Source: Bacillota bacterium (GTDB lineage Bacteria > Bacillota > UBA4882 > UBA10575). Taken from it: 38,337 nt of DNA. Of this stretch, positions 1-38,337 are shown piece after piece. Numbering within the stretch: the stretch's first letter is position 1; every line of letters begins with the position of its first letter. Both the position numbers and the translations under genes were made by a program. The stretch covers positions 1 through 38,337 of the forward strand of contig JAAYGG010000012.1 of the NCBI GenBank assembly GCA_012727895.1, in the 5' to 3' direction. Below the pieces are notes generated by a model. It made no database searches, was not told the origin of the DNA, and worked only from the letters and a program-made list of their open reading frames with translations.

Positions 1-32
1 TAATTTACATATTGATAGGGGACTAGTTGCAT

Positions 33-2036
33 ATGGATAGAATCAAAAATTATCTGAAGTGCTTGGTATTATGTGACTCCAAATTTATCACTATTGTGTC
101 AATTGTATTAAATTTAGTATCAATATCAACAGTTCTTGTTATGCCATTAATAAACTCCAGAATTATCGATAGTTTTGGAACCAATATTATTTATACCTAT
201 ATAAAATATTCTTTAATTTTGTTTATTGTTAAGTGTCTCGTTGATTTCTTTACCAGTGTGCTAAAGAAAAGAAACCAGGTCAATACTAATGCCAAGTTAA
301 AGGTTATGATTTTAACAAATTGGGCTTGTTTACGGGATTCGCATAGGATGTCGGTTGAATCAGGGAAGATAATAAACTTGATCGAGAATGATTGCGATAT
401 TGTCGCAAATATAGCTACCAATTCTTTGTCAGATATGATATCAATTATTGTTAATTTAATATTAAGCATTATTATTGTTAGCAGGATCCATTATTTGTTT
501 TTGCCTATTATATTATTCTTTTCGGTTGTAGAAATAATGCAGATCCAAAAAAAAATATATAAGTGGCAAGCCAGCTATGAATCCCAACATACTGAATCGG
601 TCGCCGATATTAATTCATGGGTTCTAGGAATGCATGATCGATATGAATATCTGTGTGTTTTTAAACTAAAGGATTGGGCTATAAATAATATACTGGGTAA
701 AATATACAAAAATTATAAAATAAGGACAAAGCAAAATACTCTTTCTGCTCTTTCAGGCCGTATAAGCTATTTACCCAAGTGGCTGTGTGAAAGTGTTATT
801 TATATCATTGGCGGTTGGCTGGTAATCAATGGGGATATAACCCTTGGCCTATTATTTGCAAGTCACAGTTATGCTTCTAGATTCTTGGATGCCTTTAGGG
901 ACGCAAGCGAATTTATAAAAAATACCTTCATAAATATGAACGCGTATGAGCGAGTATCCTCGTTTTTAGATTATAATTTAATCGCGAAGAAACTTGGAAT
1001 TGTTCAACCAGTTGGCACTATAAAGACCAATAATGAATTGGTTGTAAAAAACGTTGATTTTCAGTATAGTACATCCAAAAAGATCTTTGAAAATCTTAAT
1101 TTTACATTACCCTTGAAAGGAATCGTTTTACTTCAGGGTGATAATGGGAGTGGGAAAAGTACTTTAATTAAATTAATCATGGGTTTAGAAATACCATCAA
1201 AAGGAGATATTTTAGTTAATAACATAAATACTAAAGATTTTACTTTTGAATTTATCCATAGAAATTTTTCCTGTGCGTTTCAAGAAGGAGTGCTTTTTAA
1301 CGATACCCTTTATAATAATATTTCAGCATTTAATCCGGTTCAGGAGGAAACAATCAAGGGCTTGGTAAGAAAAATTTTCCCCGATTATGATAGAGATTTT
1401 AATGACCTTATTAATGCTTTTGGTGATGGGGTATCAGGCGGACAAGCAAAAAGAATCTTACTCAGCCGGGCTTTATATAAAAAAGCTAACATTCTCATTC
1501 TGGATGAGGTTGATACTGGAATAGATTCAAGTGGGTACAGTAATATGATATCTATTTTAAAGAGTATGTCTAAGAATTGTTTGGTCTTAATAGTTTCGCA
1601 CCAAAAAAGTGATGTACAAGATATATTTTGGGATTATAAACTGCATATAAATAATAATACTGTTAATTTAATTGATACGAAAGAGGAATATATTTCATTG
1701 CTAACAAGGACAAGCCATTTATTGAAAAGAAATGGTAAAACACAAACCGTTGAGTTTACGACAAGAGGTATTAGTATGCTACCCCTAATCAACCCGGGTG
1801 ACATTGTCGGGATAGAGATAGGGGACATTGAATTAGAAGTGGGTGATATTGTACTCTTTAGAATAATGAAGACGATTTTTTTACACAGAATAATAATGAT
1901 AAACAGGGAATCTTTCATTTGTAAAGGTGATAATAATTGCTTTACTGAGTCAATTGATCGTGAGGATATAATCGGTAAAGTGCTTTATATCAAAAAAACA
2001 AACCCTAATCACCCATTCGGACCCCCAGAGAATTAA
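33..2036 (+). CDS. ABC exporter (permease + ATPase) fused to a C-terminal S26 signal-peptidase-like domain
   Basis: Half-size ABC exporter of 667 residues. The N-terminal ~310 residues carry several hydrophobic spans (about 20-45, 60-75, 138-172, 255-280). The nucleotide-binding domain follows: Walker A GDNGSGKST (369-377), signature VSGGQ (467-471), Walker B ILILDEVD (487-494) and H-loop SHQ (522-524). From about residue 575 an S26 peptidase-like domain follows, with GISMLP (Ser581 as candidate nucleophile), two GD turns, FLHRI (His618) and KGDNN. A Ser/His pair is the SipW/ER-type arrangement rather than Ser/Lys. No membrane anchor precedes it, so it should sit on the cytosolic side with the ATPase. 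ATG33 is preferred over TTG27 because AGGGGA (17-22) lies 10 bases upstream. AT-rich codons mark it as foreign. Export of a processed peptide is inferred from family context. Confidence 0.88.
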   Translation: MDRIKNYLKCLVLCDSKFITIVSIVLNLVSISTVLVMPLINSRIIDSFGTNIIYTYIKYSLILFIVKCLVDFFTSVLKKRNQVNTNAKLKVMILTNWACLRDSHRMSVESGKIINLIENDCDIVANIATNSLSDMISIIVNLILSIIIVSRIHYLFLPIILFFSVVEIMQIQKKIYKWQASYESQHTESVADINSWVLGMHDRYEYLCVFKLKDWAINNILGKIYKNYKIRTKQNTLSALSGRISYLPKWLCESVIYIIGGWLVINGDITLGLLFASHSYASRFLDAFRDASEFIKNTFINMNAYERVSSFLDYNLIAKKLGIVQPVGTIKTNNELVVKNVDFQYSTSKKIFENLNFTLPLKGIVLLQGDNGSGKSTLIKLIMGLEIPSKGDILVNNINTKDFTFEFIHRNFSCAFQEGVLFNDTLYNNISAFNPVQEETIKGLVRKIFPDYDRDFNDLINAFGDGVSGGQAKRILLSRALYKKANILILDEVDTGIDSSGYSNMISILKSMSKNCLVLIVSHQKSDVQDIFWDYKLHINNNTVNLIDTKEEYISLLTRTSHLLKRNGKTQTVEFTTRGISMLPLINPGDIVGIEIGDIELEVGDIVLFRIMKTIFLHRIIMINRESFICKGDNNCFTESIDREDIIGKVLYIKKTNPNHPFGPPEN

Positions 2037-2040
2037 AAAA

Positions 2041-2235
2041 CTATTTTTTATTGTCAGAATAAATTAACAACAATGTTTGATCTGAAATTAAGATTTCACA
2101 AGGGTTTTTGGATTGGAGGTTCAGGCAGAACGTCCTCTTTGAAAAAAAGGGAGGCCTCCTCGCGTTTTCTATTTCTGCGAGAGATTTGTCCCTTCTGGGA
2201 ATTATAAAATTGCAATTATTCATGTCTTTGCGCAT
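2041..2235 (-). CDS. Small ORF of unknown function (64 aa), possible cluster peptide
   Basis: The ATG overlaps the last codons of the CBM9-like frame upstream, so translational coupling is possible, but no independent strong ribosome site is seen. The product is polar and basic with three cysteines in its second half and no clear signal peptide or domain. It ends four bases from the end of the convergent ABC gene. It could be a precursor peptide of the neighbouring export system or simply an open frame. Nothing in it matches a precursor family I recognise. Confidence 0.25.
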   Translation of the reverse strand: MRKDMNNCNFIIPRRDKSLAEIENARRPPFFSKRTFCLNLQSKNPCEILISDQTLLLIYSDNKK

Positions 2236-2750
2236 AGTTGTATTAAATTCATGTTAAAATAGTCACACTTATCCATCCAAGGCTGCAAATAGTATTTTCC
2301 TGTTGACCAGCTTAATATATGCTCTTCATGATAAAGACTAGCTTTCGCTGTTCTTATTGTAACATCAAAAAAGATCACATCATTATTCTTAGGTGTAAAA
2401 TTTAGATAATTCCAAGGTAAAACTACTGCGACACTAAACCTTTTCTGATTATATTCTGTCCCAATCTCAATAGGAATATATCGACCCTGAGTATACTCTT
2501 GCTGCCACATGAATGCTTTGTGTTTTCCTGATTTTAAAGGCTTTATGAATATCACCTTAACGAATTCATTTCTGTCTAAGCCAAATAACAACTGATAACC
2601 AAACTGATATACTTGTTGTTTATTCTGAAACTTGTCAATACTGATTCTATGAGTAAAATAGAAGTTCTGTTCGTTCCAGCTGATACTAAATTGGGGATAT
2701 AGATCATCTGTTGAGTATTGATTAGTTGTTTTCTCAAGAAGGAAGGTACT
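2220..2750 (-). CDS. CBM9-like domain reading frame with no normal start codon
   Basis: An open frame of 176 codons runs from just after a TGA (2751-2753) to the TGA at 2220. There is no ATG, GTG or TTG until TTG at 2591, which would cut the domain. The frame reads like a family-9 carbohydrate-binding/DOMON fold: an opening strand ISWNEQNFYFTHR, then VYQFGYQLLFG, SVAVVLPWNYLNFTP, DVIFFDVTI and ILSWS, the last three matching the usual ‘IPW..L’ and ‘lsWs’ pattern. It lies in the +1 frame relative to the nucleotidyltransferase immediately upstream and overlaps its last codons. It could be a C-terminal domain of that protein separated by a frameshift (mutation or recoding), or a separate gene with an unusual start. 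The domain assignment is from pattern only. Confidence 0.5.
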   Translation of the reverse strand, partial: STFLLEKTTNQYSTDDLYPQFSISWNEQNFYFTHRISIDKFQNKQQVYQFGYQLLFGLDRNEFVKVIFIKPLKSGKHKAFMWQQEYTQGRYIPIEIGTEYNQKRFSVAVVLPWNYLNFTPKNNDVIFFDVTIRTAKASLYHEEHILSWSTGKYYLQPWMDKCDYFNMNLIQLCAKT

Positions 2751-3957
2751 TCAAATATTGTTTATTTGCATAGATGGAAGGCATATTATAATATATATTT
2801 TCATGCTTTATCAATTCCGAGTTTGTTTTGTAAAAGCACTTGTATATTTGTTTTTTTTTGGCTTCTTCCCTAGACCTTTTTATGATTTTTTTCTGCTCTT
2901 CTCTATAAGAAAAAAGCCTGCGTTCAATGTATGATTCCCAATTCTCCGCATGCCAATGATAGTAATTAAAATGCCTGTCTGGTTTTAATTTAAGCGTTGA
3001 AAATTTTCCATATATTCTTTCGGTAAGAGAAATTGCTCTATATATTAAATCATTGATACCAAATTCTTCAATCCTCCTTGTTATTTCGTTTTCTTTGTTT
3101 GGTAAACTTAAATAAGATTCTCTTATATCCATAAATTGTTTTACGTTAAGTTGTTTTATGATTTTTATAGAAGGGGGTTGAAGGGGAATAGGAGTTTTCG
3201 ATACCAGTAATTTTATATGACTTTCTAGGTGCGCGCAGCTATGAATAAAAAGGTCTATTTCATCTGGTACTAATACCATTTCATTGTTTAATTTCAAGGG
3301 TTTAGCATTGTTAAAAAGCTTACTAAGATCAATCTCGTATTCACCTCTATATTGGTGTAGCTCAACAGTATAAAAATCTTTCATATATATGAGCAAGTGA
3401 GCAGTATTTGTTTCTGTGATTTCCTGATCTTCAACCAATTGTCCTAAAAGATTATAAGCTTTATAGCCATCACTGATTAGGAGTTCATGTGCTTTTTTTA
3501 TATTATTAGGTGCGATAAGTAAATCCAAATCTCCGAAAATTCTTCCTCCAGCGCATTTATATACCAATTTTGCTATTCCTGGTCCTTTTAAAACAACAAA
3601 ACTTATATTGTGTTCACTAAATAAACATTGCAGACGATCTAGTTCTTTATACATCTTTTTATTGTGCGCCTGTGCCATTATATTTGCAAAAATCATAGTT
3701 TTTACAAATTCCTTATCCGGAATGCTAGTATAATTTTTTATTAATGGATTATGCAATAAATGATAGCCAACAATTGAAGCCACTTGATGTTCTTGAGCTA
3801 TCATTGCTAAATAATCATAATTTAGCCCATCATTTATTAAATTCTTAAGCATTTTTATATTGTTTTTACTTATATCTTGACGGGCGAGTAAGAGCAAAGC
3901 CTTTTCTTCAGGCTTGAGCATTGCCTTTGATCCTTTTTTCAAAACAAAGATACTCAT
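2734..3957 (-). CDS. Nucleotidyltransferase family protein (NTP_transf_5 type)
   Basis: A 407-residue protein with the nucleotidyltransferase core: VVLKGPGIAK (121-130), then GGRIFGDLDLLI (137-148) whose Asp143/Asp145 form the metal-binding DxD pair. The rest is helical with a Lys-rich C-terminus. This family (PF14907) has no settled biochemical role but recurs in lasso-peptide and related RiPP clusters beside ABC exporters, B2-type proteases and S24/S26 peptidases, which fits the exporter opposite. The start ATG has AAAGGA seven bases upstream. Base composition is as AT-rich as the ABC gene and unlike the trp operon. The C-terminus stops abruptly inside the CBM9-like frame, so the gene may originally have been longer. 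Confidence 0.82.
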   Translation of the reverse strand: MSIFVLKKGSKAMLKPEEKALLLLARQDISKNNIKMLKNLINDGLNYDYLAMIAQEHQVASIVGYHLLHNPLIKNYTSIPDKEFVKTMIFANIMAQAHNKKMYKELDRLQCLFSEHNISFVVLKGPGIAKLVYKCAGGRIFGDLDLLIAPNNIKKAHELLISDGYKAYNLLGQLVEDQEITETNTAHLLIYMKDFYTVELHQYRGEYEIDLSKLFNNAKPLKLNNEMVLVPDEIDLFIHSCAHLESHIKLLVSKTPIPLQPPSIKIIKQLNVKQFMDIRESYLSLPNKENEITRRIEEFGINDLIYRAISLTERIYGKFSTLKLKPDRHFNYYHWHAENWESYIERRLFSYREEQKKIIKRSREEAKKKQIYKCFYKTNSELIKHENIYYNMPSIYANKQYLKYLPS

Positions 3958-4604
3958 ATTTTTTCCTTTCTTTTAAATTAAAGAAAAGCTTAATGGTTAT
4001 AACATTTTACCTAAGTTCTCAAATTATAACTATGATCCTCAAAAAAGTCTGACAATTGGTTAATAAATAGAGATATTTATCTTGCTATTCTCTTTATAGT
4101 TACAGTTTTGCCGGGAAAAACCTGGCCGCTAGGATGTGACTGACATGTCCTTCGGCACTACAGCTTGACCCCATTTTCTATTCCGTCCCAGTTGCGCTTA
4201 ATATACCCGATGGTCTCTTCTTGGCTTTTCGTCAGTGCGCCATAAGGCTTCATGAAGATGAGCCAGGACTGCCTGTTTGTTTGGGATTTGATCTCCCGGT
4301 GGATCAGCATCTTAAGCCCGGGCGCATGCGCGATAGCCGTTTAGATATATTTTTCTTAATGATACTTGTCTAGGATAAAAATGGTCTGCGGCGGTAAGTA
4401 TTATGTCCAGCCCGGGGGGATTCATTCAATTGGCTGAATGTCAGGTTCCTCTTCTTTTTTCCATGAAATACTTCTTGCAAAAACCTACAGTAATTTTATA
4501 CTAACCTTTATAGAGGGCTAGCCCGCCTTTGACTGCAAGGCTTTTTCTCAAGAGGGCTTTCGTCCTGGCTTCTTCAGTTTACCGGCAAAAGAGAGGAAAA
4601 GAGC
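3958..4604. other. Intergenic decay zone between AT-rich island and small basic gene
   Basis: No intact gene is seen in these ~650 bases. The first ~130 bases are AT-rich and presumably hold the promoter of the minus-strand nucleotidyltransferase gene; no box pair there has a convincing spacing. From about 4110 the composition switches to the GC-rich type of the rest of the window, marking the likely island border. The GC-rich part includes one coding-like remnant (listed separately). A short perfect inverted motif with AAAAA loop (CCGGG/CCTGG) near 4113 is too small to interpret. Confidence 0.5.
4158..4340 (-). pseudogene. Coding remnant, perhaps the C-terminus of an ISL3-like transposase
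   Basis: A 61-codon minus-strand open frame between two stops has host-like codon composition and no start with ribosome site. Its middle reads RQSWLIFMKPYGALTKSQEE, which loosely resembles the ‘R..L..k....Lt..Q...’ segment of ISL3-family transposases. That match is weak and from memory. It is best viewed as a broken gene end stranded at the border of the AT-rich island; the alternative is a chance open frame. Confidence 0.3.
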
Positions 4605-4730
4605 TTATTTCTTCCCTGCCGGGTGGTTTGCCTGTTCCTTCTTTTTCTTCCAGAAGCCCTGTTCAGCGCTTTTTTTCCGCTTCGCTTCAATCAACTGTTG
4701 CATCCTCTCCAGACTCTTTTTGTCACTCAC
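4605..4730 (-). CDS. Small basic helical protein (41 aa)
   Basis: GTG start, TAA stop. The product begins with SDKKSLERMQQLIEAKRKKS and ends in a Lys-rich tail, a single amphipathic, highly basic helix. GGGGGAAG lies just upstream of the GTG and a TATAAT-bearing promoter lies about 40 bases further upstream, which together favour a real gene over the opposite-strand open frame. Proteins of this type (short, Lys/Glu-rich, ‘LIExKK’) are seen in Clostridia, but no function is known to me. It is divergent from the trp operon and shares its promoter region. Confidence 0.55.
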   Translation of the reverse strand: MSDKKSLERMQQLIEAKRKKSAEQGFWKKKKEQANHPAGKK

Positions 4731-4766
4731 TTCTCTTCCCCCGCATCTTTTTATGTTTTTTTTAAT

Positions 4767-4795
4767 ATTATATCATAAGCAGAAAAATTTTGAAA
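4767..4795 (-). promoter_or_regulatory. Promoter of the small basic protein gene
   Basis: On the minus strand a perfect TATAAT (4767-4772) is preceded by TTCAAA at a 16-base distance, in an AT-rich stretch. It reads toward the 41-residue gene and is back-to-back with the trp promoter. Confidence 0.5.
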
Positions 4796-4801
4796 AAATG
4801 A

Positions 4802-4831
4802 TTGACTCCAGGCGAGAGGGTATGCTAATAT
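4802..4831 (+). promoter_or_regulatory. trp operon promoter
   Basis: TTGACT (4802-4807) and TAATAT (4826-4831) are separated by 18 bases, a good sigma-A-type promoter. It lies about 25 bases upstream of the first GAG triplet of the leader, so the whole triplet array would be in the transcript. Confidence 0.7.
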
Positions 4832-4861
4832 TATACCAATCAATCCTAAGATAAACACCAA

Positions 4862-4953
4862 GAGCCGAGAGCCGGCGAACGCCGGCGGAGTTGAGAACAG
4901 GAATTAAGTTTAGCGGAGCAGAGACGAGCCGAGGGTGCGTGCGTACGCGTGAG
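4862..4953 (+). promoter_or_regulatory. TRAP-type binding array of GAG/TAG triplets in the trp leader
   Basis: GAG or TAG triplets start at 4862, 4867, 4888, 4893, 4911, 4916, 4921, 4926, 4931 and 4951. Two near-matches, GAA at 4901 and AAG at 4906, keep the phase. Most repeat every 5 bases, i.e. triplet plus 2-base spacer. The two larger gaps are filled by hairpins (GCCGGC..GCCGGC at 4871-4886; a GCGT..ACGC hairpin near 4937-4948) that would keep the triplets close. Ten perfect plus two imperfect sites suit the 11- or 12-subunit ring of the tryptophan-activated RNA-binding protein MtrB. In Bacillus, TRAP bound to such an array lets the downstream terminator form. Confidence 0.85.
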
Positions 4954-4960
4954 GCATGAT

Positions 4961-4991
4961 AAAGCCGGACCCACGGTGGTCCGGCTTTTTT
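4961..4991 (+). terminator. trp leader attenuator terminator
   Basis: GCCGGACC (4964-4971) pairs with GGTCCGGC (4978-4985) around a 6-base loop, extended by AAA/TTT pairing, and is followed by TTTTTT. It sits between the triplet array and trpE, as expected for attenuation. The CCGGC runs in the first triplet-gap hairpin could pair with its 5' arm to form a competing antiterminator; that part is inference. Confidence 0.88.
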
Positions 4992-5031
4992 GTACCCTTC
5001 CGGTTCTCCTTCTCCCGGAAAGGAGAAAAGG

Positions 5032-6579
5032 ATGAAAAAAACCCCTCAAGACCTTTTCTTTCACCCCGCACACCTGCATTCGCCTTCAGGAGAGAAAAAC
5101 CCATTTTTCCAATACCCGGATCCCGGGGAACTGTCGGGATTATCCGCGCAGGGATACAAGTATATCCCTTTGGTCCGGCGGCTGCGGGCCGACTGCTTGA
5201 CGCCGGTCAGTGCCTTCCTGGCCGTGGGTAACAAGGCCGGCTCTTTCTTACTGGAGAGCGTGGAAAAGGGGATGAACATCGGGCGCTATTCCTTTATCGG
5301 CTGTGACCCCCTTTTCACCCTTAGAAGCACGGGCCCGGAGGTGGAGGTCGCCGGTGCAGGCCGGCAAGAGAAGTTCTCCGGAGAAGACCCCCTGGATCTC
5401 CTGGCAAAAACCCTGAAGGAACTGAAAGTTTTCCCATTGCCGCTGGATACCGCTTTCTACGGCGGGGCCGTCGGGTACCTGGCCTATGATTATGTGCGGC
5501 GCCTGGAGGAGATCCCCGCCCGGCAGCCGGATCTCCTGCGCCTGCCCGATGCCTGGTGGATGGTTCCCCGCTCCCTCATCATCTTTGACCACGTCACCAG
5601 GGAGATCCTCCTGGTTGTCCTGGTTTCCACTGCTGATCCCGGCGGTTACCAACGGGCTGCCGGGAAAATAGAGGAACTTCGTACCGCCCTCCTCAAGGGC
5701 AGGCCCGGGCCGCCGGAAAGGATGAAGCCCCCCGGGGAGGTGGAATTCACCTTTACACAGCAGGGGTTTATGGAAGCCGTGCGCAAGGCCAAGGAGTATA
5801 TTTTCTCCGGCGAGATCTCTCAAGTCGTCCTCTCGCAACGGATGAGCTTCCCCTATAACGGCGACCCCTTCGCCTATTACCGGGTATTGCGGAATATCAA
5901 CCCGTCCCCCTACCTGTTTTACCTGCACTGCGGGGACCACCAGGTGATCGGGTCTTCCCCGGAGATGCTGGCCCGTCTCAAAGGGCGGGAGGCGGAAACC
6001 CGGCCGATCGCCGGCACCAGGCCCCGGACCCTCCCCGGGCGGAGTACGGAAGATCTCCGCAGTGAACTCCTGGCGGACGAGAAGGAACGGGCGGAACATC
6101 TTATGCTGGTGGACCTGGGCCGGGATGACCTGGAGAAGGTTTGCCGGCACGGGACGGTGCGGGTGGAAGAATTCATGGCGGTTGAAGAGTATTCCCACGT
6201 TATGCACTTGGTCTCTTCAGTCAAGGGGGAGTTGGCCCCGGAAGAGGACGCATTTTCCCTTCTCAAGGCGGTCTTCCCCGCCGGAACCCTGACCGGCGCG
6301 CCAAAGGTCCGCGCCATGGAGATAATTGAAGAGTTGGAACCATGCCGGCGGGGTTTCTACGGCGGCGCCGTGGGTTACGTGGGTTTTGACGGGCAAATGG
6401 ACACCTGTATCGGGATCCGGTCGGCCGTGGCCGCCGGCGGGCGGATCCACCTGCAGGCCGGGGCCGGGATCGTGGCTGGCTCGGACCCCAGCCGGGAATA
6501 CCAGGAAACCATCTACAAGCTGCAGGCACTGCTCAGCGCCTTTACCCTCCTGGAAAGGGGTGAAGACGGGTGGTTGTAG
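5032..6579 (+). CDS. trpE: Anthranilate synthase component I
   Basis: 515-residue chorismate-binding enzyme that makes anthranilate from chorismate and ammonia or glutamine-derived NH3, first step of tryptophan synthesis. Visible marks are FYGGAVGYLAYDY in the N-terminal half and, in the C-terminal half, the chorismate-enzyme motifs RPIAGTRPR, ELLADEKERAEHLMLVDLGR, FPAGTLTGAPK and YGGAVGYVGFDG. The LLES element typical of the tryptophan feedback site is present near residue 70. ATG5032 is chosen because AGGAG (5021-5025) lies six bases upstream; the longer open frame would start inside the terminator. The stop overlaps the GTG of a trpG remnant, so this subunit must borrow an amidotransferase or use ammonia. 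Confidence 0.96.
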   Translation: MKKTPQDLFFHPAHLHSPSGEKNPFFQYPDPGELSGLSAQGYKYIPLVRRLRADCLTPVSAFLAVGNKAGSFLLESVEKGMNIGRYSFIGCDPLFTLRSTGPEVEVAGAGRQEKFSGEDPLDLLAKTLKELKVFPLPLDTAFYGGAVGYLAYDYVRRLEEIPARQPDLLRLPDAWWMVPRSLIIFDHVTREILLVVLVSTADPGGYQRAAGKIEELRTALLKGRPGPPERMKPPGEVEFTFTQQGFMEAVRKAKEYIFSGEISQVVLSQRMSFPYNGDPFAYYRVLRNINPSPYLFYLHCGDHQVIGSSPEMLARLKGREAETRPIAGTRPRTLPGRSTEDLRSELLADEKERAEHLMLVDLGRDDLEKVCRHGTVRVEEFMAVEEYSHVMHLVSSVKGELAPEEDAFSLLKAVFPAGTLTGAPKVRAMEIIEELEPCRRGFYGGAVGYVGFDGQMDTCIGIRSAVAAGGRIHLQAGAGIVAGSDPSREYQETIYKLQALLSAFTLLERGEDGWL

Positions 6580-6626
6580 TCATCGATAATTATGATTCCG
6601 GGTTCCTGTACGAAGAGAAAAGATAA
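6570..6626 (+). pseudogene. trpG: trpG remnant: first codons of the glutamine amidotransferase subunit
   Basis: A GTG overlapping the end of trpE opens a frame reading VVVIDNYDS, the signature N-terminus of TrpG/PabA (usual form IDNYDSFTYNL), then runs into GFLYEEKR and TAA after 18 codons. Nothing of the class-I amidotransferase domain, such as the GxCLGHQ cysteine loop, follows. The trpE/trpG overlap is the normal coupled arrangement, so this is a deletion of the gene body rather than a chance match. Anthranilate synthase probably uses a shared PabA-like subunit encoded elsewhere, as in Bacillus subtilis. Confidence 0.75.
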
Positions 6627-6639
6627 AGATGAAGAGGCG

Positions 6640-6710
6640 ACATGAAGAGAGAACATGAAGAGAGAAGAAGAGAAAGAAGAGAAAGAAGAGAAAGAAGAGG
6701 AAGGAGAGAA
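6640..6710 (+). repeat. Purine-only tandem repeat in the place of trpG
   Basis: Two copies of ACATGAAGAGAGAA (6640-6653 and 6653-6666) are followed by four 9-base units of GAAGAGAAA type (6667-6702, the last with one change). The tract is almost entirely A and G on the coding strand and runs into AAGGAG, the ribosome site of trpD. It looks like a microsatellite grown from Shine-Dalgarno-like sequence at the trpG deletion scar. Confidence 0.8.
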
Positions 6711-6715
6711 GAGGT

Positions 6716-7744
6716 ATGATGAAAGAGGTCATCGGTAAAGTGGTTGCCGGGGAAAACCTGGCGGTGGAGGAAGCCGCGGCAGCGGTACGGGCGGTGATGG
6801 AGGGGAAAGCGACGCCCGCACAGATCGGGGGCTTTCTGACCGCCCTGCGGGTCAAAGGAGAGACGATGGAAGAGATCTACGGGGCCGCCCTGGCCATGCG
6901 GGAAAAGGCCGTCGCCATCTGCCGGGAGAAAAGGGGTTTACTTGACACTTGCGGGACCGGGGGCGACGGGAGTAATACCTTTAATATCTCTACCACCGCC
7001 GCGTTTGTTGTGGCGGCTGCCGGCGTTCCCGTGGCCAAACACGGCAACCGGGCGGTCTCCAGCGCCTGCGGGAGCGCTGATCTCCTGGAGGCTTTAGGTA
7101 TAAAGGTGGATCTTTCCCCCGCGCAGGTAGAAGCGGCGGTGGAGGAGGTGGGGATCGGTTTTCTTTTTGCCCCCCTCTTTCACCAGGCCATGAAACACGC
7201 GGCCGGGCCCCGCAGGGAACTGGGGTTCCGTACTGTCTTTAACCTGCTGGGGCCGTTGACCAACCCGGCGGGCGCCGAGTACCAGTTAACCGGGGTCTTC
7301 CGGCGGGAACTCGTCCCGGTCCTGGCCGGGGTTCTGGCCCGGCTCGGTGTCAGGCGGGCGCTGGTGGTCCACGGCGCCGGCGGGATTGACGAACTCTCCC
7401 TGGCCGGCGAGAATTCCCTTTGTGAGGTTGTGAACGGCCGCATCCGTTCGTTTACATTACACCCGGAGGAAGTCGGGCTTTCCCATTGCCCGGTGGAACG
7501 GCTCAGGGGTGGAAGCGCGCAGGAAAACGCCGCCATCCTCCGGGCGGTCTTAAGCGGTGAGCAAGGCCCCCGCCGCGATGTGGTGCTGTTGAATGCCGGC
7601 GCCGCCCTTTATGTGGCGGGCCGGGCCGGTACGATTAAAGACGGGGTGAAACTGGCGGCAAGGATCATCGATTCCGGGGCCGCCCTGGCCAAGGTGGAGG
7701 ATCTTGCCGCGTTTTCCCATAAGGAGCAGGCGGTATGTATTTAG
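6716..7744 (+). CDS. trpD: Anthranilate phosphoribosyltransferase
   Basis: 342-residue enzyme that joins anthranilate to PRPP, second step of tryptophan synthesis. It shows the glycine-rich CGTGGDGSNTFNIST loop (79-93), KHGNRAVSSACGSAD, and RTVFNLLGPLTNPA. Length is usual for the family and there is no fused amidotransferase domain. ATG6716 has AAGGAG nine bases upstream; the following ATG is also possible. The 3' end overlaps the start of trpC by ten bases. Confidence 0.97.
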   Translation: MMKEVIGKVVAGENLAVEEAAAAVRAVMEGKATPAQIGGFLTALRVKGETMEEIYGAALAMREKAVAICREKRGLLDTCGTGGDGSNTFNISTTAAFVVAAAGVPVAKHGNRAVSSACGSADLLEALGIKVDLSPAQVEAAVEEVGIGFLFAPLFHQAMKHAAGPRRELGFRTVFNLLGPLTNPAGAEYQLTGVFRRELVPVLAGVLARLGVRRALVVHGAGGIDELSLAGENSLCEVVNGRIRSFTLHPEEVGLSHCPVERLRGGSAQENAAILRAVLSGEQGPRRDVVLLNAGAALYVAGRAGTIKDGVKLAARIIDSGAALAKVEDLAAFSHKEQAVCI

Positions 7745-8559
7745 AAGCAATTCTGGCCCATAAGAAAGAGGAGATTAAGAAGAAAAAACGGACCCGCCCG
7801 TTCGTGGACCCGCCGGAGAAGAGAGGGGACCTGTCTATTCGAAGCTCGCCTGGCGGGAACCCGCCCGGTGTACACCCGTCCGGCAGGAGCCGTTTTCGTT
7901 CGGCGGTTTCCGCCCCCGGGATCGCGGTGGTTGCGGAGATAAAAAGGGCTTCTCCCTCCCGGGGGCCCATCGCTCCCGGGCTGGATCCGGTAAAAACAGC
8001 GGTTCTCTATGAAGAAAACGGCGCCGCCGCCATTTCCGTTCTGACAGAGGAGAAATTCTTCCGGGGCGGCTACCATGACCTGCGGGCTGTGCGAGCCGTC
8101 ACCAAACTGCCGGTTCTGGCGAAAGACTTCTTTATCGATCCCTGCCAGGTTGAGGAAGCCGCCGCGGCCGGGGCCGATGCCATCCTTCTGATTATGGCGA
8201 TCCTCTCCCGGGGCCAGGCTGCCGAACTGGCGGCTTGCGCCCGGGAATACGGCCTTGCGGTCCTGGCCGAAGTCCATAAGGAAGAAGAATTGGAAGCAGC
8301 GCTGGCCACCGGCCCGGATCTGATAGGGATCAACAACCGGGACCTGAAGACCTTCCGGGTCTCCCTGGAGACCACCTTCCGGATCCACCCGTTGGTGCCA
8401 AAAGAATACCCGGTCATCAGTGAAAGCGGGATCAAAAACCACCGGGATTTACTGGCCTTGTCCGCACTGGGGGTGGACGGGTTCTTGATCGGCGAGACTT
8501 TGGCAGGCAGCAGGGACCCAGGCGCCGCGCTCCGGGAGTTGCTGGAGGGCCGGCCATGA
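7735..8559 (+). CDS. trpC: Indole-3-glycerol-phosphate synthase
   Basis: 274-residue TIM-barrel enzyme that closes the indole ring from CdRP. Clear motifs are VAEIKRASPSRG (catalytic Lys), ISVLTEEKFFRGG, LPVLAKDFFID (second catalytic Lys), GINNRDLKTF and SESGI near the phosphate site. The segment after the N-terminal helix (residues ~22-50) is Pro/Gly/Arg-rich and less usual than the helical region found there in relatives. The start codon lies inside the end of trpD, giving tight coupling. Confidence 0.96.
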   Translation: MYLEAILAHKKEEIKKKKRTRPFVDPPEKRGDLSIRSSPGGNPPGVHPSGRSRFRSAVSAPGIAVVAEIKRASPSRGPIAPGLDPVKTAVLYEENGAAAISVLTEEKFFRGGYHDLRAVRAVTKLPVLAKDFFIDPCQVEEAAAAGADAILLIMAILSRGQAAELAACAREYGLAVLAEVHKEEELEAALATGPDLIGINNRDLKTFRVSLETTFRIHPLVPKEYPVISESGIKNHRDLLALSALGVDGFLIGETLAGSRDPGAALRELLEGRP

Positions 8560-9179
8560 CGGCGATAAAGATCTGCGGGATCACCAACCTTGAGGATGCC
8601 CTGGCCGCCGTGGCCGCGGGCGCGGACGCCCTGGGCTTTATCTTCGCGCCCTCGCCGCGGGAGATCACCCAGGAAGCGGCCGGGGAGATCCTGAAGAAGC
8701 TCCCGCCCTTTATCATCCGGGTGGGGGTGATCACCGGCCGCTCCGGCCCCGGGTGGCGCAGGCTTTGGCAGGAGGGGCTGCTCGATCTCATGCAGGTTCA
8801 TGGCGAAGCAGCAGACCCGGGCCTGCCAACCCGGCGGGTCATCAAAGCTTTGGCTGTGGGGAGAGACCGGCCCAGCCCGGCCCTGGCGGAAAAGGGCTAC
8901 CGGGCCTTGCTCCTTGACCGGTACGAAGCGGGGCGGGAAGGGGGGACTGGGAAAACCTTCCCGTGGGAGAAGGCCTTTCCCTTCCGGGAACTGGGGCTCC
9001 CCCTGGTCTTAGCCGGCGGCTTGCGGCCGGAGAATATCCGGGCGGCCCTGGAGACGGTCCGCCCTTCCGCTGTGGATGTCGGCAGCGGGGTGGAAAGCTG
9101 TCCTGGCCGGAAGGACCGCCGGAAAATGGAGGAGTTTATCCGGCAGGTGCGGGTTTGGGACGACAGGAATAAAGGGTAA
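8556..9179 (+). CDS. trpF: Phosphoribosylanthranilate isomerase
   Basis: 207-residue TIM barrel catalysing the Amadori rearrangement before TrpC. It opens with IKICGIT (catalytic Cys), has [20 protein letters not shown], and ends with [10 protein letters not shown] and VDVGSGVE near the phosphate loop. ATG overlaps the trpC stop by four bases (ATGA). The L-x-M-QVHG strand and the DRYEAG region (usual form D..) are close to consensus, with no missing key residue seen. Confidence 0.96.
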
Positions 9180-9193
9180 GGAGGAGACAGAAG

Positions 9194-10381
9194 ATGAACG
9201 CCCTTGCACGACGGGGATATTACGGCGCTTATGGGGGGCAGTATGTACCGGAGACATTAATGCGTGCCCTTGACGAATTGGAGGAGACTTATCTTTCCTG
9301 CCGGCAGGACCCGGGTTTCCTGAAGGAATTCTATTATTACCTGCAGGTCTATGCCGGGCGGCCCACCCCCCTCTACCGGGCGCAGCGCCTTTCCGAAGAA
9401 TTCGGGGTGGAATTCTACCTGAAACGGGAGGACCTCAACCATACCGGGGCCCATAAGATCAACAATACCCTGGGCCAGATTTTACTGGCGCGCCGGATGG
9501 GGAAAAAGAGAATTGTGGCGGAGACCGGGGCCGGCCAGCACGGGGTGGCCACCGCCACCACCGCCGCCCTGTTCGGGCTGGAATGCGTGGTCTACATGGG
9601 GGAGGAAGACATCCGCCGCCAAGCGTTGAATGTTTTCCGCATGAAGCTCCTGGGCGCGGAGGTCAGGCCGGTACGGTCCGGCAGCCGGACCCTGAAGGAT
9701 GCCACCAATGAAGCAATCCGGGATTGGGTCGCTAATGTGGATGATACCTATTACCTTATCGGTTCGGTGGTTGGGCCCCATCCCTATCCGCTGATGGTCC
9801 GGGATTTCCAGTCGGTCATCGGCCAGGAGACCAGGGAACAGGTTTTGGAGACCGCCGGCCGGCTCCCGGACTGTATCTATGCCTGCGTTGGGGGAGGCAG
9901 CAACGCCATTGGCATCTTCCACCCCTTTTTACAAGACCGGGAGGTACAACTGGTGGGGGTGGAGGCGGGCGGTGCAGGGCTGGAAAGCGGCAGACACTCG
10001 GCGTCCATTAGTGCCGGGCGGCCCGGGATTTTGCACGGCGCCCTCAGTTATCTCCTGATGGACGATGAAGGGCAGATCCTGCCGACCCATTCCATCTCCG
10101 CCGGGCTGGATTACCCCGGCGTCGGCCCGGAACATGCCTTCCTGAAGGACAGCGGGCGGGTGCGCTACGAAACGGTCACCGACGCCGAGGCCCTGGATGC
10201 TTTGGTCCTTTTATCCAGGAAAGAAGGGATCATCCCGGCCCTGGAGAGCGCCCACGCCCTGGCCTGCGCCCTGCGGGAAGCGCCCCGGCTCTCCAGAAAC
10301 AGGCTGATCGTGGTGAACATCTCCGGCCGGGGAGACAAGGATATGAAGACCGTTGCCGCGGAAACGGGGGTTGAACTATGA
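9194..10381 (+). CDS. trpB: Tryptophan synthase beta chain
   Basis: 395-residue PLP enzyme that condenses indole with serine. It shows YVPETLM near the start, the PLP lysine in HTGAHKINN (Lys88), AETGAGQHG, and the phosphate-binding CVGGGSNA(I)G. The sequence and length are of the TrpB1 type that pairs with TrpA. AAGGAGGAGA lies upstream of the ATG. It overlaps trpA by four bases. Confidence 0.97.
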
Positions 10382-11244
10382 AGAGTATTATAAAGAATAA
10401 AGTGGCGGATAAATTCCGTGAGATAAAGGAGAAGGGCGGGACGGCCCTGATCCCCTTCATCATGGCCGGCGATCCGGAGATGGCGGCCACCTTTACCATC
10501 CTGCCTTATTTGGAGAAAGGCGGTGCGAACCTGATTGAACTGGGAATACCGTTTTCCGACCCCCTGGCCGACGGCCCGGTCATCCAGGAAGCGGCCCAGC
10601 GGGCATTGGCCAATGGTTTCCGGTTGCAAATCTTCCTGCGGCTCCTGGCGAAAAACCGGCGCCTGGTTTCCATCCCCATCGTCCTCCTGGTCTATTATAA
10701 CCTTATCTACCAGTATGGGACGGAACGTTTCTTGGCGGAGGCGGCGGAGGCCGGTGTTGACGGGCTGGTCATCCCGGATCTACCCCCGGAAGAGGCCAGC
10801 GGGCTCCAGCTGCCGACGGAGAAAAACGGTATTGCCCTGAATATGCTGGTGGCGCCGACCAGTTCCCCCGGGCGGATTAAAGCTGCCGCCGCCCTGACCA
10901 CTGGTTTTATCTACCTGGTTTCCGTCCGGGGGGTGACCGGGGAAAGGCCCACGCTCCCTCCTGACCTTCCGGAATTGGCCGGCAGGGTGAAAAAGCTAAC
11001 CGGCCATCCGGTGGCGGTCGGCTTTGGCATCTCCCAACCGGCGCAAGCCCGGCAGATCTCCTCCTTTGCCGACGGGGTCATTGTCGGCAGCGCCCTGGTG
11101 AGAAAATTGGCCGCCAATGCCGGCAGTTCCCCTGTGGCCGCTGGCGAAGCGGGCGCGGCTTTTTTGCGCAGCCTTCACGAAGCCATGGCAGGCGCTGCCC
11201 AGGAAAACAGGGAAAATGGTTTGGTGGAACCCTTCCCATGGTAG
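10378..11244 (+). CDS. trpA: Tryptophan synthase alpha chain
   Basis: 288-residue TIM barrel that releases indole from indole-3-glycerol phosphate and channels it to TrpB. Motifs seen are [30 protein letters not shown] (catalytic Glu and Asp), [12 protein letters not shown] and a [12 protein letters not shown] loop, in which the usual GxTG is RGVTG. GFGIS follows near the C-terminal phosphate site. It is the last trp gene. No clear terminator follows. Confidence 0.96.
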
Positions 11245-11280
11245 TGGCCGGGTAAAAAATTTTAGAAAAAGAAGGAAATA

Positions 11281-11309
11281 TTGCCTTTGTGTCGAATGAC
11301 TTATATATA
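11281..11309 (+). promoter_or_regulatory. Promoter of the agr-like locus
   Basis: TTGCCT (11281-11286) and TATATA (11304-11309) are separated by 17 bases in a locally AT-rich stretch between trpA and agrB. This gives the agr-like genes their own start even though no terminator separates them from trpA. Confidence 0.5.
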
Positions 11310-11367
11310 TTAACAACCAGGAGGCGCAAACAATAAGGAATAACCGGCAGTGAAATGGGGGAGAACA

Positions 11368-11970
11368 ATGACCCTCCATGAATTGGCTGCAAATTTAAGC
11401 TCCCGGCTCTGTACAGCTATAGAGGCTGAGCCGGACGGGAAAAAAGAGCGCAGGATCGCCTTTGCCCTGGAAGGCCTTATTTCCACCGGTTATTCAATGT
11501 TGGTTATTTTCTTCGTTTCGCTGGTGCTGGGGACAGTTAAACAAACAATGGCTGCCCTCCTATTCGCCGGCAGTTTGCGTACTTTCACCGGCGGGGTCCA
11601 TGCCAGGACACCCACCCGCTGCGCATTGATTAGCGGGGTGGTTTTTGGCTCTTTGGGTCTTGGCGTCAAATATCTTCCCTGGCCGGAAGGTTTTTTATGG
11701 AACCTTACGGCTTTTATGGTCTTGGCAACGGTAATTTTGATCTTTGCCCCCCGGGAGACCACGAATAAAAAGATCCCGCCGGCACAAAGGCGAGTTTTAA
11801 GGATTTGGACAGTTGTTCTTCTACTGTTCTTTTTCTTTTTCTTAATCTATTTTCTCAAGACAAGCAATTTCTTACTGACAAAAGCGCTGCTGCTGGGGAT
11901 GGGATGGCAGGCACTCGCGGTTTCCCCGGTGCTTAGGGAAAAAATAGAAAAGAGAAAGGAGGGAGAGTAA
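11368..11970 (+). CDS. agrB: AgrB-like autoinducer peptide protease/cyclase
   Basis: 200-residue membrane cysteine protease that trims the AgrD precursor and forms its thiolactone ring. The core LRTFTGGVHARTPTRC places Arg71, His78 and Cys85 one residue from the S. aureus AgrB positions 70/77/84, in the first hydrophobic hairpin. Several hydrophobic spans follow (about 87-105, 110-130, 147-168). ATG11368 is chosen with GGGGGAG close upstream; a GTG at 11350 in frame is the alternative. The stop overlaps the agrD start (TAATG), so the protease and its substrate are translated together. Confidence 0.9.
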   Translation: MTLHELAANLSSRLCTAIEAEPDGKKERRIAFALEGLISTGYSMLVIFFVSLVLGTVKQTMAALLFAGSLRTFTGGVHARTPTRCALISGVVFGSLGLGVKYLPWPEGFLWNLTAFMVLATVILIFAPRETTNKKIPPAQRRVLRIWTVVLLLFFFFFLIYFLKTSNFLLTKALLLGMGWQALAVSPVLREKIEKRKEGE

Positions 11971-12080
11971 TGAAAAAACTCATCTATTCCCTGTTGACCT
12001 CGGTCTTAATGGTCATCGCCGCCGCAAACCTGGCCAGTGCATGTTGGGTTTGTATGTATCAACCAGAGATGAAAGAGTAG
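11970..12080 (+). CDS. agrD: AgrD-like cyclic lactone autoinducer precursor (36 aa)
   Basis: Too short for ordinary gene calling. MKKLIYSLLTSVLMVIAAAN forms the amphipathic membrane leader, then LASACWVCMYQPEMKE. The pattern leader-(S)AC-x-x-x-x-[HY]QPE matches clostridial AgrD proteins, e.g. the SACLWFTHQPEEP region of C. perfringens as I recall it. By that analogy the ring would be Cys-Trp-Val-Cys-Met, closed between the first Cys and Met, with YQPEMKE as the discarded acidic tail. A second Cys inside the ring is unusual. It sits directly between agrB and the sensor genes. Confidence 0.9.
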   Translation: MKKLIYSLLTSVLMVIAAANLASACWVCMYQPEMKE

Positions 12081-12091
12081 GGGTATAACGC

Positions 12092-12604
12092 ATGGTGGAA
12101 GATTTATTACTAGCTGATTCTGTGTTTTCTTTTATCTACCTGAAATTTGTCTTCGGCACATCTATTGTTTATTTCATAAGTGTGCATTCTGCTGTAAAAG
12201 CTGTTGGCGAGAGAATTATATTGTCAAGAGCCATCATTATATCTGTCATTATAGCATTTTGCTTCACAGCTTGCCGCAGGTTTCTTCCGTCGCCCTATAA
12301 CATGTTGCTTTTTTACGTGTTAATGGTAGGCGTTGTTGCTTTTGTTTTCAAACTCCCCTTAAGAAAGAGCATTGTTGGTGTGGTTTTCGCCTTGCTTCTC
12401 ACCATGTTGAGTTCAGTAACTATTACAATGAATTTGTTCATTTATACAAATATACGTGCAAGTGCCCGGGACAGCCTTGGTTTATTTTTGTTTATAACCC
12501 TGACCGAAGTAGCCTTTAACCTGATCTATGTCCTGTTGGCTATGAGGTATGAGAACCTCAATCTATCATTTTTATTTTCGGAAGAGAAAAATGCCAAAGC
12601 CTGA
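12092..12604 (+). CDS. Membrane sensor half of an AgrC-like kinase
   Basis: 170-residue protein with about five hydrophobic spans (about 12-32, 43-60, 68-86, 92-115, 128-150) and no cytosolic domain, corresponding to the peptide-sensing N-terminal part of AgrC-type kinases. TAGGGG lies upstream of the ATG. Its end overlaps the next frame at a run of five A residues (12587-12591): one A fewer would join both frames into one kinase of about 487 residues. Either it is a genuine two-piece sensor coupled by overlap, or a single gene split by a homopolymer change. Confidence 0.72.
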   Translation: MVEDLLLADSVFSFIYLKFVFGTSIVYFISVHSAVKAVGERIILSRAIIISVIIAFCFTACRRFLPSPYNMLLFYVLMVGVVAFVFKLPLRKSIVGVVFALLLTMLSSVTITMNLFIYTNIRASARDSLGLFLFITLTEVAFNLIYVLLAMRYENLNLSFLFSEEKNAKA

Positions 12605-13547
12605 ACCAAAAACAAGAAAGCGAGTACTAGCTTTCGTGAGTTGGATAATAATTCTCCAGGGGATTATTATCTTGGGCCTTGGCATTTTCTCTTTTACATA
12701 TCTCATGAATGAAGGGTTTTTGCAAGACAATACTGCGCCGGCAATAATTGCCACATATATATATGTCCAGGTCTTTGCTTCAATTTTAATTTTCGCCGGG
12801 GTCATCTCCATCTTTGTGCTCAAGGATTTTTTCGAGCAGGAAGAGATCGAGTTCAGGATTAACCGGATCCAACAAAAACAAAGCGAGGAGACGATCCAAA
12901 ACCTGAGGGCCCAGCGACATGACTTCTATAACCAGCTCAGTATCATTAAAGCCTGGGCGGAGTTGGGAGATACGAAAAATATCTTGGAATATCTCCGGCA
13001 TGAACAGGAGACCATCCGGGAGACCAAGGCCTTTGGGCATATCCAATGCCCTGTTTTGTATATTCTTTTCACGACCTTCCGGGGCAGGGCGCTGGAAGAA
13101 AATATAAAGCTGGTGGTTGATTCCCTGATCACCTTGGAGGATTTCGATTATTCCTGGTCAAAGATAAACCGGATTTTTAGCAACCTTTTGCAGAATGCCA
13201 TTGAGGCCGTGGATGCCCAAAAAGCCAAAGACGCGCCGGACCGGGAGATCCATGTCTATATCTGGGATACGGAAGAGAAGTTCGTTTTCCAGATCTGGAC
13301 CCCGACATTAATCCCGGGCGACAACCCGGAGCGGGTTTTTATCCCGGGGGTAACCTCAAAGAGCGAGTCCGGGCATGGTTACGGCCTTTTTGTCGTCAGG
13401 CAACTCCTCCGGGAACTGGGCGGGGAGATTAAAGTCAAGTCCGGGCTGGAGAACGGCACCGAATTCTACCTGGAGTTCCCGAAAAAAACCAAGGGCTTCA
13501 GCCCGCGGGTCCAGTTGCCCGATTCCTCCCATTTTCATTCCGATTAA
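12591..13547 (+). CDS. AgrC-like sensor histidine kinase (GHKL type), kinase half
   Basis: 318 residues from ATG12591. Two membrane spans (about 10-37 and 50-78), then a coiled dimerisation helix with RAQRHDFYNQL, His110 being the phosphoacceptor as in AgrC/SpoOB-type kinases. The ATP-binding domain shows FSNLLQNAIEAV (N box) and GHGYGLFVV (glycine-rich lid). Partner of the AgrD peptide by position. No AgrA/LytTR response regulator follows; a tRNA gene with its own promoter comes next, so the cognate regulator must be elsewhere. A longer open frame from 12549 has no ribosome site. Confidence 0.85.
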   Translation: MPKPEPKTRKRVLAFVSWIIILQGIIILGLGIFSFTYLMNEGFLQDNTAPAIIATYIYVQVFASILIFAGVISIFVLKDFFEQEEIEFRINRIQQKQSEETIQNLRAQRHDFYNQLSIIKAWAELGDTKNILEYLRHEQETIRETKAFGHIQCPVLYILFTTFRGRALEENIKLVVDSLITLEDFDYSWSKINRIFSNLLQNAIEAVDAQKAKDAPDREIHVYIWDTEEKFVFQIWTPTLIPGDNPERVFIPGVTSKSESGHGYGLFVVRQLLRELGGEIKVKSGLENGTEFYLEFPKKTKGFSPRVQLPDSSHFHSD

Positions 13548-13564
13548 AAGTCCGGCGGGTGCTA

Positions 13565-13593
13565 TTGACGTATTCCCCGTCCTGTGATAATAT
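13565..13593 (+). promoter_or_regulatory. tRNA-His promoter
   Basis: TTGACG (13565-13570) and TAATAT (13588-13593) are 17 bases apart, 12 bases before the mature tRNA end. This spacing is typical of stable RNA promoters. Confidence 0.7.
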
Positions 13594-13604
13594 ATTTACG
13601 GTAT

Positions 13605-13682
13605 GGTGGGCGTAGCTCAGTTGGTTAGAGCGCCAGGTTGTGGCCCTGGAGGTCGAGGGTTCAAATCCCTCCGTTCACCCCA
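13605..13682 (+). tRNA. tRNA-His (anticodon GTG)
   Basis: Full cloverleaf: acceptor GTGGGCG (13606-13612) with CGTTCAC (13672-13678) including two G-T pairs, D arm with AGCTCAGTTGGTTAGAGC, anticodon arm CCAGG-TTGTGGC-CCTGG reading GTG, T arm GAGGG-TTCAAAT-CCCTC, and an encoded CCA (13680-13682). G at 13605 opposite the discriminator C at 13679 gives the extra G(-1):C73 pair that marks histidine tRNAs. It stands alone with its own promoter and terminator. Confidence 0.97.
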
Positions 13683-13695
13683 AATTTGTCTTCAT

Positions 13696-13715
13696 GGGGC
13701 TTTGCCCCTTTTTTT
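13696..13715 (+). terminator. Terminator of tRNA-His
   Basis: GGGGC (13696-13700), TTT loop, GCCCC (13704-13708), then seven T residues. Confidence 0.85.
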
Positions 13716-13812
13716 CTTTTAATATTTTTCCCTTTGCATATAAATCATAGTAATGGAGCAAGCAACCGGGACTGATTGGTGCCACCACGCACGGGGGGTT
13801 AAGAAGAAGACG

Positions 13813-14100
13813 ATGAAATGGCAGGTAATCCTGTTGGCGTTTAGCACTTTGTTCCTGGCCGAATTGGGCGACAAAACGCAACTGGCTGTTTTCACGCTGG
13901 TAACCAAATGCCGGGCGCCGCTGGAAGTTTTTTTAGGGTCCACGCTTGCGCTGGCGGCTGTCACTTTGATCGGGGTATTCTTTGGGGATTTGATCACCAG
14001 GTATGTTCCCCCCTTCTACCTGAAACTGGGCGCGGCATTTCTCTTCATCGGTATCGGCGCCTTCATGCTCTGGCAGGCCGTTGCCGAATTGTCTGTTTAG
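13813..14100 (+). CDS. Half-size GDT1/TMEM165 (UPF0016) family cation transporter
   Basis: 95-residue membrane protein with the family motif ELGDKTQLAVF in its first helix and three hydrophobic spans. The family exports Mn2+ or Ca2+ in exchange for protons. Full proteins have two such repeats, and some bacteria encode one repeat per gene and assemble pairs. Only one copy is seen here and the second ELGDKT repeat is not in the window, so it may work as a homodimer. ATG13813 fits the domain; an earlier in-frame ATG at 13753 would add a polar stretch with Cys/His and has no ribosome site. Confidence 0.82.
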   Translation: MKWQVILLAFSTLFLAELGDKTQLAVFTLVTKCRAPLEVFLGSTLALAAVTLIGVFFGDLITRYVPPFYLKLGAAFLFIGIGAFMLWQAVAELSV

Positions 14101-14116
14101 AGAGGGGCGCGGATGG

Positions 14117-14500
14117 ATGATGACAAAGGCCGACCGGTGGCTGCTGGTCTTTCTCTTCTTGGCCGGCATTTTCTTGCTGGCCTGGCGGGCGGGGAGTTTT
14201 TCCGGCGGTTTACAGGAGGTACAGGTGGTACAGGAGGGGCGGGAGGTCCTGCGCCTGGCCCTGGCCGGGCAGGAAGCGGAGGTGATTCCCTTGACCCTCC
14301 GGGGCGGGCAGGCCTTTTTAGAGGTGGCGGACGGGGCGGTCCGTTTACGCCGGGGGGAGGAACCCTTCTGCCCCCGGGAGACTTGCCTTGCCACCGGCTG
14401 GATTAAGAGGCCCGGCGCGACGATTGTCTGCGTCCCCAACCGCCTGGTGGTCCGGATTCTGGAAACAGGAGAAGCCGCTGTTGATGCGGTCAGCAGGTAA
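14117..14500 (+). CDS. NusG domain II-like membrane-anchored protein
   Basis: 127 residues: an N-terminal membrane anchor (about 8-26), then a small beta domain ending with CPRETCLATGWIKRPGATIVC followed by VPNRLVVRI. This spaced Cys pattern is the hallmark of the NusG_II (DUF) proteins common in Clostridia, whose function is unknown. They often sit beside Rnf, heptaprenyl-diphosphate or thiamin-lipoprotein genes, which are absent here. AGGGG lies upstream of the ATG pair at 14117/14120. Confidence 0.8.
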   Translation: MMTKADRWLLVFLFLAGIFLLAWRAGSFSGGLQEVQVVQEGREVLRLALAGQEAEVIPLTLRGGQAFLEVADGAVRLRRGEEPFCPRETCLATGWIKRPGATIVCVPNRLVVRILETGEAAVDAVSR

Positions 14501-14554
14501 CAACCGGTTAAGCCGCGGGCGGGTTTTTGCCCTGCGGATTATTTTTTGTTCTTT

Positions 14555-14583
14555 TTGCACACCCCCGGTCTTCTGCATATAAT
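14555..14583 (+). promoter_or_regulatory. Promoter of the ylmC/ymxH-like gene
   Basis: TTGCAC (14555-14560) and a perfect TATAAT (14578-14583) are 17 bases apart, about 24 bases before the TTG start. Confidence 0.72.
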
Positions 14584-14606
14584 ATAAGGGCAGGAGGAGG
14601 GGTATT

Positions 14607-14879
14607 TTGCTGGCGAAAACATCGGAGCTAAGAGCCAGGGAGATAGTGAATATTATTGACGGGAGAAAGCTGGGCTTTCCCACCGACCTGGAGATCGAAC
14701 CCCAAACCGGCAGGATATTGGCGATTGTGGCGCCGGAACCCGGGAGATCTTTCCGGCTCTTCGGCAGGGGGGGCGAGATCGTCATTCCCTGGGAAAAGAT
14801 TAAAAAAATCGGCCTTGATGTGATCCTGGTGGAACTGCCGGAACAGGTGGAAGCCGGTTCCTATTTGGACCTTTCCTAA
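14607..14879 (+). CDS. YlmC/YmxH family sporulation protein (PRC-barrel)
   Basis: 90-residue small beta-barrel protein with the family outline: LRAREIVNIIDGRKLGF, then IPWEKIKKIGLDVILVE. YlmC/YmxH proteins are short PRC-barrel proteins associated with sporulation gene sets in Bacillus and Clostridia; biochemical role unknown. The start is TTG14607, supported by AGGAGGAGG six bases upstream; no ATG is available. Confidence 0.85.
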   Translation: MLAKTSELRAREIVNIIDGRKLGFPTDLEIEPQTGRILAIVAPEPGRSFRLFGRGGEIVIPWEKIKKIGLDVILVELPEQVEAGSYLDLS

Positions 14880-14912
14880 ACATAAAAAAACTGGACAAGC
14901 AGGGGTGGTATT

Positions 14913-15605
14913 ATGGATTTTTCTTTTTCCGATTTTCACATGCATTCGTTTCTCAGTGACGGGATAATGCTCCCCATAGAACTCATCCGTTTTGCCGCCG
15001 CCAGCGGACGCCGGGTGGTGGCGGTAACGGATCATGTCTCCGCATCCACTATGGAACGGATCATCCGGGAAGTGAAAGCGGATGCGGCTTTGGCCGAAAA
15101 ATACTGGGGAATAACGGCCATCGCGGGGGTGGAATTGACAAATATCCCTGCCGGCGCCGTTGCCCCCCTGGCGGCAAGAGCCCGTGAACTCGGAGCCGAA
15201 CTGGTGGTAGTCCACGGGGAGACCCTGGTCGAACCGGTGGAGCCCGGGACCAACCTGGCAGCGGTCAGTTGCCCGGACGTTGATATCCTGGCCCATCCAG
15301 GCCTGATTACCTTGGAGGAAGCACGCCTGGCAAAGGAAAACGGGGTTTATCTGGAGGTTTCTTTGCGAAAGGGGCACTCTTTCTCCAATGGCCATGTGGT
15401 CAATATGGCCAGAAAAGCCGGGGCCAAGCTGCTGATTAATTCCGACGCCCATACCCCCGACAACCTCTTCGCGCAGGAACTGGCGATAAGAGTAGGCCGG
15501 GGCGCCGGTTTGACCGCTGAAGAGATCGCACTGCTCAGCGAGAATGCCCGCCAGATAACCGAAAGGGTCTTGGCGCGGCGCAAAGCAGCCGAAAATAGCA
15601 GATAA
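14913..15605 (+). CDS. PHP-domain phosphoesterase (histidinol-phosphatase-like)
   Basis: 230-residue metal-dependent phosphoesterase. Metal-ligand motifs are DFHMHSFLSDG near the start, VTDH (about 41-44), VVVHGE, ILAHPG and NSDAHTPD near the C-terminus. The order fits the PHP family shared by histidinol phosphatase (HisK) and related enzymes; substrate is not evident, and no histidine genes are nearby. This family member recurs next to YlmC-like genes in Clostridia by my recollection. Confidence 0.85.
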   Translation: MDFSFSDFHMHSFLSDGIMLPIELIRFAAASGRRVVAVTDHVSASTMERIIREVKADAALAEKYWGITAIAGVELTNIPAGAVAPLAARARELGAELVVVHGETLVEPVEPGTNLAAVSCPDVDILAHPGLITLEEARLAKENGVYLEVSLRKGHSFSNGHVVNMARKAGAKLLINSDAHTPDNLFAQELAIRVGRGAGLTAEEIALLSENARQITERVLARRKAAENSR

Positions 15606-15727
15606 ATGGAGATTTTTATTTATTTCTCTTATTTCCAGCAGGAAAGGGAAAAAGCGGGGCGAATAGATTAACCGGGTCCGGGTGTTTCCCGTTCCTGGTG
15701 AAGAAATCAGGCGTTGGGGGTGTCCTT

Positions 15728-17041
15728 ATGAGGCGCTGGCCTTTTTGGACTGGGCTTTTTTTCGCGGCTTTCCTTTTTGTCTCCTTACCGTTTCCGGCGA
15801 TGGCGACGGATGATATTGATAGCACCTATAACAATGATATGGATAATACCTATAACAACGGGGAAATGATATGGCTGGATGATGCCGGGGCGGTTGAGAT
15901 CGATCCCGGTATCGATTTTCTTCATACCAAGTATGCACGGGGCCGGGTACTCCAAGTGATTTCCGAGGAAGAAACGCTCGACGCTATGACCGGGGAACCC
16001 GTAATGGACCAGGTTTTAAAAGTGCGGATTCTTTCCGGGGAATTCAAGGGCGAAGAGGTTGTTGTCTATAATTACGGCATGGATAACCCGATTTACGGTA
16101 TCCATGTTACCCAAGGCGACGGCGTTATCGTGGCGTTACAGGTGGAAGAGGGGGTTATCAAAGAAGCCTTTATCGCCAACTACTTACGGGAGCCCCCCAT
16201 TTATATCCTGGTCTTCCTGTTTGTCCTGGCTTTGCTGGCCATTGGCTGGCGCAAGGGAGCGAAGGCTCTTATTTCGTTATTATTAACCATGATTATCGTC
16301 TGGAAGATCCTCCTCCCCGGCCTTTTACGCGGGCATAACCCGGTGGGTTTAACCGTATTGGTCGCCGCTGTTGCTACCATGATAACCATCGCCATTGTCG
16401 CGGGCTTTTCCTGCAAGAGCTTGGCGGCAATCCTCGGGACCATCGGCGGGTTGGGGGTGGCCGGGGTAGCGGCCATGCTGGCAGGGAAGGCCGCCAGCCT
16501 CACCGGGTACGGGATTGAGGGAGCGGGAGCCCTCTCTTATATCCCCCAAGAAGTTAACCTGGATGTTCAGGGGCTGCTGTTCGCCGGGATTATCATCGGC
16601 GCCCTAGGCGCGGTGATGGATGTCAGCATGTCGGTCTCGTCTGCTGTTGAGGAAGTGAAAAAGGCCAACCCTGCACTGGGCGCGGCGGATCTCTTCCGGT
16701 CCGGGATGAATGTGGGACGTGATGTGATGGGGACAATGGCCAATACGCTGATCCTGGCCTATACCGGCAGTTCCGTCCCCTTGCTCCTGCTGATTATGGC
16801 TTACCGGGATCCGTACCTGGAAATCATTAACCTGGATATGATCGCTTCCGAGATTGTCCGGGCATTCTCCGGAAGCCTGGGAATGGTAATGGTGGTACCG
16901 CTGACCGCGTTTATTGCCAGCCTGCTCTTCGAGCACTGCTGGCGGCGGGCGGAGGAACCCGCGAAGGTGGAGGAAGGCCAGGCCAAGGTTGAGAAAAAAA
17001 GCCGGGCCAAGGTTGAGAGGGCTCAGGAAAAAGAAGAATAA
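15728..17041 (+). CDS. YibE/F family membrane protein
   Basis: 437 residues: signal peptide (RRWPFWTGLFFAAFLFV to ~25, cleaved near AMA), an Asp/Asn/Tyr-rich stretch, a soluble beta domain to about 150, then about seven to eight hydrophobic spans and a Lys/Glu-rich tail. LFAGIIIGALGAVMDVSMSV and the ‘GRDVMGTMANTLILAY’ region are typical of YibE/F proteins, proposed transporters of unknown substrate. ATG15728 is preferred over GTG15698 because the signal peptide begins there. It converges on the SatD-like gene with a shared terminator region. Confidence 0.85.
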   Translation: MRRWPFWTGLFFAAFLFVSLPFPAMATDDIDSTYNNDMDNTYNNGEMIWLDDAGAVEIDPGIDFLHTKYARGRVLQVISEEETLDAMTGEPVMDQVLKVRILSGEFKGEEVVVYNYGMDNPIYGIHVTQGDGVIVALQVEEGVIKEAFIANYLREPPIYILVFLFVLALLAIGWRKGAKALISLLLTMIIVWKILLPGLLRGHNPVGLTVLVAAVATMITIAIVAGFSCKSLAAILGTIGGLGVAGVAAMLAGKAASLTGYGIEGAGALSYIPQEVNLDVQGLLFAGIIIGALGAVMDVSMSVSSAVEEVKKANPALGAADLFRSGMNVGRDVMGTMANTLILAYTGSSVPLLLLIMAYRDPYLEIINLDMIASEIVRAFSGSLGMVMVVPLTAFIASLLFEHCWRRAEEPAKVEEGQAKVEKKSRAKVERAQEKEE

Positions 17042-17058
17042 AAAGGGCATGCTTGCCC
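17037..17058 (-). terminator. Terminator of the SatD-like gene
   Basis: Read on the minus strand, GGGCA-AGCA-TGCCC is followed by five T residues (stem arms 17045-17049 and 17054-17058). It overlaps the stop of the convergent yibEF gene. Confidence 0.65.
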
Positions 17059-17068
17059 GGAACGGGGG

Positions 17069-17752
17069 TTATTCCGGTTTTCCCAGGGTTTTCTGGAGGT
17101 CCCAGGGGAGAAGGGTGCGCCAGCGGACATGGGAAAGGAGCTCCCAAAGCATACGGCAGATCTGCCCGTACCGCTCCCAGCGGGCATGTTTCAGCCTTTG
17201 ACTGACAGCCGCCTGGGTAATACCGAGGATCTCCGCCATTTCGATTTGGGTCAGGCCTTGCCGGGCCAGTTTAATCGTTTCCCGGTGGGCGATACTCCAA
17301 TTGTTGCGCAGATCGCTCTCCACGGCAAAAAGGGAATTGGTTAACCTGGTCAGAAAAGGTGAGGGAAACCGTACGGCCACATCCTGGTCCCCGCCGGCCA
17401 GGTCCTTGAAGGCCTTTTTGGCGGCGGTGACCGCCGGCCCCTTGATTTCTATGGTATTCTCATGCTGACGCCTTTTCAACCCGGTGGCGATGGTACCGAC
17501 GCCAAGGGTGAATTGAAAGCGGAGCGGGTGCATCTCCAGATCTATTAACTGTAAAAGATGGAGGAACCTTGGCGCTTCCTGTACATAAAGAACCCCTTCG
17601 CCCTCAAATCCGGAAAGGATAAAACGGGAAGCCAGGTAAGGCTGGAAGATCCTGTTCTGCAGGGCGATTATTTTATTCATCTTTTCTCTCTGGTCATCGG
17701 GAGGTTCATGGAGCGGACGGAATTTCATCACCGCATAAAGAGTGGGTTCCAT
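17069..17752 (-). CDS. Divergent SatD-like protein with C-terminal helix-turn-helix
   Basis: 227 residues. The N-terminal ~150 follow the SatD outline: SRFILSGFEGEGVLY, LGVGTIAT and KGPAVTAAKKAF, matching the family's ‘SkFiiTlGDefQGll’, ‘GiGeI.T’ and ‘DGPA...AR’ blocks, but the acidic GD and first GDiv.SR motifs are degraded. The C-terminus (about 170-205) is a clear helix-turn-helix, LTQIEMAEILGITQAAVSQR, unlike a plain SatD. It may thus be a DNA-binding regulator with a nucleotide-sensing domain; this is inference. ATG17752 has AAGGAGG nine bases upstream. Confidence 0.68.
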   Translation of the reverse strand: MEPTLYAVMKFRPLHEPPDDQREKMNKIIALQNRIFQPYLASRFILSGFEGEGVLYVQEAPRFLHLLQLIDLEMHPLRFQFTLGVGTIATGLKRRQHENTIEIKGPAVTAAKKAFKDLAGGDQDVAVRFPSPFLTRLTNSLFAVESDLRNNWSIAHRETIKLARQGLTQIEMAEILGITQAAVSQRLKHARWERYGQICRMLWELLSHVRWRTLLPWDLQKTLGKPE

Positions 17753-18042
17753 GGGCTGGACCTCCTTGGTTTTTAGGGTCCGGGAGCCTTTGCCGCCGGA
17801 AGGCGAATCCCAGAAGACGAATTCCATATGATTAATTCGGAAGAGTTCTCCCAATTCCTGCAGCAATGATTTTAATGATGTAGAATTTTAAGACTGTTCC
17901 CCGCTTCAGGCGCAATCGTAAACTTCACCGCCGGGGATTTTTTACGTTACCGGGGCGGCTCTGGCCGCCCGCCAGTTGGCCGATGAAGGGCGGGTTATCT
18001 CCTTCCCAGCGGAATAGGCCGGCGTTTTTTACAGAAAGAATC
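17753..18042. other. Intergenic region between SatD-like gene and uronate locus
   Basis: Divergent spacer. A 31-codon plus-strand frame (17922-18017) reads IFYVTGAALAARQLADEGR then VISFPAE and a stop. It has no start codon, and looks like the stranded C-terminus of a lost gene, though chance cannot be excluded. No other feature is seen before the promoter at 18043. Confidence 0.35.
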
Positions 18043-18071
18043 TTGAATGGGGCAAAATTTTTTAGTATACT
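18043..18071 (+). promoter_or_regulatory. Promoter of the uronate locus
   Basis: TTGAAT (18043-18048) and TATACT (18066-18071) are 17 bases apart. The operator at 18075 starts three bases after the -10 box, so a bound repressor would block transcription start. Confidence 0.75.
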
Positions 18072-18074
18072 GAA

Positions 18075-18088
18075 TGTAAGCGTTTACA
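18075..18088 (+). promoter_or_regulatory. LacI/CcpA-type operator (site 1)
   Basis: TGTAAGCGTTTACA is a near-perfect 14-base palindrome with the central CG typical of LacI-family sites. A shorter copy of the same sequence precedes the LacI-family gene of this locus, which makes that regulator the likely reader; CcpA is the alternative because the motif also fits a cre box. Confidence 0.75.
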
Positions 18089-18114
18089 TATTAGAGAAAG
18101 GGGAGTCGGTCCGG

Positions 18115-19359
18115 ATGATGAACGGAACGGAACTGCGGGCGAAAGTCGCGGCGATCATTGATAACACCCCCCTGGTGGATATACATACACACCTCTTCCC
18201 CCCCTCTTTTGGCAATATGATGCTCCGGGGGATCGACGAGCTTTTGACCTATCATTACCTGGTGGCGGAGACCCTCAGGTACCGGCCGGAAAAGACCGAA
18301 GAGTTCTGGCGGTTGCCCTTGACGGCCCAGGCGGATCTGGTCTGGGAGACGCTTTTCCTGGAGCGCTCCCCGGTGAGCGAGGCCTGCCGCGGCGTCCTGA
18401 CCACCCTGAAGTTATTGGGGCTTGACACTTCCACCCGTGCCCTCGCCGAATACCGGGAGTTTTTTGCTGGGCTGACCCCGGAGGAACACGTGGATCTGGT
18501 TTGCCAAAAGGCGGGGGTAAAAGCGGTGGTCATGACGAACGACCCCTTTGACCCGGAAGAGAGCAGGTATTGGCAGGAGAATTACCCGGTTGACCGGCGT
18601 TTTTTAGCCGCCCTTCGCCTGGATGTGCTTTTGAATAAATGGCCGGAGGCCGCCGCCTCTTTACAGAGTGCCGGCTATGAGGTGGACCTGGCGATGACCG
18701 GCCGCACCTTTGCGGAGGTCCGGCGCTTCCTGGAAGAATGGGCTAAAAGGATGAACCCGTTGTATCTAGCGGTCTCGCTCCCGCCCGCCTTCGCTTTTCC
18801 GGAGGAGAGTCCCAGGGGCCAACTGTTGGAGAAGGCAATCCTCCCCTTCTGCCGGGAGAGCGGACTTCCCCTGGCTTTGATGATCGGCGTGAAGAAACTG
18901 GTCAACCCGGCGCTGCGGCTGGCCGGTGACAGTGTGGGGCGCTCCCGGATTGAGACCGTGGAAAACCTCTGCGCTGCTTATCCGGAGAATAAGTTCCTTG
19001 TCACCTTCCTTTCCCGGGAAAACCAGCATGAACTATGCGTGGCCGCCCGGAAATTCGGGAACCTGATGCCCTTTGGCTGTTGGTGGTTTTTGAACACACC
19101 CGGGCTGATCCGGGAACTCACCGGCATGCGCCTGGAACTTCTGGGCTTGAGCTTTATCCCCCAGCACTCCGACGCCCGGGTCCTGGATCAGCTGGTCTAC
19201 AAATGGGACCACAGCCGGAAGGAGATTGCCCGGGTCTTAACGGAGAAATATGAGGACCTGGCGGCCACCGGCTGGCAAATTACGGAGGAGGCCATCCGGA
19301 AGGATGTGGAAGGGCTCTTCTTCCGCAACTTCCAGGAGTTTTTGGGGATTTCCTTGTAA
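18115..19359 (+). CDS. uxaC: Uronate isomerase, Bh0493 type
   Basis: 414-residue amidohydrolase-superfamily enzyme interconverting D-glucuronate with D-fructuronate (and galacturonate with tagaturonate). It starts with VDIHTHLFPP (His24, His26 as metal ligands), then IDELLTYHYLVAE, SPVSEACRGVL, VVMTNDPFD, SRENQHEL, FGCWWF and IPQHSDARVL. These blocks match Bacillus halodurans Bh0493, a divergent, shorter uronate isomerase shown to have this activity, as I remember its sequence. Length about 410-430 also fits Bh0493 rather than the ~470-residue classic UxaC. ATG18115 has AAAGGGGAG nine bases upstream. Confidence 0.9.
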   Translation: MMNGTELRAKVAAIIDNTPLVDIHTHLFPPSFGNMMLRGIDELLTYHYLVAETLRYRPEKTEEFWRLPLTAQADLVWETLFLERSPVSEACRGVLTTLKLLGLDTSTRALAEYREFFAGLTPEEHVDLVCQKAGVKAVVMTNDPFDPEESRYWQENYPVDRRFLAALRLDVLLNKWPEAAASLQSAGYEVDLAMTGRTFAEVRRFLEEWAKRMNPLYLAVSLPPAFAFPEESPRGQLLEKAILPFCRESGLPLALMIGVKKLVNPALRLAGDSVGRSRIETVENLCAAYPENKFLVTFLSRENQHELCVAARKFGNLMPFGCWWFLNTPGLIRELTGMRLELLGLSFIPQHSDARVLDQLVYKWDHSRKEIARVLTEKYEDLAATGWQITEEAIRKDVEGLFFRNFQEFLGISL

Positions 19360-19390
19360 CAACCCTGCCGGGCTGTGGTTTTGTTGACGG

Positions 19391-19455
19391 GTGCGCGAAT
19401 CCGGTAGCAGGTCTGATGCGCGAACCGGTTTGCGGATTTCCTGTGCGAATCCGGT
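19391..19455 (+). repeat. Three imperfect GCGAATCCGGT direct repeats upstream of lacI-type gene
   Basis: TGCGCGAATCCGGT-like units occur at 19391-19405, 19416-19429 (AACCGGT variant) and 19443-19455, about 25-26 bases apart. They lie between the uronate isomerase stop and operator site 2. Regular spacing suggests a binding array, but no known motif is recognised. Confidence 0.5.
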
Positions 19456-19478
19456 GGGCACATCCGGCGGGCGATAAA

Positions 19479-19492
19479 TGTAAGCGTTTTCG
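19479..19492 (+). promoter_or_regulatory. LacI-type operator (site 2)
   Basis: TGTAAGCGTTTTCG shares its first 11 bases with operator site 1 and lies 24 bases before the regulator start codon, suggesting autoregulation. Confidence 0.6.
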
Positions 19493-19516
19493 GAATGCAG
19501 ATTTGGGTGAGTCAAA

Positions 19517-20515
19517 ATGCGAATGAAAGACATTGCCGACCTGGCCGGCGTCTCGATTGCCACCGTTTCCCGGGTCATTAACAACCCGGACCAGGTGAAG
19601 CCGGAAACCAGGGAAAAAGTACAGAAGATTTTAGAACAGACGAATTTCGTGGCCAATGCGGTGGCCCGGGGTCTGGTCATCAACTCCATGCGGACCATCG
19701 GCGTCCTCACCGTTGATATCAGGGATATGTTTTTCGCCAGGGTCATTTATACTATCGAACGCGGCTTTAAAGACCTGGGTTATAATGTGCTCCTCTCCAA
19801 CACCGGCGGCGAGCCGGAGGAGAAAAAAAGGTATATCCAGGTGATGCTGGAACAGCAGGTGGACGGTTTGATCCTGGTCGGGTCGGTCTTCAGGGAACGT
19901 ACCGGGAACAAGCATATCCTGACCGCCGGGAGGAGCGTCCCGGTTGTCCTCATCAACAGCTTCCTGGAGGGGGAGAATATCTACTCTATCCTTTGCGACG
20001 AGGGGGAAGGGATCAGGGAAGCCGTTAACTACCTGGTAAAGCTGGGGCACAGGGATATCTACTATTTTATCGACACCAAGAGCTTTAGCGGCCTGGCCAA
20101 ACTCGAAGGGTTCCGCCGGGGGGCGCGGGAAAACGGCCTGGATGAAAGAAAAGTGCTGGAGATCCCCAGGAGCCTGGAAGGGGGAGAAGAGGGGGTCTAC
20201 CGCCTCCTGGAGGAAAAGAAGAAGTTCTCCGCGATTGTCACCGGCGAGGACCTGACGGCCGCCGGTGCGTTAAAAGCCCTGCTGAAGCTGGGCTACAAAG
20301 TACCGGGGGATGTGTCGGTCGTCGGTTTTAACAACTTGCTTTTGGCCGAGATGACCACGCCCAGTTTGACTTCGGTGGATAACATGGGGGAGGCGATGGC
20401 AATGGCGGCTGTGCAGACCCTCTATAATGTGTTGCAGAAGAACCCGACGCCCCCCAAGACGGTGCTCACCCCTCTCCTGGTGCCGCGGGAGAGCACCGGG
20501 GCGTTTCCGGGTTGA
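19517..20515 (+). CDS. LacI-family transcriptional regulator of the uronate locus
   Basis: 332 residues. N-terminal helix-turn-helix MKDIADLAGVSIATVSRVIN with the hinge helix following (about 50-58: AVARGL), then a periplasmic-binding-like sensor domain with IGVLTVDIRD, DGLILVG, GHRDIYYF, GFRRGA, VVGFNN and TTPSLTSVD. It would bind a sugar acid or its phosphate and release the two matching operators at 18075 and 19479. GGGTGAG precedes ATG19517. Confidence 0.93.
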   Translation: MRMKDIADLAGVSIATVSRVINNPDQVKPETREKVQKILEQTNFVANAVARGLVINSMRTIGVLTVDIRDMFFARVIYTIERGFKDLGYNVLLSNTGGEPEEKKRYIQVMLEQQVDGLILVGSVFRERTGNKHILTAGRSVPVVLINSFLEGENIYSILCDEGEGIREAVNYLVKLGHRDIYYFIDTKSFSGLAKLEGFRRGARENGLDERKVLEIPRSLEGGEEGVYRLLEEKKKFSAIVTGEDLTAAGALKALLKLGYKVPGDVSVVGFNNLLLAEMTTPSLTSVDNMGEAMAMAAVQTLYNVLQKNPTPPKTVLTPLLVPRESTGAFPG

Positions 20516-20662
20516 GGATGCCGGTGTTTCTTTTTTCGACCGGCCGGCTTAGTGGTTTGCCCCGGTGTTGATTGGCATGGAGCCATACCGGCTTTCAGTA
20601 GTAATTGACGAGCCAGAGATCCAGCTTCCAGCTGGTTTGCTACAGCGAGGGGAGGTGAAGAG

Positions 20663-21505
20663 ATGAACGCTCTTTTCAATATCCAAGGGAAAACCGCAGT
20701 TATTACCGGCGGTGGCGGTGTTTTATGCAGTGAACTGGCCCGGGCTCTGGCTGCCGAGGGCGTCCGTGTGGCGGTCCTGGACTATAACGGCGAGGCAGCG
20801 CGGAAGGTAGCCGGTGAGATCGAGGAGCAGGGCGGCACAGCCCTGGCGGTGCAAGTCAACGTTCTGGAGAACGAGGAGTTGGTCTCCGCCAAAGAGCTCA
20901 TCCTCAAGGAATTCGGGAAGATCGATATCCTTATTAACGGGGCCGGCGGTAACCACCCGCGGGCAACGACAAACGAATTCTTTTCCCGGGAAGACCTGGA
21001 GGACTCCGGGGTTCAGACCTTCTTCGACCTGGATCCCGAGGCGGCCCAGTCCGTCTTCAACCTGAACTTTACCGGTACTTTCCTGCCGAGCAAGATCTTT
21101 GGCGAAGCCATGGCCGCCCAGGGGGGAGGGGTGATCCTCAATATCTCCTCCATGAGCGCCATGCGCACCTTGACCAAGGTACCGGCGTATTCCGCAGCTA
21201 AAGCCGCGGTTTCCAACTTCACCCAGTGGCTGGCGGTCTATCTCGCCCCGGGCGGGGTCCGGGTGAACGCAATTGCCCCGGGGTTCTTCCTGACCGAGCA
21301 GAACCGGTTCTTGCTGACGGATAAGGAGACCGGGGGATTAACGGAAAGAGGGAAGAAGATTATTGCCCATACGCCCATGGGGCGCTTTGGCAACCCGGAA
21401 GACCTGGTGGGGACGGTCTTATGGCTGGTCTCCGATGCTTCGGCTTTTGTCACCGGGGTGGTGGTCCCGATCGATGGGGGGTTCGCCGCCTTCAGCGGTG
21501 TCTAG
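20663..21505 (+). CDS. uxuB: D-mannonate oxidoreductase (fructuronate reductase), YjmF/UxuB SDR type
   Basis: 280-residue short-chain dehydrogenase. NAD(P) loop TGGGGVL (15-21), catalytic Ser162/163, Tyr176 and Lys180 (YSAAK). The specific blocks INGAGGNHPRATT, FFLTEQNRFLLT, HTPMGRFG and the C-terminal DGGFAAFSGV match Bacillus YjmF, which reduces D-fructuronate to D-mannonate. Thus it takes the product of the upstream uronate isomerase. Strong GGGGAGGTG upstream of ATG. No mannonate dehydratase (UxuA) follows. Confidence 0.9.
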   Translation: MNALFNIQGKTAVITGGGGVLCSELARALAAEGVRVAVLDYNGEAARKVAGEIEEQGGTALAVQVNVLENEELVSAKELILKEFGKIDILINGAGGNHPRATTNEFFSREDLEDSGVQTFFDLDPEAAQSVFNLNFTGTFLPSKIFGEAMAAQGGGVILNISSMSAMRTLTKVPAYSAAKAAVSNFTQWLAVYLAPGGVRVNAIAPGFFLTEQNRFLLTDKETGGLTERGKKIIAHTPMGRFGNPEDLVGTVLWLVSDASAFVTGVVVPIDGGFAAFSGV

Positions 21506-21633
21506 CCGCAGTCCGGCCTGGCGGGGCGGCGCCGCAGTGGCGGCGGTTCCCATGAACAATCCCATGGGTTGCCGTTAACGGCGCCGCTGCCGGTTGGGGC
21601 CGGGAAAAATGAAAAAAGAAGAGGAGGAAAACC

Positions 21634-23079
21634 ATGGCGCAAGCGGATATTGGCCTGATTGGCCTGGCGGTGATGGGCCAAAACCTGGTCCTCAATATGG
21701 AGGAGAAAGGTTTTACAGTAGCCGTCTATAACCGGACGCCGGAAAAAACCGCCGATTTTTTGAAAGAAAAGGGGGAAGGCCGGAAGATCATCGGTACCTA
21801 TTCCCTGCAAGAACTGGTGGCTGCGGTCAAAAAGCCCCGGAAGATTATGCTCATGGTGAAGGCCGGGCAACCGGTGGACGCTTTTATCGATCAGTTAATC
21901 CCCCTCCTGGAAAAAGGCGATATTATTATCGACGGCGGCAATTCGCATTTCCCCGATACCATCCGCCGGACGAAGAAGGTGGAGGAGGCCGGCCTCCTCT
22001 ATATCGGGACCGGGGTCTCCGGCGGGGAGGAGGGTGCTTTAAAGGGGCCCAGTATTATGCCGGGGGGTTCCCCGGAGGCCTGGCCGCACGTGGCGCCGAT
22101 CTTCCAGAAGATCGCCGCCAAGGTGGCGGATGGCACCCCCTGCTGTCAATGGGTGGGAAACGACGGCGCCGGCCATTTCGTCAAGATGGTGCACAACGGG
22201 ATCGAATACGGGGATATGCAGCTGATCTGTGAAGCCTACTACATCATGAAACACGCCCTGGGCCTCTCCTACGATGAAATGCACCGGATCTTTACCGAAT
22301 GGAACCGGGGGGAACTCAACAGCTACCTTATTGAGATTACCGCGGATATCCTGGGGAAAAAGGATAAGGAAACCGGGAAGCCGCTGGTTGAACTGATCCT
22401 GGATACCGCCGGGCAGAAGGGGACAGGTAAATGGACCAGCCAGGCCGCGCTGGATCTGGGCGTCCCCGCTCCGACCATTGCCGAGGCGGTCTTTGCCCGC
22501 TTCCTCTCGGCGATAAAAGAGGAAAGGGTCGCCGCTTCACAGGTGCTTTCCGGGCCCGACGGCAAGTACCAAGGGGATAAAGAAGAGTTTATTGAAGCGA
22601 TCCGGCAGGCTTTGTACGCCTCGAAGATCTGCTCCTATGCCCAGGGATTTGCCCTCATGCGGGAGGCGGCCAAAGAGTACGGGTGGGAACTGAAATTCGG
22701 CGAGATCGCCCTGCTTTGGCGGAACGGCTGCATCATCCGGGCCCAGTTCCTGGAGAGGATTAAAGAGGCTTATGCGGAAAAGCCGGACCTTGCCAACCTC
22801 TTGCTGGCCCCCTACTTCCGGGAAGCGGTGGAAAAAGCCCAGGAAAACTGGAGAAAGGTGGTCAGTGTCGCGGTCAACCTGGGACTGCCGGTACCGGCAT
22901 TCAGCTCCGCGCTGGCCTATTTTGACGGTTACCGCCGGGCGGTCCTTCCGGCCAACCTCCTCCAGGCCCAGCGCGACTATTTCGGGGCCCATACCTACCG
23001 GCGGACCGACAAGCCCGGCGTCTTCCATACCCAGTGGTTGACCCCGGGGGCGGAGATAACCAGCGATCCGGTGGACTGA
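21634..23079 (+). CDS. gnd: 6-Phosphogluconate dehydrogenase, decarboxylating
   Basis: 481 residues. NADP loop [13 protein letters not shown] (9-21) and NRTP after beta2. Substrate motifs are [20 protein letters not shown] (126-145) and [15 protein letters not shown] with Lys184 and Glu191. C-terminal all-helical domain and swapped tail of usual length. It oxidises 6-phosphogluconate to ribulose 5-phosphate and CO2. Placement between the mannonate oxidoreductase and a LarA homologue suggests a gluconate-centred route rather than the oxidative pentose pathway alone. AGAAGAGGAGG precedes the ATG. Confidence 0.96.
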
Positions 23080-23113
23080 AAGCCGGCCGCCGGAGGAAAG
23101 GAGGAAGGAACAG

Positions 23114-24406
23114 GTGTATAGCTTGAACCTGCCAGGAGAAGACCTGGCCCTGCCCCGGGTGCGGGCGCGCGTGGAGGAGGCTTTACGTATCTGGCTGGAC
23201 GGGCTGGGACAGGAATTGAAAAAAGTCCTGCTTGTACCGCCTGACTTCACCCGGTTTCATTCGGGGGCGGGGGTGATCACCCAGATCCTCTACGGGATGC
23301 TTGCCCCGGAATGCCAGGTGGATATCATGCCGGCCCTCGGCACCCACCTGCCCTTGGGCGAAACGGAGAGGACCGTCATGTTCGGGGAGATCCCGGCGGA
23401 CCGGTTTTTTGTCCATGACTGGCGCAGGGACCTGGTGGAGATCGGCGAGGTTCCTTCCTCCCGCCTCGCGGAGTTCTCTGAAGGGCTGGTCGATTACCCC
23501 GTAAAGGTAGAGATCAACAAAAGGCTGATGGAGAAAGACTACGACCTGGTGGTCTCCATCGGTCAGGTCGTCCCCCACGAAGTGGTGGGAATGGCCAATT
23601 ACAATAAGAATATCTTTGTCGGCTGCGGGGGCAAGGAGATCATCGACAAATCCCATTTCTTAGGGGCGGTCTACGGGATGGAACGGATCATGGGCCGGGA
23701 CCACTCGCCCCCGCGCCGGCTCTTTGACTATGCGGAAGAACAGTTCCTGGGCGGGATGCCTCTCCAATACATCCTGACCGTCACCACCGCCGCTGCGGAC
23801 GGCGGGATCCGCCTGCACGGGCTCTTTATCGGCCGTGAACGCCGGGTTTTTGAAGAGGCTGTCCGCTCAAGCCAGGAGCATAACCTGATCCTCCTGGACC
23901 GGCCCCTGCCCAAGGCCGTGGTTTACTTGGACCCGGCGGAATTCAAAAGCACCTGGCTGGGGAATAAAGCCGTCTACCGCTTGCGGATGGCCGTGGCCGA
24001 CGGCGGGGAGTTGATCATTATCGCCCCGGGTATCCGCCAGTTCGGGGAGGATAAAGGGATCGACCGGTTGATCCGGAAATACGGGTATGCCGGCCGGGAC
24101 CGCATCCTGGAACTCGTGGCGGAACAAGAGGACCTCCAGGAGAACCTTTCCGCCGCCGCCCACCTTATCCACGGCTCGCCGGAAGGCCGGTTCCGGGTGG
24201 TCTATGCCCCGGGGGGCCTGACCAGGGACGAAATTGAACAGGTGAATTTTGCCTACATGGACCTGGCGGAGGCGGAAAACCGCTACAACCCGGCGGCTTT
24301 ACAGGAAGGCTTTAATACTGTCAACGGCGAAGAGGTTTATTTCGTGAAGAACCCGGGCCTTGGTTTGTGGGCGGAAAGACAGCGCTTTGCAGAGGAGAGT
24401 TATTAG
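23114..24406 (+). CDS. LarA-family (DUF2088) nickel-pincer racemase/epimerase
   Basis: 430 residues. Conserved LarA positions are visible: DFTR (44-47), GTHLP with His78, VPHEVVG with His155, NYNKN with Lys165, which would bind the nickel-pincer nucleotide, and KSHFLG with His181 as nickel ligand (LarA H108, H174, K184, H200). LarA homologues racemise or epimerise 2-hydroxyacids, and a D-gluconate 2-epimerase is among reported members as I recall. In this operon D-mannonate/D-gluconate epimerisation is the fitting reaction. Cofactor genes larB, larC, larE are not in the window. GTG start with AAAGGAGGAAGG upstream. Confidence 0.85.
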   Translation: MYSLNLPGEDLALPRVRARVEEALRIWLDGLGQELKKVLLVPPDFTRFHSGAGVITQILYGMLAPECQVDIMPALGTHLPLGETERTVMFGEIPADRFFVHDWRRDLVEIGEVPSSRLAEFSEGLVDYPVKVEINKRLMEKDYDLVVSIGQVVPHEVVGMANYNKNIFVGCGGKEIIDKSHFLGAVYGMERIMGRDHSPPRRLFDYAEEQFLGGMPLQYILTVTTAAADGGIRLHGLFIGRERRVFEEAVRSSQEHNLILLDRPLPKAVVYLDPAEFKSTWLGNKAVYRLRMAVADGGELIIIAPGIRQFGEDKGIDRLIRKYGYAGRDRILELVAEQEDLQENLSAAAHLIHGSPEGRFRVVYAPGGLTRDEIEQVNFAYMDLAEAENRYNPAALQEGFNTVNGEEVYFVKNPGLGLWAERQRFAEESY

Positions 24407-24491
24407 GAGCGAAATTGGCATCTTTCTATGACCGCCGGTTATGCCAAAGAGAGTTGGCCGTCCGGGACAGGACCGGGTAGGATGACCGCCG

Positions 24492-24537
24492 GGGCCGCCT
24501 TCCCTGCCTGTTGGCGGGGGAACGGCCCTGGTTTTTT
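24492..24537 (+). terminator. Terminator of the uronate locus (shared with convergent gene)
   Basis: GGGCCG (24492-24497) pairs with CGGCCC (24523-24528), with an inner CTTCCCTGCC/GGCGGGGGAA stem around a TGTT loop, followed by TGGTTTTTT. It overlaps the stop of the minus-strand membrane gene. Confidence 0.75.
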
Positions 24538-24931
24538 ATTTCCGCCGGACCCTTTCCACCAGGGAATGCAGGGGCTGCGAGCCGCCGGCGATCAAGGCGG
24601 CGGTAAAAAGGCAATCCAGGATGGGGACGGCCGGTACCCCCAGCCCGCCGGCGAAAAAGCGGAACCTGGGTTCGGCAAGGGCAAGCCCAAAGCCAATCCC
24701 GAACATGAGGAAGAGCAGCAACAGGGTACGGCGGGACGGGCGGGTGCCTGTTGCCGCCACCTCCTGCGCAGGCTGGGAGGAGCCAAGGTTTCCAGCGGGC
24801 ACGTTGAGGGCAAATCTTGCTTCCAGGACAGGGAGAAAAGGGATGAGCAGGTTTTCGATGACCCGTTCGAAAATGAAGGTGATGACAGTGATAAAGACCA
24901 GATAAGAGAGGAGTTGGTCCAGGTTATACAT
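24536..24931 (-). CDS. Small membrane protein of unknown function
   Basis: 131 residues with a hydrophobic N-terminal span (about 8-36, interrupted by FERVIEN), a polar middle with Pro/Ser/Thr, and two hydrophobic spans (about 70-86 and 97-115). AGGAGG lies nine bases upstream of the ATG, which is much better support than for the overlapping plus-strand open frame. No family recognised. It is divergent from the ABC importer with a 267-base leader region between. Confidence 0.7.
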   Translation of the reverse strand: MYNLDQLLSYLVFITVITFIFERVIENLLIPFLPVLEARFALNVPAGNLGSSQPAQEVAATGTRPSRRTLLLLFLMFGIGFGLALAEPRFRFFAGGLGVPAVPILDCLFTAALIAGGSQPLHSLVERVRRK

Positions 24932-25140
24932 GGGATAACACCTCCTGAAAATCCCTGTTTTTCTATGGATATCTCTCCATGGGAATTAATATTTCTCCAA
25001 GTAATATTTTCCAAAGACCATTGTTTTCCTTCATAAAACCCCCGATAAAATCATATAAAACCTCCATAAGTCCCCTGTAGACCCCCAAGAAAGAACCCGG
25101 TGAATCCCCGGTACCGCGTCTTTTTCCCGGACAGACCTTA

Positions 25141-25193
25141 AGACCCAAGCCCCTTTTCACCCATGCGCATATACTGGCGGTGAAAGGGGGTCT
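25141..25193 (+). promoter_or_regulatory. Hairpin leader before the ABC importer, possible attenuator
   Basis: CCCCTTTTCACC (25150-25161) pairs with GGTGAAAGGGGG (25179-25190), with outer AGACCC/GGGTCT pairing (25141-25146 with 25188-25193) and a TTTTT run just after. The only ribosome site of the next gene, AAAGGGGG, is inside the 3' arm, so folding would end transcription or hide the site. No known riboswitch core is recognised upstream. Confidence 0.5.
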
Positions 25194-25198
25194 TTTTC

Positions 25199-26275
25199 AT
25201 GAAGCGAACTTCTTTTATCAGACGGCGGGTTGCGATGGAACGGGGCCCTTTTACCAGCCGGAAAAAGGTTTTTTTCCTCTCTTTCCTGCTGTTTTTTACC
25301 GTTTTCTCTGCCCCGGTGGCGCCGGCCCGGAAGATCCGGCTGCGGGTGGGTTATTTCCCCAATATCACCCATGCGCAAGCCCTGGTGGGGATGGCCGGCG
25401 GGTATTTCGCCCGGGAATTGGGGCCGCAAGTGGAGATCCAGCCCTTCCTCTTTAATGCCGGCCCTTCATGCATGGAGGCGTTGCTCGCCGGGAGGTTGGA
25501 CCTGACCTATGTGGGTCCCAACCCGGCCCTCAACACCTACCTGCGGAGTAACGGGCAGGCCCTGCGGATTTTGGCCGGGGCCTGTGCCGGCGGTTCCGCC
25601 CTGGTCCTGCGGAAGGGGGAGGAGATCGCGTCCCCCCGGGAACTGGCAGGTAAGAGACTGGCCACCCCGCAACTGGGAAATACCCAGGATATAGCTCTCC
25701 GCTATTACTTAAGGCAGCACGGGCTGAAGACCCGGGAAGAAGGAGGTGGGATCCAGCTTTACCCGGTGGGCAACAGCAATATTATCCTGCTTTTCCGCCG
25801 CGGGGAGATCGACGGGGCCTGGACCGTTGAACCCTGGGTTTCCCGGCTGGTGGTTCAAGAAGGCGGTTACATCTTCCTGGCTGAAGAAGAACTGTGGCCG
25901 GACGGGCTCTACCCCACCACCTACCTGGTGGGAGCAACCGCTTTTCTCAAAAACCACCCGGAACTGGCGGCCAAATGGGTCAAGGCGCACCTCCGGTTGA
26001 CAAGGGAATTGGCTGCGGAACCGGAACGTTTTCTCCCGGAGATCAACAACGAACTGGCAAAAGTGATGGGGCAGCCGCTCCCGCCTGAAGTCCTGGAACC
26101 CGCCATCAGCCGCCTCCGCTTCACCTGTTTGCCGATGACCGGACCTTTTCTCGCAATTGCGGAGAATGCCCACGCTGTAGGTTTTTTACCGCAGGTACCG
26201 GCAGATTTAAGCGGTATCTTTGACCTTTCCTTCCTGGAGGCGGCGGCCGGCGGCGACTATTCCAAAATTCCGTAA
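25199..26275 (+). CDS. ABC substrate-binding protein, NitT/TauT (SsuA-like) family
   Basis: 358 residues with a long basic N-region and hydrophobic signal (KVFFLSFLLFFTVFSAPVAP, about 29-48) without a lipobox Cys. The mature part has VGYFPNITHAQALVGM, PNPALNTY, a GKRLATPQLGNTQD domain and WTVEPW, as in periplasmic binding proteins for nitrate, taurine, sulfonates or pyrimidine precursors. Substrate cannot be told from sequence. It leads a three-gene importer. The ATG lies just after the leader hairpin. Confidence 0.88.
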   Translation: MKRTSFIRRRVAMERGPFTSRKKVFFLSFLLFFTVFSAPVAPARKIRLRVGYFPNITHAQALVGMAGGYFARELGPQVEIQPFLFNAGPSCMEALLAGRLDLTYVGPNPALNTYLRSNGQALRILAGACAGGSALVLRKGEEIASPRELAGKRLATPQLGNTQDIALRYYLRQHGLKTREEGGGIQLYPVGNSNIILLFRRGEIDGAWTVEPWVSRLVVQEGGYIFLAEEELWPDGLYPTTYLVGATAFLKNHPELAAKWVKAHLRLTRELAAEPERFLPEINNELAKVMGQPLPPEVLEPAISRLRFTCLPMTGPFLAIAENAHAVGFLPQVPADLSGIFDLSFLEAAAGGDYSKIP

Positions 26276-26384
26276 ATACCGGGAGCCGGTTGGACAATGC
26301 ACCTCCTCCTGTCCCGGGTAGTATATTGAATACAGAAAACTTGGCCACAGACATAGCCAATAATGGAATGCAGGAGGGAGAAAA

Positions 26385-27290
26385 ATGACCGAAGCCCGTG
26401 CGTTGCCGTGCTTGGAACCTGCTACCGGCCGCGGCCGGGAGCAGGAACCGGTCGGCGCGCCGTTTTTTTTACCGGGGGAACCTGCCCGTGCCTACGGCCG
26501 GGCCAAACCCCGGTTGAAACTGGAAATCCGTGATGTCACGAAGACCTTTACCAGTGCCCAGGGGCTGATCCGGGCCTTAAGCAATATCAACCTTACGGTC
26601 CATGAGGGAGAGTTCGCCTGTATCCTGGGGCCTTCGGGTTGCGGGAAATCCACGCTCTTGCATTTAATCGCCGGGCTGGAACTGCCCGACCACGGCGAGA
26701 TCCGGCTCTATTCTTCCCGGGCCAAAAAGGAGAAGAAGGCGGAAAAACTCATCATCTTCCAGGAAGCGGCCCTCTTTCCCTGGCTGACCGTGTTGGAAAA
26801 TGTCCTTTTCGGCCTGCGCCTGCAGAAGCTCGGGGCGAAGGAGAGCAAGGAAAGGGCCATGCATTTTCTGGCCCTGGTGAAACTGGAGGACTTCGCCAAC
26901 TGCTTTGTCCATGAGTTGTCCGGCGGGATGAAGCAACGGGCCGCCCTGGCCCGGGCTCTGGTACTCAACCCGGAGCTCCTTTTGATGGATGAACCCTTTG
27001 CCGCCCTGGACTTTCAGACCAGGGAAAAGCTCCAGCAGGAACTGGAAGAGATCTGGCGGCGGACGAAGAAAACGATTATCTTCGTCACCCACAACGTGGA
27101 AGAAGCGATTACCCTCGGGGACCGGGTGATTCTCCTTTCGGGTCACCCCGGTACAGTAAAACGGGAATACACGCTGCCGCCGGGCCGGCCCCGGCAGAAG
27201 GAGACCCCCTTCTTTGCCGAACTGGCGGCAGAGATCAAACGGGACTTTCAGAATCCCGGCAGAGAACTGGTGGAGCAGGTAACCGGTTAA
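26385..27290 (+). CDS. ABC importer ATPase (SsuB/TauB-like)
   Basis: 301 residues. Walker A GPSGCGKST, Q-loop FQEAALFPWL, signature LSGGMKQR, Walker B LLLMDEPFAALD, H-loop VTHN. A 45-residue low-complexity N-terminal extension (Pro/Gly/Arg) precedes the ATPase core and is unusual; AGGAGGGAG directly upstream supports the early ATG. The 109 bases separating it from the binding protein hold no clear promoter, so they are probably one transcript. Confidence 0.92.
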   Translation: MTEARALPCLEPATGRGREQEPVGAPFFLPGEPARAYGRAKPRLKLEIRDVTKTFTSAQGLIRALSNINLTVHEGEFACILGPSGCGKSTLLHLIAGLELPDHGEIRLYSSRAKKEKKAEKLIIFQEAALFPWLTVLENVLFGLRLQKLGAKESKERAMHFLALVKLEDFANCFVHELSGGMKQRAALARALVLNPELLLMDEPFAALDFQTREKLQQELEEIWRRTKKTIIFVTHNVEEAITLGDRVILLSGHPGTVKREYTLPPGRPRQKETPFFAELAAEIKRDFQNPGRELVEQVTG

Positions 27291-27304
27291 GGGGGTGGGA
27301 ACTA

Positions 27305-28066
27305 ATGCGTTTTGTCTGGAGGAAGACCGCCTTTTATCTTTTCCTGGTCCTGGGGTGGTACCTTCTGGCCCATAGCGGGCTATGGCCCGAATATATGTTG
27401 CCCGCCCCGGAAAAGGTCTTCCAAAACCTCAGCGCGGGCCTGCGGTCCGGCAGGTACCTTTTGGCGATCATCATCAGCATCCGGCGGCTCCTCCTCGGTT
27501 ACTTGCTTTCCCTGGCGATCGGGATCCCTTTAGGGATGCTGACCGGCAAATGCCGGTGGCTGGATGAGACCGTCGGCTCCCTGGTCCTGGGGATGCAAAC
27601 CCTCCCCAGCATCTGCTGGTTGCCCTTGTCCCTTCTCTGGTTCGGCCTGAATGAACGGGCAATCCTCTTTGTCGTCGTGATGGGGGCGGTCCTCTCGATC
27701 ACCATGGCCACCAACAGCGGGGTAAAAAATGTCGCCCCCCTGTATATCAGGGCGGGCAGGAACATGGGGGCCAAAGGGATGGTCCTCTTCTTGCGGATCA
27801 TTTTACCGGCGGCCCTGCCTTCCATCGTGAACGGGTTAAAACAGGGGTGGTCTTTTGCCTGGCGTTCCCTGATGGCCGGGGAACTCCTCTTTATCAACCT
27901 CGGTTTGGGGTACCTTTTAATGATGGGGCGGGAGTTAAACGATATGGCGCAAGTGATCGCCGTCATGTTCATCGTGGTCATGCTTGGCCTTTTCTTCGAT
28001 CGCCTTCTCTTTTCCCGGTTGGAAAAGGCGGTCCGCCGGCGGTGGGGGTTTGACCAGCCCTCATGA
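27305..28066 (+). CDS. ABC importer permease (SsuC/TauC-like)
   Basis: 253-residue integral membrane protein with about six hydrophobic spans and the cytosolic EAA loop (AGRNMGAKGMVLFLRIILPAAL region, about 155-177) that contacts the ATPase; the usual E is replaced by R/G-rich sequence. SFAWRSLMAGELL and the GLGYLL segment are typical of the SsuC/TauC family. It starts 15 bases after the ATPase gene with AAGGGGGTGGG upstream. Confidence 0.92.
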   Translation: MRFVWRKTAFYLFLVLGWYLLAHSGLWPEYMLPAPEKVFQNLSAGLRSGRYLLAIIISIRRLLLGYLLSLAIGIPLGMLTGKCRWLDETVGSLVLGMQTLPSICWLPLSLLWFGLNERAILFVVVMGAVLSITMATNSGVKNVAPLYIRAGRNMGAKGMVLFLRIILPAALPSIVNGLKQGWSFAWRSLMAGELLFINLGLGYLLMMGRELNDMAQVIAVMFIVVMLGLFFDRLLFSRLEKAVRRRWGFDQPS

Positions 28067-28255
28067 AGTTCCCGGGAGAAAGGCTATTTTTTCCCGGAGA
28101 AAAAGGAGTTTACCGTTGGAAAAACGAATAAAAAGAATACACCGGCGTTATACAAAACAAAGATAAAAACTGAAACGCTGATATAAAACAAGCTGCAAAA
28201 TAACGCTTCTGTTAGGTAAGAATGATTTTATCTTGGTTTAAAGGCGGGAAAGCTA

Positions 28256-30085
28256 TTGGAGTATCTTAGTCTGTACCGGAAATGGCGCCCCAAGAGTTTC
28301 AGCGAGGGATTTATCGGCCAGGAACACGTGGTCCGCACCTTGAAAAATGCTTTGGCCCTTGGCAAGATTGCCCATGCCTATCTCTTCAGCGGCCCGCGGG
28401 GGACAGGGAAGACCACGGCCGCAAAGATCCTCGCCAAAGCTGTAAACTGCCGGGCCCGGGGGGATAACCCCGACCCCTGTAACGCCTGCCCGAGTTGCCA
28501 GCGGATTAACGATGGGGTCTCCATGGATGTCCTGGAGATTGACGGCGCTTCCAACCGGGGGATCGACGAGATCCGCGTCCTCAGGGAACGGGTGAAGTTT
28601 GCCCCGGTGGAAGGGGATTACAAGGTATACATCATTGATGAAGCGCATATGCTGACGGCGGAAGCCTTCAATGCCCTCCTGAAGACCCTGGAGGAGCCGC
28701 CGTCCCATGTCATCTTTATCTTTGCCACTACGGAAAGTCATAAGTTCCCGGCGACCATCCTCTCCCGCTGCCAGCGGTTTGATTTCAAACGGTTGACCAG
28801 CGAGGAGATCTACCGCCATCTTGCCTTCATCGCCGGGCAGGAAAAACTCCAGGTGGAAGAGGGCGCCCTGCGCCTCATCGCCGCCCAGGCGGCGGGAGGA
28901 ATGCGGGACGCCATCGGCATCCTGGAACAGGCCGCCGCCCATGCCCAGGGGAGCCTTTCCGCCGCCGATGTCCGCGCGGTTTTAGGCCTGGTTGGGATTG
29001 AGGCCCTTTTTTCCTTGGGAGAGGCGGTGGCCGGCCGGGATCTGGAGGCCGCCTTCCGCCTGGTCCAACAGGTGGAAACGGCGGGTAAAGACCCGGCCCT
29101 CTTTGCCCGGCAGGCGGCGGAGTTCTTCCGGGACCTGTTGGTCTTGAAACTCCCGGGGGAGCAAGCGCCGGTACGGCTGGAACCGGAAGCAACCGGGCGC
29201 GCCCGGGAACTTGCGGAAAAGATAGACGCGACCCTCTTAAAGAATGGGGTCGAGTCTTTCCTCGAAGCCGGGATGGCGATCCGCCGGGGGACAGAAGGGG
29301 CCCTCTCCCTGGAAATGGCCTTGGTCCGCCTGATCCTGGAGGAACCGGGGGCGGAGGCTTTTAGTGAACGCCTTGCGGCTTTGGAAGAACGGCTGGACCG
29401 GGTGGAAAAGGCCGTCCAGGCCCTTACGGGCGCCCCCCGTACCGTAAGCCGGGAGATGGAGAAGGGCGGCAAGGCCGCGCCAAAAGAGGGTACGGCGAAG
29501 ACACGGGTGCCGGAAGCGGGTGCGCCGGGAGGAGAGGCGGAAGAGGCGCTGGCGCCGGAAACGCGCAGACAGGCGAGGCGTGCACCGGAAGCGCCCACGA
29601 AAGAAGCGGAGACGGACACAGGAGAAACGCCCGCCCCAAAAAAGCGCAGACAAGAGACGTCTGCACAGACGAGGGCAAAGGCCGGGAAAGGGGCGGCGGA
29701 TACGGGGGCCGCGGAAAAGGGCGACAGCGCCACAGGCCAGCCCGGGGATTTTCCCTGGTGGGACAGGCTTCTTGAGGAGATGCGCGGGAAAAAACGGACG
29801 GTCGAGGCCTTGCTGAAGGAGGGGACCCCCCGCAGTTACCGCCCGGGCCGCCTGGTGGTGGCCTTTGCGCCGGGTTTCCGGTTTCATTGCGAGAATATAA
29901 AGCGCCCGGATAACCTGCGCCTGGTGGAGGAGGTCCTGAGCCGGCTGGCCGGGGAAAAGATCACCGTCGAGTGCGTCCTTGAGGAGGAGGAAGATAAGCA
30001 AACCTCCGGAAACGAGCCGGAACTGGTCCAAAAGGCCTTGAGTCTCTTTGGCGGCGAGGTAGTCAAAGCAGAAGAGGAGGAATAA
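28256..30085 (+). CDS. dnaX: DNA polymerase III subunit tau (and possibly gamma)
   Basis: 609-residue clamp-loader ATPase. Walker A GPRGTGKTT (46-54), zinc Cys65, 75, 78 and 81, Walker B DEAHML, sensor-1 ILSRCQRF. The third domain is followed by a long low-complexity linker rich in Glu, Lys, Ala and Pro (about 390-500) and a C-terminal polymerase-binding domain. The start is TTG28256; the usual EYLSLYRKWRPKSF start block leaves no alternative. A slip heptamer A-AAA-AAG lies in the linker (see separate entry). It opens the dnaX-ybaB-recR cluster found across Bacillota. Confidence 0.96.
   Translation: MEYLSLYRKWRPKSFSEGFIGQEHVVRTLKNALALGKIAHAYLFSGPRGTGKTTAAKILAKAVNCRARGDNPDPCNACPSCQRINDGVSMDVLEIDGASNRGIDEIRVLRERVKFAPVEGDYKVYIIDEAHMLTAEAFNALLKTLEEPPSHVIFIFATTESHKFPATILSRCQRFDFKRLTSEEIYRHLAFIAGQEKLQVEEGALRLIAAQAAGGMRDAIGILEQAAAHAQGSLSAADVRAVLGLVGIEALFSLGEAVAGRDLEAAFRLVQQVETAGKDPALFARQAAEFFRDLLVLKLPGEQAPVRLEPEATGRARELAEKIDATLLKNGVESFLEAGMAIRRGTEGALSLEMALVRLILEEPGAEAFSERLAALEERLDRVEKAVQALTGAPRTVSREMEKGGKAAPKEGTAKTRVPEAGAPGGEAEEALAPETRRQARRAPEAPTKEAETDTGETPAPKKRRQETSAQTRAKAGKGAADTGAAEKGDSATGQPGDFPWWDRLLEEMRGKKRTVEALLKEGTPRSYRPGRLVVAFAPGFRFHCENIKRPDNLRLVEEVLSRLAGEKITVECVLEEEEDKQTSGNEPELVQKALSLFGGEVVKAEEEE
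29620..29664 (+). promoter_or_regulatory. Candidate -1 frameshift signal in dnaX
   Basis: Zero-frame codons CCA AAA AAG create the heptamer A-AAA-AAG (29638-29644), the same heptamer used in E. coli dnaX. Upstream AGGAG (29620-29624) could act as the stimulatory Shine-Dalgarno element and a hairpin GCAGAC/GTCTGC (29646-29651 with 29659-29664) follows. A -1 slip would add 43 codons and stop at TGA 29773-29775, giving a ~506-residue gamma-like form without the polymerase-binding domain. Confidence 0.5.
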
Positions 30086-30089
30086 TAGG

Positions 30090-30404
30090 GTGAAAATGCA
30101 AAAAGCCCTCCAGCAGTTGGGGAAGATGCAAGCCCGGATGGAGAAGATCCAGGAGGAACTGGCGGAGAAAACCGTCACCGCCACCGCCGGCGGCGGGGCG
30201 GTTGTTGTAGAAATCAGCGGTACTTTGGAGGTTAAAAAGGTAACGTTGGACCCGGAAACCCTCGAAGACCGGGAGATGTTGGAAGATCTCCTGCAGGCCG
30301 CCTTCAACGAGGCGATCAGGAAAGCACAGGAGCTTTCCGCCCAGGAGATGGCGAAGGCAGCCGGGGATCTGAAGATCCCGGGGTTTCCCGGCGGACTTTT
30401 TTAG
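30090..30404 (+). CDS. ybaB: YbaB/EbfC nucleoid-associated protein
   Basis: 104-residue protein beginning KMQKALQQLGKMQARMEKIQ (amphipathic helix) followed by a beta core GGGAVVVEISGTLEVKKVTL and a C-terminal FPGGLF. The family binds DNA as a dimer and is encoded between dnaX and recR, as here. Start taken as GTG30090; an ATG two codons later is equally compatible with AGGAGG upstream. Confidence 0.93.
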   Translation: MKMQKALQQLGKMQARMEKIQEELAEKTVTATAGGGAVVVEISGTLEVKKVTLDPETLEDREMLEDLLQAAFNEAIRKAQELSAQEMAKAAGDLKIPGFPGGLF

Positions 30405-30426
30405 GCGAAGGACAGGCTGAACCAAG

Positions 30427-31026
30427 ATGAAGTATTATCCCGCACCCATGAAGAAACTCATTGGCGAACTCTCACGGCTTCCGGGGATTGGGCCAAAAAG
30501 CGCGCAAAGGCTGGCCTATCACCTCTTTGCCTCCCCCCGCGAAGATGTGGCGCGCCTGGCCTCCGCGATGATTGAGGCCAAGGAAAAACTGGCTTTTTGC
30601 AAGATCTGCGGCCACCTGACCGACGAGGCCATCTGCCAGATCTGCCGGGATGAAACGCGGGACCGCACCCTTTTATGCGTGGTGGAGGAGCCCAAGGACC
30701 TGATCGCCCTAGAGAAAACCAGGGAGTTCCGGGGAGTCTACCATGTGTTGCACGGCGCCCTCTCCCCGCTGGAGGGGATCGGGCCCGAGGAATTGAGGGT
30801 TAAAGAGCTGGTCGCCCGGGTGCAAAAGGGCGGTTTTCGCGAGGTGATCCTGGCAAACAACCCGAATGTGGAAGGGGAAACCACCGCCCTGTACCTGGTC
30901 AAGCTCTTAAAACCCTTCAACGTCAAAGTGACCAGGCTGGCCAGGGGCCTCCCGGTCGGGGGGGACCTGGAATATATCGACGAGGTGACCCTGGGTAAGG
31001 CTTTGGAGGGGAGAGACGAATTATAG
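30427..31026 (+). CDS. recR: Recombination protein RecR
   Basis: 199 residues, usual length. Helix-hairpin-helix [16 protein letters not shown], zinc finger Cys58, Cys61, Cys70, Cys73, and TOPRIM domain with VVEEPKD and [13 protein letters not shown]. RecR loads RecA with RecF/RecO during gap repair. The ATG follows ybaB by 22 bases. Confidence 0.97.
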
Positions 31027-31053
31027 AGCCGAAGGAGGGAGATGAATTATAAA

Positions 31054-31073
31054 GCCGGCGTAAGAACGCCGGC
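31054..31073 (-). terminator. Terminator of the CBS-domain gene
   Basis: GCCGGCGT (31054-31061) and ACGCCGGC (31066-31073) form a perfect 8-bp stem around four bases. On the minus strand it is followed by TTTATAATT, a weak T tract, four bases after the gene end; it also lies 27 bases after recR. Confidence 0.65.
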
Positions 31074-31077
31074 CTGC

Positions 31078-31512
31078 TCACATCTGGCGCGGCCTGGAGG
31101 GGACGGAGATCTCCCCCAGTGTCCGGGCGAGTTCCACATCGTACTTGGCTTGGGTGGCCAGGTCGCCAAGGGAGACGATCCCCACCAACTGGTTGTTTTC
31201 CATCACCGGCAGGCGCCGGACCTGCTTTTCAGCCATGATCTCCGCCGCCCGGTTCAGGCTGGTATCCGGTGTGACTGACTCCACGTTGGTGGACATGATA
31301 TTCCGTACCGGGGTCATCTTGGGGTCCTGCTGGTGGGCGACATTGCGGACGACAATATCGCGGTCGGTGACAATCCCCACCACATTTTGGCCCTCGCAGA
31401 CCGGTAAGACCCCGACGTTATGTTTCTGCATCAGTTGCGCCGCTTCGGTCACTGATGTCTCCGGGCTGACATAGGCGACTTTCTCGGTCATCAGGTCTTT
31501 GATCTTTTTCAT
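31078..31512 (-). CDS. CBS-domain pair protein
   Basis: 144 residues made of two CBS motifs, each with the pattern IKDLMT..VAYVSPETSVTEA...VGVLPV...VVGIVTDRDI and V..IM...V..V.PDTSL..AAEIM....RRLPV...QLVGIVSLGDLA. Such stand-alone pairs bind adenine nucleotides and regulate partners; no partner is evident. ATG31512 follows AAAGGGGGC by nine bases; the TTG two codons earlier is less likely. Minus strand, converging on recR. Confidence 0.92.
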   Translation of the reverse strand: MKKIKDLMTEKVAYVSPETSVTEAAQLMQKHNVGVLPVCEGQNVVGIVTDRDIVVRNVAHQQDPKMTPVRNIMSTNVESVTPDTSLNRAAEIMAEKQVRRLPVMENNQLVGIVSLGDLATQAKYDVELARTLGEISVPSRPRQM

Positions 31513-31676
31513 AGGCAAAAGCCCCCTTTCTTCTATGGGTTTGGCATCAGGAAACGGCCTAAAGACAATATAGGCTAAGAGGTAGTATCCCCAGGAGGAA
31601 AAAAGAAATACATACCCGGCTGCTCCGGGCAGCAGCAGAAAATGTAGTAAAAAACTGAAGTACAGGAGTGAACAGC

Positions 31677-33176
31677 ATGAAAGACTTCACTATGAAGCAC
31701 CTAACCATGGTTTTTCTCTTGGTCATTACGGGTTTTGCCGGATGCAGGAGCGGGAGTAACATTGATGGCAGTAATGGCGATCCGCCGCTGGTCATCAGCC
31801 ACCACTATCAACTGGTGATCGACGGCAATGGTTATCTCCGCGAAGACGAGGTCGACCCCGGCCTGATCCTGGGGGGAAACACCGGGGCCTGGAGCGGGAA
31901 GCTCACCTACCCCGAATCGGGCGAGTTGATGAAAGGTCTCGGCCACGGGATCCTCCGTTTTCCCGGCGGGGATGCGGCCAATGACTATTGCTGGGTCTAT
32001 GAATTGGAAGAGGGGGAGGATTGGAAGGTCAAGATCGACGAGTATGTCGCTTTTCTCAAGGATAACGACATGGAACCCCTCTTCGGGGTGAACATCTTTG
32101 ATCATGGGGTTAACGGCGTGTGGCATAACGCCCTTGAGGAAGCGGTCGCCCTCGTAAAATATATGGAAGAAAACGGGCTCGGCGGCGGCTACTACGAACT
32201 CGGCAACGAGAACGACGGTCCCTGGAACGCCCATGACGGGCAGCAACTGACAATCGAAGAATACCTGGAGAAATATATCCCCATCGCCCGGGCGATGAAA
32301 GAAGCCGACCCAACCATCAAATTGCTGGGCCCGGCGGTCTCCGGTTATGATAACCAAAAGCAGCACAAGCCCTATATCGAGGGTTTCATTGAAGGAATGC
32401 GCGGCCATGGCGACCTGGTGGATTATTTCAGTTACCATTACTACGGGGAGACATGGATTGATCAAAGCAATAACAACCGCATCAACCTGACCAGACCGCA
32501 GGAACTGGCGGGACAAGCCGGGGATATCCGCAGCCGGCTGGCAGCGGCCGGCCTTTCCCATGTGAAACTGGCGATCACCGAGTATAACGCGGCGGTCTGG
32601 GGTGAATCGGATGTGGACAAGTGTGTGATTGAATAAGGCCTCTGGCTGGCGGATTTCATCGGCGAGGCCTTTTGCCATTTGGACCTGGCCACCGTCTGGA
32701 TCAGCCTGACGCCCGCCTATGACCCGGTGAGAAGGCCGAAAGGTGATCCCCACGCCCTCATTGATGAAGGCGCCGATCCGCCGTGCCCCACCCAGAACTA
32801 CTGGCCGTGCGCCCTGGCCTTCAAGGCTTTGGCCAACGAAGACCGGGATAAGCCGGTCCGTGTTTTGCAGGTAAATTCTCCGGCTTCTACCAACCAGATG
32901 ACGGTTTACGCCACCAAAGCCGTGGACAATAGTTGGGCCGGGGTGATGTTGATCAATTAGGGCAAAACCGGGGTTGCCGTGGAGATAGCAATGGAGAACT
33001 TCCCGGAGTTTACCGAAGTCCGCGGCTGGCGGATGAGGGAAAAAGAGTACAACCAGAGGTATAACAACGATAAGACCCTGAAGGAGTTTCTCCCGGACCG
33101 GGAAGGGAATGTGATCTCCCTTGTGCTGTATCCCTTATCGATCACGGGGATCTCCGCGCTTTCCAGCGGGAAATAG
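31677..33176 (+). pseudogene. Lipoprotein glycoside hydrolase (GH-A clan, arabinofuranosidase-like) with two in-frame stops
   Basis: One frame of 500 codons interrupted by TAA (32634-32636, codon 320) and TAG (32958-32960, codon 428). Reading through, it is continuous protein: signal with lipobox FAGC (near 23), LRFPGGDAANDYCW, YELGNEND with the probable acid/base Glu, LAITEYNA with the probable nucleophile Glu, then after the TAA GLWLADFIGEAFCHLD, and after the TAG a beta-sandwich-like end. No frameshift is needed, so the breaks look recent. The first segment retains both catalytic Glu but would lack the end of the barrel. AGGAG lies eight bases before ATG31677. Confidence 0.75.
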
Positions 33177-33306
33177 GCGGTTTCTACCGGGCTTGCAAGG
33201 ATGCCGTGTCTTGTTGCCCTGCCGGGCATGGTGCGGCTATTGTCATAAACTCGCGGGACCTATTGGGAACCGGGAGAGGTTTACGGAGTGAAGGAGGGGT
33301 TACCAG

Positions 33307-35019
33307 GTGAAAAAATTGTTGGCCGCGGCCAGGGGCGACGTCCCGGCGGATCTGGTATTCAAAAACGGGCGGGTCTTTGATGTATTCAACGGGACCCTGG
33401 TCGAGGAGACGGTGGCGGTCGCCGGCGGCCGCATCCTGGGCTACGGTGATTATGAAGGAAAGACCGAGGTGGACTTGGCAGGGAGAGTTTTGTGTCCCGG
33501 ATTCATCGACAGCCATGTACATGTTGAGAGTTCCATGGTGACAGTGGGCGAGTTTGCCCGGATGGTGATCCCGTTGGGGACAACCACGGTCTTTGCCGAC
33601 CCGCACGAGATCGCAAATGTTGCCGGGGTCGAAGGGATCGAATTTATGCTGCAGGAAGGGGAGAAATTCCCCTGGAACTTCTTTCTCATGGTTCCTTCGT
33701 GTGTTCCCGCTTCCCCCTTTGAGGCCGGCGGCGCCGTGCTGACCAGTGAAACCCTGAAACCCCTGGCGGAGCGGGAAGACCTTTTCGGCCTGGGAGAGAT
33801 GATGAATTACCCGGGGGTAATTTTCGGGGACGACGAGGTCTGGAGAAAACTCCAGCTTTTCCAGGAGCGTTTCCGGGACGGCCATGCCCCGCAAGTAGTA
33901 GGGAAAGAGCTCAACGCCTACCTGCTGGGGGGGATCGGGGCCGACCATGAGGCGGTGAGCGCCGGGGAAGCGCTGGAGAAGATCCGGGCCGGGATGTACG
34001 TGATGATCCGTGAAAGTTCGGCCGCCCGGAACCTCAAAGAACTCTTAAAAGCGGTTACACCCCAAAACTTCCACCGGTTTCTCTTTGCCACCGACGACCG
34101 GCATCCGGAGGACCTTTTGGCGGAAGGACATATCAATTACCTGATCAAGCAGGCGGTGGCCGCAGGCTGTCCGCCGGAGACCGCTTTACGGATGGCGACG
34201 ATTAACGCCGCCACCTGCTTTGGCCTGCGGGAACTGGGGGCGATTGCCCCGGGCCGGCGGGCCGACCTGTTGGTGATTGATGATCTCAAGTCCTTGACAG
34301 TACAGGAAGTCTATAAGGACGGCGTTTTGGTGGCGCAGGACGGGGAGAGCCTCTTCCCCGTTTGCCCGCCGGCAAAGGGGAAAATAGGGGAGACCGTGAA
34401 AATAAAGGCAGTGAAGGAAGAGGATTTTCACCTGCCGGCGGGGAATTTATTCAGAATTATTAGGTTACTCCCGGGGCAGATCGTTACCGGGCAGGAAATA
34501 AGAAGACTCCGGGTCGAAAAGGGACAAGTCGTCAACCTGGTGGAAGAAGGCCTGGCAAAGATTGCGGTGATCGAGCGCCACCAGGCCACCGGCAGGATTG
34601 GCCTGGGGCTCCTGGCCGGGTTGGGGTTGCGCCGGGGAGCGCTGGCCACCACAGTGGCGCATGACGCCCACAACCTCTTGGTCGCCGGGGTCAATGATAC
34701 GGATATGGTCGTGGCGGTCAATGAGGTTGCCCGTATGGGCGGTGGGCTGGCTGCCGTCTACGACGGCCGGGTGGTGGAAAGCCTTTCCTTACCGGTCGCC
34801 GGTCTGATGTCGGAGAGACCGGTGGCGGAAGTTGCCGGGCAACTTCGGAGACTCGAGGCAGCCGCCCGGGAACTCGGCGTAGCCATTGAAAGTCCTTTTA
34901 TGGCCTTAAGTTTCTTAGCACTTTCGGTCATACCCGCATTGAAAATCACTGACCGGGGCCTGGTTGACAGTGAGAACTTCCAGCCGGTCCCCCTGGTGGT
35001 GGCAGAGGGAGGTGACTAA
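33307..35019 (+). CDS. ade: Adenine deaminase
   Basis: 570-residue amidohydrolase converting adenine to hypoxanthine. Motifs are CPGFIDSHVHVESSM (metal His pair), TTTVFADPHEIANV, ATDDRHPEDL, and AVNEVARMGGGL in the C-terminal domain. Length is typical. GTG start with AAGGAGGGG eight bases upstream. The 130-base leader shows GCCC/GGGC hairpins but no purine-riboswitch core. Followed by a purine permease, forming an adenine salvage pair. Confidence 0.95.
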   Translation: MKKLLAAARGDVPADLVFKNGRVFDVFNGTLVEETVAVAGGRILGYGDYEGKTEVDLAGRVLCPGFIDSHVHVESSMVTVGEFARMVIPLGTTTVFADPHEIANVAGVEGIEFMLQEGEKFPWNFFLMVPSCVPASPFEAGGAVLTSETLKPLAEREDLFGLGEMMNYPGVIFGDDEVWRKLQLFQERFRDGHAPQVVGKELNAYLLGGIGADHEAVSAGEALEKIRAGMYVMIRESSAARNLKELLKAVTPQNFHRFLFATDDRHPEDLLAEGHINYLIKQAVAAGCPPETALRMATINAATCFGLRELGAIAPGRRADLLVIDDLKSLTVQEVYKDGVLVAQDGESLFPVCPPAKGKIGETVKIKAVKEEDFHLPAGNLFRIIRLLPGQIVTGQEIRRLRVEKGQVVNLVEEGLAKIAVIERHQATGRIGLGLLAGLGLRRGALATTVAHDAHNLLVAGVNDTDMVVAVNEVARMGGGLAAVYDGRVVESLSLPVAGLMSERPVAEVAGQLRRLEAAARELGVAIESPFMALSFLALSVIPALKITDRGLVDSENFQPVPLVVAEGGD

Positions 35020-35028
35020 TAGGAACCT

Positions 35029-35051
35029 AGATATAAAGGGAGACTATATCT
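35029..35051 (+). repeat. Small hairpin between ade and permease
   Basis: AGATATA (35029-35035) and TATATCT (35045-35051) form a 7-bp AT-rich stem with a purine loop. It could stabilise or process the transcript; no T tract follows. Confidence 0.35.
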
Positions 35052-35087
35052 GCAAGTGGACGAAAAGAAACAAGGAGGTAATGGGTT

Positions 35088-36389
35088 TTGGGCTTTTTTA
35101 AACTAAAAGAAAACAATACCAATGTGCGGACGGAGATCATCGCCGGTGTCACCACCTTTATGACCATGGCGTATATCATTTTCGTCAACCCCAGTATTCT
35201 AGGGGATGCCGGTATGCCGTGGGAAGGCGTCTTCATGGCGACGATTTTCGCGACTATTCTGGGTACCCTCTGCATGGCCTTTTTGACCAACTACCCGTTT
35301 GCCCTGGCCCCGGGGATGGGCCTCAACGCCTTCTTTGCTTATGCAGTGGTACTAGGGATGGGGGTGTCTTGGCAGGTCGCCCTGGGCATCGTCCTCCTCG
35401 AAGGGTTGATCTTTATTGTTCTCAGTATTCTCCCTGTCCGTGAAGCCCTTGTCAACAGCATCCCCATGGGCCTGAAGGCGGCGATCAGCGCGGGGATCGG
35501 GCTCTTTATCGCCTTTATCGGCCTCCAGAATGCCGGGATTATTGTGGCGGATCAGGCGACACTGGTGACTTTTGGCAAGTTTACTTCCCCCACGGTCCTG
35601 GTTGCCCTTGCCGGCCTGCTCCTGATGGGCGTCTTACAAGCCCTTAAGGTTAAGGGGGCTCTCCTTTGGGGAATATTGGGGGCAACCCTTATTGGGATGA
35701 TCCCCGGGTTGAATGTCACTCCCGCTTTTCAAGGAGTGATAGCCCTGCCGAAGATGGCTGATTGGAATAAGGTTCTACTCCAGCTCGACCTCAAGGGAGC
35801 ACTGGATATAAGTATGATCGGTGTCATCTTTGCCTTCCTTTTCGTAGACCTTTTCGATACAGCCGGAACCCTTGTCGGTGTCAGCACCCAAGCCGGCTTT
35901 TTAGATAAAAAAGGCAACCTGCCCAGAGCCGGCCGGGCTTTACTGGCGGATGCCATCGGTACCGTCGGGGGCGCCGTCTTTGGGACATCAACAGTGACAA
36001 CATATGTGGAATCCGCTGCCGGTGTGGCGGCAGGCGGGAGAACAGGATTGACCGGTATTGTCGTTTCCATCCTGTTTTTCCTGGCCCTCTTCTTCCGGCC
36101 CCTGGTGGGGATGGTGCCGGGAGCGGCGACAGCCCCTGCTTTGGTCATGGTCGGGACGATGATGGTCACCAATATCACCAAGATCAACTGGGATGATTTT
36201 ACCGAAGTTCTTCCCGCTTTTGTCTGTATGCTCACCATGCCGCTGGCCTACTCGATCTCCCATGGCATCGCCATAGGTTTTATCTTCTACCCGTTGGTTA
36301 AGCTCCTGACCGGGCGGGGTAAGGAAGTACACTGGCTCGTTTATCTCCTGGGCGCCCTCTTCATTCTCTATTTTGTCTTTATCGCCTAA
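35088..36389 (+). CDS. AzgA/PbuG-type purine permease (NCS2 superfamily)
   Basis: 433-residue transporter with about 12 to 13 hydrophobic spans. GVTTFMTMAYIIFVNP, ALAPGMGLNAFFAY, LFDTAGTLVGVSTQAG and STVTTYVESAAGVAAGGRTG are hallmark blocks of the AzgA-like subfamily that imports adenine, guanine and hypoxanthine. TTG start, supported by AAGGAGG nine bases upstream; the ATG at 35081 leads at once to a stop. Pairs with ade. Confidence 0.94.
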   Translation: MGFFKLKENNTNVRTEIIAGVTTFMTMAYIIFVNPSILGDAGMPWEGVFMATIFATILGTLCMAFLTNYPFALAPGMGLNAFFAYAVVLGMGVSWQVALGIVLLEGLIFIVLSILPVREALVNSIPMGLKAAISAGIGLFIAFIGLQNAGIIVADQATLVTFGKFTSPTVLVALAGLLLMGVLQALKVKGALLWGILGATLIGMIPGLNVTPAFQGVIALPKMADWNKVLLQLDLKGALDISMIGVIFAFLFVDLFDTAGTLVGVSTQAGFLDKKGNLPRAGRALLADAIGTVGGAVFGTSTVTTYVESAAGVAAGGRTGLTGIVVSILFFLALFFRPLVGMVPGAATAPALVMVGTMMVTNITKINWDDFTEVLPAFVCMLTMPLAYSISHGIAIGFIFYPLVKLLTGRGKEVHWLVYLLGALFILYFVFIA

Positions 36390-36412
36390 AAGGAGGGCCA
36401 AACATAAAAATG

Positions 36413-36456
36413 GGGGAAAGTGGAAGGACGCAAGTCAATCCGCTTTCCCCTTTTTT
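36413..36456 (+). terminator. Terminator after the purine permease
   Basis: GGGGAAAGTGG (36413-36423) pairs with CCGCTTTCCCC (36440-36450), then TTTTTT. Confidence 0.88.
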
Positions 36457-36571
36457 ATCTACAGTAATACTCTTTCAGCAACCTTTCTTTTCCCGCTTCT
36501 TTTCTCATATAGATGAATACTGGTGGTAGATAAACACTGGCGGCTCAAGAGATTACGGGCGGGAGGGGTAG

Positions 36572-36901
36572 CTGCTGTTTAGATTATTCAGGATCGTCTC
36601 TTATCCCTTTTTCACCGCCTTGGGGGTGGTGATCGGAGGGGCAATCATCGGCAGCCTGCCGGGGCTTGTTTTGGACGGCCGCCCTTTGCGGGCTGCTTAT
36701 GATCTGGCCCGCGGCTTGAAACTCTGGGCGATGGTGGTGGCAATCGGTGGTACTTTTCCGACCATCCGGGCGCTGGAGAGCAGTATTCTCGGGGGCGAAC
36801 TGCTGGTTCTAGGAAAACAGTTGCTCCTCATAGCCGGGGCTTTTCTTGGCGCCAACACCGGCTACTGGTTGATTACCACCCTGGCCGGGGGCGCCCAATG
36901 A
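36572..36901 (+). CDS. ytrH: YtrH-like sporulation membrane protein, probable CTG start
   Basis: About 109 residues. The core FFTALGVVIGGAIIGSL, KLWAMVVAIGGTFPTIRALE and GAFLGANTGYW match YtrH, a sporulation membrane protein produced in the mother cell. The first ATG/GTG/TTG in frame, TTG36620, would remove the N-terminal helix. Two CTG codons at 36572 and 36575 follow GGGAGGGG (36561-36568), giving (M)LFRLFRIVSYPFFTAL, the expected start. A rare CTG start is therefore proposed. It overlaps ytrI by four bases. Confidence 0.78.
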   Translation: MLFRLFRIVSYPFFTALGVVIGGAIIGSLPGLVLDGRPLRAAYDLARGLKLWAMVVAIGGTFPTIRALESSILGGELLVLGKQLLLIAGAFLGANTGYWLITTLAGGAQ

Positions 36902-37383
36902 GAAGCGCCGGTTTTTTTTCTCCCCCTTTTTACTGGCAGCGTATAGCCGCGGCTTTGCTTGCCGGTTTTATAATCGGCGCCGCCGGCGCCGGGTTTTTTG
37001 CCGGCAGGAAAGTGGAGAGGGCGGAACGGGAGAAGGAGCGGCTTTTGGAAGAACTGAAAAAAGAGCAGTTACAGGTGAAAAAGCTAACTGAAAGCCTGCA
37101 GGAGAAGAGGACCAGGGTGGTTACCCGGCTGACCATCGATTTGGAGGTCGGCGACCCGTTTCACGAAGGGTTTTTTCGCGGGGTCATTACCGAACTCTTG
37201 GGGGAACTGGTGGGTATGGAGGTCTCCCGGGTCGATCCCCGCTTGGTCTATAAGATCCTGGACGGGCGGATCTTTGAGGTCAAAAATGAACTGTACGAAT
37301 GCTCTGTCCGCTGGGTATTAATCAGTGAAACGGTTGAGGCGGGTGTGGCAATTAACCGCACGACGGATCGGCGCAGTGAGTAG
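36898..37383 (+). CDS. ytrI: YtrI-like sporulation protein
   Basis: 161 residues: a membrane span (about 14-34, LLAGFIIGAAGAGFFAG), a Glu/Lys coiled coil (about 38-70) and a C-terminal alpha/beta domain. Position directly after ytrH, the overlapping start and the architecture match YtrI, whose gene pairs with ytrH in sporulating Bacillota. The sequence itself is weakly conserved, so the name rests partly on context. Confidence 0.7.
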   Translation: MRSAGFFSPPFYWQRIAAALLAGFIIGAAGAGFFAGRKVERAEREKERLLEELKKEQLQVKKLTESLQEKRTRVVTRLTIDLEVGDPFHEGFFRGVITELLGELVGMEVSRVDPRLVYKILDGRIFEVKNELYECSVRWVLISETVEAGVAINRTTDRRSE

Positions 37384-37403
37384 ATGGTACAGGAATAAAG
37401 GGG

Positions 37404-38264
37404 TCAGTTTTTTACTGCAGCCAGTCTCTCCAAGAGGGGCGGCAAATAGGCCTCATCCAACCGGGGTTCGCCCAGGGTCCGCCCGGCAAAATCCCCGTGG
37501 TAGTCCGAACCGCCGGTGACCAGCAGGTTGTGGCGGCGGCAGGCCTCAAGGAAATAGGCGGTCTCCTCCGGCGTATGGTAATTGGCAAAGACCTCAATAC
37601 CCTCAATTCCGAAAGAAAGCAATTCCGGGAAGAAATCCGGCTGCGAAGCCAGTTTCTCGCCTTTTACGCTGTCATCTACACGGTAGAGGCCGGGATGGGC
37701 CAGGACCGGTACGCCGCCGGCAGCCTTGATCGCGGCAACTGCCGCCGGTATGGAGACAAATTCGGTGGTAACATAGGCGGGCCGCCCGAGGCCGAAATAT
37801 TTCCCGAAATACTCCCCGGTATCAGCCACGAGTCCCATTTCAATCATGACATTGAGCAACGGCCAGCCACCGCGCTCCGGGTGGTTTTTCCAGTATTCGT
37901 AGCGTTCACCGTCGATTTTTATCCCCAGCTTCTCCAAGGCCAGGAGCGAATCTTCCTCGTTTTTATCCCAGGCGGCCAGGTTATGCCTGAGCACCGCCTG
38001 GAGTTCCCGGTTTTCCGGGTCAATACCGTAACCCAGGATATGAAAGGCCGTATGTTGGGTATAGGAGGCGGAGATCTCCACGCCGGGGATAAAAACCAGG
38101 CCGTGCTCCGCGGCTGCCTTGGCCGTTCGCTCCAGGGAATCGGTGGTATCGTGGTCGGTAACGGCGATTCCGGTCAGCCCTTTGGCTGCTGCTTTAGCCA
38201 CCAATTCTTCCGGGGTCAGAGTTCCGTCCGAGGCTTGTGTATGAAGATGAAGGTCGAGTCCCAA
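37404..38264 (-). CDS. PHP-domain phosphoesterase (YciV/RNase AM-like)
   Basis: 286 residues. DLHLHTQASDGTLTPEELV at the start, AVTDHDT, FIPGVEIS, VLAHPGLYR and GSDYHGDF are the metal-ligand motifs of the YciV/TrpH group, which hydrolyse 3',5'-nucleoside bisphosphates or trim RNA 5' ends. TTG start with AAGGAGG nine bases upstream. Transcribed toward ytrI from a promoter beyond or within the last 70 bases. Confidence 0.9.
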   Translation of the reverse strand: MGLDLHLHTQASDGTLTPEELVAKAAAKGLTGIAVTDHDTTDSLERTAKAAAEHGLVFIPGVEISASYTQHTAFHILGYGIDPENRELQAVLRHNLAAWDKNEEDSLLALEKLGIKIDGERYEYWKNHPERGGWPLLNVMIEMGLVADTGEYFGKYFGLGRPAYVTTEFVSIPAAVAAIKAAGGVPVLAHPGLYRVDDSVKGEKLASQPDFFPELLSFGIEGIEVFANYHTPEETAYFLEACRRHNLLVTGGSDYHGDFAGRTLGEPRLDEAYLPPLLERLAAVKN

Positions 38265-38337
38265 CTTGGTATACCTCCTTGTGCGGTGTTGCGACGTGGC
38301 CTTCCACCGCCCGCGGTATTTTACTTCTATGCTTTAA

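Follow-up and report, generated by a model that had tools for sequence, protein, structure and literature searches.

An ABC exporter fused to a C-terminal S24/S26 peptidase domain in a Bacillota bacterium: a possible leader-processing exporter and its unfused relatives

The window, the 38,337-nucleotide stretch of a Bacillota contig analysed here, begins at base 1 of its contig, and 32 bases precede the gene under study. This open reading frame runs from an ATG at 33 to a stop at 2034-2036, with an in-frame TTG at 27 as an alternative start, and encodes an ABC exporter that continues into a peptidase domain (Table 1). The original prediction had described an ABC exporter with a built-in, cytosolic S26-type peptidase in place of C39, and its coordinates for the frame, Ser581, His618 and KGDNN proved correct; the interpretation as a whole is partly supported, this architecture and its RiPP setting by the domain searches, by scores against soluble and membrane enzyme profiles and by the gene neighbourhoods of free-standing relatives. 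The protein is an ABC exporter by its order of domains, a transmembrane domain (TMD) followed by a nucleotide-binding domain (NBD) with Walker A, signature, Walker B Glu and H-loop. Pfam and NCBIfam scans of the frame found no C39 domain, and the first hydrophobic span begins at about residue 11. The closest NCBIfam exporter match is a peptidase-containing family, and the alignment lies only outside the N-terminal part of that family.

Table 1. Features of the fused gene, its neighbour and the precursor-like peptides of related clusters (positions in the window unless a locus is named)
Feature	Position	Strand	Basis
Fused ORF, ABC exporter with C-terminal S24/S26 peptidase domain, 667 aa	33..2036	+	ORF list, Pfam
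ABC_membrane (TMD), residues 21-285; no C39 domain preceding	93..887	+	Pfam
ABC_tran (NBD), residues 353-492, E 4e-23	1089..1508	+	Pfam
Walker A GDNGSGKST, residues 369-377	1137..1163	+	motif inspection
ABC signature VSGGQ, residues 467-471	1431..1445	+	motif inspection
Walker B/D-loop ILDEVDTGID, residues 489-498	1497..1526	+	motif inspection
H-loop His523	1599..1601	+	motif inspection
S24/S26 peptidase domain, residues 556-650	1698..1982	+	Pfam Peptidase_S24, TIGR02228, Foldseek
Ser581 of GISMLP, predicted nucleophile	1773..1775	+	motif inspection, soluble S26 alignment
His618 of LHRI, predicted general base (ER-type, no Lys)	1884..1886	+	SEC11A alignment; invariant among homologues
Asp633 of KGDNN (631-635), predicted third catalytic residue	1929..1931	+	SEC11A alignment; invariant among homologues
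NTP_transf_5 nucleotidyltransferase, 407 aa	2734-3957	-	Pfam, E 5e-35
NTP_transf_5 continuation, out of frame	2220..2733	-	39% identical to L089 residues 437-607 (~170 residues)
61-aa precursor-like peptide of related clusters	L045 9335-9529; L088 11945-12139; L089 5312-5542; L119 7005-7196	- (all)	

At the junction the linker (about residues 550-560) is short and clean and both halves are intact: the exporter tail reaches the region where it usually ends, and right after it the N-terminal helix of the S26 domain starts. A full-length AlphaFold model of the fused protein was poor (pLDDT 43). Within the frame, at 1682-1700 (+), a Shine-Dalgarno-like AGAGGA is followed by an in-frame TTG (1698) that could also yield a free S26 domain.

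The C-terminal part scores as an S24/S26 peptidase, as had been proposed: Peptidase_S24 (PF00717) gives 26.6 bits with the full protein and 30.3 bits with the C-terminus alone, both above the curated cut-off of 23.3. The NCBIfam model of archaeal/ER-type signal peptidases, TIGR02228, matches the C-terminal 132 residues alone with 48.7 bits (E 7e-13), narrowly missing its curated cut-off of 51.85. All the catalytic motifs of the ER/SipW type, GxSMxP, HR and KGDN, are found in the domain, and the predicted nucleophile falls in a column that is mostly Ser among soluble homologues, with Cys in two. In a sequence search of the PDB the top match was human SEC11A, which is weak (E 0.04) and nonetheless aligns SM.P, HR and KGDNN. 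A model of the C-terminus built from a three-row alignment (pLDDT 66 overall, about 74-82 across most of the core) shows one helix and a beta-rich domain, for which Foldseek returned S. aureus SpsB, LexA, UmuD', SipA and SEC11A from the PDB with probability 1.00 and query TM-scores of about 0.5; this model, of moderate confidence, supports an S24/S26 fold.

Hydropathy analysis of the stretch that links the NBD to the S24/S26 domain revealed no strong hydrophobic segment, and the weak maxima at 591-624 coincide with strands of the peptidase domain itself. The membrane anchor of ER/SipW-type signal peptidases is thus absent from the domain, as predicted. Because no membrane span separates the two, the peptidase should lie on the NBD side of the membrane, which in the established topology of exporters is the cytosol. 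Two profiles, one of 16 free-standing soluble S26 proteins and one of 20 membrane SipW-type enzymes, with the window protein in neither, were used for comparison. Leave-one-out scoring splits the two groups, all membrane members scoring in reverse order to the soluble ones, and the window domain, with 78.1 bits against the soluble profile and 55.2 against the membrane profile, shows the ordering of left-out soluble members. By these profile scores the domain groups with the soluble S26 clade and not with SipW. The premise that normal S26 enzymes cut outside the membrane likewise needs qualifying, since a soluble, anchor-less S26 clade exists as separate genes (100-190 aa) in the clusters described below. 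Two soluble S26 proteins, L111 2282-2737 (-) and L092 9460-9939 (+), have a Cys where the nucleophilic Ser would stand (GDCMSP and GNCMVP).

The opposite strand next to the fused gene carries, as had been noted, an NTP_transf_5 nucleotidyltransferase. It is 42% identical to a 609-aa homologue at locus L089, its closest match lying in a cluster of one genus, g75, and the remainder of the homologue continues out of frame beyond its end (Table 1). The gene is apparently frameshifted near 2735, genuinely or through a sequence error, which leaves room for either an indel artefact or a decaying cluster. The GC content is 29-34% over 1-4000 and about 54-69% between 5000 and 11500, and BLAST did not find the S26 domain in 28 other genomes of the class; together the two observations fit horizontal acquisition. 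The border at which GC falls from about 60% to about 31% lies just upstream of a trp operon and is a likely island edge. A GC-rich hairpin with a T run at 4860-4995 (+), before the anthranilate synthase gene, resembles a T-box or attenuator terminator, with no Rfam match at the gathering score.

A search to the left of the window for precursor, B1/B2 and PqqD-like genes had been proposed; that sequence is absent from the assembly as part of this contig. The 97%-complete assembly yielded no PqqD, B2 or HprK-like gene and no precursor of the g75 type, the HprK-like and precursor searches having been run without a positive control; nor was a double-glycine precursor identified. Of the neighbours typical of soluble-S26 clusters, NTP_transf_5 is present; PqqD and HprK-like genes were not found, and the contig ends just before the fused gene. 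The contig end also leaves room for a missed gene of the lasso-cluster B2 transglutaminase-like peptidase.

Searches for the same fusion in other genomes, which the original prediction had suggested, returned none: HMM searches of about 520 genomes and a single scan of 84,980 with a narrow pattern found no exporter-S26 fusion besides the window gene. The profile used in the HMM searches had been built with the window domain included, together with six of the loci treated below. Among 398 genomes of the phylum, strong matches were 99-187 aa long, with the sole exception of the window's own, which lies in a frame of 669 aa; no exporter fusion turned up in two additional classes of 73 and 83 genomes, some of the genomes being shared between sets. 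The scan of the genome collection with a DNA pattern from Walker B to GxSMxP gave 13 places and no fusion, two of them being adjacent S26-ABC clusters (L109 and L111); this is a weak negative, as the pattern was narrow (a GAT Asp codon and a linker of 52-62 residues). An earlier scan of the collection with a four-row alignment (one pattern) confirmed nothing, tblastn against plasmids gave exporter halves only, and viral contigs scanned with the S26 domain, an alignment and the exporter gave no matches. BLAST with the C-terminal domain against 29 genomes of the class and 398 of the phylum returned mostly SipW-type membrane enzymes; two matches in frames of 685-688 aa (G060 and G281) were both EF-G and due to chance.

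The relatives of the peptidase domain provide a result that is independent of the fusion and stronger than it. Soluble S26 genes go with peptide clusters marked by PqqD and HprK-like genes, and often with their exporters: among more than 20 loci, nearly all have PqqD and/or HprK-like genes, many also have NTP_transf_5, radical SAM (rSAM) and exporter genes, and the exporters beside them lack C39. At five SipW-type control loci (L052, L054 and L094-L096) PqqD, HprK-like, rSAM and NTP_transf_5 genes occur in none, an unrelated ABC ATPase lying near two. Exporter and S26 genes overlap or directly adjoin each other at L048, L049, L050, L051, L109, L111, L120-L123 and L125. At L048 the S26 gene begins 14 nt before the end of the exporter gene; at L051 HprK-like, PqqD, S26, ABC and NTP_transf_5 genes run in one direction with overlapping ends; and at L111, an unfused counterpart of the window gene, ABC and S26 genes overlap by 41 nt in the same run as a Cys-rich, precursor-like 65-aa peptide, radical SAM, HprK-like and NTP_transf_5 genes. 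L109 and L111 are biased toward adjacency because the pattern that found them requires an ABC gene beside GxSMxP. The loci L120-L126 and L128 were picked by the S26 profile alone; each of them has an HprK-like or a PqqD gene, and in five of the eight an exporter adjoins S26. One soluble S26 locus, L090, has none of the partner genes, and in the g75 clusters S26 is accompanied by NTP_transf_5 with no exporter directly adjacent. In genome G462 the peptidase is fused to PqqD, a leader-binding domain of RiPP systems; this gene (L117 8765-9499 (+), the same as L115 1369-2103) neighbours a second PqqD, two radical SAM, an HprK-like and an NTP_transf_5 gene. Both the recurrent pairing of S26 with an exporter and its fusion to PqqD suggest a role in binding and removing leaders.

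The RiPP setting suggested for the window gene is supported by its relatives, in which PqqD, HprK-like, rSAM, NTP_transf_5 and ABC genes cluster repeatedly and precursor-like peptides are present in some. Four g75 clusters encode a 61-aa precursor-like peptide with conserved Cys between the PqqD and radical SAM genes, ending in RPFRxCxNxxRTHxGxxCFS (the first Arg sometimes Lys). These genes have Shine-Dalgarno-like sites, and their changes, summed over pairs, are distributed 91/60/179 over the codon positions, a third-position bias as expected of a coding gene. At L109 1947-2081 (+) a 44-aa ORF with the end KPGKPGKPGRPGRP lies just before the HprK-PqqD-S26-ABC-NTP_transf_5 run and is a possible precursor.

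Several known systems share features with the fused protein. Like the PCAT/AMS exporters (PCAT1, ComA, NHLM_micro_ABC1), it joins a cytosolic-side peptidase and an ABC exporter in one polypeptide, and by analogy it may share their presumed function, leader removal and export of the matured peptide. In PCAT1 leader cleavage by the peptidase domains takes place on the cytosolic side and precedes movement of the core (PMC6959990; see also the review PMC10885120). The PCAT peptidase is an N-terminal C39 Cys enzyme while that of the window is a C-terminal Ser-His enzyme of the S24/S26 type, and since the defining C39 domain is absent the gene was not placed in the PCAT family. With signal peptidase I of the ER/archaeal/SipW type (Sec11, SipW) the domain shares motifs, the TIGR02228 match and fold, but it is anchor-less and cytosolic and scores higher with the soluble profile. 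With the free-standing S26 proteins of PqqD/HprK-like/NTP_transf_5 clusters it shares the domain, the kind of neighbours and, often, an exporter without C39 alongside, yet in every relative examined the peptidase is separate from the exporter. Paeninodin/pseudomycoidin-type lasso clusters likewise combine an HprK-like kinase and a nucleotidyltransferase with a RiPP precursor and an exporter, and the tailoring of lasso peptides by these two proteins (PMC8498205) is a precedent for their role in S26 clusters; lasso leaders are removed by B1/B2, whereas the window genome yielded no B2 and most S26 loci have rSAM instead. The model of the nickel-SOD maturation protease (TIGR02754), also a short S26-type peptidase, matches the window and L111 domains weakly, but the scores are far below its cut-off and the context is unrelated. 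A 2023 review of RiPP leader proteases (PMC10885120) nowhere mentions S24, S26 or signal peptidase, and nothing relevant to S24/S26 enzymes as RiPP leader peptidases appeared in the literature searched, whose scope took in few subscription papers.

The data presented above have led us to propose that the window gene probably encodes a PCAT-like processing exporter in which a cytosolic serine peptidase of the ER/SipW-type S26 family, fused from cluster genes, removes the leader. The exporter half would be an ordinary homodimer-type ABC exporter whose cytosolic C-terminus bears the soluble S26 peptidase, with Ser581, His618 and Asp633 as its catalytic residues. A modified precursor, presented by its leader, would dock at the exporter; cleavage of the leader by the S26 domain would take place on the ATP side, followed by export of the core. 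The domain would thereby play the role of the N-terminal C39 in PCATs, although its fold is unrelated and it lies at the other end of the polypeptide. Leader cleavage, its coupling to transport and a precursor in this organism are what we infer, with PCAT1 as the analogy for leader removal at the exporter. The fusion would have arisen when an exporter gene and an S26 gene lying side by side were joined in a peptide-maturation cluster of the PqqD/HprK-like/NTP_transf_5 kind, itself probably acquired horizontally. Since the soluble S26 clade already occurs as separate genes in such clusters, the window gene represents a fused version of two genes that repeatedly occur together, rather than an isolated innovation. 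Counting against this proposal are the contig end close to the gene, with no PqqD, B2, HprK-like or g75-type precursor found in the assembly, the frameshifted neighbour, which may mark a decaying cluster, and the failure to find a second fusion. In addition, the g75 clusters lack an adjacent exporter and L090 lacks the partners, so S26 need not act with export.

The order of domains is firm as far as the sequence itself goes; whether the organism really has it depends on one draft contig, in which at least one frameshift seems to lie close by. Since related loci have exporter and S26 genes that overlap in different frames (14 nt at L048, 41 nt at L111), a single indel could fuse them, and the fused frame might be a sequencing or assembly error or a very recent mutational accident, a one-base indel joining genes that normally make separate proteins of the same pathway. 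The frameshifted NTP_transf_5 gene and the lack of a second fusion beyond this one draft genome would fit such an event; the intact halves, the short clean linker, the retained exporter tail with the S26 helix directly after it and the lack of a recognisable residual out-of-frame stretch make it quite unlikely. We also consider it unlikely that the fused gene and NTP_transf_5 are non-working leftovers of a cluster gained by horizontal transfer, surviving with neither a precursor nor partner genes: the fused frame retains all its NBD motifs and a complete set of catalytic residues, and genes missing from the assembly may sit in unassembled sequence past the contig end, even though the low GC content, the frameshift, the failure to find PqqD, HprK-like and B2 genes and the absence of the domain from 28 other genomes of the class would all suit a remnant.

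The S26 domain might instead process another substrate, a regulatory peptide or, in the manner of LexA/UmuD, itself, uncoupled from export. The S24/S26 fold does include self-cleaving enzymes and enzymes with no part in export, LexA and UmuD' are among the Foldseek matches, and the g75 clusters pair S26 with NTP_transf_5 where no exporter adjoins, but the protein has no DNA-binding domain, and the repeated direct pairing with exporters together with the S26-PqqD fusion indicates leader binding and removal, making such a function distinctly improbable. The processing exporter proposed above may also exemplify something wider, which we regard as a serious possibility a little short of probable: soluble S26 would be the leader peptidase of broad, so far undescribed PqqD/HprK-like/NTP_transf_5 (often radical-SAM) RiPP systems, mostly seen in the phylum of the window, and would work with an exporter lacking C39, the window gene being its fully fused form and an independent, non-homologous counterpart of PCATs.

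In RiPP pathways found by genome mining, the step that is lacking is often leader removal, and if the soluble S26 enzymes are the leader peptidases of these clusters, a testable protease becomes available for many orphan systems. The window gene would then be a new variant of the processing-exporter principle, and its fused form, if real, would show leader cutting and export joined by means of an unrelated fold, a second way beside that of C39.
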